DNA from: a virus
Reading direction: 5' to 3' (one strand)
IMG/VR virus record: IMGVR_UViG_3300031952_000019
Location: 1 to 56,815 of that record
Length of the DNA stretch: 56,815 nucleotides
The notes beneath the pieces were generated by a model. That model had not been told where the DNA came from, made no database searches, and saw only the letters and a list, made by a program, of their open reading frames with translations. Below are positions 1 to 56,815 of this stretch, in pieces. The number at the start of each line of letters is the position of its first letter. Within the stretch, counting starts at the first letter, position 1. The position numbers and the translations under genes were made by a program.

Positions 1-274
1 ATTTTATTTGATCTCCCCTTAACGTTATTCCTTTTAACTTTGGTTCAGGGGAAATTGTGTTATGTGGAACTTGCAAGCTAAAATGCTTTCTCAATCGGTT
101 AGAAAAACCAGTCAAAAATATTCCTTTTTTGTTGATCAGATATTTTGTATATTCTGTTCTTATTTTTTTATAACCGGATTTTTTCCAAAACTCTTTTTGG
201 AACCCAAGCAATGGCTTTAGTAATTTCGGTTCATCGCAACGACTCCAAACAGGATCAATTTCTTTTATTTCCAT
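1..274 (-). CDS. Possible helicase, N-terminal part only
   Basis: This gene runs off the left edge; only its first 91 residues are present. The ATG at 274 follows an AGGAG site and overlaps the end of the upstream gene by 10 bases, as is usual in this block. The visible part is basic and aromatic-rich and ends with ITLRGDQIK, which resembles the LR-x-x-Q Q-motif found just before the Walker A region of SF2 (DEAD/DEAH) helicases. If so, the ATPase core lies outside the window and the protein would act in phage replication or recombination. The motif match is weak and the catalytic part is missing, so the function is tentative. Confidence 0.45.
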   Translation of the reverse strand, partial: MEIKEIDPVWSRCDEPKLLKPLLGFQKEFWKKSGYKKIRTEYTKYLINKKGIFLTGFSNRLRKHFSLQVPHNTISPEPKLKGITLRGDQIK

Positions 275-651
275 TTTATGTCACTCCTATCACTCCTTGG
301 CAAATGCAACCCTAACATTTCGGCACAAAGCACACAAGTAGTTCTATATTTCATAAAAATACTAACCTCATTTTTTAAAAGTATATGCCCACACATATAA
401 CATTTGCGGCGTTTTCGCCTAACAAGTCGCTTAAGAACCGCCCCGGCGGCTCTTTCCTTTGCTTCAGGTTGGTTGCTTTCTACTACTTTGTTTATAGTTG
501 TAATTGCTTTTTTTCCAGCTTTAAGTCTTTTGAACAACTCATTGGTTGCTTTGATATAAGCGGACTGACTTTCTTTTGTATTGCTAAGGAAGTCTCGGCA
601 ATCGTCTCTGTAAGACACAAGTTCATCGTCCGGTATGTATTTTAATAACAT
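265..651 (-). CDS. Unknown protein with C-terminal zinc-finger motif
   Basis: The 128-residue product has a helical, charged N-terminal half and a C-terminal pair of knuckles, CYMCGH and CVLC, separated by about 20 residues. This is a classic four-ligand zinc-ribbon arrangement. A very basic patch (LVRRKRRK) lies just before the first knuckle and could bind nucleic acid. The ATG follows a GGAGG site. I do not recognise the family. It belongs to the minus-strand early block, upstream of the possible helicase. Confidence 0.8.
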   Translation of the reverse strand: MLLKYIPDDELVSYRDDCRDFLSNTKESQSAYIKATNELFKRLKAGKKAITTINKVVESNQPEAKERAAGAVLKRLVRRKRRKCYMCGHILLKNEVSIFMKYRTTCVLCAEMLGLHLPRSDRSDIKWK

Positions 652-676
652 TTTACGTCCTCCAACAGGATGATAG

Positions 677-826
677 TTAAAATGGTCTTGAGATAAAAAG
701 CAACACTATTGCCACCAAAATAATTAAAGCCGCCTTGACAGCCATTCTGTGATGTTTTACAATACGTTTACGAGCAAGATAATACTGCGCAATGTCATTT
801 CTTAATTTTAGATCATTTGTATTCAT
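677..826 (-). CDS. Small single-pass membrane protein
   Basis: The 49-residue product starts MNTNDLKLRND, continues with a basic stretch rich in R, K and H, and then has one strong hydrophobic segment (ALIILVAIVLLFI) at the C-terminus. The positive-inside rule predicts an N-terminus in the cytoplasm. Its ATG overlaps the stop of the upstream gene (ATGA), which supports translational coupling even though the Shine-Dalgarno site (AAAGAAG) is weak. No family is recognised. Small membrane proteins of this kind are common in phage early regions. Confidence 0.65.
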   Translation of the reverse strand: MNTNDLKLRNDIAQYYLARKRIVKHHRMAVKAALIILVAIVLLFISRPF

Positions 827-1035
827 TTTGTTTCTTCTTTAAGTTTTTTTAATGCTTCTGCGGAACATTTATTACAATAACCGTGACTCCAACCATATTG
901 TTCTTCTCCATCTTTGATATTATAACATTCCTGACACATCAAACACACACTAACAATTATACTTAATCCGGTCTTGTCATTCATGTACCGGAGCATGGTG
1001 TCAATTAGTTTTTCATTTTTATATGTTACCTTCAT
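823..1035 (-). CDS. Small zinc-binding protein, SHGYC-x-x-C type
   Basis: The 70-residue product carries CLMCQEC and, about 20 residues on, WSHGYCNKC. This resembles the short cysteine motif (C-x2-C ... HG-[IY]-C-x2-C) appended to some histidine kinases and response regulators, presumably a zinc site. The ATG at 1035 was chosen because AGGAGG precedes it; an upstream TTG in frame at 1059 has no such site. The function is unknown. Confidence 0.7.
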   Translation of the reverse strand: MKVTYKNEKLIDTMLRYMNDKTGLSIIVSVCLMCQECYNIKDGEEQYGWSHGYCNKCSAEALKKLKEETK

Positions 1036-1195
1036 AGCAGCTTTCCTCCTTTTTGTCAATTTTATTAATTAGTGCTCTCATCCGGTGTAGGTAATGACAA
1101 TTGCCAGTTTGTTTATATCCTTCTACCAATTCCAACCACAAAACTTGTCTCTTTAACGTTAAGTGACCCTTACTGTCAAAAGTATTTTGTTCCAT
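1019..1195 (-). CDS. Small unknown protein
   Basis: The 58-residue product, starting MEQNTFDSKGHL, is charged and mostly helical with no clear motif. The start at 1195 is chosen because AAGAGGT lies upstream; the longer in-frame start at 1231 does not have one. Its end overlaps the start of the next minus-strand gene by 17 bases. No family is recognised. Confidence 0.65.
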   Translation of the reverse strand: MEQNTFDSKGHLTLKRQVLWLELVEGYKQTGNCHYLHRMRALINKIDKKEESCYEGNI

Positions 1196-1209
1196 GGTGT
1201 TACCTCTTT

Positions 1210-1512
1210 TTATTCCTCTTTTATTAGGCATATAGAAAGTGTGTATCTTTGAATATTAGAACACCATACATCCCATCCAGCATATTGTGGAAATTCAATC
1301 CAAGTATCTCCTGTTTTTTTCTTATGTAGATGCAAAGATTGCCCAGTAGTAGAAATTACTATACCGGGAAATATCCCTGATGATGTCGCAGATACATCAC
1401 AATATTTGCTTTTGAGATCAATGCACAAAGCAACTATATATTCACCGTCTATTCTTATCCAACCATTATTAACAATTGGTGCTCCTTGTTTGGTTTTTTT
1501 AATTTTTAGCAT
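1210..1512 (-). CDS. Unknown small protein, probably beta-rich
   Basis: The 100-residue product begins MLKIKKTKQG and has alternating hydrophobic residues and several tryptophans (GDTWIEFPQYAGWDVW), suggesting a small beta-sheet fold. The ATG at 1512 has the initiation region AAGGAGAAATAAAATG, which recurs in this block; an ATG 18 bases earlier lacks it. There is no recognised family. Confidence 0.7.
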   Translation of the reverse strand: MLKIKKTKQGAPIVNNGWIRIDGEYIVALCIDLKSKYCDVSATSSGIFPGIVISTTGQSLHLHKKKTGDTWIEFPQYAGWDVWCSNIQRYTLSICLIKEE

Positions 1513-1513
1513 T

Positions 1514-1732
1514 TTATTTCTCCTTTTCAATCTTGAATTTATTCAAGATTGATAATGCTAATCCATGGAATTGTTTTCCTTTTCTAAAGTAAAAAAAGAA
1601 TCTTCTTGCCGCATATTCAGAACTTAAATTGTAAACATACTTTTTAAAATTATCATATTCATTGACAATACAAACAGATATCTCAATCACCCCATTGTAA
1701 TCTTTAATGGTGCTCTTATGTATTAAATACAT
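1514..1732 (-). CDS. Unknown small protein
   Basis: The 72-residue product begins MYLIHKSTIKDYNG and contains an aromatic and basic stretch (AARRFFFYFRKGK). The ATG follows AAGGAG with a normal spacing. The gene starts inside the tail of the upstream gene (17-base overlap) and its stop lies just before the next start, consistent with one transcript. The function is unknown. Confidence 0.7.
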   Translation of the reverse strand: MYLIHKSTIKDYNGVIEISVCIVNEYDNFKKYVYNLSSEYAARRFFFYFRKGKQFHGLALSILNKFKIEKEK

Positions 1733-2102
1733 TGGTTTCTCCTTCCGAAAGGTTAAACCCTAATTCTTTTATAAGATTGATAAGGTCTCCAAAGTAATAC
1801 TGGATGTTGTAGTATCCTTCTCCATGACCTTTTTCATACGCTTTGACATATAGGATTTCTGCTTTCTTATTTCTACTTACTCCATATTCCTTAAAAAGAT
1901 CTTCCTTGAATAATTTTTCCAAACGATAATTTTCGTCTCGATATGCGGTGGCATGTTTTTGATATTCTTCAAATTCTGTATTGTATTTTTTTAACTCGTT
2001 TAAATATGCGCGAGCTTCTTTAGACGTGCAATTTAATTTTAATCCCGGTCGTTGTGGTTTTTTAGGGTATTTCATCTTGTTTTCATAGTCTTTGTAATTC
2101 AT
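1716..2102 (-). CDS. Unknown charged, helical protein
   Basis: The 128-residue product is lysine-, glutamate- and tyrosine-rich, with a proline-containing N-terminus (YPKKPQRPGLKL) followed by long predicted helices. The C-terminal part (YYNIQYYFGDLINLIKELGF) looks like a compact helical domain. The ATG has the shared initiation region GGAGAAATAAAATG. No family is recognised. Confidence 0.7.
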   Translation of the reverse strand: MNYKDYENKMKYPKKPQRPGLKLNCTSKEARAYLNELKKYNTEFEEYQKHATAYRDENYRLEKLFKEDLFKEYGVSRNKKAEILYVKAYEKGHGEGYYNIQYYFGDLINLIKELGFNLSEGETNVFNT

Positions 2103-2113
2103 TTTATTTCTCC

Positions 2114-2494
2114 TTATATTTCACATTCCGTTATAAACGTTTTTAGTTCATTGAAAATCTTTTCAATAATGTTGTTTTTATAACCCATTTTCTTGTAATA
2201 TTGTTTGATTAAGCTTTTGCTAATGCAATTGTATTTTTTTGTTGTTAACTCTTGGAGAGTTGTTTCGTCGCCATTTAAAATCAAGTCAACCATCTTTTTT
2301 GCTTCAATTGACAACATTTCGGACAATTGCTTGACGAGTAAAACATCTTCGGCATTTTTTCTTTTTGATGGCAAAATAAAAGCATTTACTTCTTTGTCAG
2401 ATTCAATTGTGTTATATTCTATGCAATCATAATGAAACATGTTGGCCGCGATCAACCAATCGTACTCAACTATACCTTTACCATGTCCGCTCAT
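2114..2494 (-). CDS. Unknown helical protein
   Basis: The 126-residue product starts MSGHGKGIVEYDWL and is mainly helical, with a lysine-rich middle (TTKKYNCISKSLIKQYYKKM). The ATG follows AAGGAGAAAGCAT. It lies 11 bases from the next gene in the same direction. No domain is recognised. Confidence 0.7.
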   Translation of the reverse strand: MSGHGKGIVEYDWLIAANMFHYDCIEYNTIESDKEVNAFILPSKRKNAEDVLLVKQLSEMLSIEAKKMVDLILNGDETTLQELTTKKYNCISKSLIKQYYKKMGYKNNIIEKIFNELKTFITECEI

Positions 2495-2534
2495 ATGCTT
2501 TCTCCTTTTATTTCAATTGTATTTTCTCTAATAA

Positions 2535-2804
2535 TTATGAATGTTTTACATGAAATTTCTTTTCCCATTTAGAACTTCCCGGGCAGCATTCTGTGTGCCG
2601 AAAAAGATTTCCCCCATCTATTTTATGCTTTCCAATGTAGATATAATCCAGGTATCTCCCACACTCTATTTTTTTTAGTTTCTTTTTAGACTTTATCTTT
2701 TTTAAAGTCTTGTCCAATGGCTTGTCGCAGACAAAACAATTTTCGTCCGAAGAAACTATATGCAGCCATTTATCCGGTTTACTTTTCCTTTTCAATAGTG
2801 TCAT
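2535..2804 (-). CDS. Basic Cys-containing protein, possibly zinc-binding
   Basis: The 89-residue product is strongly basic (KKIKSKKKLKK) and has CFVC near residue 23, then a single C, then HTECC near residue 72. Together these could form a zinc site in a small nucleic-acid-binding protein. The ATG follows AGGGAG. Its start lies within the last 26 bases of the ribbon-helix-helix gene, so the two are probably co-translated. Confidence 0.65.
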   Translation of the reverse strand: MTLLKRKSKPDKWLHIVSSDENCFVCDKPLDKTLKKIKSKKKLKKIECGRYLDYIYIGKHKIDGGNLFRHTECCPGSSKWEKKFHVKHS

Positions 2805-2946
2805 TATTTTTCTCCCTAAAAAAGTTGTTAATGATTAACGTCAACATGTTTGAGACTGTTCTTTGTTCTTCCTTCGCCATTACTTCCACTTCTTCAACAA
2901 CACTTTTTTTGAGATAAACTCCCTTTACCAATTTTTTTTCTTTCAT
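2779..2946 (-). CDS. Ribbon-helix-helix (Arc/CopG-like) DNA-binding protein
   Basis: The 55-residue product has the plan of a ribbon-helix-helix repressor: a short beta strand (KGVYLKKSV), helix A (VVEEVEVMAKEE), a turn, and helix B (TVSNMLTLIINNFF). Such proteins dimerise and bind operators through the beta strand. It starts at an ATG preceded by GGAGGAAATAAA and overlaps the upstream stop (ATGA). It is the only evident transcription regulator on the minus strand and might act on the leader elements near 4.5 and 5.9 kb, but that link is inference. Confidence 0.7.
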   Translation of the reverse strand: MKEKKLVKGVYLKKSVVEEVEVMAKEEQRTVSNMLTLIINNFFREKNNDTIEKEK

Positions 2947-3431
2947 TTTATTTCCTCCAATTTATTGCTAATATAAATACACAAAGAGTAATCAGGGTAA
3001 TTGAGGCAGCCAGGACAGTGAGAACAATCGGGGGTAAATTCGTCGATTGGTGGTGACATTAAGTGTGTTTTTACTTCCTCTGCATTCATTGGTAATGTTC
3101 TTTCCATCATTTTATCCTCCTTTATTTTATAGAATTCAAAGATATATGCATCCGTTTCCATTATGGGAAAATAAGGATTATTTTCCTGCGAACCATCATG
3201 CCATAAATATATTGGTTGATCGGCGTGGTCATAAAACCATTTTTTTGCCACTTCAAAATCTTCAAAGTCAGATACTTTTTTTTCTGAAATCAAATTTTCT
3301 GATTGTACATATTCGGCTCTTGTTATGTGCCAATGTTTTGTTTTAAATAGTTGTTTAAGTTTTTCTAAAAATATAGGATTGTATGTTTCTTGGTAAGCTT
3401 CACAATACATTGCAAATAAGTTTGTATTCAT
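2943..3431 (-). CDS. Unknown protein with C-terminal cysteine cluster
   Basis: The 162-residue product has a globular body with many aromatic residues and a C-terminal cluster CSHCPGC followed by a single C about ten residues later, which may hold zinc. The ATG follows a GGGGG run in the same AAATAAAATG context used by its neighbours. It overlaps genes on both sides by four bases, so it sits in the middle of a coupled operon. I do not recognise it. Confidence 0.7.
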   Translation of the reverse strand: MNTNLFAMYCEAYQETYNPIFLEKLKQLFKTKHWHITRAEYVQSENLISEKKVSDFEDFEVAKKWFYDHADQPIYLWHDGSQENNPYFPIMETDAYIFEFYKIKEDKMMERTLPMNAEEVKTHLMSPPIDEFTPDCSHCPGCLNYPDYSLCIYISNKLEEIK

Positions 3432-3676
3432 TTTATTTCCCCCTTTACTTTAAATTGTAAGCGTTTTTTCATTAAGCGTTTCTGAAAAAGTTTTTCTTTA
3501 GAACGACAGAAAAGTGGTTCTTGCTTCTCAAACTGAATACGTTTTCTCTTCAAGGCTTCAAACAAAGTTTCTCCTTCGCAAATTAGAAAAGTGGTTCCAG
3601 TAAATTTATCGGTGTACATTGGGAGGGGGGTTTTTTCTTTCCTTTCTTGCCAACCGTTAAAAATCAAGTTTTTCAT
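3428..3676 (-). CDS. Small basic unknown protein
   Basis: The 82-residue product begins MKNLIFNGWQERKEK and ends in a run of lysines and arginines (KRLMKKRLQFKVKGEIK), suggesting contact with nucleic acid or another acidic partner. An AAAGGA site precedes the ATG at a slightly long spacing. No domain is recognised. Confidence 0.65.
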   Translation of the reverse strand: MKNLIFNGWQERKEKTPLPMYTDKFTGTTFLICEGETLFEALKRKRIQFEKQEPLFCRSKEKLFQKRLMKKRLQFKVKGEIK

Positions 3677-3692
3677 AAATTTAATCCTTTCA

Positions 3693-4127
3693 TTAAATGT
3701 TTAACTCTTTTATTTTTTTATCATATTCTTCCTTTGTCATTTTTACGTTGCAAATTTCATATTGTCCATTTTTGACCCCTGAGCAGAAAGAGCATTTGAA
3801 GCAACCAAAACAAAAAGAACATTCGGAACAGGAAGAACATTCAGAGCAATGAGAGCAATTAGAACAATTAGAGCAATGAGAGCAATTAGAACAATGAGAA
3901 CAATCAGAGCAATGAGAACAATTGATACAATTGGCACTCCAAGAACACCAAGAACAACCAGAACAACCAGAACAATCCGAGCAATTGGAACAATTAAAGC
4001 AATCGGCACAAATAACACAACCAGAACAATTGGAGCAATTAGAACCATAGGACTTTTGGTCCAATGATAATGTATAATTTTGTATTTCTTTTAAATTCAT
4101 TGACAATATCTCTTTTTTTGTTTTCAT
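3693..4127 (-). CDS. Cysteine-every-third-residue repeat protein
   Basis: The 144-residue product has a 28-residue leader, then 29 consecutive triplets (residues 29-115) of form x-x-Cys. Of these, 28 end in cysteine and one (SWS) does not; most triplets begin with serine (SNC, SHC, SGC, SEC). A charged tail (MTKEEYDKKIKELNI) follows. The ATG has an AGGAGG site and overlaps the upstream gene (ATGA), so it is a real operon member. Such regular cysteine spacing could form a stacked helix or coil that is disulphide-linked or binds metal (zinc or iron-sulphur). I know no defined function for such a protein. Confidence 0.8.
   Translation of the reverse strand: MKTKKEILSMNLKEIQNYTLSLDQKSYGSNCSNCSGCVICADCFNCSNCSDCSGCSGCSWCSWSANCINCSHCSDCSHCSNCSHCSNCSNCSHCSECSSCSECSFCFGCFKCSFCSGVKNGQYEICNVKMTKEEYDKKIKELNI
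3783..4043 (-). repeat. 9-bp coding tandem repeat (x-x-Cys units)
   Basis: About 29 degenerate copies of a 9-base unit lie end to end and encode the x-x-Cys triplets. The second codon position varies more than the flanking ones, as expected when slippage creates copies and selection keeps the cysteine. The same repeat gives apparent open frames on the other strand and in other frames, which I treat as shadows. Confidence 0.85.
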
Positions 4128-4417
4128 TTTTGTTGCCTCCTGTTTGATAGATTATTGATATTATCAACGATAATTTGTAGTTTCTGGCACTCCACATTAT
4201 AAGCAGCAAAATCTTTGTGGCTTAACCCGCTCTTATAGTGTGATGCATATGTACTCGTCGATGCAATCCGGTAGGGCGTATGTCCGCGGTATACTTTTTT
4301 CTCGTCGTGCACAATGGCAATGGAAGCAACTATGCGATGCATATAGCCACTACCGATATTTCTGCCTCTCCGATGTACAAGCACACTCTTTTCTCCATCT
4401 TTTAATATGTAGTTCAT
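4124..4417 (-). CDS. Unknown protein, first gene after leader copy A
   Basis: The 97-residue product begins MNYILKDGEKSVLV and is basic, with several serine/tyrosine-rich turns (STSTYASHYKSG). The ATG at 4417 is preceded by GGAGG; a longer in-frame start at 4501 would lie inside the repeated leader element and has no ribosome site, so I reject it. It is the first gene downstream of leader copy A. No family is recognised. Confidence 0.7.
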   Translation of the reverse strand: MNYILKDGEKSVLVHRRGRNIGSGYMHRIVASIAIVHDEKKVYRGHTPYRIASTSTYASHYKSGLSHKDFAAYNVECQKLQIIVDNINNLSNRRQQK

Positions 4418-4452
4418 TTTTGTTACCTCCATTAAGTTTATTTGTTTTAATT

Positions 4453-4552
4453 CTTTGAAAAGCTTGCTTGGTTTAAACTCTCTTGCTCCTGCTTTCTTCA
4501 AGACCTATTCAATTTTAAAAGAACATTATTCTCTTTTCTTGATTATATTATA
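4453..4552 (-). repeat. Promoter/leader element, copy A
   Basis: This 100-base stretch is repeated at 5841-5938. Over the last ~70 bases (minus-strand 5' side) the two copies differ at only three positions. Read on the minus strand it begins with TATAAT (4547-4552), a perfect -10 box, followed by the conserved AATCAAGAAAAGAGAAT. No good -35 box is visible for this copy; TGCAAC at 18 bases is poor. The element lies just upstream of the gene at 4124-4417 and just after the stop of the preceding gene, so it is best read as an internal early promoter with a leader. Confidence 0.7.
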
Positions 4553-4576
4553 ATCTAGTATCCCCTTTCTGTTGCA

Positions 4577-4738
4577 TTATTTTGTTGAACAATTTTTGTA
4601 TATGGGAAGTCTTCTGAATAATTCGTTACAAGCTTCGACAAACGCATTGCAGTTTTTATGATCATTATAAGTATCTATGACGCATTTGTTGTAATACAAT
4701 ATAAATTCCATATTATTCATTTCTTCAAGTTTATTCAT
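4577..4738 (-). CDS. Small unknown protein
   Basis: The 53-residue product starts MNKLEEMNNMEF, has three spaced cysteines and is probably helical. It has a strong initiation site (AAAGGAGAAATAAAATG), the same context used by several neighbours. It lies between the small peptide gene at 4840-4920 and leader copy A. No family is recognised. Confidence 0.7.
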   Translation of the reverse strand: MNKLEEMNNMEFILYYNKCVIDTYNDHKNCNAFVEACNELFRRLPIYKNCSTK

Positions 4739-4839
4739 TTTATTTCTCCTTTTTCTGGTTTAATGCCTGATTACAGGCAGGCGGCTCTTAAATCTTTTTA
4801 ACATACCGTTTTAATTTTGTTTTGCTTATATAGTTCTTT

Positions 4840-4920
4840 TTATATTGTTTCGTATACTGTATTAAAATTTGATTTCAATAGTAAATTGGCATTTTTAAAA
4901 TCTGTGTATTGCAATATCAT
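4840..4920 (-). CDS. Possible 26-residue peptide
   Basis: A short frame (MILQYTDFKNANLLLKSNF, then seven more residues) starts 14 bases after the upstream gene ends and is preceded by an excellent TAAGGAGGGAAAAGAC site. The ribosome site is the main support; the sequence has no recognisable motif. The roughly 100 bases downstream contain only a short hairpin (4765-4778, GCCTG-ATTA-CAGGC). Confidence 0.45.
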   Translation of the reverse strand: MILQYTDFKNANLLLKSNFNTVYETI

Positions 4921-4933
4921 GTCTTTTCCCTCC

Positions 4934-5647
4934 TTAATCATTAATTCCGTAATTCGCCTCACACTGCACCTCTTTGAGGTCGCGGCGGAATTTAACCATC
5001 GGATCACTGCTGTAATGGCCACAATCACCGTGGCACCAAGTTTCGCAATAAAAACAATAACCGGATTTTATTTTACTCTGGATATCCACTTTTTCTTCCA
5101 CTTCTCTCGCTGCTTTATGGGCAGGTGCGGTTTCCCACTTTCCACGCGCCTCGTTGATTTTGATCATAATCTCATCATCGCTCTGGGTAGGCTGATCAAC
5201 ATCGTACTCCGAGGTCAAGCAGTTGCGGCATTCCGCAAGTATCTCGGCATCAGGGCGGGTAATATCACCAACCCACTCACAAAGGGAGTAATCGCCCCAT
5301 CCGCGAGAAGACAAATAAATCCTAACTTGCTTAGCGGCTTCAACAGCCTTTTCTTTGGCAATCCGATCTTGCTCCGCCTTTGCCGGATGTTTTGTCCAAT
5401 CCTCATCATTGCCAGCCCACAGGCCATTTGGATTATCTCCCAACCGGGTAAAATATTCGTGGGGAATTTGATCATATTTACCGGCTTTAACGAGAGATAC
5501 GATGCGCGTCTTTTCCGCCGGATCGGTAATACCCAAAATAGGGTTTCCGCTCATCCACAGCGTACCATCTTTTTTTATAATTACACTGGGGCCGGGAAGC
5601 GTAAATTTAATTTCATTACCTCTTACTACTCTCAAGCATCCCTTCAT
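4934..5647 (-). CDS. Unknown protein with Cys/His C-terminus, GC-rich gene
   Basis: The 237-residue product has an N-terminal beta-rich part (KGCLRVVRGNEIKFTLPGPS), a helical middle rich in alanine, lysine and glutamate, and a C-terminal CFYCETWCHGDCGHY cluster that could bind zinc. The ATG follows AAAGGAGGAC. Its base composition is unlike its neighbours: two sampled 60-base lines (5101-5160 and 5221-5280) are each 55% G+C, while flanking genes are clearly AT-rich. This suggests recent acquisition. I do not recognise the family. Confidence 0.75.
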   Translation of the reverse strand: MKGCLRVVRGNEIKFTLPGPSVIIKKDGTLWMSGNPILGITDPAEKTRIVSLVKAGKYDQIPHEYFTRLGDNPNGLWAGNDEDWTKHPAKAEQDRIAKEKAVEAAKQVRIYLSSRGWGDYSLCEWVGDITRPDAEILAECRNCLTSEYDVDQPTQSDDEIMIKINEARGKWETAPAHKAAREVEEKVDIQSKIKSGYCFYCETWCHGDCGHYSSDPMVKFRRDLKEVQCEANYGIND

Positions 5648-5704
5648 GGTTTTGTCCTCCTTTTTTGTTTAATTGTTATTTTTTGATTGATATTTAACCT
5701 TTAG

Positions 5705-5731
5705 CAACAGCTGAAGTTAATTCAACTGTTG
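5705..5731. promoter_or_regulatory. Imperfect palindrome in the leader
   Basis: CAACAG-c-TGAA-gttaa-TTCA-a-CTGTTG can form a ten-base-pair stem with one internal mismatch. It lies in the untranslated leader between promoter B and the gene at 4934-5647. It could be an operator (for example for the ribbon-helix-helix protein) or an RNA hairpin; no T-run follows on either strand, so it is not a typical terminator. Confidence 0.45.
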
Positions 5732-5826
5732 ATGAAAATTAAATCCTTGTTTACCATCCGCCCTATCAATCCCTCGCCAGTTCTGGACTTGGTTGCCTTT
5801 TGATAAGTGGTTTATGATTAATCAGC

Positions 5827-5868
5827 TTAACCTTTGCTGTCTTTGAAAAGCTTGCCTGGTGTGAACAT
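5827..5868 (-). CDS. Possible 13-residue leader peptide
   Basis: Inside leader copy B, the frame MFTPGKLFKDSKG starts at an ATG preceded by GCAGGAG, but the spacing is only three to four bases. Copy A has a two-base length difference here and no ATG at the same place, so the frame is not conserved. It may be a regulatory peptide or chance. Confidence 0.25.
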   Translation of the reverse strand: MFTPGKLFKDSKG

Positions 5869-5938
5869 TTGCTCCTGCTTCCTTCAAGACTTATTCAATT
5901 TTAAAAGAACACTATTCTCTTTTCTTGATTATATTATA
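5841..5938 (-). repeat. Promoter/leader element, copy B
   Basis: This is the second copy of the leader described at 4453-4552, 98 bases long and about 200 bases upstream of the gene at 4934-5647. It differs from copy A mainly in the CAAGCTT-proximal third and by a two-base indel. The shared part starts exactly at the -10 box, so what has been conserved is the promoter's downstream half and the 5' end of the transcript. Confidence 0.75.
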
Positions 5939-5961
5939 GCATATTTTTTTAAAAAAGTAAA
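5933..5961 (-). promoter_or_regulatory. Leftward early promoter, sigma-70 type
   Basis: On the minus strand, TTTACT (5956-5961) and TATAAT (5933-5938) are separated by 17 bases, a close match to the sigma-70 consensus. Transcription would start near 5926 and run through leader copy B into the leftward gene block. This is the best promoter visible in the window. Confidence 0.7.
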
Positions 5962-6109
5962 GCTTTTTTTTAATATTTTAAAAAATAAATAGTAATGATA
6001 TCAATAACTTAGTTTTTTTGATAAAAATAAATGACAAAAATAGCAAAAATATAGCTCAAAATAAATTTATGAACGTTAAAAAAGGCTTTATATATATGAG
6101 GAGGTAAAT

Positions 6110-6565
6110 ATGACTGGTTTTTTTCTTGGAATTAAGAACATTTTTACGTGGTTCAAAATCATTTGGAATGACCGACAATGGGATAGTTATTTTTTGCTTG
6201 TGTTGATGCAGTATAAGCTAACTTTGATGCAAAAATATTTTGAGACAAACGCTCATCATCTTGAAGCAGACAAAAACATAATAGACATTAAAATTTGCAA
6301 GAATCTTTTGAAGCGATTGGCAGAGGACGATTATTATAAAAATGTGTTTTTATTCCACGATGAAAAGTGGGGAAAACTCAACATCACTTTTGAAGACGAC
6401 AACAGAATTTCCATCACTAGGAAGAATTGTGTAACGGAGCAAGAAAAGAAAGAAGAAAAGAAAGAAGCGATTAATTTGCGCGACAAAGAAGCATTGCTAA
6501 TTGACCAGGACTTGAATTTATTGTTCAAGATCATGAGAAAACAAATTAAACATTGGTGGGATTAG
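6110..6565 (+). CDS. Unknown phage protein, first rightward gene
   Basis: The 151-residue product has an N-terminal IWNDRQWDSYFLL motif followed by a long helix, and a C-terminal charged stretch (EQEKKEEKKEA). Short phage proteins with a similar W-x-D-R-x-W-D signature occur in many tailed phages, but I cannot assign a function. The ATG is preceded by GAGGAGG, the strongest ribosome site in the region. It opens the rightward operon. Confidence 0.75.
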   Translation: MTGFFLGIKNIFTWFKIIWNDRQWDSYFLLVLMQYKLTLMQKYFETNAHHLEADKNIIDIKICKNLLKRLAEDDYYKNVFLFHDEKWGKLNITFEDDNRISITRKNCVTEQEKKEEKKEAINLRDKEALLIDQDLNLLFKIMRKQIKHWWD

Positions 6566-6576
6566 AAGGAGAAATT

Positions 6577-6984
6577 ATGAATGGAGAAAGAGTCACGATT
6601 ACGTATTTGATGTTGATGATCAGTTGGCCAATTTTAAACAGGCTGCTTGCCGAGCCGCTGTTGCCAAAAGGGGCTTATGCCTTGGGAAGAAATGTGAACG
6701 CCTTGTTTCCATTTTTCAAAGAAATGTATGATAAGCAGCAAGAATTGGTTAAAAAACATGGAACTTTTGCTGCAGAAAAACAACAATGGATTGTTGACAA
6801 GGACACACCAGAGCTGGTTTCCGAATATAATCTTTTTAAAGCACAAACATTTGAAACAACATTAATGAAAATTGAACTCAAAAATCTCATCGCTCCAATC
6901 ACAGCGCAAGAGATGGATGCAATTTCATTTTTGATTTGTGAGGACAAAATTCTATTAGAGATGGGTTCCACTCTTCTTCAATAA
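6577..6984 (+). CDS. Small helical phage protein, DUF1617-like pattern
   Basis: The 135-residue product has a pattern (LPKGAYALGRNVNALFPFF, then KQQELVKKHG, then a conserved EL-x-x-LI region) that resembles small phage proteins of the DUF1617 type, which are found near tail or early genes. That resemblance is from memory of the pattern only. The ATG at 6577 has AAGGAG upstream; the earlier in-frame start at 6553 overlaps the previous gene and lacks it. Confidence 0.65.
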   Translation: MNGERVTITYLMLMISWPILNRLLAEPLLPKGAYALGRNVNALFPFFKEMYDKQQELVKKHGTFAAEKQQWIVDKDTPELVSEYNLFKAQTFETTLMKIELKNLIAPITAQEMDAISFLICEDKILLEMGSTLLQ

Positions 6985-7003
6985 CAATAAAAAGGATTTT
7001 TAT

Positions 7004-7312
7004 ATGAAAGCAACAATTTATAAAGGAAAATTAAGGATTGATCCACAAACGATACAAGAGAGTGACTCTTTGATGCGATGGTATGGAAAGGAAAAAACCT
7101 ATCCAATGATCCTTAACTTTACCAAAAAGAATCATCCAAATACAAAGCTTACCGATTCATTGTTGAGAAAGGTTTTTTCCATTTTAAATGGAATTGACAA
7201 GTGTGAGTTGTCTCACGTGGCAGGTTGGTGGGAAACTAGTGAAGGGGCAACATTCGGCAGGAATAAAATCAAACTTATCAAAGCAGCTTTCAGCGAATTC
7301 GAAGGTGAATAA
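7004..7312 (+). CDS. Unknown small protein
   Basis: The 102-residue product begins MKATIYKGKLRIDPQ, with a beta-like start and then helices. It includes VAGWWETSEGATFGRNK in the second half. AAGGA precedes the ATG. The downstream gene starts only one base after its stop codon. No family is recognised. Confidence 0.65.
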   Translation: MKATIYKGKLRIDPQTIQESDSLMRWYGKEKTYPMILNFTKKNHPNTKLTDSLLRKVFSILNGIDKCELSHVAGWWETSEGATFGRNKIKLIKAAFSEFEGE

Positions 7313-7313
7313 A

Positions 7314-7673
7314 ATGAAATGCAAATTGACTAACTGTAAGGATAAGGACAATTGCGCGATAAAGGATGACCCATGGGGAGGCGTCATTTGCGACCCTTAT
7401 AAAAAATACATTGATCAAGATCATGTGCAATGGAAGGGAAGAGAAATACCATTTTCATACTTAGGAGTAAATATGGAAGAAATTCTTTTTGAAAAAGAAC
7501 TTTACAAGGATTCCATTGAAGATAGAAATTCTTTAATCTTTCAATTATATTTTTTGGACAGGAAGAAAGTAAAGGATATTTCTATTCATGTTGGGATGAG
7601 TGAAATTACAGTTTACAAATTTATTCAAAAAGTAAAAAACCAATTTAAAAGAAAGCAGAGGGAAATGAAATGA
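7314..7673 (+). CDS. Sigma-like helix-turn-helix protein, possible late activator
   Basis: The 119-residue product has an N-terminal cysteine part (MKCKLTNCKDKDNC ... VIC) and a C-terminal segment (residues ~75-115) with the spacing of a sigma-70 region 4 helix-turn-helix: SLIFQLYFLDRKKVKDIS, then VGMSEITVYKFIQKVKNQF. ArpU/RinA-type phage activators of late genes use the same fold and sit just before the terminase genes, as here, so a role in switching on the packaging and head genes is plausible. The start at 7314 follows GAAGGTGA; longer in-frame starts fall inside the previous gene. Confidence 0.6.
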   Translation: MKCKLTNCKDKDNCAIKDDPWGGVICDPYKKYIDQDHVQWKGREIPFSYLGVNMEEILFEKELYKDSIEDRNSLIFQLYFLDRKKVKDISIHVGMSEITVYKFIQKVKNQFKRKQREMK

Positions 7674-7921
7674 AATATATTAGCAATTTCCACAACAGAG
7701 AAGAAAGATACCTTCGCAAAGGAGACTGGCACAAACATTTTGCATGGCTTCCTGTTAATGTTGGGTTAACAGATGAACAAAAGCATATAAAGATTTGGCT
7801 GGAGTTTGTGGAAAGAAGATCAATATCATCTATGGTTGATTTTCACAATCGCAAACTTGATTACGAATACAGAGAGATCATATGGTGTTGGAAAGATAAA
7901 TCATTATCAAACAAATTATAA
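7670..7921 (+). CDS. Unknown small protein
   Basis: The 83-residue product is rich in tryptophan, tyrosine and charged residues (KGDWHKHFAWLP, YREIIWCWKDK). Its ATG overlaps the previous stop (ATGA), which argues for coupling with the helix-turn-helix gene. No family is recognised. Confidence 0.65.
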   Translation: MKYISNFHNREERYLRKGDWHKHFAWLPVNVGLTDEQKHIKIWLEFVERRSISSMVDFHNRKLDYEYREIIWCWKDKSLSNKL

Positions 7922-7937
7922 ATTATAGGAGAACAAA

Positions 7938-8090
7938 ATGAACTATTTATTTTTATCAGAATCCATTAAAGGATTTGTCATTCCTAAGAAATACTCTTTT
8001 GCCCCATTGGATTTGTTCCTGTATGTACTGGCGATATTCTTATTGGGGGTACTTGTAGGTGAAGTAGGCATAGCATTAATAGCTTTTTAA
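7938..8090 (+). CDS. Small membrane protein
   Basis: The 50-residue product begins MNYLFLSESIKGF and has one long hydrophobic segment (LDLFLYVLAIFLLGVLVG) ending in a short apolar tail. A TAGGAGAAC site precedes the ATG. It is the last gene before the packaging module. The function is unknown. Confidence 0.65.
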   Translation: MNYLFLSESIKGFVIPKKYSFAPLDLFLYVLAIFLLGVLVGEVGIALIAF

Positions 8091-8154
8091 TACATTTTAT
8101 AAACCATAAAAATTAGAAGCTGTTTAATATCAAATAGTTAAAAACAAAACTGAA

Positions 8155-8160
8155 TATAAT
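8155..8160 (+). promoter_or_regulatory. Possible -10 box upstream of the terminase genes
   Basis: The only sizeable gap before the packaging genes (8091-8196) contains TATAAT in a TGAATATAAT context, but no -35 box at 16-18 bases. If it works, it would probably need an activator, such as the product of 7314-7673. Confidence 0.3.
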
Positions 8161-8196
8161 CATATAAATATGTAGGAAAGAATAAAAATAATTATT

Positions 8197-8898
8197 ATGA
8201 TTACAAGAAGAAAGAAATTTGAGACAAAGGAAGAGTTAAAGATAAGACGAATGGGCAACATAAAAAATGTTGTTAAGAAAAATATAAAAGATATGACTGA
8301 AATGACAAATGCTGGAGTTAATCCATCCGATAGGGCAAACTTAACACCACATGAGCTGAAATTTGTTTTAGAGTACATGAAAGATTATGTGGCGGCTTAC
8401 GCGGCAGAGCGAAGTGGTTATAGTGCACAAATGGGATATCTTCTTTTAAAGAAGCCAAAAGTGTTGGCGGCGATTGACAGTTACGAAAAGAACTTAGCTA
8501 CAAGATTTATTTTCTCCAAGAACAAAGTGTTGAAGGAATTATCGTTAATATCAAATTCTGACATAAGTGACTATGTGGAAATAATAGATGGGAAAACTTA
8601 TTTGAAGGACACAAAGGATTTACTACCTCAAATAAGTAGAGCAATTAAAAAAGTGAGGGGAACAAGAAAAGTAACAGCCATTAAAGACAGCAAGGGAAAT
8701 TACACCGGAGAAGATATATTAGACGACAAAATAGAAATTGAGCTTTATGATAAAATACAAGCTCTCCAGTTGATGGGGAAAGAGTTAAACATGTTTAAGG
8801 ATAAAACAGAAATTACAGGAGCAAACGGAAGTCCATTACTTCCTGTAAAATTGGTGCTAGATTTCGGTGCTGAAACGGCGATAGCAAGTGGAGAATGA
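8197..8898 (+). CDS. terS: Terminase small subunit (Terminase_2-like)
   Basis: The 233-residue product matches the layout of PBSX-type small terminases: a basic N-terminus, the LTPHELKFVLEYMKDYVAAYAAERSGYS region (a helix-turn-helix that binds the packaging site, residues ~50-77), then KKPKVLAAID, and a central helical part for oligomerisation. It would recognise phage DNA and regulate the large subunit, which starts 11 bases before this gene ends. The ATG at 8197 has only a distant AGGAAAG; an in-frame ATG at 8251 is the alternative start. Confidence 0.85.
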   Translation: MITRRKKFETKEELKIRRMGNIKNVVKKNIKDMTEMTNAGVNPSDRANLTPHELKFVLEYMKDYVAAYAAERSGYSAQMGYLLLKKPKVLAAIDSYEKNLATRFIFSKNKVLKELSLISNSDISDYVEIIDGKTYLKDTKDLLPQISRAIKKVRGTRKVTAIKDSKGNYTGEDILDDKIEIELYDKIQALQLMGKELNMFKDKTEITGANGSPLLPVKLVLDFGAETAIASGE

Positions 8899-10093
8899 AA
8901 TAAGGATAAAATGTCCTCCGATATTTTCCCCCTTGTCAGAGGCGCACAGATACAAAAGCTTTTATGGTGGAAGAGGTGGAGCCAAAAGTTGGGCATTTGC
9001 AAGGACATTATTAGCAATAGCAGCAACAAGAAAAGTAAGAGTGTTATGTACAAGAGAGTTTCAATCATCAATAGCGGAGTCGGTGCATAAATTGTTGAGT
9101 ACGCAAATTGAAAGATTACAATTGAATCCTTATTATACGATACAGAAGAATTCAATTGTGAGCACGATGGGTAGCGAGTTTTTATTTAAGGGTTTACGAT
9201 TTAATGTGCAGGAAATAAAATCCTTGGAAGATATTGACATTGCATGGGTCGAAGAAGCGCAGAGCACTTCTGAAGAGAGTTGGAAGGTATTAATCCCAAC
9301 AATAAGGAAAAAGGACAGTGAGATATGGTTGAGTTGGAATACAGGGGAAGTGAAAGATCCAACTTACCAGAGATTTGTTGTGAAACCACCTCCGGATTGC
9401 GTGAGTGTGAAAGTGGGTTGGCAAGACAATCCCTATTTCCCAGAAGTGTTGATGAAGGAAAAAGATTATTTGAAGAGAGTGGATCCAGATGCTTATGACA
9501 ACATATGGGAAGGGAATCCATTATCAATATCCAATTCATGTATTTTTAAAGGTAAATATGTTGAAGCAGAGTTTGAAGCTCCTGAAGGTACGAGATTTTT
9601 TTATGGGGCAGACTGGGGATTCAGCAACGATCCGACGGTTTTGCTTCGCTCTTACATAGAAGATAAGAAATTATTTGTTGATCACTGTGCATATGGAGTT
9701 GGTGTTGAGCTAGATGAGTTGCCAAAGTTGTTTGAGGCAGTTCCTGAGAGCAAAGAATGGACAATAAAAGCAGATAACAGTCGGCCAGAAACGATCAGTT
9801 ATGTAAGGAAGAAACATGGATACAAGATTGAACCGGCAAAGAAGTGGAGCGGCAGCGTGGAAGATGGAGTCTCCTATCTCAAGAAATTTGAGGAAATTGT
9901 GGTTCACGCACGTTGCAAGCACGTATTGGAAGAGTTTAAGCTTTATTCTTACAAACAAGATACGAAAACTGGTGAGACACTTCCAATTATTTTAGACAAG
10001 CACAATCACTGTATGGATGCCTTGCGTTATTCTCTTGATGGATATATTACTGGTGGGAAAACAAACTGGAGTGCATTTTTAGGAGAACAATGA
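8888..10093 (+). CDS. terL: Terminase large subunit (Terminase_3 family)
   Basis: This is the packaging motor. The 401-residue product has the Walker A motif YGGRGGAKS (residues 26-34), the Walker B region IDIAWVEEAQ (~115-124), and a C-terminal RNase H-like nuclease with GADWGF, the ADNSRPE segment and the HNHCMDALRY end motif that supply the metal-binding acids. The order and length fit PBSX/Terminase_3 enzymes. It starts at GTG 8888, overlapping terS. All key residues seem present, so it should be active. Confidence 0.95.
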   Translation: MENEIRIKCPPIFSPLSEAHRYKSFYGGRGGAKSWAFARTLLAIAATRKVRVLCTREFQSSIAESVHKLLSTQIERLQLNPYYTIQKNSIVSTMGSEFLFKGLRFNVQEIKSLEDIDIAWVEEAQSTSEESWKVLIPTIRKKDSEIWLSWNTGEVKDPTYQRFVVKPPPDCVSVKVGWQDNPYFPEVLMKEKDYLKRVDPDAYDNIWEGNPLSISNSCIFKGKYVEAEFEAPEGTRFFYGADWGFSNDPTVLLRSYIEDKKLFVDHCAYGVGVELDELPKLFEAVPESKEWTIKADNSRPETISYVRKKHGYKIEPAKKWSGSVEDGVSYLKKFEEIVVHARCKHVLEEFKLYSYKQDTKTGETLPIILDKHNHCMDALRYSLDGYITGGKTNWSAFLGEQ

Positions 10094-10109
10094 TCATGAG
10101 CGAACAATA

Positions 10110-10127
10110 TAATATAATATTATATTA
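10110..10127. repeat. Perfect 18-bp AT palindrome
   Basis: TAATATAATATTATATTA is its own reverse complement. It lies in the 53-base gap between the large terminase and the next gene, upstream of a GGAGAG ribosome site. Its role is unknown; in mRNA it would be only a weak hairpin. Confidence 0.6.
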
Positions 10128-10146
10128 ATGGAGAGAAATAAATAAT

Positions 10147-10578
10147 TTGTTACTACAAGATTTAGAAATAAAGAATGGCAGAGTAATTACCAAGGATCAG
10201 AAAAGAGAAATTAACTTTCAAGGGTTGCTGATTGTGATTGAAAACGAAAAGGGATCCATCAGACAGTGGGAGCATGACGGAGAAAAAGGAGAGACAAAGA
10301 TGATCTATCCTTATGGCTTTATAAAAGGTTCTTTAGGCAAAGATGGTGAAGGTGTTGATTGTTTTGTTGGGGACGACAAATATGTTCCCAATACTTATAT
10401 GATTTACTCGACTCATACCAAAGGATTTGATACAAAAGAAGAAAAAGTGATGCTAGGGTTTGATTCAAAGGAATCAGCGAGTGAAGCTTATTTGCTTCAT
10501 TACAATGATCAAAAGTTTTTAGGTGAAGTTGTAGAATTGCCAATGTATTTATTTAAGGAAACATTAGAGTATAAATAA
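10147..10578 (+). CDS. Phage InPase-like domain protein
   Basis: The 143-residue product has the signature of the phage inorganic-pyrophosphatase-like domain (InPase, Pfam PF18823 from memory): YPYGFIKGSLGKDGEGVDCF, then KVMLGFDSKESASEAYLLHY, then FLGEVVELP. These domains accompany portal and head genes in many phages; their in vivo role is unclear. It starts at TTG 10147, with GGAGAG 11 bases upstream; no better start lies close. The stop overlaps the portal start (TAATG). Confidence 0.8.
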   Translation: MLLQDLEIKNGRVITKDQKREINFQGLLIVIENEKGSIRQWEHDGEKGETKMIYPYGFIKGSLGKDGEGVDCFVGDDKYVPNTYMIYSTHTKGFDTKEEKVMLGFDSKESASEAYLLHYNDQKFLGEVVELPMYLFKETLEYK

Positions 10579-12314
10579 TGACACTGAAACGAAGGCAAAG
10601 ATTGACTACAGATAAGAATTTTGTGATGGACAAGAAGGTAAAAGATTCCTTTACCAATTTCAATTCTAAACTGGGATTGGGCACCGACAACCAATTATCT
10701 GGAAGTTATTATTCATTGAACAACATGATCAGCCGCAACCACGTGGAGTTGGAAGCCTGTTACCGTTCGTCATGGCTGGTTGGGGCTACTGTGGATTATA
10801 TAGCAGAAGATATGACTAAGTGCGGAGTCACTTTCCAAACAGAAATGGAACCGGATGATGTACAGAAGATGCAGGTAAGCATTAGCCAGCATGCAATATG
10901 GGAATGTTTTTGTGACACAATCAAATGGGCAAGGCTTTATGGTGGCGCAATAGCTGTTATCCTCATAGATGGCGCAAAATATGACACCCCGCTAGAAATA
11001 GAAAAAGTTGGTGAAGATAAATTTCAAGGTCTTTTAGTTTTGGACAGATGGATGATTCAACCTTCTTTTGATCTTTTGATTAAAGAGATGGGAAAAGATT
11101 TGGGCATGCCAGAATTTTATCAAGTCATTCCGGCAGCAACAGGAATCCCTTTATTGAAGGTTCATCATTCAAGAGTATTGCGATTTGATGGAATTAAGCT
11201 CCCCTATTACCAGAAGGTGGCAGAGAATTTGTGGGGGTTGTCTGTTGTAGAAAGAATGCTGGATAGATTGATGGCATATGATTCAGCCTCATTAGGAGCC
11301 GCTCAGTTAATTTATAAAGCATATCTAAGAGTAATACAGGTAGAAGGATTCAGAGACGCTTTATCCACTGGTGGTAAGGAGGAGCAAGCTGTTATTAAAC
11401 AGTTTCAATACATGCGACAGATGCAATCAATAGAAGGAATAACTTTATTAGATGCTAAGGATACATTTGCTACACATGTTTATAATTTTAGTGGAGTATC
11501 TGATTTATTAATGCAATTCGGTCAGCAAATAAGTGGTGCAACGGAAATTCCATTGGTGAGGTTATTTGGTCAGAGTCCTGCTGGGTTGAGCAGTACTGGA
11601 GAAGCTGATCTAAGAAATTATTATGATGCAATAAATAAGAAGCAAGAAAATCAATTGCGACCTAAACTTGATAAATTGTTCAAAATTATTTCCATGTCGA
11701 CACTAGGAAAATCATTGCCTGAAGATTTCGAGTTCACATTTAATCCTTTATGGCAGATGAATGATTCTGAAAAATCAAATATTACAACTACTGATGCTGC
11801 TTCCATAGGGAATGTATTTGGTGCTGGCTTAATCAGTAAAGAAGTCGCGCTGAAAGAGTTGTTGCAACAAAGCAGATTAACTGGAAGGTTTACCAACATT
11901 ACTGAAAAAGACATCACCAAAGCTAAGGAAGAGGACGAGAACAAGGTTCCTTTAAGTATGTCTGAAGAAAAACCATTGGAAGAGAAAGCCCCTGAATTGC
12001 AGGAAGAGCAACAAGAGCCAGAAGAAATACCTAAAGAAGAATCATTATCTGAAGAAATGAAGACTCCAGAGATGGAGAAGAACAATACTAAAGATAGAAT
12101 TTCTTTTAGGGATATTAAAGACAAATGGTTGGCGGCAAAGAAAATTGTCAGGAATAATTTGTTTAAAGATGCTGAAGGGAAATCGAATACAGAAATGAAA
12201 CGTTTGTTATTGATAACAAATAAAGAACGTGGTGTAAAAGAAGGCGAAAGCGATTACGAATTTCATAAAGAAATATTGCTATCTTCATTGCCGAATAAAA
12301 CTGATGACAAATAA
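10578..12314 (+). CDS. Portal protein (DUF1073 type)
   Basis: The 578-residue product forms the dodecameric ring at the capsid vertex through which DNA passes. The DUF1073 character is seen in the N-terminal RNHVELEACYRSSWLVG region, WARLYGGAIAVILIDG (~115-130), the LDRWMIQP and HHSRVLRFDG segments, and the hallmark LFGQSPAGLSSTGEADLRNY (~335-354). A glutamate-rich, low-complexity tail (~465-515) and a helical C-terminal part follow, longer than most family members. It is followed by the minor head protein, as is usual. Confidence 0.92.
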   Translation: MTLKRRQRLTTDKNFVMDKKVKDSFTNFNSKLGLGTDNQLSGSYYSLNNMISRNHVELEACYRSSWLVGATVDYIAEDMTKCGVTFQTEMEPDDVQKMQVSISQHAIWECFCDTIKWARLYGGAIAVILIDGAKYDTPLEIEKVGEDKFQGLLVLDRWMIQPSFDLLIKEMGKDLGMPEFYQVIPAATGIPLLKVHHSRVLRFDGIKLPYYQKVAENLWGLSVVERMLDRLMAYDSASLGAAQLIYKAYLRVIQVEGFRDALSTGGKEEQAVIKQFQYMRQMQSIEGITLLDAKDTFATHVYNFSGVSDLLMQFGQQISGATEIPLVRLFGQSPAGLSSTGEADLRNYYDAINKKQENQLRPKLDKLFKIISMSTLGKSLPEDFEFTFNPLWQMNDSEKSNITTTDAASIGNVFGAGLISKEVALKELLQQSRLTGRFTNITEKDITKAKEEDENKVPLSMSEEKPLEEKAPELQEEQQEPEEIPKEESLSEEMKTPEMEKNNTKDRISFRDIKDKWLAAKKIVRNNLFKDAEGKSNTEMKRLLLITNKERGVKEGESDYEFHKEILLSSLPNKTDDK

Positions 12315-12331
12315 ATATGGCGTAACAATTA

Positions 12332-13213
12332 ATGAAGGTGGGGCATTCAGAGAATAAAATGAAAAAAGATAACATACTTACATTTGATAAATTAACTTCT
12401 GTGGAACAGAGATATGAAACTGATTTATATCAAGTGTCCACTGAAGTGAATAAGCTTATTAATGCTTACGATCCTAATGAGCTTGATCAAATGGAAGAGT
12501 TAATAGATAAGCTCTTTGATTATTCAGAAAAGATAACAGATTGGGCAACTAACACAGCTAATAAGATTGTTGATCAATTGGACAAGAACAGTAAGCAGGA
12601 ATGGGAAAAGCACAGTAAGAGAATGTCGTTTGCAATGAAACAGGAATTAACGAAAGCAGATACTGGAATTGCTTTAAAGAAGTTCATGGATGATAATGTT
12701 TATTTGATTAAATCACTTCCAAGTGAAGCTGCAAAGAGGATTCATCAAATCATTTACAAGAACCTTTACACTGGTGAATTGAGAGCGGCTGGATTGACAA
12801 AAGAGATAATGAAGACAAAGGATATTACAAAGAATAGAGCAGCCACTATTGCTAGAACTGAAATTAGTAGAGCAGCAACAGGATTAACAAAAGCAAGAAG
12901 CGAAGCTATAAATATTTATTGGTTCATCTGGCGCAGCACGAAGGACATTAGGACAAGAAAGGCACATAAATTATTGAACGGAGTACTCGTCAACTATAGC
13001 GATCCTCCTTCTCCCGAAAGTTTGATTGGAGAAAAGTCTTACGGATATTATCTGCCGGGAGCAATCTTCAATTGCCGTTGTTACGCGGCACCTTTGATCA
13101 GGATCGACGATATTTCGTGGCCTGCTAAAGTGTATCGCAACGACAAAATAGAACGAATGGCCAGAAACAAGTTTGTTGAATTAACCGAAGGCCAATATAG
13201 ATTGGCTGCATAA
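12332..13213 (+). CDS. Minor head protein (Mu gpF-like)
   Basis: The 293-residue product has the Phage_Mu_F arrangement in its second half: ATIARTEISRAATG (~173-186), IWRSTKDIRTRKAHKLLNG (~203-221) and PGAIFNCRCYAAPL (~248-261), the conserved C-R-C end. In related phages this protein is packaged in the head near the portal. The N-terminal half is helical and charged. The start is uncertain: ATG 12332 or ATG 12359, and neither has a strong ribosome site. Confidence 0.88.
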   Translation: MKVGHSENKMKKDNILTFDKLTSVEQRYETDLYQVSTEVNKLINAYDPNELDQMEELIDKLFDYSEKITDWATNTANKIVDQLDKNSKQEWEKHSKRMSFAMKQELTKADTGIALKKFMDDNVYLIKSLPSEAAKRIHQIIYKNLYTGELRAAGLTKEIMKTKDITKNRAATIARTEISRAATGLTKARSEAINIYWFIWRSTKDIRTRKAHKLLNGVLVNYSDPPSPESLIGEKSYGYYLPGAIFNCRCYAAPLIRIDDISWPAKVYRNDKIERMARNKFVELTEGQYRLAA

Positions 13214-13259
13214 ATAGGGTCAGAAAAAACTTTGCATAAGTTTAGTGGAGGAAATAAAA

Positions 13260-14153
13260 ATGTTATTGAGCGAAAAATATGAAGTACGGAATGGAAGAAT
13301 AGTCGTCAAGGATTTTAAAACAAGATATATAGGTTATGCTACCGATGGCTACGATGCAGAGATAAAAAAGATGCTAATGGGCGACGAAGAGAACATATCT
13401 TACGAAGAGTTGATGAAGGCTTACCGAGAAACTGGTAATGAGCATTTTCTGGAACGAGCAAAGAAGTTGAAGGCTGAAGGGAAAGATTCTAAAGATGAAG
13501 AAGATTTTTACACCAAAGACCCATTGAAAGAAGGATCAAGCAAAGAAATCATTGTTGAAAACATCGCCGAGATGGTCAAGTCCGGCCATCCACAAGAGCA
13601 AGCGGTTGCTGCTGCTTATATTAAAGCTGGGAAGAGTAAAGACTCAAAGACAAGGGATGCCGAATTTTATTACAGAAAATATATAATTAATACAGGCAAA
13701 GATAAAAACGGCTGGTATGCAGAAGCAACAAATGGAGAAAGGACTATCAGCGACAGAGGCGAGATAGAGCCAGAAGTGATTGATAGGATTAAAAAGAGAA
13801 TTGATTCTTCTACCAAAGACTCCAAGACCAAAGATCAAATCAAGCTTTATAAAGATAGAGCAGCAAAAGCAAGATCAATGGGTTATGATGCAGAACCTTA
13901 CTTAAGAGCAGCAAGAAAACTGGAAAAGGACACTGACATTATAATTAATGTGAATGCCGAAGGAGAGAAAGCAGCAGTTTCTCAAATTGAAGAGAATGTA
14001 ATTTATTCTAATAACATTGAGTATAAAGGTTACACGATGAAGCAAGTGGTGGAGACTGGAGAGATTGATATCTTTTCTCCTGGTGGTGTTAAGATAAAGC
14101 ACGCAGGAAGTTATGAATTAGGAAAAACTTTTATTGATAACTTAGGACAGTAG
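13260..14153 (+). CDS. Head-module protein with HP-x-x-QAVA motif
   Basis: The 297-residue product begins [19 protein letters not shown] and includes [20 protein letters not shown] (~100-120), a motif found in many small phage head-region proteins. It also has several lysine/aspartate/serine-rich linkers ([16 protein letters not shown]) that look like joints between short domains. It may be a minor virion protein. The ATG at 13260 has a GGAGG site; an upstream GTG has none. Confidence 0.65.
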
Positions 14154-14154
14154 A

Positions 14155-14517
14155 ATGGCTATTGAAGTCACAACAGTATTGCCGGCCAATGAAGCAAGGG
14201 CGACTATTTATCGGGGAAAGAACTTTACCGAAGTAAAGTTTCTGAGGCCAGACGGGTCTGTCATTTCTGGAATGCCAGTAGTTGTAACTGGTATGATTCC
14301 AATGCCTACTTTCGTTAAATATTCTCTTAGATCGGATAGCACATCTCAAGATGGGTATATTTACATTGGAGAGGCTTCGATAGGGGAATCAGAAACTGCG
14401 GCTGTTTGGAGAATACAAAGAGTGGTACTTTTGCCAATACTTACTGTAACATGGGCATTGGGAAATTCTGATTTTTCCAATAAGTGGAGTGATAGATTGA
14501 TTTTAAGTTATTTGTAG
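14155..14517 (+). CDS. Unknown protein, probable virion component
   Basis: The 120-residue product is beta-rich (FTEVKFLRPDGSVISGM, AAVWRIQRVVLLPILTVTW) with no recognised domain. It begins one base after the previous stop and precedes the LamG protein. Its position in the head module suggests a virion part, but this is inference. Confidence 0.6.
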   Translation: MAIEVTTVLPANEARATIYRGKNFTEVKFLRPDGSVISGMPVVVTGMIPMPTFVKYSLRSDSTSQDGYIYIGEASIGESETAAVWRIQRVVLLPILTVTWALGNSDFSNKWSDRLILSYL

Positions 14518-14532
14518 TAATGGAGTAAGGCA

Positions 14533-16515
14533 ATGCCAGTAAGACAAGCTGTATGGACATCTGAAATGCAGTTTAAATATGGAACCACCAATTTTGACAA
14601 TACTGAAGTTATTGGTGGTAACGATGCTGCATACTTGGCATTGATTAGGAAAAGTAATATTGCTGACAATGTACCATTTGACATTGAAACTGATTATTCA
14701 TACGATCCTACTAAGATTGAAGTTGCAGATGGTTCTGCTAGATTGTTTAGGTCGGTAGCAGAACAAGTTTCTTTTCTTTTTAATACACCATCAGACTATA
14801 CTTATGATGCCGCAAAGATAGAAGTTGCTGGAGGAATGGCTCAATTAAAAAATCCTTCAATATTGCTTCAGCCATATGCATGGTGGCATTTGAATGAAAC
14901 TTCGGGAACTTCAGCTGAAGATTCTTCTGGTTATGGAAGAACAGGATCGTTGATTAACACTCCTTTGTGGGTAGCCGCGAAAATAAATAATGGGTTGTTG
15001 CTTAATGGAACTACTCAATATGTAGATTGTGGAAGTATTTTTAGCAAAGAAAGGTCAGAACCTTTTAGCATTGAAGCGTGGATGAACACAACTAATTTAA
15101 CAGGGATAAAACATGTTGTATCTAAGTATGCTACCAATAAAGGTTTTGGGATGTTTTTTGATGCTGGTAGATATTTCTTTTACATTGCTTCCGATGGAAC
15201 TTACAGAGCAGGAAGAAGAACCAATACCACTTATGGTGATGGTTTATGGCACCACTGTATAATGACATATGATGGAAGTTCCACAGTAGCAGGAATGAAA
15301 ATTTATGTTGATGGGGCAATTCCAGCAACAACGATAACCCAAGATACACTTACTTCGGGAACAATAGTAAATGCATCTACTTTAAAGATGGCTCTCGGTG
15401 CAGGAGCTTATTTGGCGTGTACTTTGGATGAAGTAGTAATTTATGAAAAAGAATTGACGGCTGCCGAGGTGGCATATAGATATAATGTGGGGGCAGGAAT
15501 TGAAACAATGCCCGGAACGTATCCGATAGATAATCCTGCAATTTATAATAACACGGGGTATGTGGCTTCATTACCGATGACAGTTTTTACTGAAACAGCT
15601 ACAAAGCCTGCGGGAACTGAAATAAAATATCATGTATCTTCTAACAATGGAGAAGAATGGAAGTATTGGACAGGCACAGTATGGGATGATTCCGATGGGA
15701 CATATACCCAAGCCAATTCAGCAAGCGTTATAAGTACTAATATTGGAACTATTGCTAGTTCAGGAACATTTAAGTTTAAAGCTTTACTTCATTCCGATAC
15801 TGGGCTTGCTCGACCATTATTAGATACAATTTATATGTCTTCTGGGTTAACATATCCAGTAGGTTCATTTGAAATTGCTATGGTTTATGATATAATCCCC
15901 ACGCAAGTATTTCAATGGCTAACTTTTGTTGAGACAGCTACAAAACCTGTAAATACAACTTTATATTACAAGCATAGTGAGGATTCTGGAAGTACATGGA
16001 GTGTTAATTGGCAAACTGCTATAAATACCCAAATAGAAATTTTAGAAATAACAAGTCCCGAAAAAATAAGGTTTAAAGCCCAATTAACAACAATAGTTAC
16101 AACAGCAACTCCGTTGCTTTCTAATTTGTTAATAACTTGTGAAGCTGGTTATGAAAATAGCGGGTTCTATGAGTCACATCCTTACCAACCTGCTAGTACA
16201 TACTATATGGGAGTGTACTTGTATAAGGTTACTTTTGAATTAGTTTTACCAGTTGGAACAACTGCTGTAGTAGTAATTAGAGGAATTAATCACGAGCTAG
16301 AAGAAAGTTATATAGAGTATGCTAGTGGGGAAAATATAAATTATAGTGGAAATATAATTCAGTGGAGAGTGCTATTTACATCTACTGGGGAAAACACCCC
16401 AAGATTAAATATGTTGGAAATCGATTATGATACGATTGTAGGTATAATGCAATCTGTAAATGTAGCTACAGAAGCTTTGTTAAAAAATCCTTTGTTAACG
16501 TTACAGTTGAATTAG
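14533..16515 (+). CDS. LamG/concanavalin-like lectin protein in head module
   Basis: The 660-residue product has a Laminin_G_3-type lectin domain at residues ~115-325: WWHLNETSGTSAEDSSGYGR, AWMNTTNLTG, DGLWHHCIMTYDG, MKIYVDGA, LDEVVIYEKELTAAEV. It is preceded by two copies of a short unit (YSYDPTKIEVADGSA and YTYDAAKIEVAGGMA). The C-terminal half repeats fibronectin-like or fibre-like strands (FVETATKP occurs twice in similar form: MTVFTETATKPAG, LTFVETATKPVN). It likely binds glycans. Its place among head genes suggests a head fibre or decoration adhesin. GGAG precedes the ATG. Confidence 0.8.
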   Translation: MPVRQAVWTSEMQFKYGTTNFDNTEVIGGNDAAYLALIRKSNIADNVPFDIETDYSYDPTKIEVADGSARLFRSVAEQVSFLFNTPSDYTYDAAKIEVAGGMAQLKNPSILLQPYAWWHLNETSGTSAEDSSGYGRTGSLINTPLWVAAKINNGLLLNGTTQYVDCGSIFSKERSEPFSIEAWMNTTNLTGIKHVVSKYATNKGFGMFFDAGRYFFYIASDGTYRAGRRTNTTYGDGLWHHCIMTYDGSSTVAGMKIYVDGAIPATTITQDTLTSGTIVNASTLKMALGAGAYLACTLDEVVIYEKELTAAEVAYRYNVGAGIETMPGTYPIDNPAIYNNTGYVASLPMTVFTETATKPAGTEIKYHVSSNNGEEWKYWTGTVWDDSDGTYTQANSASVISTNIGTIASSGTFKFKALLHSDTGLARPLLDTIYMSSGLTYPVGSFEIAMVYDIIPTQVFQWLTFVETATKPVNTTLYYKHSEDSGSTWSVNWQTAINTQIEILEITSPEKIRFKAQLTTIVTTATPLLSNLLITCEAGYENSGFYESHPYQPASTYYMGVYLYKVTFELVLPVGTTAVVVIRGINHELEESYIEYASGENINYSGNIIQWRVLFTSTGENTPRLNMLEIDYDTIVGIMQSVNVATEALLKNPLLTLQLN

Positions 16516-16528
16516 AAGGAAATTAAAA

Positions 16529-18019
16529 ATGGTTATTGATAAGAGACAGTTTTACACTATAGAGACGCTAAGTGAGCATATGGCCGAAAGTCCTGAAGGG
16601 TTTTTATATTGCTATGACGTTCCTATTGCTAGAACTGGGGATCAGATTTACAAAGCCGATGAAGTTCCCGTAGAACCTAATAATCAAGGGCTGGTCACGA
16701 TCAAGAGAGATGAAACAGAAGTGTTTAATGAAAACACAATTAAGTCTTTTGAGGGAAAACCAGTAACTATTGACCATCCAGATACAATGGTCACTTCTGA
16801 AAATTGGAAAGATTTGGCTCATGGATTTGTTCAAAATATAAGAAGAGGGATAAGGGAACAAGCCGATTTATTACTTGGCGATATTGTTATTACTACTAAA
16901 CAAGCAATTGAATTAGTAAAGAATGGTTTGAGACAAGTGAGTTGTGGTTATGACGCAGAGTATGAGCAGATTGAGAAAGGTTTAGGAAAACAAGTAGACA
17001 TTATTGGAAATCACATAGCTTTGGTCATGCGGGGAAGAGCAGGTGTGCGGTGTGTAATAGGGGATAAAGAATGTTCTAATTGCGGCAAATGTAAAATAAT
17101 TATACAGGAGGATAAAATGGGAATTAAGAAGAGGTTTAAGGATGCTCTTATGAAAGCTCTCGATGCTATTCCTGACGACGAGACTGATGAAGAGAAAAAG
17201 AAAGTTGCCGAAGCAAAAGATGCCGAAGCTGCAAAAGTGGAGGAATTGAAAGCTCTCGACAAAAAATCAAAAGATCAGGAAGAGGGAATGTCTGAAGAAG
17301 GGAAAGAAAAGGAAAAAGTAAAAGATGAAGAGACTGCAAAGGTAGAAGAGCTCAAAGCCCTAGACAGAAAAGCAAAAGATATTGAAGCTGCCGAAGCTGC
17401 TAAAGCAGTTGATCAGGAAGAAGGCGAAGAGTGTAATTGTATGGAAGAACTCACTTCTAAAATAGCAGCTCTTGAAGCAACTATTGCTACTATGCAGAAA
17501 GCTCTTGAAGCCTTGGTAGCCTCTGATAAAGAAGTTCATTCGAGTCTTGATGAAGAAGGCGCAAGGATTGAAGAAGATCTTAAAAAAGACCTCCAGGCGG
17601 GGGTACAAGATTCTGGAACAAAAGACGCTTGGGAATGCCAAACAGTCGATGAGAAGAAAGCAGCAAAGGATTGCGATTCTGTTTGGGCAGATGTTGCTTA
17701 TAGAGCCGAGTTGCTTTGTCCTGGTATTAAGTTGAGAAAGCCCACGAAGGATCATGTTAAGAGTTTGTCTGCAATTAAAGTGATTGCATTAAAGTCGGCT
17801 TTTACTTCTGACAAGGATATTGAATCTTTTGCTAAAGGAAAAGACATTGATAAGTTTTCGAAAGATGTTTTAGATATGGCCTTTGTTGGTGCTTCTGAAG
17901 TAATAAGAGTAAAGAACAACAAATCCGTAAGGGATTCAATCTTTGTTAAAACAAGCGGTGCGGTGTCTGATGTTCAGGCAATTAATAAAATGAATAAAGA
18001 GCGTTATGGGAAAAAATAA
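16529..18019 (+). CDS. Prohead protease (DUF2213) fused to scaffold
   Basis: Residues ~1-180 match DUF2213 head maturation proteases: FEGKPVTIDHP (a conserved histidine, likely catalytic) and LRQVSCGYDAEY (the likely nucleophile serine). Residues ~197-370 are a lysine/glutamate/alanine-rich coiled coil like a scaffold, with near-repeats of AAKVEELKALDKK. A compact C-terminal domain (~380-496) follows. The protease would cut the scaffold and coat after assembly. An internal start site at codon 197 should make the scaffold part alone (see 17117-18019). Confidence 0.88.
   Translation: MVIDKRQFYTIETLSEHMAESPEGFLYCYDVPIARTGDQIYKADEVPVEPNNQGLVTIKRDETEVFNENTIKSFEGKPVTIDHPDTMVTSENWKDLAHGFVQNIRRGIREQADLLLGDIVITTKQAIELVKNGLRQVSCGYDAEYEQIEKGLGKQVDIIGNHIALVMRGRAGVRCVIGDKECSNCGKCKIIIQEDKMGIKKRFKDALMKALDAIPDDETDEEKKKVAEAKDAEAAKVEELKALDKKSKDQEEGMSEEGKEKEKVKDEETAKVEELKALDRKAKDIEAAEAAKAVDQEEGEECNCMEELTSKIAALEATIATMQKALEALVASDKEVHSSLDEEGARIEEDLKKDLQAGVQDSGTKDAWECQTVDEKKAAKDCDSVWADVAYRAELLCPGIKLRKPTKDHVKSLSAIKVIALKSAFTSDKDIESFAKGKDIDKFSKDVLDMAFVGASEVIRVKNNKSVRDSIFVKTSGAVSDVQAINKMNKERYGKK
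17117..18019 (+). CDS. Nested scaffold protein from internal start
   Basis: In frame with the protease, codon 197 is an ATG preceded by CAGGAGGATAAA, a near-perfect ribosome site with a five-base spacing. Translation from here would give a 300-residue protein with the coiled coil and C-terminal domain but no protease. This is the same arrangement as phage lambda gene C/Nu3. The site falls exactly at the domain boundary, after a CSNCGKC motif that ends the protease part. Confidence 0.75.
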   Translation: MGIKKRFKDALMKALDAIPDDETDEEKKKVAEAKDAEAAKVEELKALDKKSKDQEEGMSEEGKEKEKVKDEETAKVEELKALDRKAKDIEAAEAAKAVDQEEGEECNCMEELTSKIAALEATIATMQKALEALVASDKEVHSSLDEEGARIEEDLKKDLQAGVQDSGTKDAWECQTVDEKKAAKDCDSVWADVAYRAELLCPGIKLRKPTKDHVKSLSAIKVIALKSAFTSDKDIESFAKGKDIDKFSKDVLDMAFVGASEVIRVKNNKSVRDSIFVKTSGAVSDVQAINKMNKERYGKK

Positions 18020-18043
18020 CAAATAATAGAGGAGGATATGATT

Positions 18044-18505
18044 ATGACTAATGCGTATTTATACAGAATGCCTGCTGGAATCGCGGGAGATGTTACTCGG
18101 AAAGAAGTAGCTAAGATAGAAGCCGAAATAATTGATGCAAACACATTAACACCTACTGTATTTGGAATTCCGGTGAAAATGGTTTCTGGTAAAATTGAAC
18201 GTCTTAATGGTGGTGGAGATACTATCTATGGCTTCTTGGTTCGTCCTTACCCAACTTCAGCGGCTACAAGCGAAGCTTTGGCAGTGGGAACGCCGTCTTT
18301 GGTTAATGCAGCTAATATTTTAAGAAGCGGTTATATGACCGTTAAAGTTACTGCTGGGGTAGCGGTGAAGAATGCAAATGTTCTTTTCAATGCTACTACT
18401 GGATTAGTTGAAGCTGGTGCTTCTGGTGGAACTTCAATTTCAAATGCTTTCTTTATGGGAGCTGCGGATGCTGATGGTAATGTAGAAATTGTTTACAATA
18501 TCTAA
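18044..18505 (+). CDS. Capsid cement/decoration protein
   Basis: The 153-residue product lies between the scaffold and the major capsid protein and has the beta-rich, glycine/alanine/valine-rich make-up of head decoration proteins (GIPVKMVSGKIERLNGGGD, RSGYMTVKVTAGVAVKNANV). Such proteins bind between capsomers and stabilise the shell. ATG 18044 is preferred because GGAGG lies eight bases upstream; an ATG two codons earlier is too close. Confidence 0.75.
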   Translation: MTNAYLYRMPAGIAGDVTRKEVAKIEAEIIDANTLTPTVFGIPVKMVSGKIERLNGGGDTIYGFLVRPYPTSAATSEALAVGTPSLVNAANILRSGYMTVKVTAGVAVKNANVLFNATTGLVEAGASGGTSISNAFFMGAADADGNVEIVYNI

Positions 18506-18535
18506 TGAGATTAAATTTTAATTTAGGAGGAAAAA

Positions 18536-19534
18536 ATGATTACATACGATAAAATGACAATTGATAGCACAGGTGCTTTTCTGATTTCTGAATTGGAAAG
18601 GCTTGATCAGACTCTACATGAGCCTCTTGTATCGGTAACTTGGGGTAGAGATATTGATCTTCGTGAAGACGTGAGCATTGCCGATGAAGCCTCTAGCTTC
18701 ACCAATTCAGCATTTGCGTCTGCTGGTGGATTTACTTCTACCGGTAAAAACTTTATTGGTAAAAATTCTAACTCTATTCCGGGAGTTGGATTGGACATTG
18801 GAAAGACAACCTCTCCCTTGTTTCTCTGGGGTTCTGAAGTTGCTTATACAATCCCAGAACTGATGTCTGCACAGCAGTTGGGTCGTCCGGTTGATACCCA
18901 GAAATATGCAGCAATGCAGATTAAGTATCAGATGGACATTGATGAAATGGTATACATTGGTGATAGCAGTCTTACTCAGTATGGTTTGGTTAATTCAACT
19001 GCCGTAACCACTGGTTTTGTAGCGACAAAGGCCTCTGGATATACTCAGTGGGTTCCGTCTGCATTGAATGCATATACTGCAGCAACTCCTGATGAAATTC
19101 TCAATGATGTTAATTCTCTTATTGAGACTGGTTGGAGCAATGCAGCATTTGTAGTTTGCCCAAGCAAGCTTCTTTTGCCCCCTGCAGAATTTGCCTACAT
19201 TGTCAGTCAGAAAGTTTCTACAGCTGGTAATGTTTCCATCCTTTCTTTCCTTGAAGATAATTGTATTTCTTTGAAAGTAAATGGAAAGAAACTTGATATT
19301 CAGCCTCTGAAGTGGTTGACAGGTCGCGGAGTCGCAGCAGGGTCTCCTTCCGCAGCAACAAACCGTATGGCAGTTTATACCCAGGATAAGAATCGTGTTA
19401 GATACCCATTAGTTCCTTTACAGAGAACCCCCTTGGAGTATCGTAGTATTTATCATATCACAACTTATTTTGGTCGTTTAGGTTGTACGGAAGTAGTCTA
19501 TCCCGAAACAATTCTTTATCGGGATGGGATTTAG
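18536..19534 (+). CDS. Major capsid protein (DUF2184)
   Basis: The 332-residue product matches the DUF2184 capsid family: AFLISELERLDQTLHEPL near the N-terminus, VTWGRDIDLRED, the central TIPELMSAQQLGRPVDTQK and MDIDEMVYIGDSSLTQYGL, and a C-terminal HITTYFGRLGCTEVVYPETI. It should form the HK97-fold shell. The ATG has TAGGAGG upstream. Fewer rare codons and strong ribosome sites here fit a highly expressed gene. Confidence 0.9.
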   Translation: MITYDKMTIDSTGAFLISELERLDQTLHEPLVSVTWGRDIDLREDVSIADEASSFTNSAFASAGGFTSTGKNFIGKNSNSIPGVGLDIGKTTSPLFLWGSEVAYTIPELMSAQQLGRPVDTQKYAAMQIKYQMDIDEMVYIGDSSLTQYGLVNSTAVTTGFVATKASGYTQWVPSALNAYTAATPDEILNDVNSLIETGWSNAAFVVCPSKLLLPPAEFAYIVSQKVSTAGNVSILSFLEDNCISLKVNGKKLDIQPLKWLTGRGVAAGSPSAATNRMAVYTQDKNRVRYPLVPLQRTPLEYRSIYHITTYFGRLGCTEVVYPETILYRDGI

Positions 19535-19558
19535 TTTGTAAACAAAAAGGAGAAACTT

Positions 19559-19948
19559 ATGATTAAGATTCAGTTGAAGAGACCTATCGAATTGCCAGTC
19601 GGAGACAGATGTATTTTAAGGCCAGGAATTCATAGTATTCCAGACGACGTCTTTTCTCATTGGTTTATTCAAGGAATGGTCATAGCTGGCGATGTTGTTG
19701 TTCTTGACGTTGCCAGTGTACCACCTCCCTTGATACCAAAGCCAAAGATAGAGGCTAAAGTGAGAGAGTCTGGTAGTTTTGTTAAAGTTGGAGTAGAAAA
19801 GGTTGTCGTAGAAGAAATTAAATCAGCAACTCCAATAGTAGTTCCAACGATATTGGTAGAACCTGCAATTTCTATTAAAGAAAATATAGTGGAAACTAAG
19901 GTTGAAGAAAAATCTAAAACAGTAATAAATAAAAGAAGGAAATTATGA
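19559..19948 (+). CDS. Small head-region protein with long extended tail
   Basis: The 129-residue product has a compact N-terminal part (KIQLKRPIELPVGDRCILRP, then DDVFSHWFIQGMVIAGDVVVL) and a C-terminal half rich in V, E, K and P (PPPLIPKPKIEAKV onward) that looks extended. Small proteins with a similar start are common after capsid genes in phages. The function is not known. It overlaps the DUF4054 gene by four bases. Confidence 0.6.
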   Translation: MIKIQLKRPIELPVGDRCILRPGIHSIPDDVFSHWFIQGMVIAGDVVVLDVASVPPPLIPKPKIEAKVRESGSFVKVGVEKVVVEEIKSATPIVVPTILVEPAISIKENIVETKVEEKSKTVINKRRKL

Positions 19949-20343
19949 GCTTTACTGTTGAACAATTTAGACTAGACTTTTCGGAGTTCTCTGCTATAAA
20001 TCCACAGGTGTATTCTAATGGATTAATTAACTTTTGGGCAGGAATAGGAGATTTAAGACTTAATATAGATAGATGGGGTGATCTTAGAGATCATGGCTTG
20101 GAGTTATTTGTAGCCCATCATATCTCAATTTCTGTAGCAGATAAAAATGTAGCAGCTCTAGGAGGTATTACTGGGCAAGCTTCGAGTCTAAAGAGTAGTA
20201 AGTCAGTTGGAGATGTTAGTGTTAGTTATGATAATAATGCCATGATTGAAACTGATGGGGGAAACTATAATCTGACAACATATGGAAGAGAGTTTTTAAG
20301 GTTAGCAAGAATAGTAGGTATGGGTGGAGCACAGATAATATGA
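19945..20343 (+). CDS. DUF4054 head-tail connector
   Basis: The 132-residue product matches DUF4054: FRLDFSEFSAINPQVYSNGL, INFWAGIGDLRLN, ELFVAHHISI, and the glycine/serine-rich VGDVSVSYD segment with a final TTYGREFLRLAR. The family lies after the capsid gene in many myoviruses and is taken as an adaptor bound to the portal. Confidence 0.85.
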   Translation: MSFTVEQFRLDFSEFSAINPQVYSNGLINFWAGIGDLRLNIDRWGDLRDHGLELFVAHHISISVADKNVAALGGITGQASSLKSSKSVGDVSVSYDNNAMIETDGGNYNLTTYGREFLRLARIVGMGGAQII

Positions 20344-20996
20344 TTAAGGGCAAAGTCTCTTTAAAAACTAAGGTGAATAATACTCTTGCTTTAATTAAAT
20401 CAATTAAGAGTATTTCAGGTATGGAAGTTCTTGTTGGTATTCCCGAAGATAGTTCTAAAAGAGAAGAAGGAATGGTTACAAATGCTCAACTAATCATGTA
20501 TCACACAAAGGGGGTTCAGTCTAAAAAATCATCTCAAGGGATAGAAGGTAATGAAGATACTAGTACTCAGTATGGAGTTGCCCAATCAGTGTATATTACC
20601 GCAAAAGGATCTCCTTTGTGGAAACTCCCACCGCGACCAATTATTGAACCGGCATTAGAAGCTCAGGGAAATAGAGAGCGGATACAAGAAGATTTAAAAC
20701 TTGCTGCAAAAGAAATGCTTGATGGTAAATCAACTGAGGCCATTAATGCATTACATGTTGCCGGAATTGATGCAGTAAATATGATTAAGGATTGGTTTAT
20801 CGATCCTAGGAATAATTGGCCGCTTGCAACAGATGCAACAGTTCAGGCTAGTATAAATAGGAAGTACAAAAGTAAAAGAAAAAGAGCTGCAAAGATGGAC
20901 GCTTATAAAGCAGGGAAAGAGGGTTCCAAGCAGTTGCTTGTTGACACTGGACAAATGAGAAATGCTATTACTTATATTGTGGATGTAGTTAAATGA
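20340..20996 (+). CDS. Neck/tail-completion protein
   Basis: The 218-residue product resembles tail-completion or HK97 gp10-like proteins: GMEVLVGIPE near the N-terminus, a lysine-rich middle, and LLVDTGQMRNAITYIV at the C-terminus, where VDTG-x-[LM]-R is the family's best-known motif. PPRPIIEPAL around residue 100 is also typical. It would join the tail to the head. Confidence 0.8.
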   Translation: MIKGKVSLKTKVNNTLALIKSIKSISGMEVLVGIPEDSSKREEGMVTNAQLIMYHTKGVQSKKSSQGIEGNEDTSTQYGVAQSVYITAKGSPLWKLPPRPIIEPALEAQGNRERIQEDLKLAAKEMLDGKSTEAINALHVAGIDAVNMIKDWFIDPRNNWPLATDATVQASINRKYKSKRKRAAKMDAYKAGKEGSKQLLVDTGQMRNAITYIVDVVK

Positions 20997-21355
20997 TTAA
21001 TCTGGCAGATATAGTTAATGATCCGGATTTAGCACAGCAGTTTGTTGTCTACAGATCAACAGGCAGTTTTGTTAAGGGGAGATGGGTAGAGAGTGCATCT
21101 GAACAGATTACTATGTTTGGAGTTATTTCAGTGATGAGTCAAAAGGAATTAAGTTTTATACCAGAGGGGGACAGAGCTTCAGGAGCTATGGTTTTTCATA
21201 CAAACAAAGAATTGTTTGTAACTAGGGCGGGAACAGAGCCTGGAACTTCTGACAAGATATTATGGAGAGGGGAATTTTATAAGTTGTTTAATGTATTCCC
21301 ATATTCAGATTATGGTTACTATAAAGCAGTTGGCGAAAGAATGAAGGGTAATTAA
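20993..21355 (+). CDS. Head-tail joining (stopper-like) protein
   Basis: The 120-residue product is beta-rich, with a central MFGVISVMSQKELSFIPEGD and a C-terminal ILWRGEFYKLFNVFPYSDYG. Its size, place and strand pattern fit small beta-barrel head completion proteins. The assignment rests mostly on position. It overlaps the previous gene by four bases. Confidence 0.65.
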   Translation: MINLADIVNDPDLAQQFVVYRSTGSFVKGRWVESASEQITMFGVISVMSQKELSFIPEGDRASGAMVFHTNKELFVTRAGTEPGTSDKILWRGEFYKLFNVFPYSDYGYYKAVGERMKGN

Positions 21356-21356
21356 A

Positions 21357-21923
21357 GTGGTAGATATTAATTTGACATTACAAGAATTTGAAAATCTTAT
21401 GCAGGAAATAATTGCAACTATTACGGGATTAGATGCAAATTCCAATGTCAGAGTTTCTTGGCCTTCCGGTGGTGCTCCTGCAATTGGTATTGAAGATAAT
21501 ATTGTTTTTATACAATGTTATGAAGTAGATAGTCCCATAAATAGAGAGAGGGAACAAATTTTTACGGAGGTAATGTCTCCTTCAGAGTTTAACATGGCCA
21601 CAAGTTATACGAGAGTAATGCAAGTAGGTCTTATTTTGTATGGGGACAATTCATTTGAAAATGCTCAGGCAATTAGGGACAATATGTTTTACCCAGAAAT
21701 TAGATTGTTGATGTCAAGGAATAATCTTTATTTGGTGCATGATATACCTGCTCCAAGAAGAGTTCCAGAGTTATTCAATGATCAATGGTGGAAACGAGTT
21801 GATATGACAATTCGTTTTAATGAGTTGGTAGTCCGGAATGTGTCTGTTCCGATAATAGAGAGCATGGAAGTTATTGTTAGAAATTCTGATGGTAACGAAA
21901 TTGCCGACATAAATATTCAATAG
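21357..21923 (+). CDS. Neck/tail terminator protein
   Basis: The 188-residue product has SNVRVSWPSGGAPAIGIEDN near residue 24, a loop-containing beta-sheet core and a final VRNVSVPIIESMEVIVRN segment. This agrees with the phage neck terminator (gp12/LIC_12616-like) proteins that precede the sheath gene in DUF3383-type phages. It starts at GTG 21357 with AAGGG upstream and lies 11 bases before the sheath. Confidence 0.75.
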   Translation: MVDINLTLQEFENLMQEIIATITGLDANSNVRVSWPSGGAPAIGIEDNIVFIQCYEVDSPINREREQIFTEVMSPSEFNMATSYTRVMQVGLILYGDNSFENAQAIRDNMFYPEIRLLMSRNNLYLVHDIPAPRRVPELFNDQWWKRVDMTIRFNELVVRNVSVPIIESMEVIVRNSDGNEIADINIQ

Positions 21924-21934
21924 CGAGGTGGAAA

Positions 21935-23071
21935 ATGACAACTTTAAATTTAGATTCAATAGTGGATGTGGTAGTGCTAGTTTCTCCTGCATCTGCTCCT
22001 CGAGCTACCTTTAATCAATTATTGATTTTAGGTATTAAGGGGATTTCAATTTCAAATCCGATAACTAGTTCGGAAAGAGTCCGTCAGTATGTACAAGTAT
22101 CAGACATGTTGCTTGATGGATTTGCCACTACGGATGAAGAGTATAAAGCGGCTTCTTTGTATTTTGCCCAAACACCTGCTCCTTCGATTGTTTGGATTGG
22201 GGTACAAGACACAACTATGAGTCCTCCAGAAGATGTATTAACAGCTTTAATGGAATGTAGAGCGATTAATGCCGATTGGTATCAGTGTTATTCAACTGTA
22301 GTTACCACTTCTGAAATTCCTGCCATTGCTCTTTGGACGGAAACAACTCTACCTTCAACAGTGTTCTTGTACAATTCTTCTGATTCTGACATTCTTGTGG
22401 CAGGGGTTATTCCAGATGATGTTGCAACTATCTTAAAGAATTTTAGTTATAAAAAGACAATGGGTCAGTATAGTGTGACTCCTCATATTATTGCAGGAGC
22501 AATTGGAGTTGCAAATGGCTTGACTACAGGCCTCGCAAATAGTGCTTATACTATGTTTGGCAAAAAAATAGTGGGAGTGTCAACAGAGAATTTATCATAC
22601 AATGCAAAACAGATTGTAGAATCTAAAAATTGTAATTTGTATTTATCATATGCAAATTATTATACCATTTTTGAACCAGGCATAATGGCAAACGGATATT
22701 TTTATGATCAAATTCTCAATAGAGATATTCTTGTAAATGATATTCAGTTGTCATGTATGGATTTGTTATTTCAAAATCCTAAGATTCCGCAGACTGAATC
22801 CGGTATGACAATGATTTATAATGCTTTATCCCAGGCTTGTCAATTGGCAGTTATCAGGGGTCATTTAGGGCCGGGAACATACACTGGCATTCCATTTTTG
22901 AATTTAAATACTGGGGATGCAATGCCTCAAGGATATGTTATTCAAAGTTTGCCACTATCACAGCAATCAAATTTAGATAGGGCATTAAGAAAAGCAACTC
23001 CTTTTTATGTTACAATAAAAGAGGCAGGGGCAGTTCATAGTATGACTATAGAAGTAATAGTAAACGTATAA
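21935..23071 (+). CDS. Tail sheath protein (DUF3383)
   Basis: The 378-residue product matches the DUF3383 sheath family: ATFNQLLILG near the start, ASLYFAQTPAPSIVWIGVQD (~73-92), ITSSERVRQY, a central YTMFGKKIVGV and a C-terminal VIQSLPLSQQSNLDRALRKA followed by a beta strand that links neighbours (HSMTIEVIVNV). It shows that the virion has a contractile tail. The ATG has GAGGTGG upstream. Confidence 0.9.
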   Translation: MTTLNLDSIVDVVVLVSPASAPRATFNQLLILGIKGISISNPITSSERVRQYVQVSDMLLDGFATTDEEYKAASLYFAQTPAPSIVWIGVQDTTMSPPEDVLTALMECRAINADWYQCYSTVVTTSEIPAIALWTETTLPSTVFLYNSSDSDILVAGVIPDDVATILKNFSYKKTMGQYSVTPHIIAGAIGVANGLTTGLANSAYTMFGKKIVGVSTENLSYNAKQIVESKNCNLYLSYANYYTIFEPGIMANGYFYDQILNRDILVNDIQLSCMDLLFQNPKIPQTESGMTMIYNALSQACQLAVIRGHLGPGTYTGIPFLNLNTGDAMPQGYVIQSLPLSQQSNLDRALRKATPFYVTIKEAGAVHSMTIEVIVNV

Positions 23072-23081
23072 AGGAGGAATT

Positions 23082-23522
23082 ATGTCACAAACAACTTATT
23101 CATTTTTAGATAGTGTGCTTATCTTAGCGCATCCTGCGGAGGCGACTCCATTTGTTTTCGTTGGAGAAGGTACGGGAAGTATTACAGTATCAATGTCGGA
23201 AACACGAACTATACATGATATTGCAGCTGATGGCTCAGTAATGGTAACAAAAGTGGCGGGAAATAACGGGCAAATTAGTATTGATGTTCAACAGACTTCA
23301 AATGCTCATAGATCTATGTTAGCATTTTTTAACAGGCTTATTCAAGCTCCACCTGATCAATGGGCGCAAGCAACTTTAGCAGTTAGAAATATAACGGATC
23401 ACTCAGGACATTTATGTACGGGAATATCTCCTCAGAAAGTTCCTGATAAGGTTTATAAGAAAGAAGGTGGGCATGTTACTTGGGTATTGTTGGCTGCTGA
23501 TATACAGAGTTCAACATTTTAA
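23082..23522 (+). CDS. Tail tube protein (DUF3277)
   Basis: The 146-residue product matches DUF3277, the tube protein partner of DUF3383 sheaths: TYSFLDSVLILAHPAEA at the N-terminus, IAADGSVMVTKVAGNNGQIS, and a C-terminal DHSGHLCTGISPQKVPD with VTWVLLAADI. It forms the inner tail tube. AAGGAGG precedes the ATG. Confidence 0.88.
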   Translation: MSQTTYSFLDSVLILAHPAEATPFVFVGEGTGSITVSMSETRTIHDIAADGSVMVTKVAGNNGQISIDVQQTSNAHRSMLAFFNRLIQAPPDQWAQATLAVRNITDHSGHLCTGISPQKVPDKVYKKEGGHVTWVLLAADIQSSTF

Positions 23523-23554
23523 TTAATTTGACATAACTAAAAAGGAGAAAAGAA

Positions 23555-23944
23555 ATGTCAGAAAGAACAAAAACAGTTGAACTACAAGGACGACGTTGGC
23601 AATTGGCCAAAATCAATGCCCTTGATGGTTCAGATATAATAAGAAAACTTTTGAGTAGTGGAGAAAAACAACCCCAAGAATGGCTGGCTAAAATGTCGGA
23701 CGATCAATTTAAGAATATCCAAAAAATTCTTTTAGACAACGTATCAGAAATACAAATTATAGGGGAAAAAGAAGTTATGTTACCTATAATTTTGCCAAGT
23801 GGAGTTATGAGTGGAGCAATAGCAGAAGATGCAGGATTGGTTTTCATGTTAACTATTGTAGCCCTCATGTTTAATGTATCTGGTTTTTTCGGCGGGAACG
23901 CATTGAAGGACTTTCAAACAGTGGTAGAGAATTTCAATGTGTAG
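23555..23944 (+). CDS. Tail assembly chaperone, short form (gpG-like)
   Basis: The 129-residue product is the unshifted form of the chaperone that coats the tape measure protein. It has a beta-rich start (TVELQGRRWQLAKIN) and a helical middle (ISDVSEIQ-like strands around residue 65). Its place between tube and tape measure is diagnostic. Near its end, TTTTTTC (23884-23890) lets part of the ribosomes move into the -1 frame. AAAGGAG precedes the ATG. Confidence 0.85.
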   Translation: MSERTKTVELQGRRWQLAKINALDGSDIIRKLLSSGEKQPQEWLAKMSDDQFKNIQKILLDNVSEIQIIGEKEVMLPIILPSGVMSGAIAEDAGLVFMLTIVALMFNVSGFFGGNALKDFQTVVENFNV

Positions 23945-24114
23945 AACCTGCAAATTATGATGCGTTTGCTTATTTTCCAGTTTCAGCCGGGTATTGGAAA
24001 CAGCATGAACTTTGGGATGGTACTTACACAGTAGATGATTTATTGGACATACACGAAATGATAGTAGTAAAAGCAGAAAATGAAAGAAGATATTCCGAGA
24101 TGGGGAATAAGTAA
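23555..24114 (+). CDS. Tail assembly chaperone, -1 frameshift form (gpGT-like)
   Basis: After decoding GGT TTT TTC, a -1 slip on T-TTT-TTC resumes at CGG (23890) and continues for 74 codons to the TAA at 24112-24114, giving about 186 residues. The added part has a strongly protein-like composition (CVEPANYDAFAYFP, GYWKQHELWDGTYTVDDLLD). Its stop overlaps the tape-measure ATG (TAATG). The -1 frame is open upstream only from 23875, so the slip must occur between 23875 and 23942. The bases join 23555-23890 and 23890-24114. Confidence 0.85.
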
Positions 24115-25787
24115 TGGGAGCAATTAATACGGACCAGATAAAAAGTTACTTAGTTGGACTTGGTTTTGAAGTTGATGACACAGCTCTTGCGAAGTTTAAT
24201 TCTGCCATTGGGAAAGCTACAGGAACAGTTGAAAAACATACCTCATTGATGTCTAATGCTTGGGTTAAAGCTGGGGGAGCAGTAACCGCCGCGACTCTTT
24301 CTATTATTGGATCAACAGGAATTCTTCTTCAGAGCTTGGCTAAAGCTGACTTGGGGTATGATCTGTATGCCATGAAAATGTTTATGGCAAGAGATGCTGC
24401 AAAGCAATTTAAAATTGTAACTGACGCAATGGGTCACTCTTTAAATGAGATTGCTTGGAACCCCGAGTTGAACAGGCAGTATAGAGACTTGATGGAAACA
24501 GCATCAAGAATTAAAATGCCAGAAGATTATGGCAAGCAGATGCATACTATACGAGAGCTAGGACATGAGTTTACAAGATTTAAAATTGAAGCTTCTTATG
24601 CAGTGGAAATGGTTGGTTATGAAATAGCCAAGGGACTTAATCTTGCTGGGGCTACCAAGAACTTTAAAGAATTTAATGTCATGTTAATGGAGAAGATGCC
24701 TATATGGGCAAAGAAAGTAGCTGACGTAATTGTTCCTATTATAAATGTGGTAAAGAATTTCGGAAAAGCTTTGTGGGAAGTTGGTGGTTATCTAAAAGAT
24801 TTTTGGGATACTTTATCGGATCCTGCAAAGATAGCGGTATTTGGAACAGCCCTTACAACATTGTTTGTTGTAGGTGGTCCTGTTACTAAGGCTATTATTG
24901 GTATTGGCTTGCTTGTTGCTGGAATAGCAAAGATGTATGAATATCTTAACACTCCAGGGGAGTCTTGGCCAGCCTTAGAATCTTTATTAGCTATTATAAA
25001 AACAATAGAGTTGGCGATAAGAACAACCTTTGGATTATTAATGTCGACTTTCATGTTAGCTTCAAGTGGTGGCACTCGTCTTAACGAAGTTATTAAAATG
25101 TGGGAAGAAGAACGAGTTATACAAAAAGAAAAAGTAGGAAGCGTTGGTGGGAATATTAGTAATATTGTAAGTGGGACTAGAGGGAAGAAGGATAAGTTAA
25201 CACCTGAAGAGTTAAAGCAGTCAAATGAAGAAATAAGAAAAGTTTCAAGAGGTAACAAGGACATGGAAGCTTTGATGCTTTCCGTTCGACAAATGGAAGG
25301 GGCTACTCCTCGGTCTAAGGGCGGTTCAGGGGAACTTGGCATTTGGCAGTTTATGAAAAAAACAGGTATTGAGTATGGTTTAGAGTCTGATGAAGACAGA
25401 AAAGACATTCCAAAAAGTACAGAAGCTGCATCAAAATTCTTGGCTAAATTAATGAATAAGCATGGTGGGGATGTTAATAAAGTTTTAAGAGAATATAATG
25501 GTGGAAATATTTATGGAGAAAAATCAGAAAAGAATTTAGCGATTAATACAAATTATGGTGAAAAAGGTACAGAATTATTTAAACAGTATAGAAACGTGCC
25601 TCCCTCAGCTACTGGAGGAACAACCAATAATAAAGCAGAAGTTAATATTAACGTTACGGCAAATACAGAGAAGGAAGGACAGATTGCAGGGAAAGCAGCA
25701 GCTAAGTCCTTCCTTGAAGAGACGGGAAAAAATAAAAGTTCGAATTTCTGGGGAACTGTAGCCACAGCACCGGGAGTAAATTCATGA
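24114..25787 (+). CDS. Tape measure protein with transglycosylase domain
   Basis: The 557-residue product has a helical N-terminal part, a central hydrophobic stretch (~235-290) and a lytic transglycosylase-like domain at ~385-485: MLSVRQMEGATP with the likely catalytic glutamate, GELGIWQFMKKTG, and LREYNGG. It sets tail length and helps the DNA cross the cell wall. At 557 residues it predicts a short tail (about 80 nm if 1.5 angstrom per residue). Confidence 0.88.
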   Translation: MGAINTDQIKSYLVGLGFEVDDTALAKFNSAIGKATGTVEKHTSLMSNAWVKAGGAVTAATLSIIGSTGILLQSLAKADLGYDLYAMKMFMARDAAKQFKIVTDAMGHSLNEIAWNPELNRQYRDLMETASRIKMPEDYGKQMHTIRELGHEFTRFKIEASYAVEMVGYEIAKGLNLAGATKNFKEFNVMLMEKMPIWAKKVADVIVPIINVVKNFGKALWEVGGYLKDFWDTLSDPAKIAVFGTALTTLFVVGGPVTKAIIGIGLLVAGIAKMYEYLNTPGESWPALESLLAIIKTIELAIRTTFGLLMSTFMLASSGGTRLNEVIKMWEEERVIQKEKVGSVGGNISNIVSGTRGKKDKLTPEELKQSNEEIRKVSRGNKDMEALMLSVRQMEGATPRSKGGSGELGIWQFMKKTGIEYGLESDEDRKDIPKSTEAASKFLAKLMNKHGGDVNKVLREYNGGNIYGEKSEKNLAINTNYGEKGTELFKQYRNVPPSATGGTTNNKAEVNINVTANTEKEGQIAGKAAAKSFLEETGKNKSSNFWGTVATAPGVNS

Positions 25788-26620
25788 ACCCTTTGTTAGA
25801 TTTAACTAATACTCAATATGCAGTTTGGAGAGTTATTGCATTGGGAAATGCAACTAATCCTCAGTTGTTAGAAACAAGTCAGAGTAACACTCAATATAAA
25901 AAGTGGCTCTCTGAAGCAGAGAAAGAAGCCAAGGATAACATGATTCCTCCTAGCACAAAAGCATACAGACCTGTGCAGTGGAGTAATGAAGATGACAAAG
26001 AAATGTTTTATATAACAGATAATCAAGGAATAGATTATTTCTTTGATGCCGTGTTTAAAACTGATATGGTAAAAGATAGGAGAATCACCCAACACCCTGT
26101 ACAGACAGGAGCAAATATATCTGACCACTCTTATCAAGTTCCCACTAAGTTGATGATGGAAATTGGGGTATCAGATATTATGGATAGTTATGCAGACAAT
26201 CAATGGGAGGGTGATAGTAGATCAGTTAGTGCGTATCAGAAATTAGTTGATTTGCAAAAACTAGGACAACCTTTATCTGTATCTACCCGATTGGATGATT
26301 TTGAGAATATGGTAATTGTTAGTATTAGTGTGAAGGAAGATGTAAAGACACGTTATGCGTTAAGAGCAGAGATAACCCTTCAAGAAATTATAACCGCAAC
26401 AGTGGTAAAGAAGAAGATTAGTGTCGCTTCTAAAATAACAGATAAAACAGGAAAAGGGGAGAATCCAACAATAGCAAAAGCCGTGGTACAAGGAACAAAT
26501 GGTGTTAAAGCTCCAGAGGCTGTAAAAGCTATGGCGATTCCTCCAGGAAGTAGCACGTTACAGAATGCAGTAACATCTTTTAAGGAACGGCTTTCTAATA
26601 TTAATCCTTTTGGGTTGTAG
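25784..26620 (+). CDS. Baseplate/tail protein, Dit-like N-domain
   Basis: The 278-residue product follows the tape measure and has a pattern (FDAVFKTDMVKDRRITQHPVQTGANISDHSYQVP, given here by its ends FDAVF and SYQVP; then LMMEIGVSD and TRLDDFENMVIVSI) typical of the Dit-like N-terminal domain of tail proteins in this phage group. The C-terminal 80 residues are lysine-, valine- and proline-rich. It likely connects tube and hub. Confidence 0.7.
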   Translation: MNPLLDLTNTQYAVWRVIALGNATNPQLLETSQSNTQYKKWLSEAEKEAKDNMIPPSTKAYRPVQWSNEDDKEMFYITDNQGIDYFFDAVFKTDMVKDRRITQHPVQTGANISDHSYQVPTKLMMEIGVSDIMDSYADNQWEGDSRSVSAYQKLVDLQKLGQPLSVSTRLDDFENMVIVSISVKEDVKTRYALRAEITLQEIITATVVKKKISVASKITDKTGKGENPTIAKAVVQGTNGVKAPEAVKAMAIPPGSSTLQNAVTSFKERLSNINPFGL

Positions 26621-26631
26621 TGAGATAAAAT

Positions 26632-27354
26632 ATGGCAGATAGATATTGGATATGTAAGACTACAGGGAATTGGAGCGATACAGCTAATTGGTCAGATACT
26701 TATGATGGGTCGACCGGAAAGTCTGTTCCTACGATTGGAGACATGGCTTATTTTATTTTACAAGGGCATGATTTAGGTGAGGATTACCCTGTTTGTATTT
26801 TTGATATAGATGCTGCTTGTGATGGTTTGGGAAATGCCTACAGTGAAGGGAGTACACCAATTACAGTTTATTTTAATGGAAGGACAACGAGTTTTGAAAT
26901 TGCCGGAATAGATTTATCTTCAGAAGTTATTCAGTTGTTAGATATATCGGATAGTACAATAATAGTATCTAGCTGGAGATTATCTGATACTATAGATAAA
27001 GTTACAACGGGGTCTACCATTGAGTTAAAAGCTAAAGTAGATTTAATCGAAGCGAAGTACAATGCTTACATGGAAGATCAAGGAGAAGGAAGTATTTATA
27101 ATAATTTGCGGCTTAATTATAATAATATAGATGGGGCGATTATAGCTATTTCACAACGGTATTATGATGTTGCTTTCAACACGATCAGTGTAGTTCCCAA
27201 TAGTGATATTAGTGTATTTTTTTACACAGGAAATTATACTCTTGTTCCAGATTTAATTTTACATTGTGTCAGTTGGGAAGTAACTGGGTCAATAGGAAAT
27301 AATTTTCATATAACGGTTGAATCTATAGATTATTTTAGGGGCGGTGGTACGTAA
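26632..27354 (+). CDS. Baseplate-region fibre-like protein 1
   Basis: The 240-residue product begins with RYWICKTTGNWSDTANWSDT, a tryptophan/asparagine motif (YW-x-G-x-x-x-x-W-x-x-x-x-NW) found at the N-termini of many phage fibre proteins; its neighbour shares it. The remainder is beta-rich and without recognised domains. It overlaps the next gene by one base. I infer an adhesin or small fibre attached near the baseplate. Confidence 0.65.
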   Translation: MADRYWICKTTGNWSDTANWSDTYDGSTGKSVPTIGDMAYFILQGHDLGEDYPVCIFDIDAACDGLGNAYSEGSTPITVYFNGRTTSFEIAGIDLSSEVIQLLDISDSTIIVSSWRLSDTIDKVTTGSTIELKAKVDLIEAKYNAYMEDQGEGSIYNNLRLNYNNIDGAIIAISQRYYDVAFNTISVVPNSDISVFFYTGNYTLVPDLILHCVSWEVTGSIGNNFHITVESIDYFRGGGT

Positions 27355-29006
27355 TGGCAGATAAATATTGGATTGGCGGAGACGCAGAATATTGGAATAA
27401 CACTGATAATTGGGCTTCTACAAGCGGAGGAGCGGGAGGAGAGTCTGCCCCTATTACCAGTGATGATATAGCTATTTTTGATATAAATTCAGCCCCCTCA
27501 GATTTTATGGTAATTATAGACCTTTTTATTGCATGTCGTATTAGTATTCTTGACGCTCCTTCTCTTACGTTTCAATTGTTAGGTGGTGGAATATTGTCTT
27601 TACAAGAAGACGTGTTAAATTTATCAAGTTTGCTTGTGTCTAGTGACGCAGTTTTAAATACAAATAATTATGATATGACTGTAGAGTATGCTACATTTAG
27701 TGGTGAGGCTGTTTTTAATTTAGGAGAATCTACTCTGGCACTTACCGGAGCAGGGGGAACGGTATTTACAGGAAGCTCTTTAGGGTCTTTAGTAATCTCT
27801 GGAGGAACAATAGATTTAACAGGAAGTGATATTTATGATGTTGTTAATTGTACAATCATTAATAATTCTTTAGTGGGAGTTTCTCCTGATTTACCCGCTC
27901 CCATCAATGAAGGGAATATTGATGGGGGTGGAAATTTCGGTTGGGATTTTTCATCTACAATTGTTCCATTTACTATTAGTCAAACTTCTGGAATTGTTGA
28001 TATAGAAAATGTTGAGCTGCGTGATAGTGTAGCAATAGGTGGAGCAACATTTAATGCCTTTACTTCTAAAGGGAATAGTGATGGTTGGAATAATGTAGGA
28101 TGGATTTTTACTGGAGGAGATCCAATACCTACTTATTCAATATCAGGAAAAGTAAGAGGATCAATTATCCAAGGAGTAACAATTAATTTAACTGGGGATG
28201 TGATTGAATCAACCGTAACAGACATAAATGGAAATTATGGCTTTTTGGGATTAAGCAATGGGGTGTACATTGTTATTCCCTCTTACCATTCTGAAGAGTA
28301 TATTTTTGTACCGACTCACAAAGATATTGTAATAAATAATAGTAGCGCAATAAATGTAGATTTTGCTACCGATGCTATTTTAATTGGGATGGGCATTGCC
28401 GCTTTTAGTTCTCCAATGTTAGTTTATGGCACACAGCAAATTTCAGCAATTGGTCATTATTCAGATGGGTCAGAAAGGGTAGTAACGCAATTAGTTACTT
28501 GGGTATCTTCAGACCCTTTAGTTGCTACAATAGATTCTGGTGGATTGATTTTAGCCTTGAAGTCTGGGATAACTTTTATCACTGCTACTTATGGGGCTTT
28601 GAAAAGTAGAATAATGTTAAAGGTCGAGCAATTATTTTCCAATGTTTTTTCAGAGGGAGCAGCAACACTTCAACAAATTCCAATTAGCCCCGATCCTGAT
28701 CAGACATTTACTTCTACTGTTTTAGTTGGAGGGAAAAACATAAAGATTAAATTCTTTTTGCGGTGGGATGCTCAGGCTGGTTATTGGGTGATGTCTTTAG
28801 CAGATCCAATCACTCAAAAATATTATGTTGATGGAATTCCCCTTATGGTTGGAGTCCCTCCGACATCTAATTTATTGCAGCCTTATGGATATTTAGGAAT
28901 AGGTAGTTGTTATATTTCTAATGTCAGTAATTTACCAAGTGGAATTCCTAATGATACTAATCTAGGAGTAGATTACGTTATATTGTGGGGAGATACTGAA
29001 GTATGA
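27354..29006 (+). CDS. Multi-domain baseplate protein: fibre motif, Ig-like and DUF6983
   Basis: The 550-residue product has the KYWIGGDAEYWNNTDNW motif at the N-terminus, then about 220 residues of beta-helix-like repeats. A carboxypeptidase-regulatory-like Ig domain follows (~260-335: SISGKVRGSIIQGVTINLTG ... TDINGNYGFLGLSNGVY), then a Big_2-type Ig domain (~345-425: YSDGSERVVTQLVTWVSSDP ... SGITFITATYG). The C-terminal ~110 residues match the DUF6983 baseplate family (IPISPDPDQTF ... FFLRWDAQAGYWVMSL). The DUF6983 end would dock in the baseplate and the rest project outward. Confidence 0.75.
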   Translation: MADKYWIGGDAEYWNNTDNWASTSGGAGGESAPITSDDIAIFDINSAPSDFMVIIDLFIACRISILDAPSLTFQLLGGGILSLQEDVLNLSSLLVSSDAVLNTNNYDMTVEYATFSGEAVFNLGESTLALTGAGGTVFTGSSLGSLVISGGTIDLTGSDIYDVVNCTIINNSLVGVSPDLPAPINEGNIDGGGNFGWDFSSTIVPFTISQTSGIVDIENVELRDSVAIGGATFNAFTSKGNSDGWNNVGWIFTGGDPIPTYSISGKVRGSIIQGVTINLTGDVIESTVTDINGNYGFLGLSNGVYIVIPSYHSEEYIFVPTHKDIVINNSSAINVDFATDAILIGMGIAAFSSPMLVYGTQQISAIGHYSDGSERVVTQLVTWVSSDPLVATIDSGGLILALKSGITFITATYGALKSRIMLKVEQLFSNVFSEGAATLQQIPISPDPDQTFTSTVLVGGKNIKIKFFLRWDAQAGYWVMSLADPITQKYYVDGIPLMVGVPPTSNLLQPYGYLGIGSCYISNVSNLPSGIPNDTNLGVDYVILWGDTEV

Positions 29007-29998
29007 GTGATAGTGTTTATGGGAGAAAACTAAAATTAACTGTCACAACAGCGTCTGCTACAGCAGGAGCTGAAACTATTACTATAGAGCAAGACGGGTT
29101 TACTCCAGAGCCTTTAAGGGTTACGTTTGAAGTTGATTACCCTGGGTGGAATTCAGGAAATGGCTTTTATTATTCTGAAATAGCAATATATAATCTTAAT
29201 ACACCTACTCAAATGCAATTGGTTGATGAGGGGGCTACAGTTGTTTTAGAAGCGGGATATCAAAATGGAGATTTTGGGGAAATTTTCAGTGGAACTATTT
29301 TTCAATCGTTATTTGAAAGGGAAGGTGTTACAGATACAAAATTGACTTTGCGGTGTTTAGATGGAGCAAGATTGTTAACAGATAATTTCTGTTCTGGTGA
29401 AATGGCTGCTCATCTTTCCCAACAGACTCACTTTCAAGTGGCCATGAATGCTGCCCAGCATACTATTGATTATGATCCTAGTGGAATAAATAAGCTGCGA
29501 ACTATGAAATACCCTAGAGCAGGAGTAATTCATGCAACTCCCGGTGAGATTCTAAGAGAAATTATGAAGTATAAAGATACACAATCACAAGAAGGAAACA
29601 ACGTGTTCTTTTTTACTAAAAAAGGAAAAGTGCTTTTCGGAGAACTTACCGCCGATCCAGACCCAAACTTTATTGTTGTTTCCCCCGGATCGGGTGGGTT
29701 GGTTGGCACTCCCGTTCAAACAATGTATGGAGCCAATTTTGTTTGTCTCTTAAACCCAAAGATAGAGTTGGTAATACCTATGAAGATGGTAAGATTGGAT
29801 ATGAGTTTGGTAAAAGAGCAAAAAGCTTCCATAGGAGAGCTCACAGGTATTTTAGATGAGACTCAAGAGTATGCAGTTATGGGAGTAAGGCATGTTGGAG
29901 ATACGAGAGGTGATTCTTGGTATACTTATGTTACAGGGGTAAACAGAGGTGGAGCGATTCCGTTTGGATTAAAAGTTAAACAGATGATAGGAAAATAG
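29003..29998 (+). CDS. Baseplate hub protein (gp27/gpD-like)
   Basis: The 331-residue product is beta-rich, with LRVTFEVDYPGW and YYSEIAIYNLN near the N-terminus and IFSGTIFQSLFEREGVTDTK in the middle, the pattern of the tail-hub fold that joins the tube to the spike. It precedes the Gp138-like spike gene, as expected. It overlaps the previous gene by four bases. Confidence 0.75.
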   Translation: MSDSVYGRKLKLTVTTASATAGAETITIEQDGFTPEPLRVTFEVDYPGWNSGNGFYYSEIAIYNLNTPTQMQLVDEGATVVLEAGYQNGDFGEIFSGTIFQSLFEREGVTDTKLTLRCLDGARLLTDNFCSGEMAAHLSQQTHFQVAMNAAQHTIDYDPSGINKLRTMKYPRAGVIHATPGEILREIMKYKDTQSQEGNNVFFFTKKGKVLFGELTADPDPNFIVVSPGSGGLVGTPVQTMYGANFVCLLNPKIELVIPMKMVRLDMSLVKEQKASIGELTGILDETQEYAVMGVRHVGDTRGDSWYTYVTGVNRGGAIPFGLKVKQMIGK

Positions 29999-29999
29999 T

Positions 30000-30848
30000 A
30001 TGACATTAGGATTGATACAAAGATTGATAGATTCACCTTCAATGCAATCAGAGATGATACATCGTTACTTTGATCAGTATGATTTTAATCTAAGATGTGC
30101 TGCTCCTGGAATTATTAAAAAGTTTGATAAAGATAAGCAAACAGTTTCAGTTCAATTGGTTATAAAAGATATAATTAGTTTAGATACAAAGAACGGAAGA
30201 GAGGTTAAATCGATACAGATTCCTCTTTTAAAAGATGTGCCAATTGTAATTCCTAGGGCAGGTGGATTTTCAATGACTTTGCCAATTCAAGAGGGAGATG
30301 AATGTTTAGTGATGTTTGCAGATTCTCATATTGATGCTTGGTGGCAGAGTGGGGATGTTCAAGAGCCAATGTCGGCAAGAAGGCACGATCTATCTGATGG
30401 CTTTGCGATATTAGGAACATGGAGCCAGCCGAATATAATTGATGAATATAATGTCGATGATTTAGAAATTAGAAATGAAGATGGAAAAACAAAGATTCAG
30501 ATTAAAGATGACACTGTTAAGATTGTTGTTAATGAAGATACTTTTATCACAGTAAAGGATAAAGAAATAATTATTACTAGTAATGCCACAATAGACATTA
30601 AGAGCACAGGTGCAATGAATATTGAGAGCGAATCCACAATAGACATTAAGAGCGCGGGTGCAATGACAGTTAATAGTGAAGGAACTTTAGACATTAAGAG
30701 CACTGGTGATGTGAGTATTGGGGGAACATCCATCACAATTGCCGAGGGATTACTTGGAGTTGCTAGGATTGGGGATGCTGTTGCCGTAAATATTAGCACT
30801 GGAATAGGAACAATAACAACAGGAAGTTCTTTGGTAAAGGCAGGTTAA
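30000..30848 (+). CDS. Central spike protein (Gp138-like)
   Basis: The 282-residue product has a Gp138-type N-terminal OB domain (CAAPGIIKKFDKDKQTVSVQ, ~33-52; LPIQEGDECLVMFADSHID, ~95-113; DGFAILG). A repetitive C-terminal beta-prism follows (~190-250), with repeats such as TIDIKSTGAMNIESES and TIDIKSAGAMTVNSEG. It forms the trimeric needle that pierces the outer membrane on sheath contraction. Confidence 0.85.
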   Translation: MTLGLIQRLIDSPSMQSEMIHRYFDQYDFNLRCAAPGIIKKFDKDKQTVSVQLVIKDIISLDTKNGREVKSIQIPLLKDVPIVIPRAGGFSMTLPIQEGDECLVMFADSHIDAWWQSGDVQEPMSARRHDLSDGFAILGTWSQPNIIDEYNVDDLEIRNEDGKTKIQIKDDTVKIVVNEDTFITVKDKEIIITSNATIDIKSTGAMNIESESTIDIKSAGAMTVNSEGTLDIKSTGDVSIGGTSITIAEGLLGVARIGDAVAVNISTGIGTITTGSSLVKAG

Positions 30849-30850
30849 AT

Positions 30851-31213
30851 ATGAGATATAGAAGAATCGTAAATGGGGAGCCTTCTTATGGACAAAGTCA
30901 ACAAGATTTTCTTCAAGGAATAGAAGCTGTAGGGCAAGCGATAGCAACTAGACTCAGCTTGTATTCTGGAGAATGGTGGGAGGATATCTATGACGGTCTT
31001 CCTGTCTGGACAAATTTATTGGGTTATGAGGGAGCTAATAAGACAAAAAGTAATGCAATAATAAAAGCTCGAATATTAGGTACAAAATTAGATAATGTGA
31101 GTTTAGTAACTTCAGTGGAGAATATCACAAATACTTATAATAGTGTTACAAGAAAATATACATTTAAAGGTTACGCAAAAAGTGTATATGGATATATTTC
31201 GATTAGTTCTTAA
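30851..31213 (+). CDS. Baseplate wedge protein (gp25/gpW-like)
   Basis: The 120-residue product has FLQGIEAVGQAIATRLSLYSGEWWED in the first half, giving the helix then W-E-D pattern of gp25-like wedge proteins (L-x-x-GEW-x-x-D), with IIKARI and a beta-hairpin following. It lies directly before the gpJ-like gene, the usual order. Confidence 0.8.
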   Translation: MRYRRIVNGEPSYGQSQQDFLQGIEAVGQAIATRLSLYSGEWWEDIYDGLPVWTNLLGYEGANKTKSNAIIKARILGTKLDNVSLVTSVENITNTYNSVTRKYTFKGYAKSVYGYISISS

Positions 31214-31228
31214 AAGGAGAAAGTAATT

Positions 31229-32431
31229 ATGGCATATTTTGACCCTTACATAGATTCTACTGGATTCCATTACCCGACGTATTCAGATATTCTAGAATAT
31301 CTGACGATTAATTATAAAAACATTTATGGGCAAGATGTTTATTTGGGAAACGATGCCGCCGATCATCAATGGATATCTATTTTTGCTCTTATGTTTTATA
31401 ACTCAATGGGAACTTTACAATTAGAGTACGCAAATAGAAGCCCACTTACAGCAGTTGGTGTAGCTTTAGACACTCTATTAAAAGATAATGGAATGACTAG
31501 AAAGCCTGCCACGTATTCTACTTGCTTGTTAGTGATTACAGGAAATGCAGGAACAGTCATCACGAATGGATTTGTAACAGATGTTAATGGGAATGTATGG
31601 GCTTTACCTACAATAACTGTAATAGGGGATGAAGGAACTGTTTCAATAAGTGCTACTTGCCAAACAAGCGGAGCGGTGACGGCTCTTCCGGGAACAATTA
31701 CAAGCATAACTACTCCTCAGTATGGTTGGATTTCTGTAAATAATGAGGTTGCGGCTATTGTTGGATTGCCCTATGAAACAGATGCTCAGTTCAGAGCAAG
31801 ACAGTCTCTAAGTACTCGGTTAGCTTCTCATACAATGCTTGCAGGAACATTTGCAGGAATTGCGGCGGTAGAAAATGTTACTAGGTATAATGTTCATGAA
31901 AATAGTACTAGTTATTTTGATGGAAAATCACCTCCTCATTCAATAGCGGCTGTTGTAGAAGGAGGAACTGATTTAGATGTTGCTACAGCCATTTTTGCAA
32001 ATAGGGGGATTGGTTGCGATACTTATGGAGTAGGAGAATACGGAGTAACGGTAACGGTAATAGATCCTGACACTTTAGCATCGATGGATATTAGTTTTTT
32101 CCGTCCTAACTACCTCCCAATTTATGTTGAAATGTATGTAACAAAACTTATTGGGTATACAGATGCTATAACTGGACAGATTAAGCAGGCTTTGGCGGAT
32201 TATCTTAATTCTTTGCAAATAGGTCAGAATTTAACGATATCTGCTTTATATGGAGCAGCTTTGGCAGTTATGCCTAATATACATGAACCTATGTTTTCAA
32301 TAACTTTAGTGGGAGCAGGGACAGACCCAATGGCTTTGTCAGGAAACGACATAATAGTTGATTTTAATGAAGTTACTCAGGGAATATTGGGTGACTCTCC
32401 TGAGCACATTATTTTGGTGGTGACAGTATGA
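31229..32431 (+). CDS. Baseplate J-like wedge protein
   Basis: The 400-residue product matches the Baseplate_J family: PTYSDILEYLTINYKNIYG at the N-terminus, GNAGTVITNGFVTDVNG with the conserved strand pairs, ETDAQFRARQSLS (~185-197), AAVENVTRYNVHEN, and a C-terminal LTISALYGAALAVMPNI. It makes the wedge core that drives sheath contraction. AAGGAG precedes the ATG. Confidence 0.9.
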   Translation: MAYFDPYIDSTGFHYPTYSDILEYLTINYKNIYGQDVYLGNDAADHQWISIFALMFYNSMGTLQLEYANRSPLTAVGVALDTLLKDNGMTRKPATYSTCLLVITGNAGTVITNGFVTDVNGNVWALPTITVIGDEGTVSISATCQTSGAVTALPGTITSITTPQYGWISVNNEVAAIVGLPYETDAQFRARQSLSTRLASHTMLAGTFAGIAAVENVTRYNVHENSTSYFDGKSPPHSIAAVVEGGTDLDVATAIFANRGIGCDTYGVGEYGVTVTVIDPDTLASMDISFFRPNYLPIYVEMYVTKLIGYTDAITGQIKQALADYLNSLQIGQNLTISALYGAALAVMPNIHEPMFSITLVGAGTDPMALSGNDIIVDFNEVTQGILGDSPEHIILVVTV

Positions 32432-33021
32432 TAGCAACAGTTGATAAATATTTGCAGTTAATAACTAGTCAGTACCAGAATTCTCCAAAGTTTTTGGCTT
32501 GGTTATCGACTCCATTAGAAATGTGGTATGGAATTCAAATGTTTGTGGAATCTATGTCAAATTCTTTTGATGTAGACACAGCGGTAGGAGCCCAATTAGA
32601 TACAGTAGGAGTTATATTAGGTCAAAACCGAACTCTTCCTTTTCAACCTACTGATGGCTCGTCAGCATATTTGGAGGATGCAACTTATAGGAAAGTTTTA
32701 AAGTTAAAAACAATGACCAATTATTGGGATGGTTCTCTAGCTGGTATTTATGCAGCTTGGAATTCAGTGTTTCCAGATGTAGATTTATTAATCACAGATA
32801 ATAAAGATATGACGGCAAGTGTGACAATAACAGGTTCATTGACACAAATTGTTATTGATATGATTCATCATGACTTAATTATTCCAAGACCTGAAGGTGT
32901 TGAGTATTGGTATGGAGGAACGATTGGAATTATTGCAATCTTTTCTTACGATTCTGATCTTCTTGATCCTGTATATTTCTTGGGTTATGATGAAGGTTAC
33001 TGGGATAGTACGATAAGTTAA
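32428..33021 (+). CDS. Baseplate protein (DUF2612)
   Basis: The 197-residue product matches DUF2612: QYQNSPKFLAWLSTPLEM, VDTAVGAQLDTVGVILGQNR, and a final region ending in WDSTIS. The family occurs directly after gpJ-like genes and is thought to link wedge and fibres. Its ATG overlaps the J gene stop. Confidence 0.85.
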   Translation: MIATVDKYLQLITSQYQNSPKFLAWLSTPLEMWYGIQMFVESMSNSFDVDTAVGAQLDTVGVILGQNRTLPFQPTDGSSAYLEDATYRKVLKLKTMTNYWDGSLAGIYAAWNSVFPDVDLLITDNKDMTASVTITGSLTQIVIDMIHHDLIIPRPEGVEYWYGGTIGIIAIFSYDSDLLDPVYFLGYDEGYWDSTIS

Positions 33022-33037
33022 AAAGGAGGATTTATAA

Positions 33038-33820
33038 ATGGCTGGATCAAATAATTTTTTACAATTTGATGTTAATAAGAATAATATCCAAAGCATTGCG
33101 GATTATGTTGCAAGTACTTATCGAACAGGTGGAGTAACTTCTGGAGTTGCTCCTTCGAGTATTCACAATAGATTATTCTATCAATTAAGTACAATGGTGG
33201 CAGCTTTAGGAACAGCTCTTGCGAATAAGGGGTATACAGTTAGTGATGATAGCATAGCGAACTTAACAACTTTATTACAGAGCGTGATAGCGGTCAATGC
33301 TGATTGGAACGCAACTTCTGGGGTTGCTCAAATTTTAAATAAACCAACTATAAGTGCAGTTCCTCCGGGATCAATTTTAGTTTGGCCTACACAGATTGTT
33401 CCTTATGGATATTTAGAATGTAATGGAGCGTCAAAATTGATTACTAGTTATATTGATTTGTATAATGTTATTGGTTATCAATATGGGCAATTAGATTCCT
33501 CTCATTTTAATCTTCCTGATTATCGAGGATATTTTCTACGAGGTTGGGATCATGGAGCAAATAAAGATCCGGATAAATTAACTCGCTCAGATAGAGGTGA
33601 CGGAACCAGTGGAGATCATACTGGTACAAAAGAAGCAGATACTTTTAAGAGCCATGTTCATTCTAATAAACTTCAAGACATGTATCATCCATATAGTTTT
33701 GGTGGTGCTATGCCACAAGTAGGGGCAGGGGGAAATAATGGTAATTACAATACAGATGCTACAGGCGGAAATGAAACTAGACCAATAAACATAAATGTTA
33801 TGTATATTATCAAGACATAA
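33038..33820 (+). CDS. Tail fibre with collar domain
   Basis: The 260-residue product ends in a Phage_Tail_Collar-like domain (~110-255): PPGSILVWPTQIVPYGYLEC, FNLPDYRGYFLRGWDHGANK, and a final RPININVMYIIKT. Such collar fibres are exposed at the tail tip and help host binding. The N-terminal ~100 residues are helical with few charges. AAGGAGG precedes the ATG. Confidence 0.88.
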   Translation: MAGSNNFLQFDVNKNNIQSIADYVASTYRTGGVTSGVAPSSIHNRLFYQLSTMVAALGTALANKGYTVSDDSIANLTTLLQSVIAVNADWNATSGVAQILNKPTISAVPPGSILVWPTQIVPYGYLECNGASKLITSYIDLYNVIGYQYGQLDSSHFNLPDYRGYFLRGWDHGANKDPDKLTRSDRGDGTSGDHTGTKEADTFKSHVHSNKLQDMYHPYSFGGAMPQVGAGGNNGNYNTDATGGNETRPININVMYIIKT

Positions 33821-33836
33821 AAGGGGTAAAGTAGCG

Positions 33837-33965
33837 ATGATATTAATAGTAAAATTGATTAAAATAGGTTATAATAATCATGTAAAAGATTTGTCTGATA
33901 ATTTGCAGGCAATCTTTGTTATATATAGTAACTCTATAATTGATGCCACTAGCAGGAAAAGTTAA
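33837..33965 (+). CDS. Possible 42-residue peptide
   Basis: A short frame starts MILIVKLIKIGYNN, preceded by AGGGG at a rather long ten-base spacing. It lies in the 214-base gap between the collar fibre and the lysis genes. It is hydrophobic at the start but has no clear membrane segment. Base content and low motif content make it doubtful; the gap otherwise shows only AT-rich sequence and the ribosome site of the next gene. Confidence 0.3.
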   Translation: MILIVKLIKIGYNNHVKDLSDNLQAIFVIYSNSIIDATSRKS

Positions 33966-34034
33966 GAGTATGAAATTAATCATGAAGATTCAATAGAAAG
34001 GAGTGGCGTCGAAAAAAGTTTGGAGGAAAAACTT

Positions 34035-34436
34035 ATGAAAAAGATTCTGTTGATATTATTTGTAGTTGTTGTCGGTATATTATGTCCACTCGTTTCGTTG
34101 CATAATGGTGGGACAGCAACACTCCCTCCCGGGACATTGACTAGTGTAGACAAAAGTAAAAATTATTTTGATGAATTGAGGCATCAAGTAGGTTTTTGTG
34201 AAAGCGGGAATAAACATGATGGAGTTTGGGGAGACGGTGGATTGGCGTATGGCAAGTATCAATTTCATAAAAGAACTTTTGATTGGATGAAAAAAAAGGC
34301 TAGAAGACCTGAACTGAAAAGAGAGAACTTACAAGATCAAGAATGGTTGTTTGCGTGGGCGCTTAAAAATGGTTATGGCAGTCATTGGACATGTTATACA
34401 AAAATAATGAAGAAGGGAAAAATATGTGGTACTTAA
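34035..34436 (+). CDS. Lysozyme/transglycosylase-like endolysin with N-terminal membrane segment
   Basis: The 133-residue product begins MKKILLILFVVVVGILCPLV, a signal or signal-anchor segment, followed by a lysozyme-like domain: VGFCESGNKHDGVWGDGG with the likely catalytic glutamate, LAYGKYQFHKRTFDWM and LFAWALKNGYGSHWTCY. This fits a peptidoglycan-cleaving lysis enzyme exported by the Sec route. The ATG at 34035 has GGAGG eight bases upstream. It overlaps the spanin gene by 13 bases. Confidence 0.75.
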   Translation: MKKILLILFVVVVGILCPLVSLHNGGTATLPPGTLTSVDKSKNYFDELRHQVGFCESGNKHDGVWGDGGLAYGKYQFHKRTFDWMKKKARRPELKRENLQDQEWLFAWALKNGYGSHWTCYTKIMKKGKICGT

Positions 34437-34924
34437 ATCCTAAGAATTTGGCGTTAATAGCTTTGTTGGTTGTCAGTGTTATGGCAAGTGGGTTATACCT
34501 TTGGCAACGTAACACCGTTATTAAGCAAAAAAGTGAAATTGGTCTTTTGAAAGTATCAAATGAGAGTTTACAAGGGCAGATCGAAGATTATAAAAAGAAT
34601 ATTCTTGCAATGAAGAAGGCACAAAAAGAACAACAGCAGATAGCAAATGATACAGCACAACTTTTATCGGATGTAAATAAAATGGTTGAATCAAAATGTA
34701 TAGGAGGAAAAGATGAAAAGAGTATTAGTGATATTACTTATTACTTTAATTCTAATGGCAAGCTGTCTTCCGGTAGTACAGAAGCCAACGGAAAAGCAGT
34801 GTCCAAAGCCGATCCGTCCCATATTAGTGGATGGACAACAAAACAACTAGTTGAAAATTATTTGGTGATGATTGATTATGTATTGAAATTGGAAAGGAGT
34901 ATTTCTTGTTATGAAAGCAATTAA
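34424..34924 (+). CDS. Inner-membrane spanin (Rz-like)
   Basis: The 166-residue product has an N-terminal membrane anchor (LALIALLVVSVMASGLYLW), then a periplasmic coiled coil (VIKQKSEIGLLKVSNESLQG ... MKKAQKEQQQIANDTAQ) and a C-terminal helix with CYESN at the end. This is the layout of an i-spanin, which links the inner membrane to an outer-membrane partner and fuses them at lysis. The partner gene lies inside it in another frame. AGAAGGG precedes the chosen ATG. Confidence 0.8.
   Translation: MWYLNPKNLALIALLVVSVMASGLYLWQRNTVIKQKSEIGLLKVSNESLQGQIEDYKKNILAMKKAQKEQQQIANDTAQLLSDVNKMVESKCIGGKDEKSISDITYYFNSNGKLSSGSTEANGKAVSKADPSHISGWTTKQLVENYLVMIDYVLKLERSISCYESN
34713..34850 (+). CDS. Outer-membrane spanin (Rz1-like), nested gene
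   Basis: The 45-residue product has a lipoprotein signal: a basic MKR, the hydrophobic VLVILLITLIL, and the lipobox LMASC with the modified cysteine at residue 18. A short proline-containing mature part follows (LPVVQKPTEKQCPKPIRPI). It lies wholly within the Rz-like gene in the +1 frame and has its own AGGAGG five bases before the ATG. The match to the Rz1 plan is very good. It indicates a host with an outer membrane. Confidence 0.85.
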   Translation: MKRVLVILLITLILMASCLPVVQKPTEKQCPKPIRPILVDGQQNN

Positions 34925-35153
34925 AGATATATTATTATCATTGTTTGGAGTAGGGGGCATCTCAATGATGAGATTTCTTACTTTCTTTGTGATAGTAGAT
35001 ATAATGTTGGTTTGGACAATATCCTGTGTTAAGGCTGGTTTTGTCATACAAGATATTCCAACAGGAGTCGCAGGAATTTTTCTTGCGATAATTGCGGGTA
35101 AATTAGGGCAAAGATTTGCCGAGAATGATGGAGAACAAAAAAAAGAGAAGTAA
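34911..35153 (+). CDS. Holin candidate
   Basis: The 80-residue product has two hydrophobic segments (MRFLTFFVIVDIMLVWTISC, ~20-39; GVAGIFLAIIAGKLG, ~52-66) and a basic/acidic charged tail (RFAENDGEQKKEK). This matches small two-pass phage holins. Its place right after the spanins supports a lysis role. The ATG overlaps the spanin end by 14 bases and has AAGGAG at a long spacing, so expression may be weak or timed. Confidence 0.65.
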   Translation: MKAIKDILLSLFGVGGISMMRFLTFFVIVDIMLVWTISCVKAGFVIQDIPTGVAGIFLAIIAGKLGQRFAENDGEQKKEK

Positions 35154-35156
35154 ATT

Positions 35157-35285
35157 ATGGAAGCTTTTTTAATTGGTATAGCAGTTGGAGCAATTGCGGC
35201 CAGTGTTGTGTTTTTCTTTATTTGGAAAAATAATAAAGCAAGGGTTAACGATGCATTGGAAATTGCATATACAAAGTTTAAGTAA
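35157..35285 (+). CDS. Small membrane protein in lysis cluster
   Basis: The 42-residue product (MEAFLIGIAVGAIAASVVFF then FIWKNNK) has one membrane segment and a short basic cytoplasmic tail. GAGAAG precedes the ATG. It could be a holin regulator or second pore protein, but that is a guess from position. Confidence 0.55.
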   Translation: MEAFLIGIAVGAIAASVVFFFIWKNNKARVNDALEIAYTKFK

Positions 35286-35296
35286 AAGGTATTTTT

Positions 35297-35815
35297 ATGA
35301 AGTCAATAATTATTATTGGATGTGCTCCCTGTTGGGAAGAAGATTTTGAAAATTTTAAAATTCTTGTTGATGAGTTTGATGTTATGGCGATAGGGGCTGA
35401 TTGTCCTTACGGTGGAGCCATCCAATATTTTGCCACTTACCATTTTGTGGATATCCCTATTTACAAGATGAGAAGAAAGAATGCGAATTGCAATTTAGAT
35501 TTTAAAGTCATTTGCCATAAAAATCAATTGGCGAGTGGAGAGAAGTTAGATGTTGACATAGTTGAGCTTCACAAGACTCCTTCGGGGTCTTCTTCTTTGT
35601 TGGGGGCGGCAGCGGCAATTCATCTTGGTTATAAAAATATAGTATTGTGTGGGTGTCCCATGGAAGGGGACAACAAGAACAAGATTACCCCCTATAATAC
35701 TTTTCAAATAGGGTGGGCAAGCAGACTTTCAGAAATAAAGAATTATGTTCGTTCCATGAGCGGTTATACAAAGGAGATTTTAGGAAGACCCACAAAAGAA
35801 TGGCTTGGTATTTAA
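35297..35815 (+). CDS. MptE/DUF115-like protein, sugar-related
   Basis: The 172-residue product begins IIIIGCAPCWEEDFENFK, a Rossmann-like start, and has TPSGSSSLLGAAAAIHLGYK (~96-115) then NIVLCGCPM. The latter parts resemble the DUF115 (MptE-like) domain found in many glycan-cluster proteins, such as those of flagellin sialic-acid/pseudaminic-acid transfer. The assignment is by pattern. It opens the glycan gene island immediately after the lysis genes. Confidence 0.55.
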   Translation: MKSIIIIGCAPCWEEDFENFKILVDEFDVMAIGADCPYGGAIQYFATYHFVDIPIYKMRRKNANCNLDFKVICHKNQLASGEKLDVDIVELHKTPSGSSSLLGAAAAIHLGYKNIVLCGCPMEGDNKNKITPYNTFQIGWASRLSEIKNYVRSMSGYTKEILGRPTKEWLGI

Positions 35816-35838
35816 TAATTGGTTAGGAGACGACCATA

Positions 35839-36390
35839 ATGATATTTAAAAGCATAGGAAAAAATGTTAAGATTTTTAATTCTGCAAAAATAATTTGCCC
35901 AGAAAACATAACAATTGGAGATGAAACTTTAATTGCTGATTTTTCATTTCTTTATGCAGTTGGTAAAGGAATAGAAATTGGTAATTTTTGCCATATAACT
36001 GAGCATGGGATAATTCAGGCTGGTGGTTTGGTAAAGATGGGGGACTTTTCTGCAATAGGCCCACGGACAACTATTTTGGCGGCTTCAGATGATTATGAAG
36101 GAAACGGATTTATTGGGTTGGCTGTGTTTGGTGATAAGTATCGGAAGCTATCATTTAAAGACGTCACTATCGGTCGTCATGCCCATATAGGAATGGGTTG
36201 TATTATAATGCCAGGGGTTACAATCGGGGATGGCTGTTCAATTGGTGCAGGAAGTTTAGTAACAAAAGATATGCCTGAATGGACGATTTGTTATGGGCAT
36301 CCTTGTAAACCAATAAAGGCAAAGCCAAGAGAAAAGCAATTACAGATGGAAAAGGAATTTTTAAACGGGTATTATGGGCATGCTTACTAG
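35839..36390 (+). CDS. Hexapeptide acyltransferase (LbH fold)
   Basis: The 183-residue product has left-handed beta-helix hexads throughout (ENITIGDETLIADF, GRHAHIGMGCIIMPGVTIGD, GCSIGAGSLVTKDMPEWTIC) and the YGHPCKPIKAK end typical of sugar O- or N-acetyltransferases of the WbbJ/maltose-acetyltransferase group. A histidine in HAHIG is at the usual catalytic place. It would add an acyl group from acyl-CoA to a sugar. GGAGACG precedes the ATG. Its nearness to the mutase-like gene may be meaningful. Confidence 0.85.
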   Translation: MIFKSIGKNVKIFNSAKIICPENITIGDETLIADFSFLYAVGKGIEIGNFCHITEHGIIQAGGLVKMGDFSAIGPRTTILAASDDYEGNGFIGLAVFGDKYRKLSFKDVTIGRHAHIGMGCIIMPGVTIGDGCSIGAGSLVTKDMPEWTICYGHPCKPIKAKPREKQLQMEKEFLNGYYGHAY

Positions 36391-36396
36391 GGTAGT

Positions 36397-36486
36397 ATGA
36401 TGGTTGCAAACAGAGCATACTTTAACAAGTCCAACAATCCTGTGGTTGTTGGGTGGGACACTTGCCGAGCCTCTGCCCATATTTAA
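36397..36486 (+). CDS. Possible 29-residue peptide
   Basis: A short frame (MMVANRAYFNKSNNPVVVGW plus nine more residues) fills the gap between the acyltransferase and the mutase-like gene, but no convincing ribosome site precedes it. It could simply be leader sequence. No similarity to a cobalamin-binding domain is visible. Confidence 0.25.
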   Translation: MMVANRAYFNKSNNPVVVGWDTCRASAHI

Positions 36487-36494
36487 GGAATATT

Positions 36495-38066
36495 ATGGAT
36501 AATTTGTACACCCCACAATCGATTCCTAATTTTGATTATACCAAGGATTTAGGTGATCCTGGAAAAGCCCCTTATACTCGTGGGATTTACGCGAACATGT
36601 ACAAAGGAAAAGAATTTACGATGCGCCAATTAACGGGTTTCGGTTTGCCTGAAGATACTAACAAGAGAATGAAGTTCATGCTGGAGAATGGAGCTACCGG
36701 ATTGAGTGTGCTTTTTGATTTCCCAACTATTCAGATGTACGATTCTGATGATAAAGTTTCAGAGGGTCATGTAGGATTTTCTGGAGTATGTGTAGATTCG
36801 ATAGAGGATATGTACGATCTTTTTGAGGGGATCGACATTAAAAAAGTATCCATATCAATTGTAACACACTATCCAACGAACACTGCAATCTTATTTTCGA
36901 TGTTCTTGGCTATGGTAGAAGAGAAAAAGATTTCTTTCAGTGAGTTGAGAGGAAGTGTACAAAATGACGCCACGATGGAAGAGGTAGTAAGATGTGGAGC
37001 AGAATTTATTTCACCTAAGAATTGTTTCCGGATTCAATGCGATAACTTTGAATTCATAATGAAGAACATTCCCAAGTGGAATCCCATAACTTTGAACGGG
37101 TACAATTTAAGAGAGTGTGGGACATCGGCGATAACAGAAATGGCGGTGGCTATATCAAACGGAGTGGCAACGATCAATGAAATAGTCTTGAGAGGGTACA
37201 TGCCAAGTGAAATTGCCAGCAGGATTGCATTCTTTTGGTCTATCGATAGGAACTTCTTTGAAGAAGTTTCAAGGCTCCGTGCAGTGAGAAGAGTTTGGTA
37301 TAAGTTGATGAAATACAAGTTCAACATTACTGAAGGCAAAGGATTGTTGATGAGATGTCATGTTCAGACTTCTGGCATTTCCTTAACGAAACAAGAGCCT
37401 TTAAATAATATTGTTAGATCAGCCTACCAAGCTTTATCCGCTGTGTTTGGCGGTGTACAGTCATTGCACGTAGATTCATACGACGAAGCTTACTCAGTTC
37501 CTACAGAAGAAGCAGCTTTAATTTCCTTGAGAACACAGCAGATTATCCAAGATGAGACTGGTGTAACGGATGTGATTGACCCTCTGGGCGGGTCTTACTT
37601 TATAGAAGCTCTCACGAACAAAATTGAAAAAGAATTGCTTAATGAAATTAATAAAATAGAAAACAATGGAGGGTATATTTATCTGCTTCAATCTGGAAAG
37701 TTGCACAAAGAAGTTTCTGTCTTTGCATATGATCAACAGAAGAAAATGGAAGATGGCTCTATCCCTATTGTTGGAGTAAATAAATATAAGCGGCAAAATG
37801 TAAGTACACCCGTGAGCATGTTCCAATATCCCTTGGGGGTAGAAGAAAAACAAAAAGACAAGTTAATTTTATTGAGAGCCAAGAGAGACAATAAAAAAGT
37901 TAAGAAAACTTTGGCCGATCTTGAAAGAGTTTGTGGAACGAAAGAAAATGTAATTCCATATTGTATTGAGTGCGCCAAGGCAAGATGTACAGAAGGGGAA
38001 ATGTTTAAGTCGTTTAAGAATGCATTTGGGCTTTGGAAGGAGAAGAACGTATGGGTATGGCAGTAG
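36495..38066 (+). CDS. Methylmalonyl-CoA mutase large-subunit homologue
   Basis: The 523-residue product is clearly in the acyl-CoA mutase family (MM_CoA_mutase). Seen motifs: PYTRGIYANMYKGKEFTMRQ (26-45), GLSVLFDFPT (69-78), SVQNDATMEEVVRCG (154-168), NPITLNGYNLRECGTSA, LMRCHVQTSGISLTKQEP, LHVDSYDEAYSVPTEEA and IDPLGGSYFIE. It has no cobalamin-binding domain (no D-x-H-x-x-G) and would need a separate small subunit. Aligned to known enzymes, the catalytic His of GYH is Asn204, the Tyr after TMRQ is Leu46, and the Ala before FD is Leu73, but the Arg of the carboxylate pocket is kept (Arg166). AAGGA precedes the ATG. Substrate and activity are unknown. Confidence 0.85.
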   Translation: MDNLYTPQSIPNFDYTKDLGDPGKAPYTRGIYANMYKGKEFTMRQLTGFGLPEDTNKRMKFMLENGATGLSVLFDFPTIQMYDSDDKVSEGHVGFSGVCVDSIEDMYDLFEGIDIKKVSISIVTHYPTNTAILFSMFLAMVEEKKISFSELRGSVQNDATMEEVVRCGAEFISPKNCFRIQCDNFEFIMKNIPKWNPITLNGYNLRECGTSAITEMAVAISNGVATINEIVLRGYMPSEIASRIAFFWSIDRNFFEEVSRLRAVRRVWYKLMKYKFNITEGKGLLMRCHVQTSGISLTKQEPLNNIVRSAYQALSAVFGGVQSLHVDSYDEAYSVPTEEAALISLRTQQIIQDETGVTDVIDPLGGSYFIEALTNKIEKELLNEINKIENNGGYIYLLQSGKLHKEVSVFAYDQQKKMEDGSIPIVGVNKYKRQNVSTPVSMFQYPLGVEEKQKDKLILLRAKRDNKKVKKTLADLERVCGTKENVIPYCIECAKARCTEGEMFKSFKNAFGLWKEKNVWVWQ

Positions 38067-38683
38067 GAGTTCATCGTATAACTGAAGATTTTGAAAAGGC
38101 ATTGTGTGACTACACAGGGGCAAAGTATGCCATTGCTGTTGACAATCAGAGTAATGCTTTATTTCTTTCATTATCCTATGAGGGTGTAAATGGAAAAGAA
38201 ATATATATCCCAGCAAGAACATACCCTTCAGTTCCTTGTGAGATCATTCGTGCTGGAGGTAAGGTAAAATTTATCCAATCAAATAGAGAAACATTAAAGG
38301 GAGCTTATCAGTTAATTGGATCGAAAACATGGGATAGTGCATTGCGGTTTACTTTCAATATGTATATACCAGACACCTTTATGTGTATCTCTTTTACAGG
38401 TGCTTATAAGCATTTGAAGCTTTCAAAAGGTGGGGCAATACTTACCGATAATCATGACGCTTATCTTTGGTTTAAGAGGTCAAGATTTTCTGGTAGAAGA
38501 GAGTGTTCTTATTTTGATGATAATTTTGATATGCTAGGGATTAATTGTTATATGATGCCAGAGCTTGCAGCTAGAGGGCTTTTATTAATTCAGCAATTTT
38601 ATGATAGCAATAACAACCCAAAGAGTAATGAGGATATAGAATTGCCATATCCAGATTTAAGTAAATTTGAGGTGTACAAATGA
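38051..38683 (+). CDS. Short DegT/DnrJ-type aminotransferase homologue
   Basis: The 210-residue product matches the N-terminal and middle parts of sugar aminotransferases (DegT/DnrJ/EryC1): YTGAKYAIAVDNQSNALFLS, IYIPARTYPSVPCEIIRAGG, SFTGAYKHLKLSKGGAILTD with the PLP lysine in YKHL, and NCYMMPELAARGLLLIQQF. It is about 160 residues shorter than the usual 370, lacking the C-terminal domain, yet ends in a stop that overlaps the next start, so the shortening is not a random break. It could be a structural or reduced-activity form. AAGGAG precedes the ATG; the start overlaps the mutase end. Confidence 0.75.
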   Translation: MGMAVGVHRITEDFEKALCDYTGAKYAIAVDNQSNALFLSLSYEGVNGKEIYIPARTYPSVPCEIIRAGGKVKFIQSNRETLKGAYQLIGSKTWDSALRFTFNMYIPDTFMCISFTGAYKHLKLSKGGAILTDNHDAYLWFKRSRFSGRRECSYFDDNFDMLGINCYMMPELAARGLLLIQQFYDSNNNPKSNEDIELPYPDLSKFEVYK

Positions 38684-39384
38684 AAATTGAATTGTACACA
38701 TTTACATATAATGATGAAGATTTTCTTCCATTTTTTCTTCAATACTATTCACTTATTGTAGATAGGATGACGTTTATTGATAGTGGATCAACAGATAGAA
38801 CTTTGGAATTAATTAAAGATCATGAAGTGGTTCAGACAGGATTGACATGGTGGGATTGGGATAATTTGCATAGTATCAGGGATAGTATTTGGAGAGACTC
38901 AGAGTTTGATTTGATTTTCTTTCCTGATTTGGATGAGATATTTTATAAAGAGAATTTGAGACAATGGTTGGATGGGCACAGGTCAGCAATATACAAGATG
39001 AAAGGATATCAAATGGTATCAAGGGAGTTCCCTGAATTAGAGACTAATATATTGGATATTAAAAGAGGTTGTCCTTTGCCTCTGCATGATAAGTATACAA
39101 TATTTAACCCTAAAGCAGATTTGAAATTTGTTGACGCCCATAATATAGCAACTACTTCAAGAAACATTAACATGCTTGAAATTAAATTGTTGCATTATAA
39201 ATACCTAGGTGCTGACAATATGGTGAGAAGAGCAAACTTAATAATTGACAGAGTACCAAGGGGAAGTTTCAGTAAGAACATAGATGGGAATATTTTGGTT
39301 AAGTTCCCCGCATTTATAAAAACTAAGAGAGAGTATCAAATAGAAATTGAAGAGATGTTAGAAAAATCTATTGCGGTGATATAG
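38680..39384 (+). CDS. Glycosyltransferase, GT2-like
   Basis: The 234-residue product begins MKIELYTFTYNDEDFLPFFL and has FIDSGSTDRTLEL and DLIFFPDLDEIFY, where SGSTD and D-x-D-E are the GT-A nucleotide-sugar and metal-binding sites. This is a GT2/GT92-like transferase of 'TDRT' type. It overlaps the DegT gene by four bases (ATGA) and is likely coupled to it. The sugar it moves is unknown. Confidence 0.8.
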   Translation: MKIELYTFTYNDEDFLPFFLQYYSLIVDRMTFIDSGSTDRTLELIKDHEVVQTGLTWWDWDNLHSIRDSIWRDSEFDLIFFPDLDEIFYKENLRQWLDGHRSAIYKMKGYQMVSREFPELETNILDIKRGCPLPLHDKYTIFNPKADLKFVDAHNIATTSRNINMLEIKLLHYKYLGADNMVRRANLIIDRVPRGSFSKNIDGNILVKFPAFIKTKREYQIEIEEMLEKSIAVI

Positions 39385-39386
39385 AA

Positions 39387-40121
39387 ATGATTACATCAGT
39401 TCCACATAATTACTATAAGAGAGCAGATTCAAAAGCTGATTGTAGTTTTGGGAATGTTCTTTTTACGATAGCTGGGATAATTGGAGTAGCCACAAAGAAT
39501 AGATATTCTTATGGGTTTTACCCTTGGGTGAATCAAGAATATTTTGTTAATAAATTACCGGAAGTAGGTAATGCACATTTTGATAATTTTCAGAACCCAA
39601 TAACATTTCAAGGGTTTGATGTTGGTTTTTGTGGATTTGATATTCCTGATAATGTAAAAATAAATGGTTATTTTGGGAGCGAGAAATATTTTGAACATTG
39701 TAAAAACTTAATAAGGTATTATTTTACAATGAAGGATTTGTGTGGTTGTTACAAAGATTGCATTATCATACATTGTAGAAATTATAACGATGATTGCGCT
39801 GGAATACAACCTTTGCCCAGAAAATATTATTTAGACGCTTTAAAAAAAATGCCAGATAAAAAGGTAATAGTGATAACTGATAATATAGATAAGGCGAAAG
39901 CCACAATAAAGAAGGATTTTATTTATGTGAGCAATACACCGATAATTGATTTTTATTTGCTTACTAAAGCTGAATATTTAATAATGGGTAATAGTACATT
40001 TAGTTGGTGGGGGGCTTGGTTGAGTAATGCAAAAACAGTTGCTCCTGCTAATTGGTATTCGGGAATATTTAAGGATTGTCCAACTAAAGATTTATATTGT
40101 AAAGAATGGGAGGTAATATAA
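39387..40121 (+). CDS. GT11 (alpha-1,2-fucosyltransferase) like protein
   Basis: The 244-residue product has the GT11 C-terminal motif: DFYLLTKAEYLIMGNSTFSW then WGAWLS (~193-216), and a motif-I-like IIIHCRNYNDDCAG, which differs from the usual H-x-R-R-x-D by losing the second arginine. KKVIVITDNIDKAK fits the nucleotide-binding strand. It would transfer fucose or a related deoxysugar. The stop overlaps the next ATG (TAATG). Confidence 0.75.
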   Translation: MITSVPHNYYKRADSKADCSFGNVLFTIAGIIGVATKNRYSYGFYPWVNQEYFVNKLPEVGNAHFDNFQNPITFQGFDVGFCGFDIPDNVKINGYFGSEKYFEHCKNLIRYYFTMKDLCGCYKDCIIIHCRNYNDDCAGIQPLPRKYYLDALKKMPDKKVIVITDNIDKAKATIKKDFIYVSNTPIIDFYLLTKAEYLIMGNSTFSWWGAWLSNAKTVAPANWYSGIFKDCPTKDLYCKEWEVI

Positions 40122-40618
40122 TGCCGATAAAAGAAGATTTTCTTAAAAAGTATTTTAACAATGTTTTTGTAGAAACAGGTTCGGGTGATGGGTCGGCAAT
40201 ACAAATAGCGGCTAATGCTGGATTTCGAGAAATTTATTCAATCGAGTTATCACCAGTATGGTACAAACATTGCCAGCAAAAGTTTAAAGTATTTGGTAAT
40301 GTAAAATTGATATTTGGAGATTCAAGGTTTGCTTTGGAACAAGTAATAAATAAAATACATGAGCCAATTACGTTTTGGCTTGACGCCCACTGTTCCGGGG
40401 GGGAAACTGCCGGTGGGGATATCATCCCTATATTTGATGAAATAAAAATAATAAGTAGACATAAGATAAAAACCCATACGATTGCTATTGATGATATGAG
40501 ATGTTGTAATAATCAAGATGAGATGATAAAGGAACTATTATTGATCAACTCCGATTATAAAATTATATATGAGGATAGTAGTCTGTTTAAAAACGATATT
40601 TTAGTAGCAAAGGTATGA
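40121..40618 (+). CDS. Methyltransferase-like protein
   Basis: The 165-residue product begins MPIKEDFLKKYFNNVFVETG and has VETGSGDGSAIQIAANAG, a motif I resembling a SAM-binding loop, then IYSIELSP (acid at strand 2), LIFGDSRFAL, and a catalytic-core-like FWLDAHCSGGETAGGDI. This is a small Rossmann methyltransferase of the sort found in O-antigen clusters. GGAGG lies seven bases before the chosen ATG. Confidence 0.7.
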   Translation: MPIKEDFLKKYFNNVFVETGSGDGSAIQIAANAGFREIYSIELSPVWYKHCQQKFKVFGNVKLIFGDSRFALEQVINKIHEPITFWLDAHCSGGETAGGDIIPIFDEIKIISRHKIKTHTIAIDDMRCCNNQDEMIKELLLINSDYKIIYEDSSLFKNDILVAKV

Positions 40619-40619
40619 A

Positions 40620-41327
40620 ATGAAAATAGCTGTCGTAGTCGCCACTTATAAAAGAGCAGATGGTAAAACACCTTTTTATTTGAAGAGAATGTTAAATTCT
40701 GTTTTTTCTCAAAGACATTCTAACTTTGAAATATTTCTAGTTGGTGATTGTTATAGTGATGTAAAAGAATTAAAGGGAATAATTAGTCAGTACCCTTCAA
40801 ATAAACTTCACTGTTTTAATTTAGACAGGGCAGTGGAAAGAGAGAAATATACTGACAAGAATGTTCTGTGGTGCTGCGGTGGAACGGAAGCTGTTAATAT
40901 TGGTATTGACAGAGCTTTTGAAGCTGGGTTTGAATATATTAGCTTTTTAGATCACGACGATTATTGGACACCCTACCATTTGAGTAGTATTAATGAAGTG
41001 GTGAAATATATAGACGCGGATTGGGTATGTACAAAATCTACTTATGGAGATATAAGTATTTTACCCAAGATAGATAGAGAAGATCAATTTATTCCATTTC
41101 TTCCAACTCCCGGTGGAGTAATAAGGTCATCTGTTTGTTATAATGGAGTTTCTATTCCTGTGCGTCCAATTAATACTTTTGAAGCATATGGAGAAGTTAT
41201 TCCTGGAGATGCCGATTTATGGGATAGGATGGGAAAATATATTACTAAAAATAAATTAGTTAGTTACTTAGTAAATAAAGTTACATGTTATCATGAGGAA
41301 GAGGGGTATGCGTTAAATGCGAGTTGA
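40620..41327 (+). CDS. Glycosyltransferase, GT2 family
   Basis: The 235-residue product begins MKIAVVVATYKRADGKTPFY and has LKRMLNSVFSQRHSNFEIFL, then YISFLDHDDYWTPYHL, where the DHDD motif binds metal and nucleotide sugar (GT-A fold). It starts one base after the previous stop. It is probably part of the same glycan pathway; the donor is unknown. Confidence 0.85.
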   Translation: MKIAVVVATYKRADGKTPFYLKRMLNSVFSQRHSNFEIFLVGDCYSDVKELKGIISQYPSNKLHCFNLDRAVEREKYTDKNVLWCCGGTEAVNIGIDRAFEAGFEYISFLDHDDYWTPYHLSSINEVVKYIDADWVCTKSTYGDISILPKIDREDQFIPFLPTPGGVIRSSVCYNGVSIPVRPINTFEAYGEVIPGDADLWDRMGKYITKNKLVSYLVNKVTCYHEEEGYALNAS

Positions 41328-42858
41328 TGAATGTACTACAGGAATTACGGTAACACATAATACGAAAGATTTAATTGAAAGAGCCTATAATTCTATTCGC
41401 AAGTTTCATCCTAATATGAAACTGATTATAGTAGATGGGTCAGATAGAGGGGATACATGTTTTACATATGTATGCGGGTTGGCTAGTGAGAATACAAAAG
41501 TATTTCATGTAGATAAAAATATTGGTCATGGAAGGGGACTTTGTGTTGGGATAGAAAGAGCTGAGACTCCATTTGCACTCATTTTTGATTCAGATATTGA
41601 GATGCTAAAATCTCCTATTCAATCAATGCTAGATATGATGGAAGAAGATACATATGGAGTTGGTTACACGGAGAAGACGGCTTTTGATGGGCATGAGTGG
41701 GGATGTAAGCCATCTCATTTATCTCAAGGCTGGATGAGGTATTTGCATCCTTATTTTTGTTTGTTACAATTAAAAGAGTATAAGAAGTATGCACCCTTTA
41801 TTCATCATGGCGCGCCTGCGGTAAATGCGATGCTCAGTGTCCATAGAAGTGGATTAGCAGACAAAGTGATAAAAGAGTTTCCAGGATTGGGACATTCTTC
41901 AGGGGTAGGTTGGGTTTGGAAAGGAGAGCCTAGAGAGTTTATTCGTCATGATACTTATGGAACAAGAGCAATTAGACGGTCAAAAGGATTGGAGGAAATT
42001 GAAGGTGTATGGGAAAGAGTTGTTGACTCTGGGGGGATAACTTGTATAACTTGTACAGGAGATCGTCATTTGACATTTTCTTTATGTGAAAAGTGGATGA
42101 ACAATCAGACCATAAAGCCTGACCAATGGATTGTAATTGATGATGGAAAAAGGCCAACAAGTCCTATTAAAAATGATTATATAAAATATGTTTATAGAGT
42201 TCCGACAGAAAGTGATCCTCAGTTTACTCTTTTATTAAATGTGAAGGAAGCCTTTAAGCATGTTAATGGTAGTAAAATATTATTTATTGAAGATGATGAA
42301 TATTATGCCCCAAATTACATCGAAAAAATGTTGAAGAGATTAAATGATTATGAATTAGTAGGAATAGGAAAAAGCAAATATTATCACTTACCTACTCGTA
42401 AATGGTACATTCATCCAAATATGGGTCATGCAAGTTTAGCGCAAACTGCCTTTAGGAGAAGTTTTTTAAAAGATGTAGTTCAAATTATTGATGGAGATTC
42501 TTTTTTAGATATAAGGATATGGGGTATAGTAAATGGACATGATGCAGCATTTAAAAATTCTGGGGAAGATACTAGAATTTCAAATGATGGGAGAGGCTTA
42601 GTATTTGAAGACAAAGAAAATTTGTATGTTGGTATGAAAGGGTTGCCGGGAAGAAATGGAATAGGAGCAGGGCATAAAGGAAACAATGATTGGTATCATT
42701 GTGACAAAGATGAGAAAGTTTTAAGGGATTGGATAAAAAAAGAAGAGGATTTAAAAGTTTATACTGGAATTTTACAAAGTGTTATGGGAGTCCAAACATC
42801 TTATTCAAAAGTAAGATGTTTTAATAAAGGGGAGAAGTTATCTGCAATTAGTAGATAA
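41317..42858 (+). CDS. Two-domain glycosyltransferase
   Basis: The 513-residue product holds two GT-A-like domains. The first (~5-220) has GITVTHNTKDLIERAYNSI and FALIFDSDIEML (DSD). The second (~240-480) has ITCITCTGDRHLTFSLCEKW, DQWIVIDDGKRP and KILFIEDDEYYAPNY (EDDE). It could add two sugars in turn, or one domain could be structural. It overlaps the preceding gene by 11 bases. It is the last of the first run of glycan genes before the fibre genes. Confidence 0.82.
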   Translation: MRVDECTTGITVTHNTKDLIERAYNSIRKFHPNMKLIIVDGSDRGDTCFTYVCGLASENTKVFHVDKNIGHGRGLCVGIERAETPFALIFDSDIEMLKSPIQSMLDMMEEDTYGVGYTEKTAFDGHEWGCKPSHLSQGWMRYLHPYFCLLQLKEYKKYAPFIHHGAPAVNAMLSVHRSGLADKVIKEFPGLGHSSGVGWVWKGEPREFIRHDTYGTRAIRRSKGLEEIEGVWERVVDSGGITCITCTGDRHLTFSLCEKWMNNQTIKPDQWIVIDDGKRPTSPIKNDYIKYVYRVPTESDPQFTLLLNVKEAFKHVNGSKILFIEDDEYYAPNYIEKMLKRLNDYELVGIGKSKYYHLPTRKWYIHPNMGHASLAQTAFRRSFLKDVVQIIDGDSFLDIRIWGIVNGHDAAFKNSGEDTRISNDGRGLVFEDKENLYVGMKGLPGRNGIGAGHKGNNDWYHCDKDEKVLRDWIKKEEDLKVYTGILQSVMGVQTSYSKVRCFNKGEKLSAISR

Positions 42859-42899
42859 TAATTTTACAATGAACACCAAGTCAAATAGGAGGATGTACA

Positions 42900-43397
42900 A
42901 TGATAAATGAAACAGTAAAGGCAAAAGATCAGATGAGTTTGGGTATTGGCAAAGGACTTCTTGAAGGAATTGATATTAATGCTAACATGAAAGTAGAATT
43001 GTTTGGGCAAGACGGAAGTTTAAAAGAAATAAGGGAAGTACATAATACAGTAACTAATGCAGGAAAATATGGGGTAATTGATCAGATTTTAGGAACACCT
43101 ACGTTAGCAAAAGCTGGTTGGATGGAAGTAGGGGAAGGCACTGGAGGAACGACAAAGTTAAATGATTATGTAGCAGGATCAAGAACTGCCTTGGATTCTA
43201 AAGCAAGACTCAATGCAGTAGTTACAATGATTTGTACGTTTGCCGCTGGAGTAGGGACAGGAGCTTTAACAGAAGCTGGTGTGTTTGATGTAGTTACTGA
43301 AGACACAATTAATATGTGGATGTATGCAGAATTTGCCACAGTAAATAAGCTTATTGGAGATAGCCTTGTAATCACATGGACTTTAACTCAGGGTTAA
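42900..43397 (+). CDS. Virion protein preceding the giant fibre
   Basis: The 165-residue product begins MINETVKAKDQMSLG and contains MKVELFGQDGSLKEIREVHN, TNAGKYGVIDQILGT and GALTEAGVFDV. Similar small beta-rich proteins lie just before fibre genes in other phages, and may link fibres to the tail. AGGAGG precedes the ATG. The identification as an adaptor is by position. Confidence 0.65.
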   Translation: MINETVKAKDQMSLGIGKGLLEGIDINANMKVELFGQDGSLKEIREVHNTVTNAGKYGVIDQILGTPTLAKAGWMEVGEGTGGTTKLNDYVAGSRTALDSKARLNAVVTMICTFAAGVGTGALTEAGVFDVVTEDTINMWMYAEFATVNKLIGDSLVITWTLTQG

Positions 43398-43414
43398 TTT
43401 AAAGAGGGGTAATT

Positions 43415-46400
43415 ATGAGTACATCGTATTTTGGATTTATAGCATTAACAGGAGGAGGTGCAGGAGCTCTTGATAAATTGGATGGGGCTATTCTTGTAAA
43501 TGAGGATTATGCAAATGGAGTTGTAGGCGTTTATAATTATGTCTATCAATTAATTGCTGCCTCTGGTGCTACTCCTGATGGTGAAAATGTAATTATCCCT
43601 ATTACAAATCCTGGAACGAAAAGATGGCTTTTAAGAAACAAAAGTTCATCTGTGAATACAGGTGATGCGGCTTCTCTACCAATCGGTGGAGGAACATTAA
43701 CAGGTGACCTGAATGTCGGCACTACTTCAGCCGGGCATAATGTTGCGTTAAGAGCCACTGAAGGTTCGGAAATGTGTCCAGCCTTGGAAGCCGTCAATTG
43801 GACTTGCACAAATGGTTGGAGCGCTGGAAGCGGTAATCTTATTAGAGTAAATAATGCTTCTACGGGAACAGCAACTCCGTCAGGTACATTTGATGTAGTA
43901 GCCGGGAAGACTTATAAAGTAACAATGACTGTTTCTGCGGTTTCAGGGGTTATTACTTATCATATTGGCAGTTCATTAGGAAGGCAATTAACCACTACTA
44001 CTTTTACAGATTATATTAATGCAATTACAACAGGCAAGATGGTTTTTACTGGAATTGCAGGGACAACTTGTACTGTTACAGCACTAAGTATTAAAGAATT
44101 AACCACGGCAACAGGAGATTTACGAGTTTATGGTAGAACAATTGTTGGTAGTGGTGTCTGGTCAGATAATGATTCAAAGGCTATTGATATTCTTCCACAA
44201 GGTGATATTGGAGTTCGTGGAATAAGGTATAATTTAACTCCCAATGATCAAGAGTTTGCCGAAGGGAAAACGTATTGGGACTCTATTTGGAAAACACTGA
44301 ATGTTCAGACAACAACAGATATTACATTACCAGTAGGACAAACAGATTTACGCAGAGTTTATAACAATACAGGTTCGATTTTATACAAAGGGAAAACCGT
44401 ATATTCAAATGGCATTCATGCTGATGGAGATAGTTCTACTGTTACAGTAGTATTAGCAAGAGCAAACTCAGACACTACATCGGATGTGTTAGGGGTAACT
44501 ACACAAGATATCCCGATAGCATCTTATGGGTTTGTTACTGTTCGAGGGAATATAAACAATATTGATACAACAGTGATAACCGCTTCTGCTGGCGATATTC
44601 TTTATTTAAGTGCGGCTACTGCAGGGGAATTAGTAAATACTATTCCTGTAGCTCCAAATCTAGAAGTCAGAATTGGAAGACTCATTATAGATGACGCTAC
44701 TACTGGAAGAATTAATGTTAGAATTTCTCAAGCCTATAAATTGAACGACTTAGTAGATGTTGCCGCTCCCTCTCCATCTGCAGGTCAATTATTAAAGTTT
44801 GATGGAGTGTCATGGGTTGCTTCGGATACTTCGACAGTTGCGGGAGCTGGAACAGTTAATCTCTTTTTAACTGATCAAGATATTCCAATAGAAGGAATGA
44901 CACGAGCGGCTGCTTGTGTGGTTACTTGGACAGCCCACGGTCTTGCAACTGGTGCTTATGTACAAATGATCGAAATCACTCAAGCGGAGTGGACAGCGCT
45001 TAATTGGACATTAGCCACACCTTTATTTCACCAAGTAACGTATCTTAGTGATAATACGTTTTCTATTCCAGTGAATACTTCTGGGTATGCAGCGGATTAT
45101 AATGCAACTGTTGATCCGGGAACTATCTCCTCTGGGAAATTACAAGATACACCAAATGTATCGATTGTGACACAAACTGATTATGCTCAATCAACAGGCA
45201 GTGTAGAAGTTTTGATTGACACTTATACATCATATATTCTAAATAGAACAACTATTGATAGTGGATTATGGGAATTTCATACCTGGTGCTATGCGTCATC
45301 CATAACGAATGTAAATACGATTGTAATAAGAGTTTACAAGAGAAATACTGCAGGAACTGAAACACAATTATTTTCGGTAGAGACTTCAGATTTAGGTACT
45401 GCGAGTATAGAGTCCATAATACCTAGTCCTCAACCAGCGTATACGATTTTAACCACTGATTATCTTGTGATTAAGTATTTTGCCAAGTCAGATCGAGGGG
45501 TGGGGAATTATCGTACACTGTATATAACTCACAATGGCTCAACTGTATATTCTTATATTAGAACTCCCATTACAGTATTGCATGATGAGTTAGCGGGTTT
45601 GAATATTGGCCCTTATTCACATTTATCAGCAATAGAAAAAGCCTCGGCTATTAGAAATGCAACGGCAGCACAAGATGGAAAAATGACGGCTGCATATGCA
45701 ACTAAATTAGATGGTATTGAGAAGGCAAGTGTGGCAGAAGACCTAGCTGGAATAAACGATGCTAAGTTCGTTACTCCATTAGGGCTAGCATCCGGGAATG
45801 GCGCAACGTTACCAGTAACACCATATAAAGGGCAATTGTTTTTACACACACCAACAGGAAGAAACATTTTGTTTCAGTACATTGGAGGTGTATGGTATCC
45901 TCAAGAGTCTTTTGGAGCAATCACTATATATGTCCACTCAACGGGAACAGATGATTTAGAGCACGGGACAGCAACAGGAACCAGCGCATTTAAAACAATA
46001 ACTTACGCTTACTCAATACTCCCTTATCTCACTGGTGATAAAGTAACTATAAACTTGTCAGGTGAGTCTTTCACTGAAAACCTTAGTTTTACCCCACGTG
46101 CTACTAATGTTGAGTTTGTGGGTACAACAAGTGTTGCTTATTCTGGTACAGCAACAGGTGGGGCAAATGGTTCTGGCGCTACTCCAATATCTGTAACGGG
46201 AACCTTTACTGCTAATGTATACAATCATAAGATGATCAAATTCACAAGTGGAGCAAATACTGGGTATATCCGTCCTGTTGGGTTAACTACTACAACAACT
46301 CTTTATGTTGTCGGTGCGGCCTTACCTGCTACACCCGGGAATGGTGATACATACCAGATATTAAGTTTAGATACTACTCTTGTTGGTACGATTAGATGCA

Positions 46401-48487
46401 CACATTATGAAAACCAGTTAGCTAGAGGTTCTAGTGGAATTACTGTTTTTTCAACTATAAATGTAAACAGTGTTGGTGCAGAGAATATGGTTTATGCCAA
46501 TTATTCTTTGATGATGTTAGTTAATTCGGTTTTTACAGATACTAATGCTACTTATGCTATTGCAGCTGATAATAGTAGTTGGATTGCTTTTGCGGCATCG
46601 GTTTATGTTAGTACATCAACCAGTACTGTTGTTGGTTTTGAGGCTGACTGGCTAGGACAGATAGATTTGTATAATAGTATCATAGTTGGAAAAGATGGGA
46701 CTACAGGTATTGGCATAAAAACTACATCCGGCGGAAAAATCTCAATTGAAACTAATGAAATAAAAGGTTGGTTAATAGGAACAAAATCAATATCTGGTGG
46801 TTATGTTAATTCGTTCGATGGTGGGGTAACTTCCTTCTTCCATGGCAACGGAACAGCATTGCAAGTAGATTTAAATGGGGTTATGGACATACTTCCATCT
46901 TCGGCTAGTATTATTTATGGGACAAAATTAGATGGTACGGCTGATGCGAACACCAACAATTATATTAATAATACTATTGCAACAGCCGCAGAAATAACCA
47001 CAGGCACAGCGGCAAAAAACGTTACAGCAGATCAGTTGGCTTTGTCTTCACCAACTTTTTTAGAATTGACTACAAATGCCGCTGAAGTGACAACAACTTT
47101 ATATAATAAGTATATTCCTATTATTTCTGATTCGGCAGGTGTTTTTATTCGTAGAATGACGTATGCTTATACCGGTTCATATGTAGCGTCAGCTGGTGTA
47201 GGCATTGGTAATGGAGCTATACAGTATAATACTGGCTTGTCCCCCTATGTTTTTGGGATAAATTCTGGTCAATATAATATTGGCAACTACTTAACTGCTT
47301 TTGGAAGTTTAGCAGGGCAATGTAATATAGGTAATAACTGCACTGGTATAGGCAATTCTGTTTTAAAAAATAATCAGGGTGTATCTATCTCAACATTAGG
47401 GATGCAGTCTGGACTTTATAATGTTGGGGCGACTTGTAGTGGGTTAGGTGCTTATTCTATATATAGGAATAATTGGGATGATGTTATTGCTATTGGAGAA
47501 CAATCAACATCTAGTGGTTTTATTCAAGACGCAGCTACAGACCAAACTTTTACAGACGCAGAAGTAACGCCGGGGGTAATTACGTTCGCAGGAGCGCATG
47601 GTTTTGGTACTACTGGTAAAATGGTTAATCTATATTTTACAACAACAGCAGGAACACCACCAACTGGATTGGTAACAACATCTAGATATCAATTTTCGAT
47701 AACTTCTTCCACTATAATGACTTATGCAACCGATGCCGCAAAAGCAATTACAGTTGGGATTGGTGGAACTCCGATCACGATAGATACAGCAACAGCGGTC
47801 AGCAATGTTGGTGGAAAATTAACTATCACTTCAGCTACACATGGATTCAGCAATGGTTACAATCTTTATTATCTGAATGGTGGGGGCACATCCATTGGTG
47901 GATTGACAACAGCCACACATTATTTTGTCACCAACCAAAGTGCAAACACTTTTGAACTTGAAGCGACTTACGGTGGCGGCTCAATCAATTATGAATCAGC
48001 AGGTATTGGGGCAGCGCATACATTTACTTTCTGCGGGTCACAAGATTTTGCTGGAAAACTTACAAACTCTGTAAATATTATTGATTCAATTTCCATCGGG
48101 AATAGAGTTAATGCCACTAAAGCACATCAAGTTATCTTGGGTTCTTCGACCATTACAGAAACAGCATTACGAGGACATATCACATTACTTGATACCCCAG
48201 ACATAGTTTCGTCCGCTGGAGCAATTAGTATTCTTACTGCAATCACTCATGTAGTCACTGATGGTGTTGGTACTGTTTTGACTTTAGCAAATGGGGTTGA
48301 GGGACAACAAAAAATTATTGTGTTAAAGACTTTAACGTCAGCCGGGCATTCAGATGTGATAACACCTGCTGGTGGAGGAATGGGATTTACAACTATAACA
48401 ATGGCGGCATTGGGTGCAACTGTAACTCTGCTTTATACTAATAGTAAGTGGGCTACTATCAGTGCGATTAATGTGACAACAGCATAA
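43415..48487 (+). CDS. Giant tail fibre/spike, 1,690 residues
   Basis: This is the largest gene. From N to C: an attachment part (~1-90); a carbohydrate-binding-like jelly-roll (~105-235: EMCPALEAVNWTCTNGWSAG, FDVVAGKTYKVTMTVSAVSG); a middle fibre part (~240-600); a helical knot (~720-800, SAIEKASAIRNATAAQDGKM); a beta-helix starting near 835 (TIYVHSTGTDDLEHGTATGT), often an enzymatic depolymerase fold; a YadA-head-like repeat region near 1270-1370 (NSGQYNIGNYLTAFGSLAGQ, CNIGNNCTGIGNSVL); beta domains near 1370-1530; and a C-terminal part that may be a trimerisation tip. It is rich in Ser and Thr. It should bind host surface glycans. Confidence 0.85.
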   Translation: MSTSYFGFIALTGGGAGALDKLDGAILVNEDYANGVVGVYNYVYQLIAASGATPDGENVIIPITNPGTKRWLLRNKSSSVNTGDAASLPIGGGTLTGDLNVGTTSAGHNVALRATEGSEMCPALEAVNWTCTNGWSAGSGNLIRVNNASTGTATPSGTFDVVAGKTYKVTMTVSAVSGVITYHIGSSLGRQLTTTTFTDYINAITTGKMVFTGIAGTTCTVTALSIKELTTATGDLRVYGRTIVGSGVWSDNDSKAIDILPQGDIGVRGIRYNLTPNDQEFAEGKTYWDSIWKTLNVQTTTDITLPVGQTDLRRVYNNTGSILYKGKTVYSNGIHADGDSSTVTVVLARANSDTTSDVLGVTTQDIPIASYGFVTVRGNINNIDTTVITASAGDILYLSAATAGELVNTIPVAPNLEVRIGRLIIDDATTGRINVRISQAYKLNDLVDVAAPSPSAGQLLKFDGVSWVASDTSTVAGAGTVNLFLTDQDIPIEGMTRAAACVVTWTAHGLATGAYVQMIEITQAEWTALNWTLATPLFHQVTYLSDNTFSIPVNTSGYAADYNATVDPGTISSGKLQDTPNVSIVTQTDYAQSTGSVEVLIDTYTSYILNRTTIDSGLWEFHTWCYASSITNVNTIVIRVYKRNTAGTETQLFSVETSDLGTASIESIIPSPQPAYTILTTDYLVIKYFAKSDRGVGNYRTLYITHNGSTVYSYIRTPITVLHDELAGLNIGPYSHLSAIEKASAIRNATAAQDGKMTAAYATKLDGIEKASVAEDLAGINDAKFVTPLGLASGNGATLPVTPYKGQLFLHTPTGRNILFQYIGGVWYPQESFGAITIYVHSTGTDDLEHGTATGTSAFKTITYAYSILPYLTGDKVTINLSGESFTENLSFTPRATNVEFVGTTSVAYSGTATGGANGSGATPISVTGTFTANVYNHKMIKFTSGANTGYIRPVGLTTTTTLYVVGAALPATPGNGDTYQILSLDTTLVGTIRCTHYENQLARGSSGITVFSTINVNSVGAENMVYANYSLMMLVNSVFTDTNATYAIAADNSSWIAFAASVYVSTSTSTVVGFEADWLGQIDLYNSIIVGKDGTTGIGIKTTSGGKISIETNEIKGWLIGTKSISGGYVNSFDGGVTSFFHGNGTALQVDLNGVMDILPSSASIIYGTKLDGTADANTNNYINNTIATAAEITTGTAAKNVTADQLALSSPTFLELTTNAAEVTTTLYNKYIPIISDSAGVFIRRMTYAYTGSYVASAGVGIGNGAIQYNTGLSPYVFGINSGQYNIGNYLTAFGSLAGQCNIGNNCTGIGNSVLKNNQGVSISTLGMQSGLYNVGATCSGLGAYSIYRNNWDDVIAIGEQSTSSGFIQDAATDQTFTDAEVTPGVITFAGAHGFGTTGKMVNLYFTTTAGTPPTGLVTTSRYQFSITSSTIMTYATDAAKAITVGIGGTPITIDTATAVSNVGGKLTITSATHGFSNGYNLYYLNGGGTSIGGLTTATHYFVTNQSANTFELEATYGGGSINYESAGIGAAHTFTFCGSQDFAGKLTNSVNIIDSISIGNRVNATKAHQVILGSSTITETALRGHITLLDTPDIVSSAGAISILTAITHVVTDGVGTVLTLANGVEGQQKIIVLKTLTSAGHSDVITPAGGGMGFTTITMAALGATVTLLYTNSKWATISAINVTTA

Positions 48488-48505
48488 GAATTAAGGAGAA
48501 ATAAA

Positions 48506-48916
48506 ATGGCCAAGTTAACTTATGGAATAGGAATAATAAATAATCAGAATTTTAATAGTGTTGGAAATTTAATTCTAACGCAGGAAATTAAAACTGCTCC
48601 GGAGATAGTAACAGGAGTGTTAACAATTGACTGTTCAGTAGGGAATATGTTTGCCGTTTCTCTCAATGCGGCAATAACATCTTTTACAGTTACTAATATT
48701 CCTACTGCAGGGAATTTTTATGCCTTTGTTTTAGAGCTAACTTGTGATGGCACTCCACGATCAATTACATGGTCGTTTCAAGGTGTAACGGTGTTGTGGC
48801 CAGCAGCAACAGCACCTACATTAACTAGCACGAATGGAAAAAAAGATTCTTTTATATTTTATACTTGGGATGCAGGAACAACTTGGATTGGTACAATTGT
48901 GGGGCAAAACTTCTAA
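48506..48916 (+). CDS. Fibre-tip (receptor-binding) protein
   Basis: The 136-residue product has VLTIDCSVGNMFAVSLNAAI, TFTV-like strands, RSITWSFQGVTVLWPAATAP, TLTSTNGKKDSFIFYTWDAG and TTWIGTIVGQNF. This is the small beta module that ends many phage tail fibres, here as a separate gene after the giant fibre. It probably forms the knob or a chaperone for the fibre. AAGGAG precedes the ATG. Confidence 0.8.
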   Translation: MAKLTYGIGIINNQNFNSVGNLILTQEIKTAPEIVTGVLTIDCSVGNMFAVSLNAAITSFTVTNIPTAGNFYAFVLELTCDGTPRSITWSFQGVTVLWPAATAPTLTSTNGKKDSFIFYTWDAGTTWIGTIVGQNF

Positions 48917-49653
48917 TGCTAGATATTATATTAAGAACATGCAGCAGGAAAGAGGCTCAAGTCCATGGAGGAGATAGACTTCATTCTAAAGAGGATATTC
49001 TGTTGCGTTGTCTGCGGTCTTTGAAACAATCTATTGAAGTTGAAAAGAAACATCAAATCAAGTTAACAATCATTGACGATCATTCTAGTTTAGAAATTGT
49101 AAAGATATTAAAAGACAATGCTGATGTTTTTATTCCATTAGAATGGACTGGGAATAGTGCAAGTTTGCATTCAGTTTATAATTATGCAAAGAGCAATTGC
49201 CCAAATCTAATTTATTTTGTGGAAGATGACTATTTACACGAACGTTCTGCAATTAACGAGATGTTAGGTTTTTATTATAAGGCACTTTACAACTTAAATA
49301 AAGAAGTAGCTTTATTCCCAATGGATTGTAATGATCGATATAAAGAATCATCTTTGTATCCTTCGTTTATAGTAAATGGAGAAAAGAGATATTGGAGAAC
49401 CATTAAGCATACTACAGGAACCAATTTCATATCGATAAATTTACTCGTTAAGTTTTTCTCAGTTTTTAAAAAGTTTGCAAATTATGATATTGATCCCACT
49501 GTTGATGAAGATAGTACTATTAATAAGATATGGGGAATAGAAGAGGGGGCAATTTGTTTTTCACCAATTCCAACTCTAGCTTACCATTTGCAAGATGAAA
49601 AAAGTTTGCCATTATATTCTGATTATAGAAATCTTTGGGGGAGTTTAGTATGA
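48916..49653 (+). CDS. Glycosyltransferase, GT2-like
   Basis: The 245-residue product begins MLDIILRTCSRKEAQVHGGD and has KLTIIDDHSSLEIVKILKDN and LIYFVEDDYLHERSAINEML (EDD metal site), then FPMDCNDRYKES. It looks like a GT2-type transferase. It starts at the stop of the fibre-tip gene (TAATG), tying glycan and fibre genes into one unit. Confidence 0.75.
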   Translation: MLDIILRTCSRKEAQVHGGDRLHSKEDILLRCLRSLKQSIEVEKKHQIKLTIIDDHSSLEIVKILKDNADVFIPLEWTGNSASLHSVYNYAKSNCPNLIYFVEDDYLHERSAINEMLGFYYKALYNLNKEVALFPMDCNDRYKESSLYPSFIVNGEKRYWRTIKHTTGTNFISINLLVKFFSVFKKFANYDIDPTVDEDSTINKIWGIEEGAICFSPIPTLAYHLQDEKSLPLYSDYRNLWGSLV

Positions 49654-50831
49654 AGTCGGTTTACAATGACATAGCAAGAGAGTTTTTTATAAAGCGTAAT
49701 TTTCTACGCGCGATAGAATATCAGTCCATTCATTTGACTATGTTTGTTGATGACGCCGAGGGCTGGTTAAATTTAGGGAAAGCTTTAACTTTTACTGAAC
49801 AGTTTGAAGAGGCTGAAAGAGTATTATTAAGAAGTTGTGAGTTAGCTCCAGACAGAGTTAACTATTTATTAGATTTACAAGTTCTCTATACATTAACGAG
49901 TAATGCTGAAAAATATGTCCCAATCGTGGAACGACTAAAGAGAGAAATTCCGAATGAAAAAAGACTAATTTTTAATTGCGCTTGGGACAGAATAAAGGCT
50001 GGAGAAACTTATGAAGGATTTGCTGACTTAGAAGTAGGCCGACAAGAGGGATTCTTTGGCTCTGATTATACAGATTTCAAGGGGGTTCGATTACCTAGTT
50101 TAGAAAAGATTAAAGGAAATAAAATAGCTATAATCGGTGAGGGTGGTTTAGGAGATGAGATAATTGCTTCGCGTTATGCATCTCTGATTAAAAAATATGA
50201 TGGAACCCCAATTCTCTATGTAAGTGAGTCCTTGCATAGCATATTAGGGCATTTAGCCAAATGTAGAAAGGGTGCTGACAGTGTTAATGGTGGCAAGAAT
50301 TTTAGTGATATTAATAATAGTATTGAGTTTGACTATTATATCCCGGGCATGGCTTCTGCTGCATTATTTAAGGAGATACCTAATGAAGTTTATTTATTTG
50401 CAAAACCAGAATATATTGAGAAGCATAAAATAATTTCAGATAAAAAGAAAGTGGGAATCTGTTGGCATGGGAACACCTCTTATGAATGGGAGCAGATAAG
50501 AGGTATTCCTAAAGATTTAATGTTTTCGTTGAAAGATGATAAGATAGAATTATTTAATTTGCAAAAAGGTGAAACAGATTTACAGCTTGATAGCTGGGAT
50601 GATACTTTGGGAATAATTGCTAATCTTGATTGCGTGGTTAGTTCATGTACCTCTATTGTACATGCGGCGGCGGGAATGGGGAAAAGAGTTTATTTACTCA
50701 CACCCCTTGCACCTTATTATGTCTGGACATCTAAAGAGAAATGGTATCAAGATGTAATTATTTTTAACAAAGATCAGTACAATGGTTATGCAAAGCATAT
50801 TGAAACAATACGAGGATTAATATGTCAGTAA
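49650..50831 (+). CDS. TPR plus GT9-like glycosyltransferase
   Basis: The 393-residue product has about three TPR-like helix pairs at the N-terminus (AREFFIKRNFLRAIEYQSIH, AEGWLNLGKALTFTEQFEEA) and a GT-B (GT9, heptosyltransferase-like) C-terminal domain: NKIAIIGEGGLGDEIIASRY, KKVGICWHGNTSYEW, and DCVVSSCTSIVHAAAGMGKR with the usual S-C-T-S-x-x-H-x-A-A site. TPR-glycosyltransferases often modify proteins rather than lipids, which fits a virion substrate. The ATG follows GGGGGAG. Confidence 0.8.
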   Translation: MKSVYNDIAREFFIKRNFLRAIEYQSIHLTMFVDDAEGWLNLGKALTFTEQFEEAERVLLRSCELAPDRVNYLLDLQVLYTLTSNAEKYVPIVERLKREIPNEKRLIFNCAWDRIKAGETYEGFADLEVGRQEGFFGSDYTDFKGVRLPSLEKIKGNKIAIIGEGGLGDEIIASRYASLIKKYDGTPILYVSESLHSILGHLAKCRKGADSVNGGKNFSDINNSIEFDYYIPGMASAALFKEIPNEVYLFAKPEYIEKHKIISDKKKVGICWHGNTSYEWEQIRGIPKDLMFSLKDDKIELFNLQKGETDLQLDSWDDTLGIIANLDCVVSSCTSIVHAAAGMGKRVYLLTPLAPYYVWTSKEKWYQDVIIFNKDQYNGYAKHIETIRGLICQ

Positions 50832-53023
50832 AATTATTATTAGGAATAAAGAAAGCACCGCCTGATCCTTTAATAGGAAGAACTCTCTGGTCATGGGGAA
50901 GTGGAACAGAAGGAGAATTGGGTGATGGTGCATATACTAAGAAATCTTCGCCAATTCAAGTTGGTACTTTGACAACGTGGGCAAAAATTGTAAGTAGTCT
51001 ATATCACGTTCTTGCAATTAAAACAGATGGAACTCTCTGGTCATGGGGCTATAACCCTTATGGAGAGTTGGGAGATGGTACTATTATTAGTAGGTCTTCT
51101 CCTATTCAAATTGGAGCATTGTCAACTTGGAATATAATTTCTGCGGGAGGAGTAGCTGGCACTGGCGGTAGCAGTGCAGCAATAAAGATAGATGGAACAT
51201 TATGGACATGGGGGTACAATATAAATGGGCAACTTGGAGATGAAACAATCGTTGATAAATCATCTCCTATTCAAATAGGGGCTTTAACAACTTGGGCTAC
51301 TACCGTTACAAATACTGGTGGGAATACTTATGCAATTAAAACAAATGGAACTATTTGGGCATGGGGCAATGGAGCTATAGGAGGAATTGGTGATAGCACA
51401 ATCGTTTCAAAATCTTCCCCAATACAAATAGGGGCTTTAACAACTTGGGATACTTTATCGGTTAGTGCTAATGATGTAGTACATGCTATTCAAAAAGATG
51501 GTACGTTATGGGCATGGGGTAATAACACAAACGGACAACTTGGAGACGGGACAATACTCAAAAGATCCTCTCCTGTAAAAATAGGAGCATTAACAACTTG
51601 GAATCAAATTTCTCAAGGAAGAAGTCATACGGTAGCAACTAAAATAGATGGAACATTATGGACATGGGGTTTAAATACAAACGGGCAGTTGGGAGATGGC
51701 ACCGTAGTTCAGAAATCTTCCCCTGTGCAAATTGGAGCTTTGACTTCGTGGTATAAAGTTATTGCTGGTGATTACCATTCCTTAGGATTACAAACCGATG
51801 GAACCATTTGGTCATGGGGATTGGGAACGAGTGGGCAGCTAGGAGACGGTGCCGTAGTTTCAAAATCTTCCCCAATACAAATAGGGGCTTTAACGACATG
51901 GATAGGAATTGCAGGGGGATATCTTGATCTTTTTGGAATTAGATCAACTCCTTCAGTAGCACCATTAGGGTATAGGCTCTGGTCATGGGGAGAAAATACA
52001 TATGGGCAACTTGGAGATGGGACAATTGTTGATAGACCTGCTCCAGTTCAAGCAGGCAATCTTACAAACTGGAAAAAGATTGGTGTTAGTGAATATAATA
52101 GTGCAGCAATAAAGATAGATGGAACATTATGGACATGGGGAAGAAATTATTATGGAGAATTAGGCGATAGTACTGTAGTTGATAAATCATCCCCTATTCA
52201 AATTGGGGCTTTAACAACTTGGAGTAAAATTACTGTTAGTACTTCTGTTTTAGGAATTAAAACAGACAATACACTCTGGGCATGGGGCTATAACTCTTCT
52301 GGGCAACTTGGAGATGGAACTATTATAGACAAGTCCTCTCCTATTCAAATTGGAGCTTTAACAACTTGGAGTAAAATTACATGTAGTATATCTACAATAG
52401 GAATTAAGACAGACAATACACTCTGGGCATGGGGTAATAACATATTAGGACAACTTGGAGATGGAACTATTATAGACAAGTCCTCTCCTATTCAAATTGG
52501 AGCTTTAACAACTTGGAGTCAAGCAACAAGTAGTTTAGCATCTTTAGCAATTAAAACAGATGGTACGTTATGGGCATGGGGGAGTAATGCAAATGGAGAA
52601 TTAGGAGATGGTACTGTAGTCAACAAATCTTCCCCGATACAAATAGGAGCATTAACAACTTGGAGAAAAGTTTCAGCCGGATATAGTCATACGGTAGCAA
52701 TTAAGACGAACGGTACATTGTGGTCATGGGGTTTAAATACAAATGGAGAATTAGGTAATAGTACTGTAGTTAAGAAGTCATCTCCCATTCAAATTGGAGC
52801 TTTGACAGAATGGAATGATGTTTTTGCTGGAAGATATTCGGTCTTAGCTCTTAAAACAAATGGAACTATTTGGGCATGGGGGCTTAATAACAAGGGACAA
52901 CTTGGAGATGGAACATTGATAAGTAGGTCATCTCCAATACAAATAGGAGCTTTAACATCATGGAATATTATTCCTGATAGTTGTTATAATGCAGCATATA
53001 ATATGGCTATACAATTATTATAG
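50822..53023 (+). CDS. RCC1-repeat double beta-propeller protein
   Basis: The 733-residue product is made of 14 RCC1-like units of about 50 residues, each beginning LWSWG/LWAWG/IWAWG and having GQLGDGT and SSPIQIGALTTW. Seven lie before and seven after a break (RSTPSVAPLGYRLW), which suggests two closed seven-bladed propellers in tandem. Blades are very similar to each other (the 10th and 11th are nearly identical), a sign of recent duplication. RCC1 repeats usually bind proteins. It lies amid fibre and glycan genes, so it may be an adhesin. It overlaps the previous gene by ten bases. Confidence 0.85.
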   Translation: MSVKLLLGIKKAPPDPLIGRTLWSWGSGTEGELGDGAYTKKSSPIQVGTLTTWAKIVSSLYHVLAIKTDGTLWSWGYNPYGELGDGTIISRSSPIQIGALSTWNIISAGGVAGTGGSSAAIKIDGTLWTWGYNINGQLGDETIVDKSSPIQIGALTTWATTVTNTGGNTYAIKTNGTIWAWGNGAIGGIGDSTIVSKSSPIQIGALTTWDTLSVSANDVVHAIQKDGTLWAWGNNTNGQLGDGTILKRSSPVKIGALTTWNQISQGRSHTVATKIDGTLWTWGLNTNGQLGDGTVVQKSSPVQIGALTSWYKVIAGDYHSLGLQTDGTIWSWGLGTSGQLGDGAVVSKSSPIQIGALTTWIGIAGGYLDLFGIRSTPSVAPLGYRLWSWGENTYGQLGDGTIVDRPAPVQAGNLTNWKKIGVSEYNSAAIKIDGTLWTWGRNYYGELGDSTVVDKSSPIQIGALTTWSKITVSTSVLGIKTDNTLWAWGYNSSGQLGDGTIIDKSSPIQIGALTTWSKITCSISTIGIKTDNTLWAWGNNILGQLGDGTIIDKSSPIQIGALTTWSQATSSLASLAIKTDGTLWAWGSNANGELGDGTVVNKSSPIQIGALTTWRKVSAGYSHTVAIKTNGTLWSWGLNTNGELGNSTVVKKSSPIQIGALTEWNDVFAGRYSVLALKTNGTIWAWGLNNKGQLGDGTLISRSSPIQIGALTSWNIIPDSCYNAAYNMAIQLL

Positions 53024-53032
53024 AGGAGATTT

Positions 53033-53635
53033 ATGAAATTAAATTTAGGGTGTGGTTTTAACAAATTAGAAGGATGGGTGAATGTTGATAGCAATTGTCT
53101 TTGTTTACCAGATATAATTTTAAAATTAGACAAAGATGATTGGCTATGGAAAAGCGATAGTATTGAAGAAGTTCTGCTTGACCATGTTCTTGAACATGTG
53201 GGGGAAACAACAACAGACTTCTTTCACTTTATGAAAGAACTTTATCGAGTATGTAAAAAGGAGGCATTAATTACCATTAAAGTTCCTCATCCAAGGCACG
53301 ACAATTTTATGCATGATTGTACACATGTTAGAACAATTACTCCATTTACATTAGCGATGTTTAATAAGCAAAGAAATTTAAATGATCTAGCTAATAATGG
53401 TAAAGAAAGTAAATTAGGTCTATTATTGGATGTAGATTTTGAAGTAGTTAAGTGGATTTATAACTTAGAATCCAAATGGGAACTTATGTTGAAAAATAAA
53501 TTAATTTCCAGTGAGCAGTTAGAAGATGTTTTAAAAACACAAAATAATGTTTGCTATGAGATATTAATTGACCTAATAGTACGAAAGGATAATAATGAGC
53601 AGCTTTTGGATGGTAAAAAATGGAACTGCCTGTGA
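53033..53635 (+). CDS. SAM-dependent methyltransferase
   Basis: The 200-residue product begins MKLNLGCGFNKLEGWVNVDS, a motif I with the acidic strand-2 end, and has VLLDHVLEHVGETTTDFFHF and KEALITIKVPHPRHDNF, as in Methyltransf_11-type enzymes of polysaccharide clusters. It could O-methylate a sugar. A GAGGAG site precedes the ATG. Confidence 0.82.
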   Translation: MKLNLGCGFNKLEGWVNVDSNCLCLPDIILKLDKDDWLWKSDSIEEVLLDHVLEHVGETTTDFFHFMKELYRVCKKEALITIKVPHPRHDNFMHDCTHVRTITPFTLAMFNKQRNLNDLANNGKESKLGLLLDVDFEVVKWIYNLESKWELMLKNKLISSEQLEDVLKTQNNVCYEILIDLIVRKDNNEQLLDGKKWNCL

Positions 53636-53783
53636 AAATATTGGAAAACCTCTGAGTTTTGGGAATATCTTCTTTGCGGTAGGATATTCAGATACAGAGT
53701 ATTTTGCAGCTTATTGTTTAGGAGTAGTTACAACAACTGTTGTAGCAGCATCATCATTGGTTCATATTTTTGCTAAATTGTAA
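53595..53783 (+). CDS. Short paralogue of the next gene
   Basis: The 62-residue product shares its first ~28 residues with the next gene (SSFWMVKNGTACENIGKPLS against SSFWVVKNGVACEHVGRPRS) but then has a hydrophobic tail (GVVTTTVVAASSLVHIFAKL). It overlaps the methyltransferase by 41 bases. It may be a small virion or membrane-tethered protein or a partial duplication. AAAGGA precedes the ATG. Confidence 0.6.
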   Translation: MSSFWMVKNGTACENIGKPLSFGNIFFAVGYSDTEYFAAYCLGVVTTTVVAASSLVHIFAKL

Positions 53784-53813
53784 ATGAGAAATACTTAGAG
53801 GGAGGATTAAATT

Positions 53814-54287
53814 ATGAGTAGCTTTTGGGTGGTAAAAAATGGAGTGGCTTGTGAGCATGTAGGAAGACCAAGAAGTTTTGGAAATGTTTCTTTTGCTTAC
53901 GATTGTAACGATTCTGTTTATTTGCAGGCAGGTCTATATCTCGATAAACAATGGGAAGGAACATATGATCCTAGAATACATCATATATCAATTCCTAGCT
54001 TTGTGGTTAATGAGATAAAAAGAGAAGTACAGACCACTTATGTTGTTACCGATAAAACGCAAAGTAAAATTGATACCTATGATGCAGAGCAAGCAGCGGC
54101 ACAAGCAGCGATACTTGCAGAGCAAGAAAGAATTGCTCAAAAAGCAAAGGATATAAGTACTAATTTACCTTCATGGAGTGAAATTAGTACTTCTATCGAT
54201 AACGCAAGTACCATAGTAGCTATGAGAGTAATAGTAAAAAATATGGCAAGGGTTGTGTATTGGTTAGCTAAAGATAAAGCGGAGTAA
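53814..54287 (+). CDS. Unknown protein, probable virion component
   Basis: The 157-residue product has the shared N-terminal SSFWVVKNGVACEHVG module, a short beta part, and a long helical C-terminal half with an alanine-rich coil (EQAAAQAAILAEQERIAQKA). Phage fibre or tail proteins often have such a helical trimer segment. GGAGGA precedes the ATG. No family is recognised. Confidence 0.65.
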   Translation: MSSFWVVKNGVACEHVGRPRSFGNVSFAYDCNDSVYLQAGLYLDKQWEGTYDPRIHHISIPSFVVNEIKREVQTTYVVTDKTQSKIDTYDAEQAAAQAAILAEQERIAQKAKDISTNLPSWSEISTSIDNASTIVAMRVIVKNMARVVYWLAKDKAE

Positions 54288-54318
54288 TTAATTACTGATC
54301 AGATTGGAGATAAACATC

Positions 54319-54633
54319 ATGGAAAATTTTGTTGTAGGAAATATACTTTTTAATGGTGTAATGCTTGGTACAATAGCGTATCTAGGCAAGCGGGTAGTTG
54401 ATGGGATAACAGTGGATATAAAATATAATCGAGAAGAGTCTAGACAAGCCTCCAAGGAGATAAAAGAAAGTATTGATAAGTTAGCGGAGCATGTGGCTAT
54501 TACAAATGGTAAAGTAATATCTACCCAACAAAATATTGCTTTAACCCAGAAGGATTTAGAAATACACATTACAAAGTGTGAAGTTAGAAACGAAGATTAC
54601 AATAATCACCATAAAGAAAGGACTGAAACATGA
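54319..54633 (+). CDS. Small membrane-anchored coiled-coil protein
   Basis: The 104-residue product begins MENFVVGNILFNGVMLGTIA with one hydrophobic segment, then a helical coil (KEIKESIDKLAEHVAITNGK ... STQQNIALTQKDLEIH) and ends in a basic tail. Similar small proteins lie near phage endolysin genes. The ATG at 54319 follows GGAGA; a TTG 15 bases earlier is less likely. It overlaps the peptidase by four bases. Confidence 0.6.
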   Translation: MENFVVGNILFNGVMLGTIAYLGKRVVDGITVDIKYNREESRQASKEIKESIDKLAEHVAITNGKVISTQQNIALTQKDLEIHITKCEVRNEDYNNHHKERTET

Positions 54634-55046
54634 AGTGGTTTAAGTTAGAGGAACTTGTTGATCGAAAAACTTTTCAGCAGTTTGGATATACATGCTGGCA
54701 ACGTTTCCCACCTGATTCCTTAACAATGTTGGATAACCTGAGAGAGTTTTTTGGAATGACATTAATTTGCAACAATTGGTTACAAGCAGGGCAATTTTCT
54801 TTTCGCGGTTATCGACCTTATTGGTGTGCTGTTGGGGCAAAAGGAAGTTACCACAGAAAAGGAATGGCATTTGATCTCGATGTTGCTAATCATACAGCAG
54901 AAGAAGCACGGCAACAGATATTGGCTGATCAGGACAATCCTTTATTGAGTTTAATATATAGATTGGAAGGTGGGATTGATTGGCTGCATGTAGATTGTGG
55001 GTCAGTTCCAGAAGGTAAAAAACGAATTTATGTTTTCAAAGCTTAG
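54630..55046 (+). CDS. Peptidase M15-like endolysin
   Basis: The 138-residue product has the M15 zinc site: HRKGMAFD (H75 and D82) and DWLHVDC (H120). This matches D-Ala-D-Ala carboxypeptidase/L-alanyl-D-glutamate peptidase-like lysins. It would cut peptide cross-links in peptidoglycan. It lacks a signal segment, so it would need the holin or the tail to reach the wall. It is apart from the main lysis cluster by 19 kb. Confidence 0.85.
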   Translation: MKWFKLEELVDRKTFQQFGYTCWQRFPPDSLTMLDNLREFFGMTLICNNWLQAGQFSFRGYRPYWCAVGAKGSYHRKGMAFDLDVANHTAEEARQQILADQDNPLLSLIYRLEGGIDWLHVDCGSVPEGKKRIYVFKA

Positions 55047-55055
55047 AGGTGATTT

Positions 55056-55088
55056 ATGGATGCAATGTTTGAATGGTGGGTGATATGA
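55056..55088 (+). CDS. Possible 10-residue coupling peptide
   Basis: A tiny frame (MDAMFEWWVI) with a ribosome-site-like AGAGGTG upstream ends in TGA overlapping the next ATG (ATATGA at 55083-55088). Such mini-frames can feed ribosomes to the next gene. It may be chance. Confidence 0.25.
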   Translation: MDAMFEWWVI

Positions 55089-55345
55089 GGCCCGTAGGCA
55101 AGGTACAGGTTTATGGTCTAACGGCCTCGGCAGTGACGTGGAGATGGACGTTAAAGGAGCAATCGCCATTTGACTGCATCATAAGTCCAGTGGTTTTTGA
55201 AGATGGAGAAACGCGGTATAAATGTTTGACAAGTTTAGGATGGGTATGTATTAACGAGGGCGATTTCATAATTAAGACGATAATTCAAGGAATCGATTTT
55301 TATTTTATTTTTTCAATTGACGACATAAAGAGGGAACTAAAATGA
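55085..55345 (+). CDS. Unknown small protein
   Basis: The 86-residue product begins MRPVGKVQVYGLTASAVTWR and has two cysteines and a hydrophobic end (IIQGIDFYFIFSIDD). An alternative ATG is at 55073 (four residues longer). No domain is recognised. It overlaps the next gene by four bases. Confidence 0.55.
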   Translation: MRPVGKVQVYGLTASAVTWRWTLKEQSPFDCIISPVVFEDGETRYKCLTSLGWVCINEGDFIIKTIIQGIDFYFIFSIDDIKRELK

Positions 55346-55503
55346 TAATGAAAATCTTGAAAAAACTTTTAGTAATTGCCATAGGTCTTACTGTATTGCC
55401 AATAGCTTTAATCTTGGGGGTAACTTTAGGAACCATATACTTTTATAAAATTTGGCTTGACGAAGCGTATTTGATATTGACGAAAAAAAAGGGGGTAATG
55501 TGA
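55342..55503 (+). CDS. Small membrane protein
   Basis: The 53-residue product (MIMKILKKLLVIAIGLTVLP then IALILGVTLGTIYF) has a basic N-terminus and one long hydrophobic segment. GAGGG precedes the ATG, and stops overlap on both sides. It is one of several tiny membrane proteins in this region. Confidence 0.6.
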   Translation: MIMKILKKLLVIAIGLTVLPIALILGVTLGTIYFYKIWLDEAYLILTKKKGVM

Positions 55504-56087
55504 AACTCTGGGAATATGTTTGGTTTATTAATTTGATAACGTGGTGTAGAAAATGGGGTTGGTTTGACACTTATATTTTTGGTAAGTCAACCAGCATGGA
55601 AGACTTTTGCCGTAACCCTGCAGAGGTATTAAGAGATACTTATTTTCCTTTTATTATAAGGGGTGTTAATGCTTATTCGATTTTTAATTTACGCTGTGGT
55701 TATATCACTTTCAATCGCGTTAGTTCTCCTTTTAATAGTTGGAGTATACCTATGGGCGATCATAAACTTGTTTATGAAAATGGCAAATGGACTTTCTTCG
55801 ATCTACGACTGTTCAACAAATGGTACACGAAGTTTTGCAATAGCATGTTCTTTTTGCAGTTCGCCGTGTCGGTTAAGCACTATATTCCGATTCCGTTCGT
55901 TAGTATTGTCATCAAAATAATTCCATGGTATTTTCAGTTTGATCTGGGTTGGGGTGCAGAAGTTCAGACAGACAAAACATATAATGCAGTATCGTGTCTT
56001 AAGTTTAGATTTGTTAATGAAAAGACTAGCAATGAAGCCATCTTAAACCCAAGTGATGTACTTGGTTACTATGAGGGTACAATATGA
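55500..56087 (+). CDS. Unknown protein
   Basis: The 195-residue product starts MKLWEYVWFINLITWCRKWG and has a hydrophobic middle (IPIPFVSIVIKIIPWYFQFD) and a final NAVSCLKFRFVNEKTSNEA part. It overlaps the membrane protein gene by four bases (ATGTGA-type junction). The region around 55663-55770 also encodes a very hydrophobic frame in another frame (see findings). No function is assigned. Confidence 0.6.
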   Translation: MKLWEYVWFINLITWCRKWGWFDTYIFGKSTSMEDFCRNPAEVLRDTYFPFIIRGVNAYSIFNLRCGYITFNRVSSPFNSWSIPMGDHKLVYENGKWTFFDLRLFNKWYTKFCNSMFFLQFAVSVKHYIPIPFVSIVIKIIPWYFQFDLGWGAEVQTDKTYNAVSCLKFRFVNEKTSNEAILNPSDVLGYYEGTI

Positions 56088-56187
56088 AAGAACTAACAAA
56101 AATATTAGAAGAAATGTAAGGACAAAGTATTTACAGAGTGTATCAGAAGTATGAAATTAATAGAGAGTTTATGTAGGTAAAAATATA

Positions 56188-56325
56188 ATGTTTGCATTAA
56201 ATTTCCTTGTTCTGTTGGTAGTAATACTTGCTGTAATTTATGTTATGCTATATAGCATTATACATTATTTAAGTGCAGAAATTGAAGCTATCTGGAAATG
56301 TATAACTAATGAGAGGAAAGTTTAA
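56188..56325 (+). CDS. Small membrane protein
   Basis: The 45-residue product (MFALNFLVLLVVILAVIYVM then LYSIIHYLSAEIEAIW) has one long membrane segment and a short cytoplasmic tail with a basic end. TAGGTAA precedes the ATG. Its stop overlaps the next ATG (TAATG). The 100 bases before it (56088-56187) contain only broken short frames. Confidence 0.55.
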   Translation: MFALNFLVLLVVILAVIYVMLYSIIHYLSAEIEAIWKCITNERKV

Positions 56326-56815
56326 TGGCCGATGTAAATTTTAAAAACACTGAAGATATTACTTTTGTTAATTCTGATGTTATTTGGTATGGTTTAGCAG
56401 GCACTTTAAGTCTTGATGATACCATATCTCTATCAGATTTAATTACAAAAAATACACATCTTATTAAACAAGATAATATTCTACTAACAGAGGAGTTTAT
56501 TAAATCTATATTACTAAGCAAATCAGACTCTGTAATTCTTTCAGACAACTTTAGCCGGGTAGTTATATTTATTCGATTGGTAGAAGATTCAGGACTATTA
56601 TCTGATAATTTTAGTAAACTAATGACGTTACTAATGACAGTAGAAGATATTGTTACGTTATCTGATGATTTTAATAAAATAACAGAGTTTGTTAAATTAA
56701 TAGAAGATGATATCTCTCTATCTGATGGGTTAGTTAAGAAAGTTGGGAAAGAGTATGATGAGAGTTTAACTCTTTCTGAAGCAATAAAAAAGATTGTGGG
56801 ATTAAATAAATCGGA
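56325..56815 (+). CDS. Repetitive fibre-like protein, cut at right edge
   Basis: Only the first ~163 residues are present. After a short N-terminus (MADVNFKNTEDITFVNSD) there are repeats of about 22-24 residues with the pattern V/I-E-D-x-x-x-L-S-D-x-F-x-K (EDSGLLSDNFSKLM, EDIVTLSDDFNKIT, EDDISLSDGLVKKV). Such repeat proteins are found among phage fibre and appendage genes. GAGAGGAAAG precedes the ATG, which overlaps the stop of the previous gene. Confidence 0.65.
   Translation, partial: MADVNFKNTEDITFVNSDVIWYGLAGTLSLDDTISLSDLITKNTHLIKQDNILLTEEFIKSILLSKSDSVILSDNFSRVVIFIRLVEDSGLLSDNFSKLMTLLMTVEDIVTLSDDFNKITEFVKLIEDDISLSDGLVKKVGKEYDESLTLSEAIKKIVGLNKS

What the first reader, a model, noticed from the sequence alone, without database searches (positions are those of the whole stretch)
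3693..4127. Protein with cysteine at every third residue over 87 residues
28 of 29 consecutive x-x-Cys triplets make an extremely regular array, coded by a 9-base tandem repeat. No standard zinc finger or iron-sulphur motif has this period. A three-residue period would line all cysteines on one face of a stacked or polyproline-like helix, ideal for a metal wire, a disulphide rod, or a metal- or redox-sensing sponge. It is in the early operon, so it acts inside the cell.
Basis: seen in the sequence. Interest (0 to 1): 0.78.

Follow-up and report, generated by a model that had tools for sequence, protein, structure and literature searches.

The report
Cysteine-triplet repeat solenoid in phages
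This phage gene encodes a real, conserved protein with a cysteine at every third residue; related arrays occur in many unrelated phages and occupy the same place in proteins as a known spiral-shaped repeat, so it is most likely a new kind of cysteine-cored spiral scaffold rather than a proven metal wire.

Summary
In detail: 28 of 29 consecutive xxC triplets lie in a 144-aa ORF (3693-4127, minus strand) with a strong Shine-Dalgarno site. It is not unique. It belongs to a widespread, unnamed phage repeat class (no Pfam; PHROG 15341, function unknown) with several different end caps. Close relatives share both caps and carry 9 to 63 triplets; across arrays the cysteine phase is almost never lost.

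Three results point to a beta-solenoid. (1) In one branch of the class, the same C-terminal domain follows xxC arrays in 81 proteins and pentapeptide-repeat beta-solenoids in 52. (2) In both array types variation is concentrated at surface-type positions, while core and synonymous sites vary much less. (3) An ideal backbone closes with Cys inward and the D/G/N-rich third residue left-handed.

The rare in-phase cysteine replacements are mostly Ser or Leu, never His, Asp or Glu, which argues mildly against one essential metal ligand per Cys. AlphaFold2 did not resolve the array; metal and redox chemistry are untested. Best reading: a tripeptide, cysteine-cored counterpart of the pentapeptide solenoid, probably a phage binding scaffold.

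The parts
3693..4127 (-). xxC-array protein gene, 144 aa including caps (stop codon included in the coordinates)
4136..4141 (-). Shine-Dalgarno AGGAGG, 8 nt before the ATG
4044..4127 (-). N-terminal cap, residues 1-28 (KTKKEILSMNLKEIQ...), conserved in relatives; AF2 predicts helices (pLDDT about 72-87 for residues 1-20)
3783..4043 (-). xxC array, residues 29-115, 29 triplets of which 28 end in Cys; AF2 confidence below 50
3936..3944 (-). the one triplet without Cys (SWS), in phase: Cys replaced by Ser
3693..3782 (-). C-terminal cap, residues 116-144 (...QYEICNVKMTKEEYDKKIKELNI): predicted beta hairpin plus helix, the most conserved non-array part

Best explanation
The protein is one member of a widespread phage repeat class in which C-x1-x2 triplets build a narrow beta-solenoid: Cys points into the core, x1 (mostly Ser) lies on the strand outside, and x2 (mostly Asp, Gly, Asn) makes the left-handed corner and the variable outer surface, with caps at both ends. 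It works like a pentapeptide-repeat solenoid, for which it is exchanged in one branch of the class, and is probably a compact intracellular scaffold whose varied outer residues bind a host or phage partner. Shown: gene, class, cap conservation, phase conservation, the module exchange in class iii, the variation pattern. Inferred: the fold, its transfer from class iii to the window's own subfamily, and partner binding. The partner is not known.
For: Module exchange: the domain WHxCxTTHCRAGW follows xxC arrays in 81 distinct proteins and pentapeptide repeats in 52, among loci fetched with one query of each kind. Same genetic pattern in both: in xxC arrays transitions at x2 codon positions 1-2 are 0.26 per unit pair against 0.12 at synonymous sites (61 of 77 arrays, p 5e-8); in pentapeptide arrays 0.20 against 0.03 (54 of 56, p 2e-9); the outer residues come from the same set (D, N, Y, G, R, S). 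Phase: 2268 of 2344 Cys-Cys spacings are 3; 36 are 6 or 9 (Cys replaced in phase) and 12 are 4, 5 or 8. Replacements are mostly Ser and Leu. Backbone geometry: Cys beta-inward, x1 beta, x2 alpha-L closes with 3-5 triplets per turn at 4.8 A pitch; at 5 per turn 15 of 15 backbone N-H are bonded; x2 is 59% D/G/N. Caps: the tail motif alone retrieves array proteins in most hits and the class ii N-cap in 26 of 26.
Against: AlphaFold2 gives the array pLDDT below 50 in two attempts, so no fold is predicted. The exchange with pentapeptides is seen in class iii only, not in the window's subfamily, and rests on about one or two events: the two kinds form deep groups (2 changes on the tree, only 1 forced). 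No preferred lag of x residues marks a fixed number of triplets per turn. The window's own array has plenty of synonymous variation, so the diversification pattern is a property of the class, not clear in this gene. Why the core should be all Cys is not explained. Torsion models prove feasibility only, and other torsion patterns also close.
Confidence: 0.55

Rival explanations
1. A metal- or cluster-binding protein: successive CxxC pairs chelate Zn, Cu(I) or [4Fe-4S] clusters along the array, as a metallothionein-like sink or a row of clusters.
For: CxxC is the standard chelating spacing and CxxCxxC the ferredoxin motif (general knowledge); Cys is the most conserved feature of the class; AF2 finds no metal-free fold for the array.
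Against: In-phase replacements are mostly Ser and Leu; His, Asp and Glu, the usual alternative ligands, were not seen. The array is exchanged with pentapeptide repeats that have no metal site. No recurrent metal-handling neighbour gene turned up; recurrent neighbours are replication genes. Best PDB sequence match is a disulphide-bonded antifreeze solenoid, not a metalloprotein.
Confidence: 0.22
2. A disordered or aggregating Cys/Ser-rich chain, or a disulphide-linked rod in the virion or outside the cell, with no repeating fold.
For: Low AF2 confidence; low-complexity composition; no fixed turn length in the x residues.
Against: Frame-keeping of triplets, conserved caps at both ends, and replacement by a structured solenoid are not expected of a disordered linker. 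No signal peptide was evident by eye; the cytoplasm is reducing (general knowledge).
Confidence: 0.15
3. Precursor of a modified peptide (RiPP) or product of a diversity-generating retroelement.
For: Weak similarity to the His-Xaa-Ser repeat protein HxsA4, below its cut-off; variation confined to x2 in many arrays resembles targeted mutagenesis.
Against: No radical SAM gene in the window and in only 2 of 14 records of the subfamily; no reverse transcriptase in the window or 26 records.
Confidence: 0.03
4. Not a gene: an unstable 9-bp repeat that happens to read as xxC.
For: 9-bp tandem repeats give period-3 peptides in every frame; Flavobacterium phage FL-1 is annotated in another frame there.
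Against: Ribosome site, conserved caps in the same frame, homologues found without using the array, mixed Cys codons.
Confidence: 0.01

Closest known systems
Pentapeptide-repeat proteins (Pfam PF00805; HetL, MfpA, Qnr; right-handed beta-solenoid)
   Same: Long arrays with a regular core residue and variable polar outer residues from the same set, end caps, phage proteins; fused to the same C-terminal domain in class iii; same variation pattern.
   Different: Period 3 not 5, core Cys not Leu/Ala; no Pfam pentapeptide hit; no solved structure.
Tenebrio thermal hysteresis protein (PDB 1EZG), Cys/Thr/Ser beta-solenoid
   Same: Only PDB chain approaching significance (E 0.03 single, 0.002 profile); narrow Cys-rich solenoid.
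   Different: 12-residue turns with disulphides and a Thr ice face (general knowledge); extracellular insect protein; the match may be composition only.
Bacterial 2[4Fe-4S] ferredoxins (CxxCxxCxxxCP)
   Same: CxxCxxC spacing.
   Different: Two short motifs with CP in a defined domain; no Pfam hit here, no CP.
PHROG 15341 (unknown function)
   Same: Covers the array of this and related proteins (E 9e-9).
   Different: Its N-terminal part fits the class ii cap, which the window protein lacks.
Metallothioneins
   Same: High Cys content, possible metal thiolates.
   Different: Metallothioneins use CC, CxC and CxxC mixtures (general knowledge); this has a single strict period with caps.

Membership tests
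Pentapeptide-repeat family (PF00805) | Profile match to A(D/N)LXX repeats | tested here: not met
   No Pfam family for the window protein or six relatives
Pentapeptide-repeat family (PF00805) | Same architectural slot (shared C-terminal domain) | tested here: met
   Met for class iii relatives only: 81 xxC and 52 pentapeptide proteins; the window protein itself lacks this domain
Beta-solenoid proteins (structural class) | Solenoid fold in a structure or confident model | tested here: inconclusive
   AF2 pLDDT below 50 in the array; torsion models feasible
xxC-array class (PHROG 15341 and relatives) | About 10 or more in-phase xxC triplets with N and C caps | tested here: met
Ferredoxin [4Fe-4S] | CxxCxxCxxxCP in a ferredoxin domain | tested here: not met
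   No ferredoxin Pfam hit; no CP in the sequence
Metal-binding protein | Stoichiometric bound metal | not testable with these tools
   Needs purified protein
His-Xaa-Ser / HxsA4 RiPP precursor | Score over the NCBIfam cut-off and radical SAM partner genes | tested here: not met
   12.9 bits against 55; no radical SAM in the window
Diversity-generating retroelement target | Reverse transcriptase in the genome | tested here: not met
   None in the window or 26 related records, some of them fragments

The most novel reading that the evidence does not exclude
The xxC array is a new protein fold: a solenoid of three to five tripeptides per turn whose whole core is a column of thiols, which may also hold a chain of metal ions, while its outer residues are diversified rapidly by phages as a modular recognition surface.
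Probability: 0.3. Interest if true: 0.87.

Novelty: new variant of a known kind. Interest (0 to 1): 0.66.

Why it matters
It would add a tripeptide, cysteine-cored member to the small list of solenoid repeats, give designers a very simple repeat unit, and point to a common but unnamed phage module that comes in two exchangeable forms with fast-changing surfaces. Members in cultured Campylobacter and Flavobacterium phages make it directly testable.

Tried and rejected
tblastn of the window protein against annotated phages found nothing (low-complexity masking probably hides arrays). AF2 with 9 and with 17 rows failed on the array, so no fold search was run: a low-confidence model would give meaningless matches. 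Autocorrelation of x residues gave no fixed turn length. Neighbour clustering gave replication genes (helicase, polymerase, DNA ligase, ThyX, named by eye) but no constant partner. Reverse transcriptase and radical SAM were searched to exclude a retroelement target and a RiPP. DNA mimicry as a general rule was rejected: net charge per triplet averages only -0.17 and ranges from -0.55 to +0.71. Literature searches found no description of the class. Codon bias as the cause of frozen synonymous sites was rejected: in L101, L088, L114 and L134 Cys codons and x2 codons are each uniform but end in different bases.

Full report
OBSERVATION. The ORF at 3693-4127 on the minus strand encodes 144 residues with 29 cysteines; residues 29-115 form 29 triplets, 28 of them ending in Cys, the exception being SWS. 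The longest uninterrupted run (17) compares with at most 4 in 40 codon-shuffled windows. The DNA is a 9-bp/27-bp tandem array. The gene has AGGAGG 8 nt before its ATG.

IT IS A FAMILY. No Pfam or PADLOC family matches; PHROG 15341 (unknown function) matches at 9e-9. A protein search in IMG/VR gave two relatives, one (L003) sharing both ends of the window protein. After discarding readings that are antisense or off-frame views of other repeats, the arrays fall into several architectures by their caps: (i) the window's, KTKKEIL...array...YxICNVxxTKEEYxxKxKEL; (ii) YWVDENNNKW..TKEQAEKxSETLxxC array, often followed by NPxRY...CGCFxGTLxxF; (iii) WITDANGNRCSVEYFGSxEAAxxALxSL array followed by IPxIxNIHxxVYxAxSxPxALDMxxWHTCxTTHCRAGWxVxLAG; (iv) array first, then NLKMTEYxYFC...YRVFNxQxTKExY. 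A tail motif without any cysteine (YxIxNVxxTxEEY) returned 18 stretches, of which three (L147, L151, L154) carry no array and nearly all the rest belong to array proteins. The class ii N-cap was followed by xxC arrays in 26 of 26 loci. Cultured phages carry it: Campylobacter phages CP220 (gp032, YP_009169166.1) and CP21, and Flavobacterium phage FL-1, all called hypothetical. Cellular genomes rarely do: 2 of 299 and 0 of 296 sampled genomes of the phyla of Rhizorhapis and Spirosoma, although the second sample missed even its own known carrier at that threshold.

CONSERVATION OF THE PERIOD. In the subfamily the number of triplets counted ranges from 9 to 63. Over 86 array ORFs, 2268 of 2344 Cys-Cys spacings are exactly 3; 36 are 6 or 9 and 12 are 4, 5 or 8 (the ORFs were chosen for regularity, so the ratio of in-phase to out-of-phase exceptions is the informative part). 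At positions with Cys three residues before and after, 34 of 2200 are not Cys: 15 Ser, 8 Leu, 6 Arg (five from one doubtful locus, L039), and single Met, Phe, Gly, Val, Thr; no His, Asp, Glu or Tyr. Leu needs two base changes from TGY. This looks like a buried position more than a set of obligatory metal ligands, but numbers are small.

THE MODULE EXCHANGE. A search of plasmids with the class iii protein of Rhizorhapis found one record, a Bordetella bronchiseptica plasmid protein annotated as pentapeptide repeat-containing. It has dozens of pentapeptide repeats (PF00805, 4.5e-57) followed by the class iii C-terminal domain. Searching IMG/VR with the xxC-type and then with the Bordetella-type domain and sorting distinct proteins by what precedes the domain gave 81 xxC arrays, 52 pentapeptide arrays, 8 cut by contig ends and 6 others. 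The ratio depends on the two queries, but almost nothing other than these two repeats occupies the slot. On a tree of 121 domains the two kinds are deep groups needing two changes, one forced: the exchange is old and rare, possibly repeated in L315/L318. Pentapeptide repeats are beta-solenoids, some of which act on DNA gyrase by mimicking DNA (PMC10886550).

A SHARED PATTERN OF VARIATION. Within many arrays the unit TGY-TCN-NRY is uniform at synonymous sites while the first two bases of the x2 codon vary; for example L137 has NAC with all four first bases and no change at synonymous sites, and L101 has TGT 50 of 50 with x2 codons ending in C 42 of 42. Comparing transitions only, x2 positions 1-2 differ in 0.26 of unit pairs and synonymous sites in 0.12 (61 of 77 arrays, Wilcoxon p 5e-8). 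Codon bias does not explain it, because in one array two codons are fixed for different third bases against a mixed background. The pentapeptide arrays of the sister proteins show the same thing (0.20 against 0.03, 54 of 56), and the same outer residues (D, N, Y, G, R, S). I read this as expansion of one unit followed by diversification of exposed residues; selection and a targeted mutation process are both possible, but no reverse transcriptase was found. The window's own array is older in this sense: its Cys codons are mixed.

FOLD. AlphaFold2 is confident only for the caps. A search over backbone torsions shows that a repeating tripeptide closes easily with a 4.8 A pitch; the least strained pattern is Cys beta and inward, x1 beta and outward, x2 left-handed, for 3, 4 or 5 triplets per turn, with full inter-turn hydrogen bonding at 5 per turn and room for thiols at 4-5 (Cb radius 2.7-4.0 A). 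Asp, Gly and Asn, the residues that best tolerate the left-handed region (general knowledge), are 59% of x2. Other patterns also close, so this is feasibility, not a model. No PDB sequence found contains such an array; the nearest is the Tenebrio antifreeze solenoid.

CONTEXT. The gene sits in a minus-strand cluster of small ORFs with no assignable function, next to the packaging genes (terminase at 8888-10093), in a phage record with contractile-tail-like genes judged by eye. Across loci recurrent neighbours are replication genes; in CP220 a DNA ligase follows directly, and a homologue of that ligase lies beside the array in L143. No partner gene is constant.

VERDICT. A real and widespread feature, with a better-supported reading than a metal wire: a tripeptide Cys-cored solenoid that works like a pentapeptide repeat. 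It is not a member of PF00805. Fold, metal content and binding partner remain to be shown, and extension of the class iii exchange evidence to the window's own subfamily is inference.

Noticed in passing
L093:3417-3833, L095:3614-4042, L078, L144: Class iv array genes have in-frame TGA where relatives have Gly; reading by table 25 (TGA=Gly) joins array and tail, so these phages probably infect Gracilibacteria/SR1-type hosts.
   Followed up: partly
L141:2482-3313 (KY421186.2): Flavobacterium phage FL-1: the array is annotated in a wrong frame (CDS 2609-2953), and the C-terminal domain is split between two reading frames.
   Followed up: partly
L130:4018-4683: Neighbour with an (A-[DNY])n dipeptide repeat, the same D/N/Y alphabet at period 2; perhaps another repeat of this kind.
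   Followed up: no
window 2943-3431 (-): 162-aa neighbour holds CSHCPGCLNYPDYSLC near its end, a short Cys cluster resembling a metal site; no Pfam or PHROG hit.
   Followed up: no
window 36453-38066 (+): 537-aa ORF that by eye resembles the methylmalonyl-CoA mutase large subunit, inside a cluster of glycosyltransferase- and acetyltransferase-like genes; unusual cargo for a phage.
   Followed up: no
window 50822-53023 (+): 733-aa protein with 147-bp tandem repeats and WAWG/GQLGDGT motifs, RCC1-like by eye.
   Followed up: no
L156:492-935 (-): Array member in which every second Cys is Ser over several triplets (CYNSHKCTNSKYCDNS), phase kept.
   Followed up: no
L013, L032, L061, L071/L081: Several array paralogues side by side in one phage (up to four or more), suggesting diversification.
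   Followed up: no
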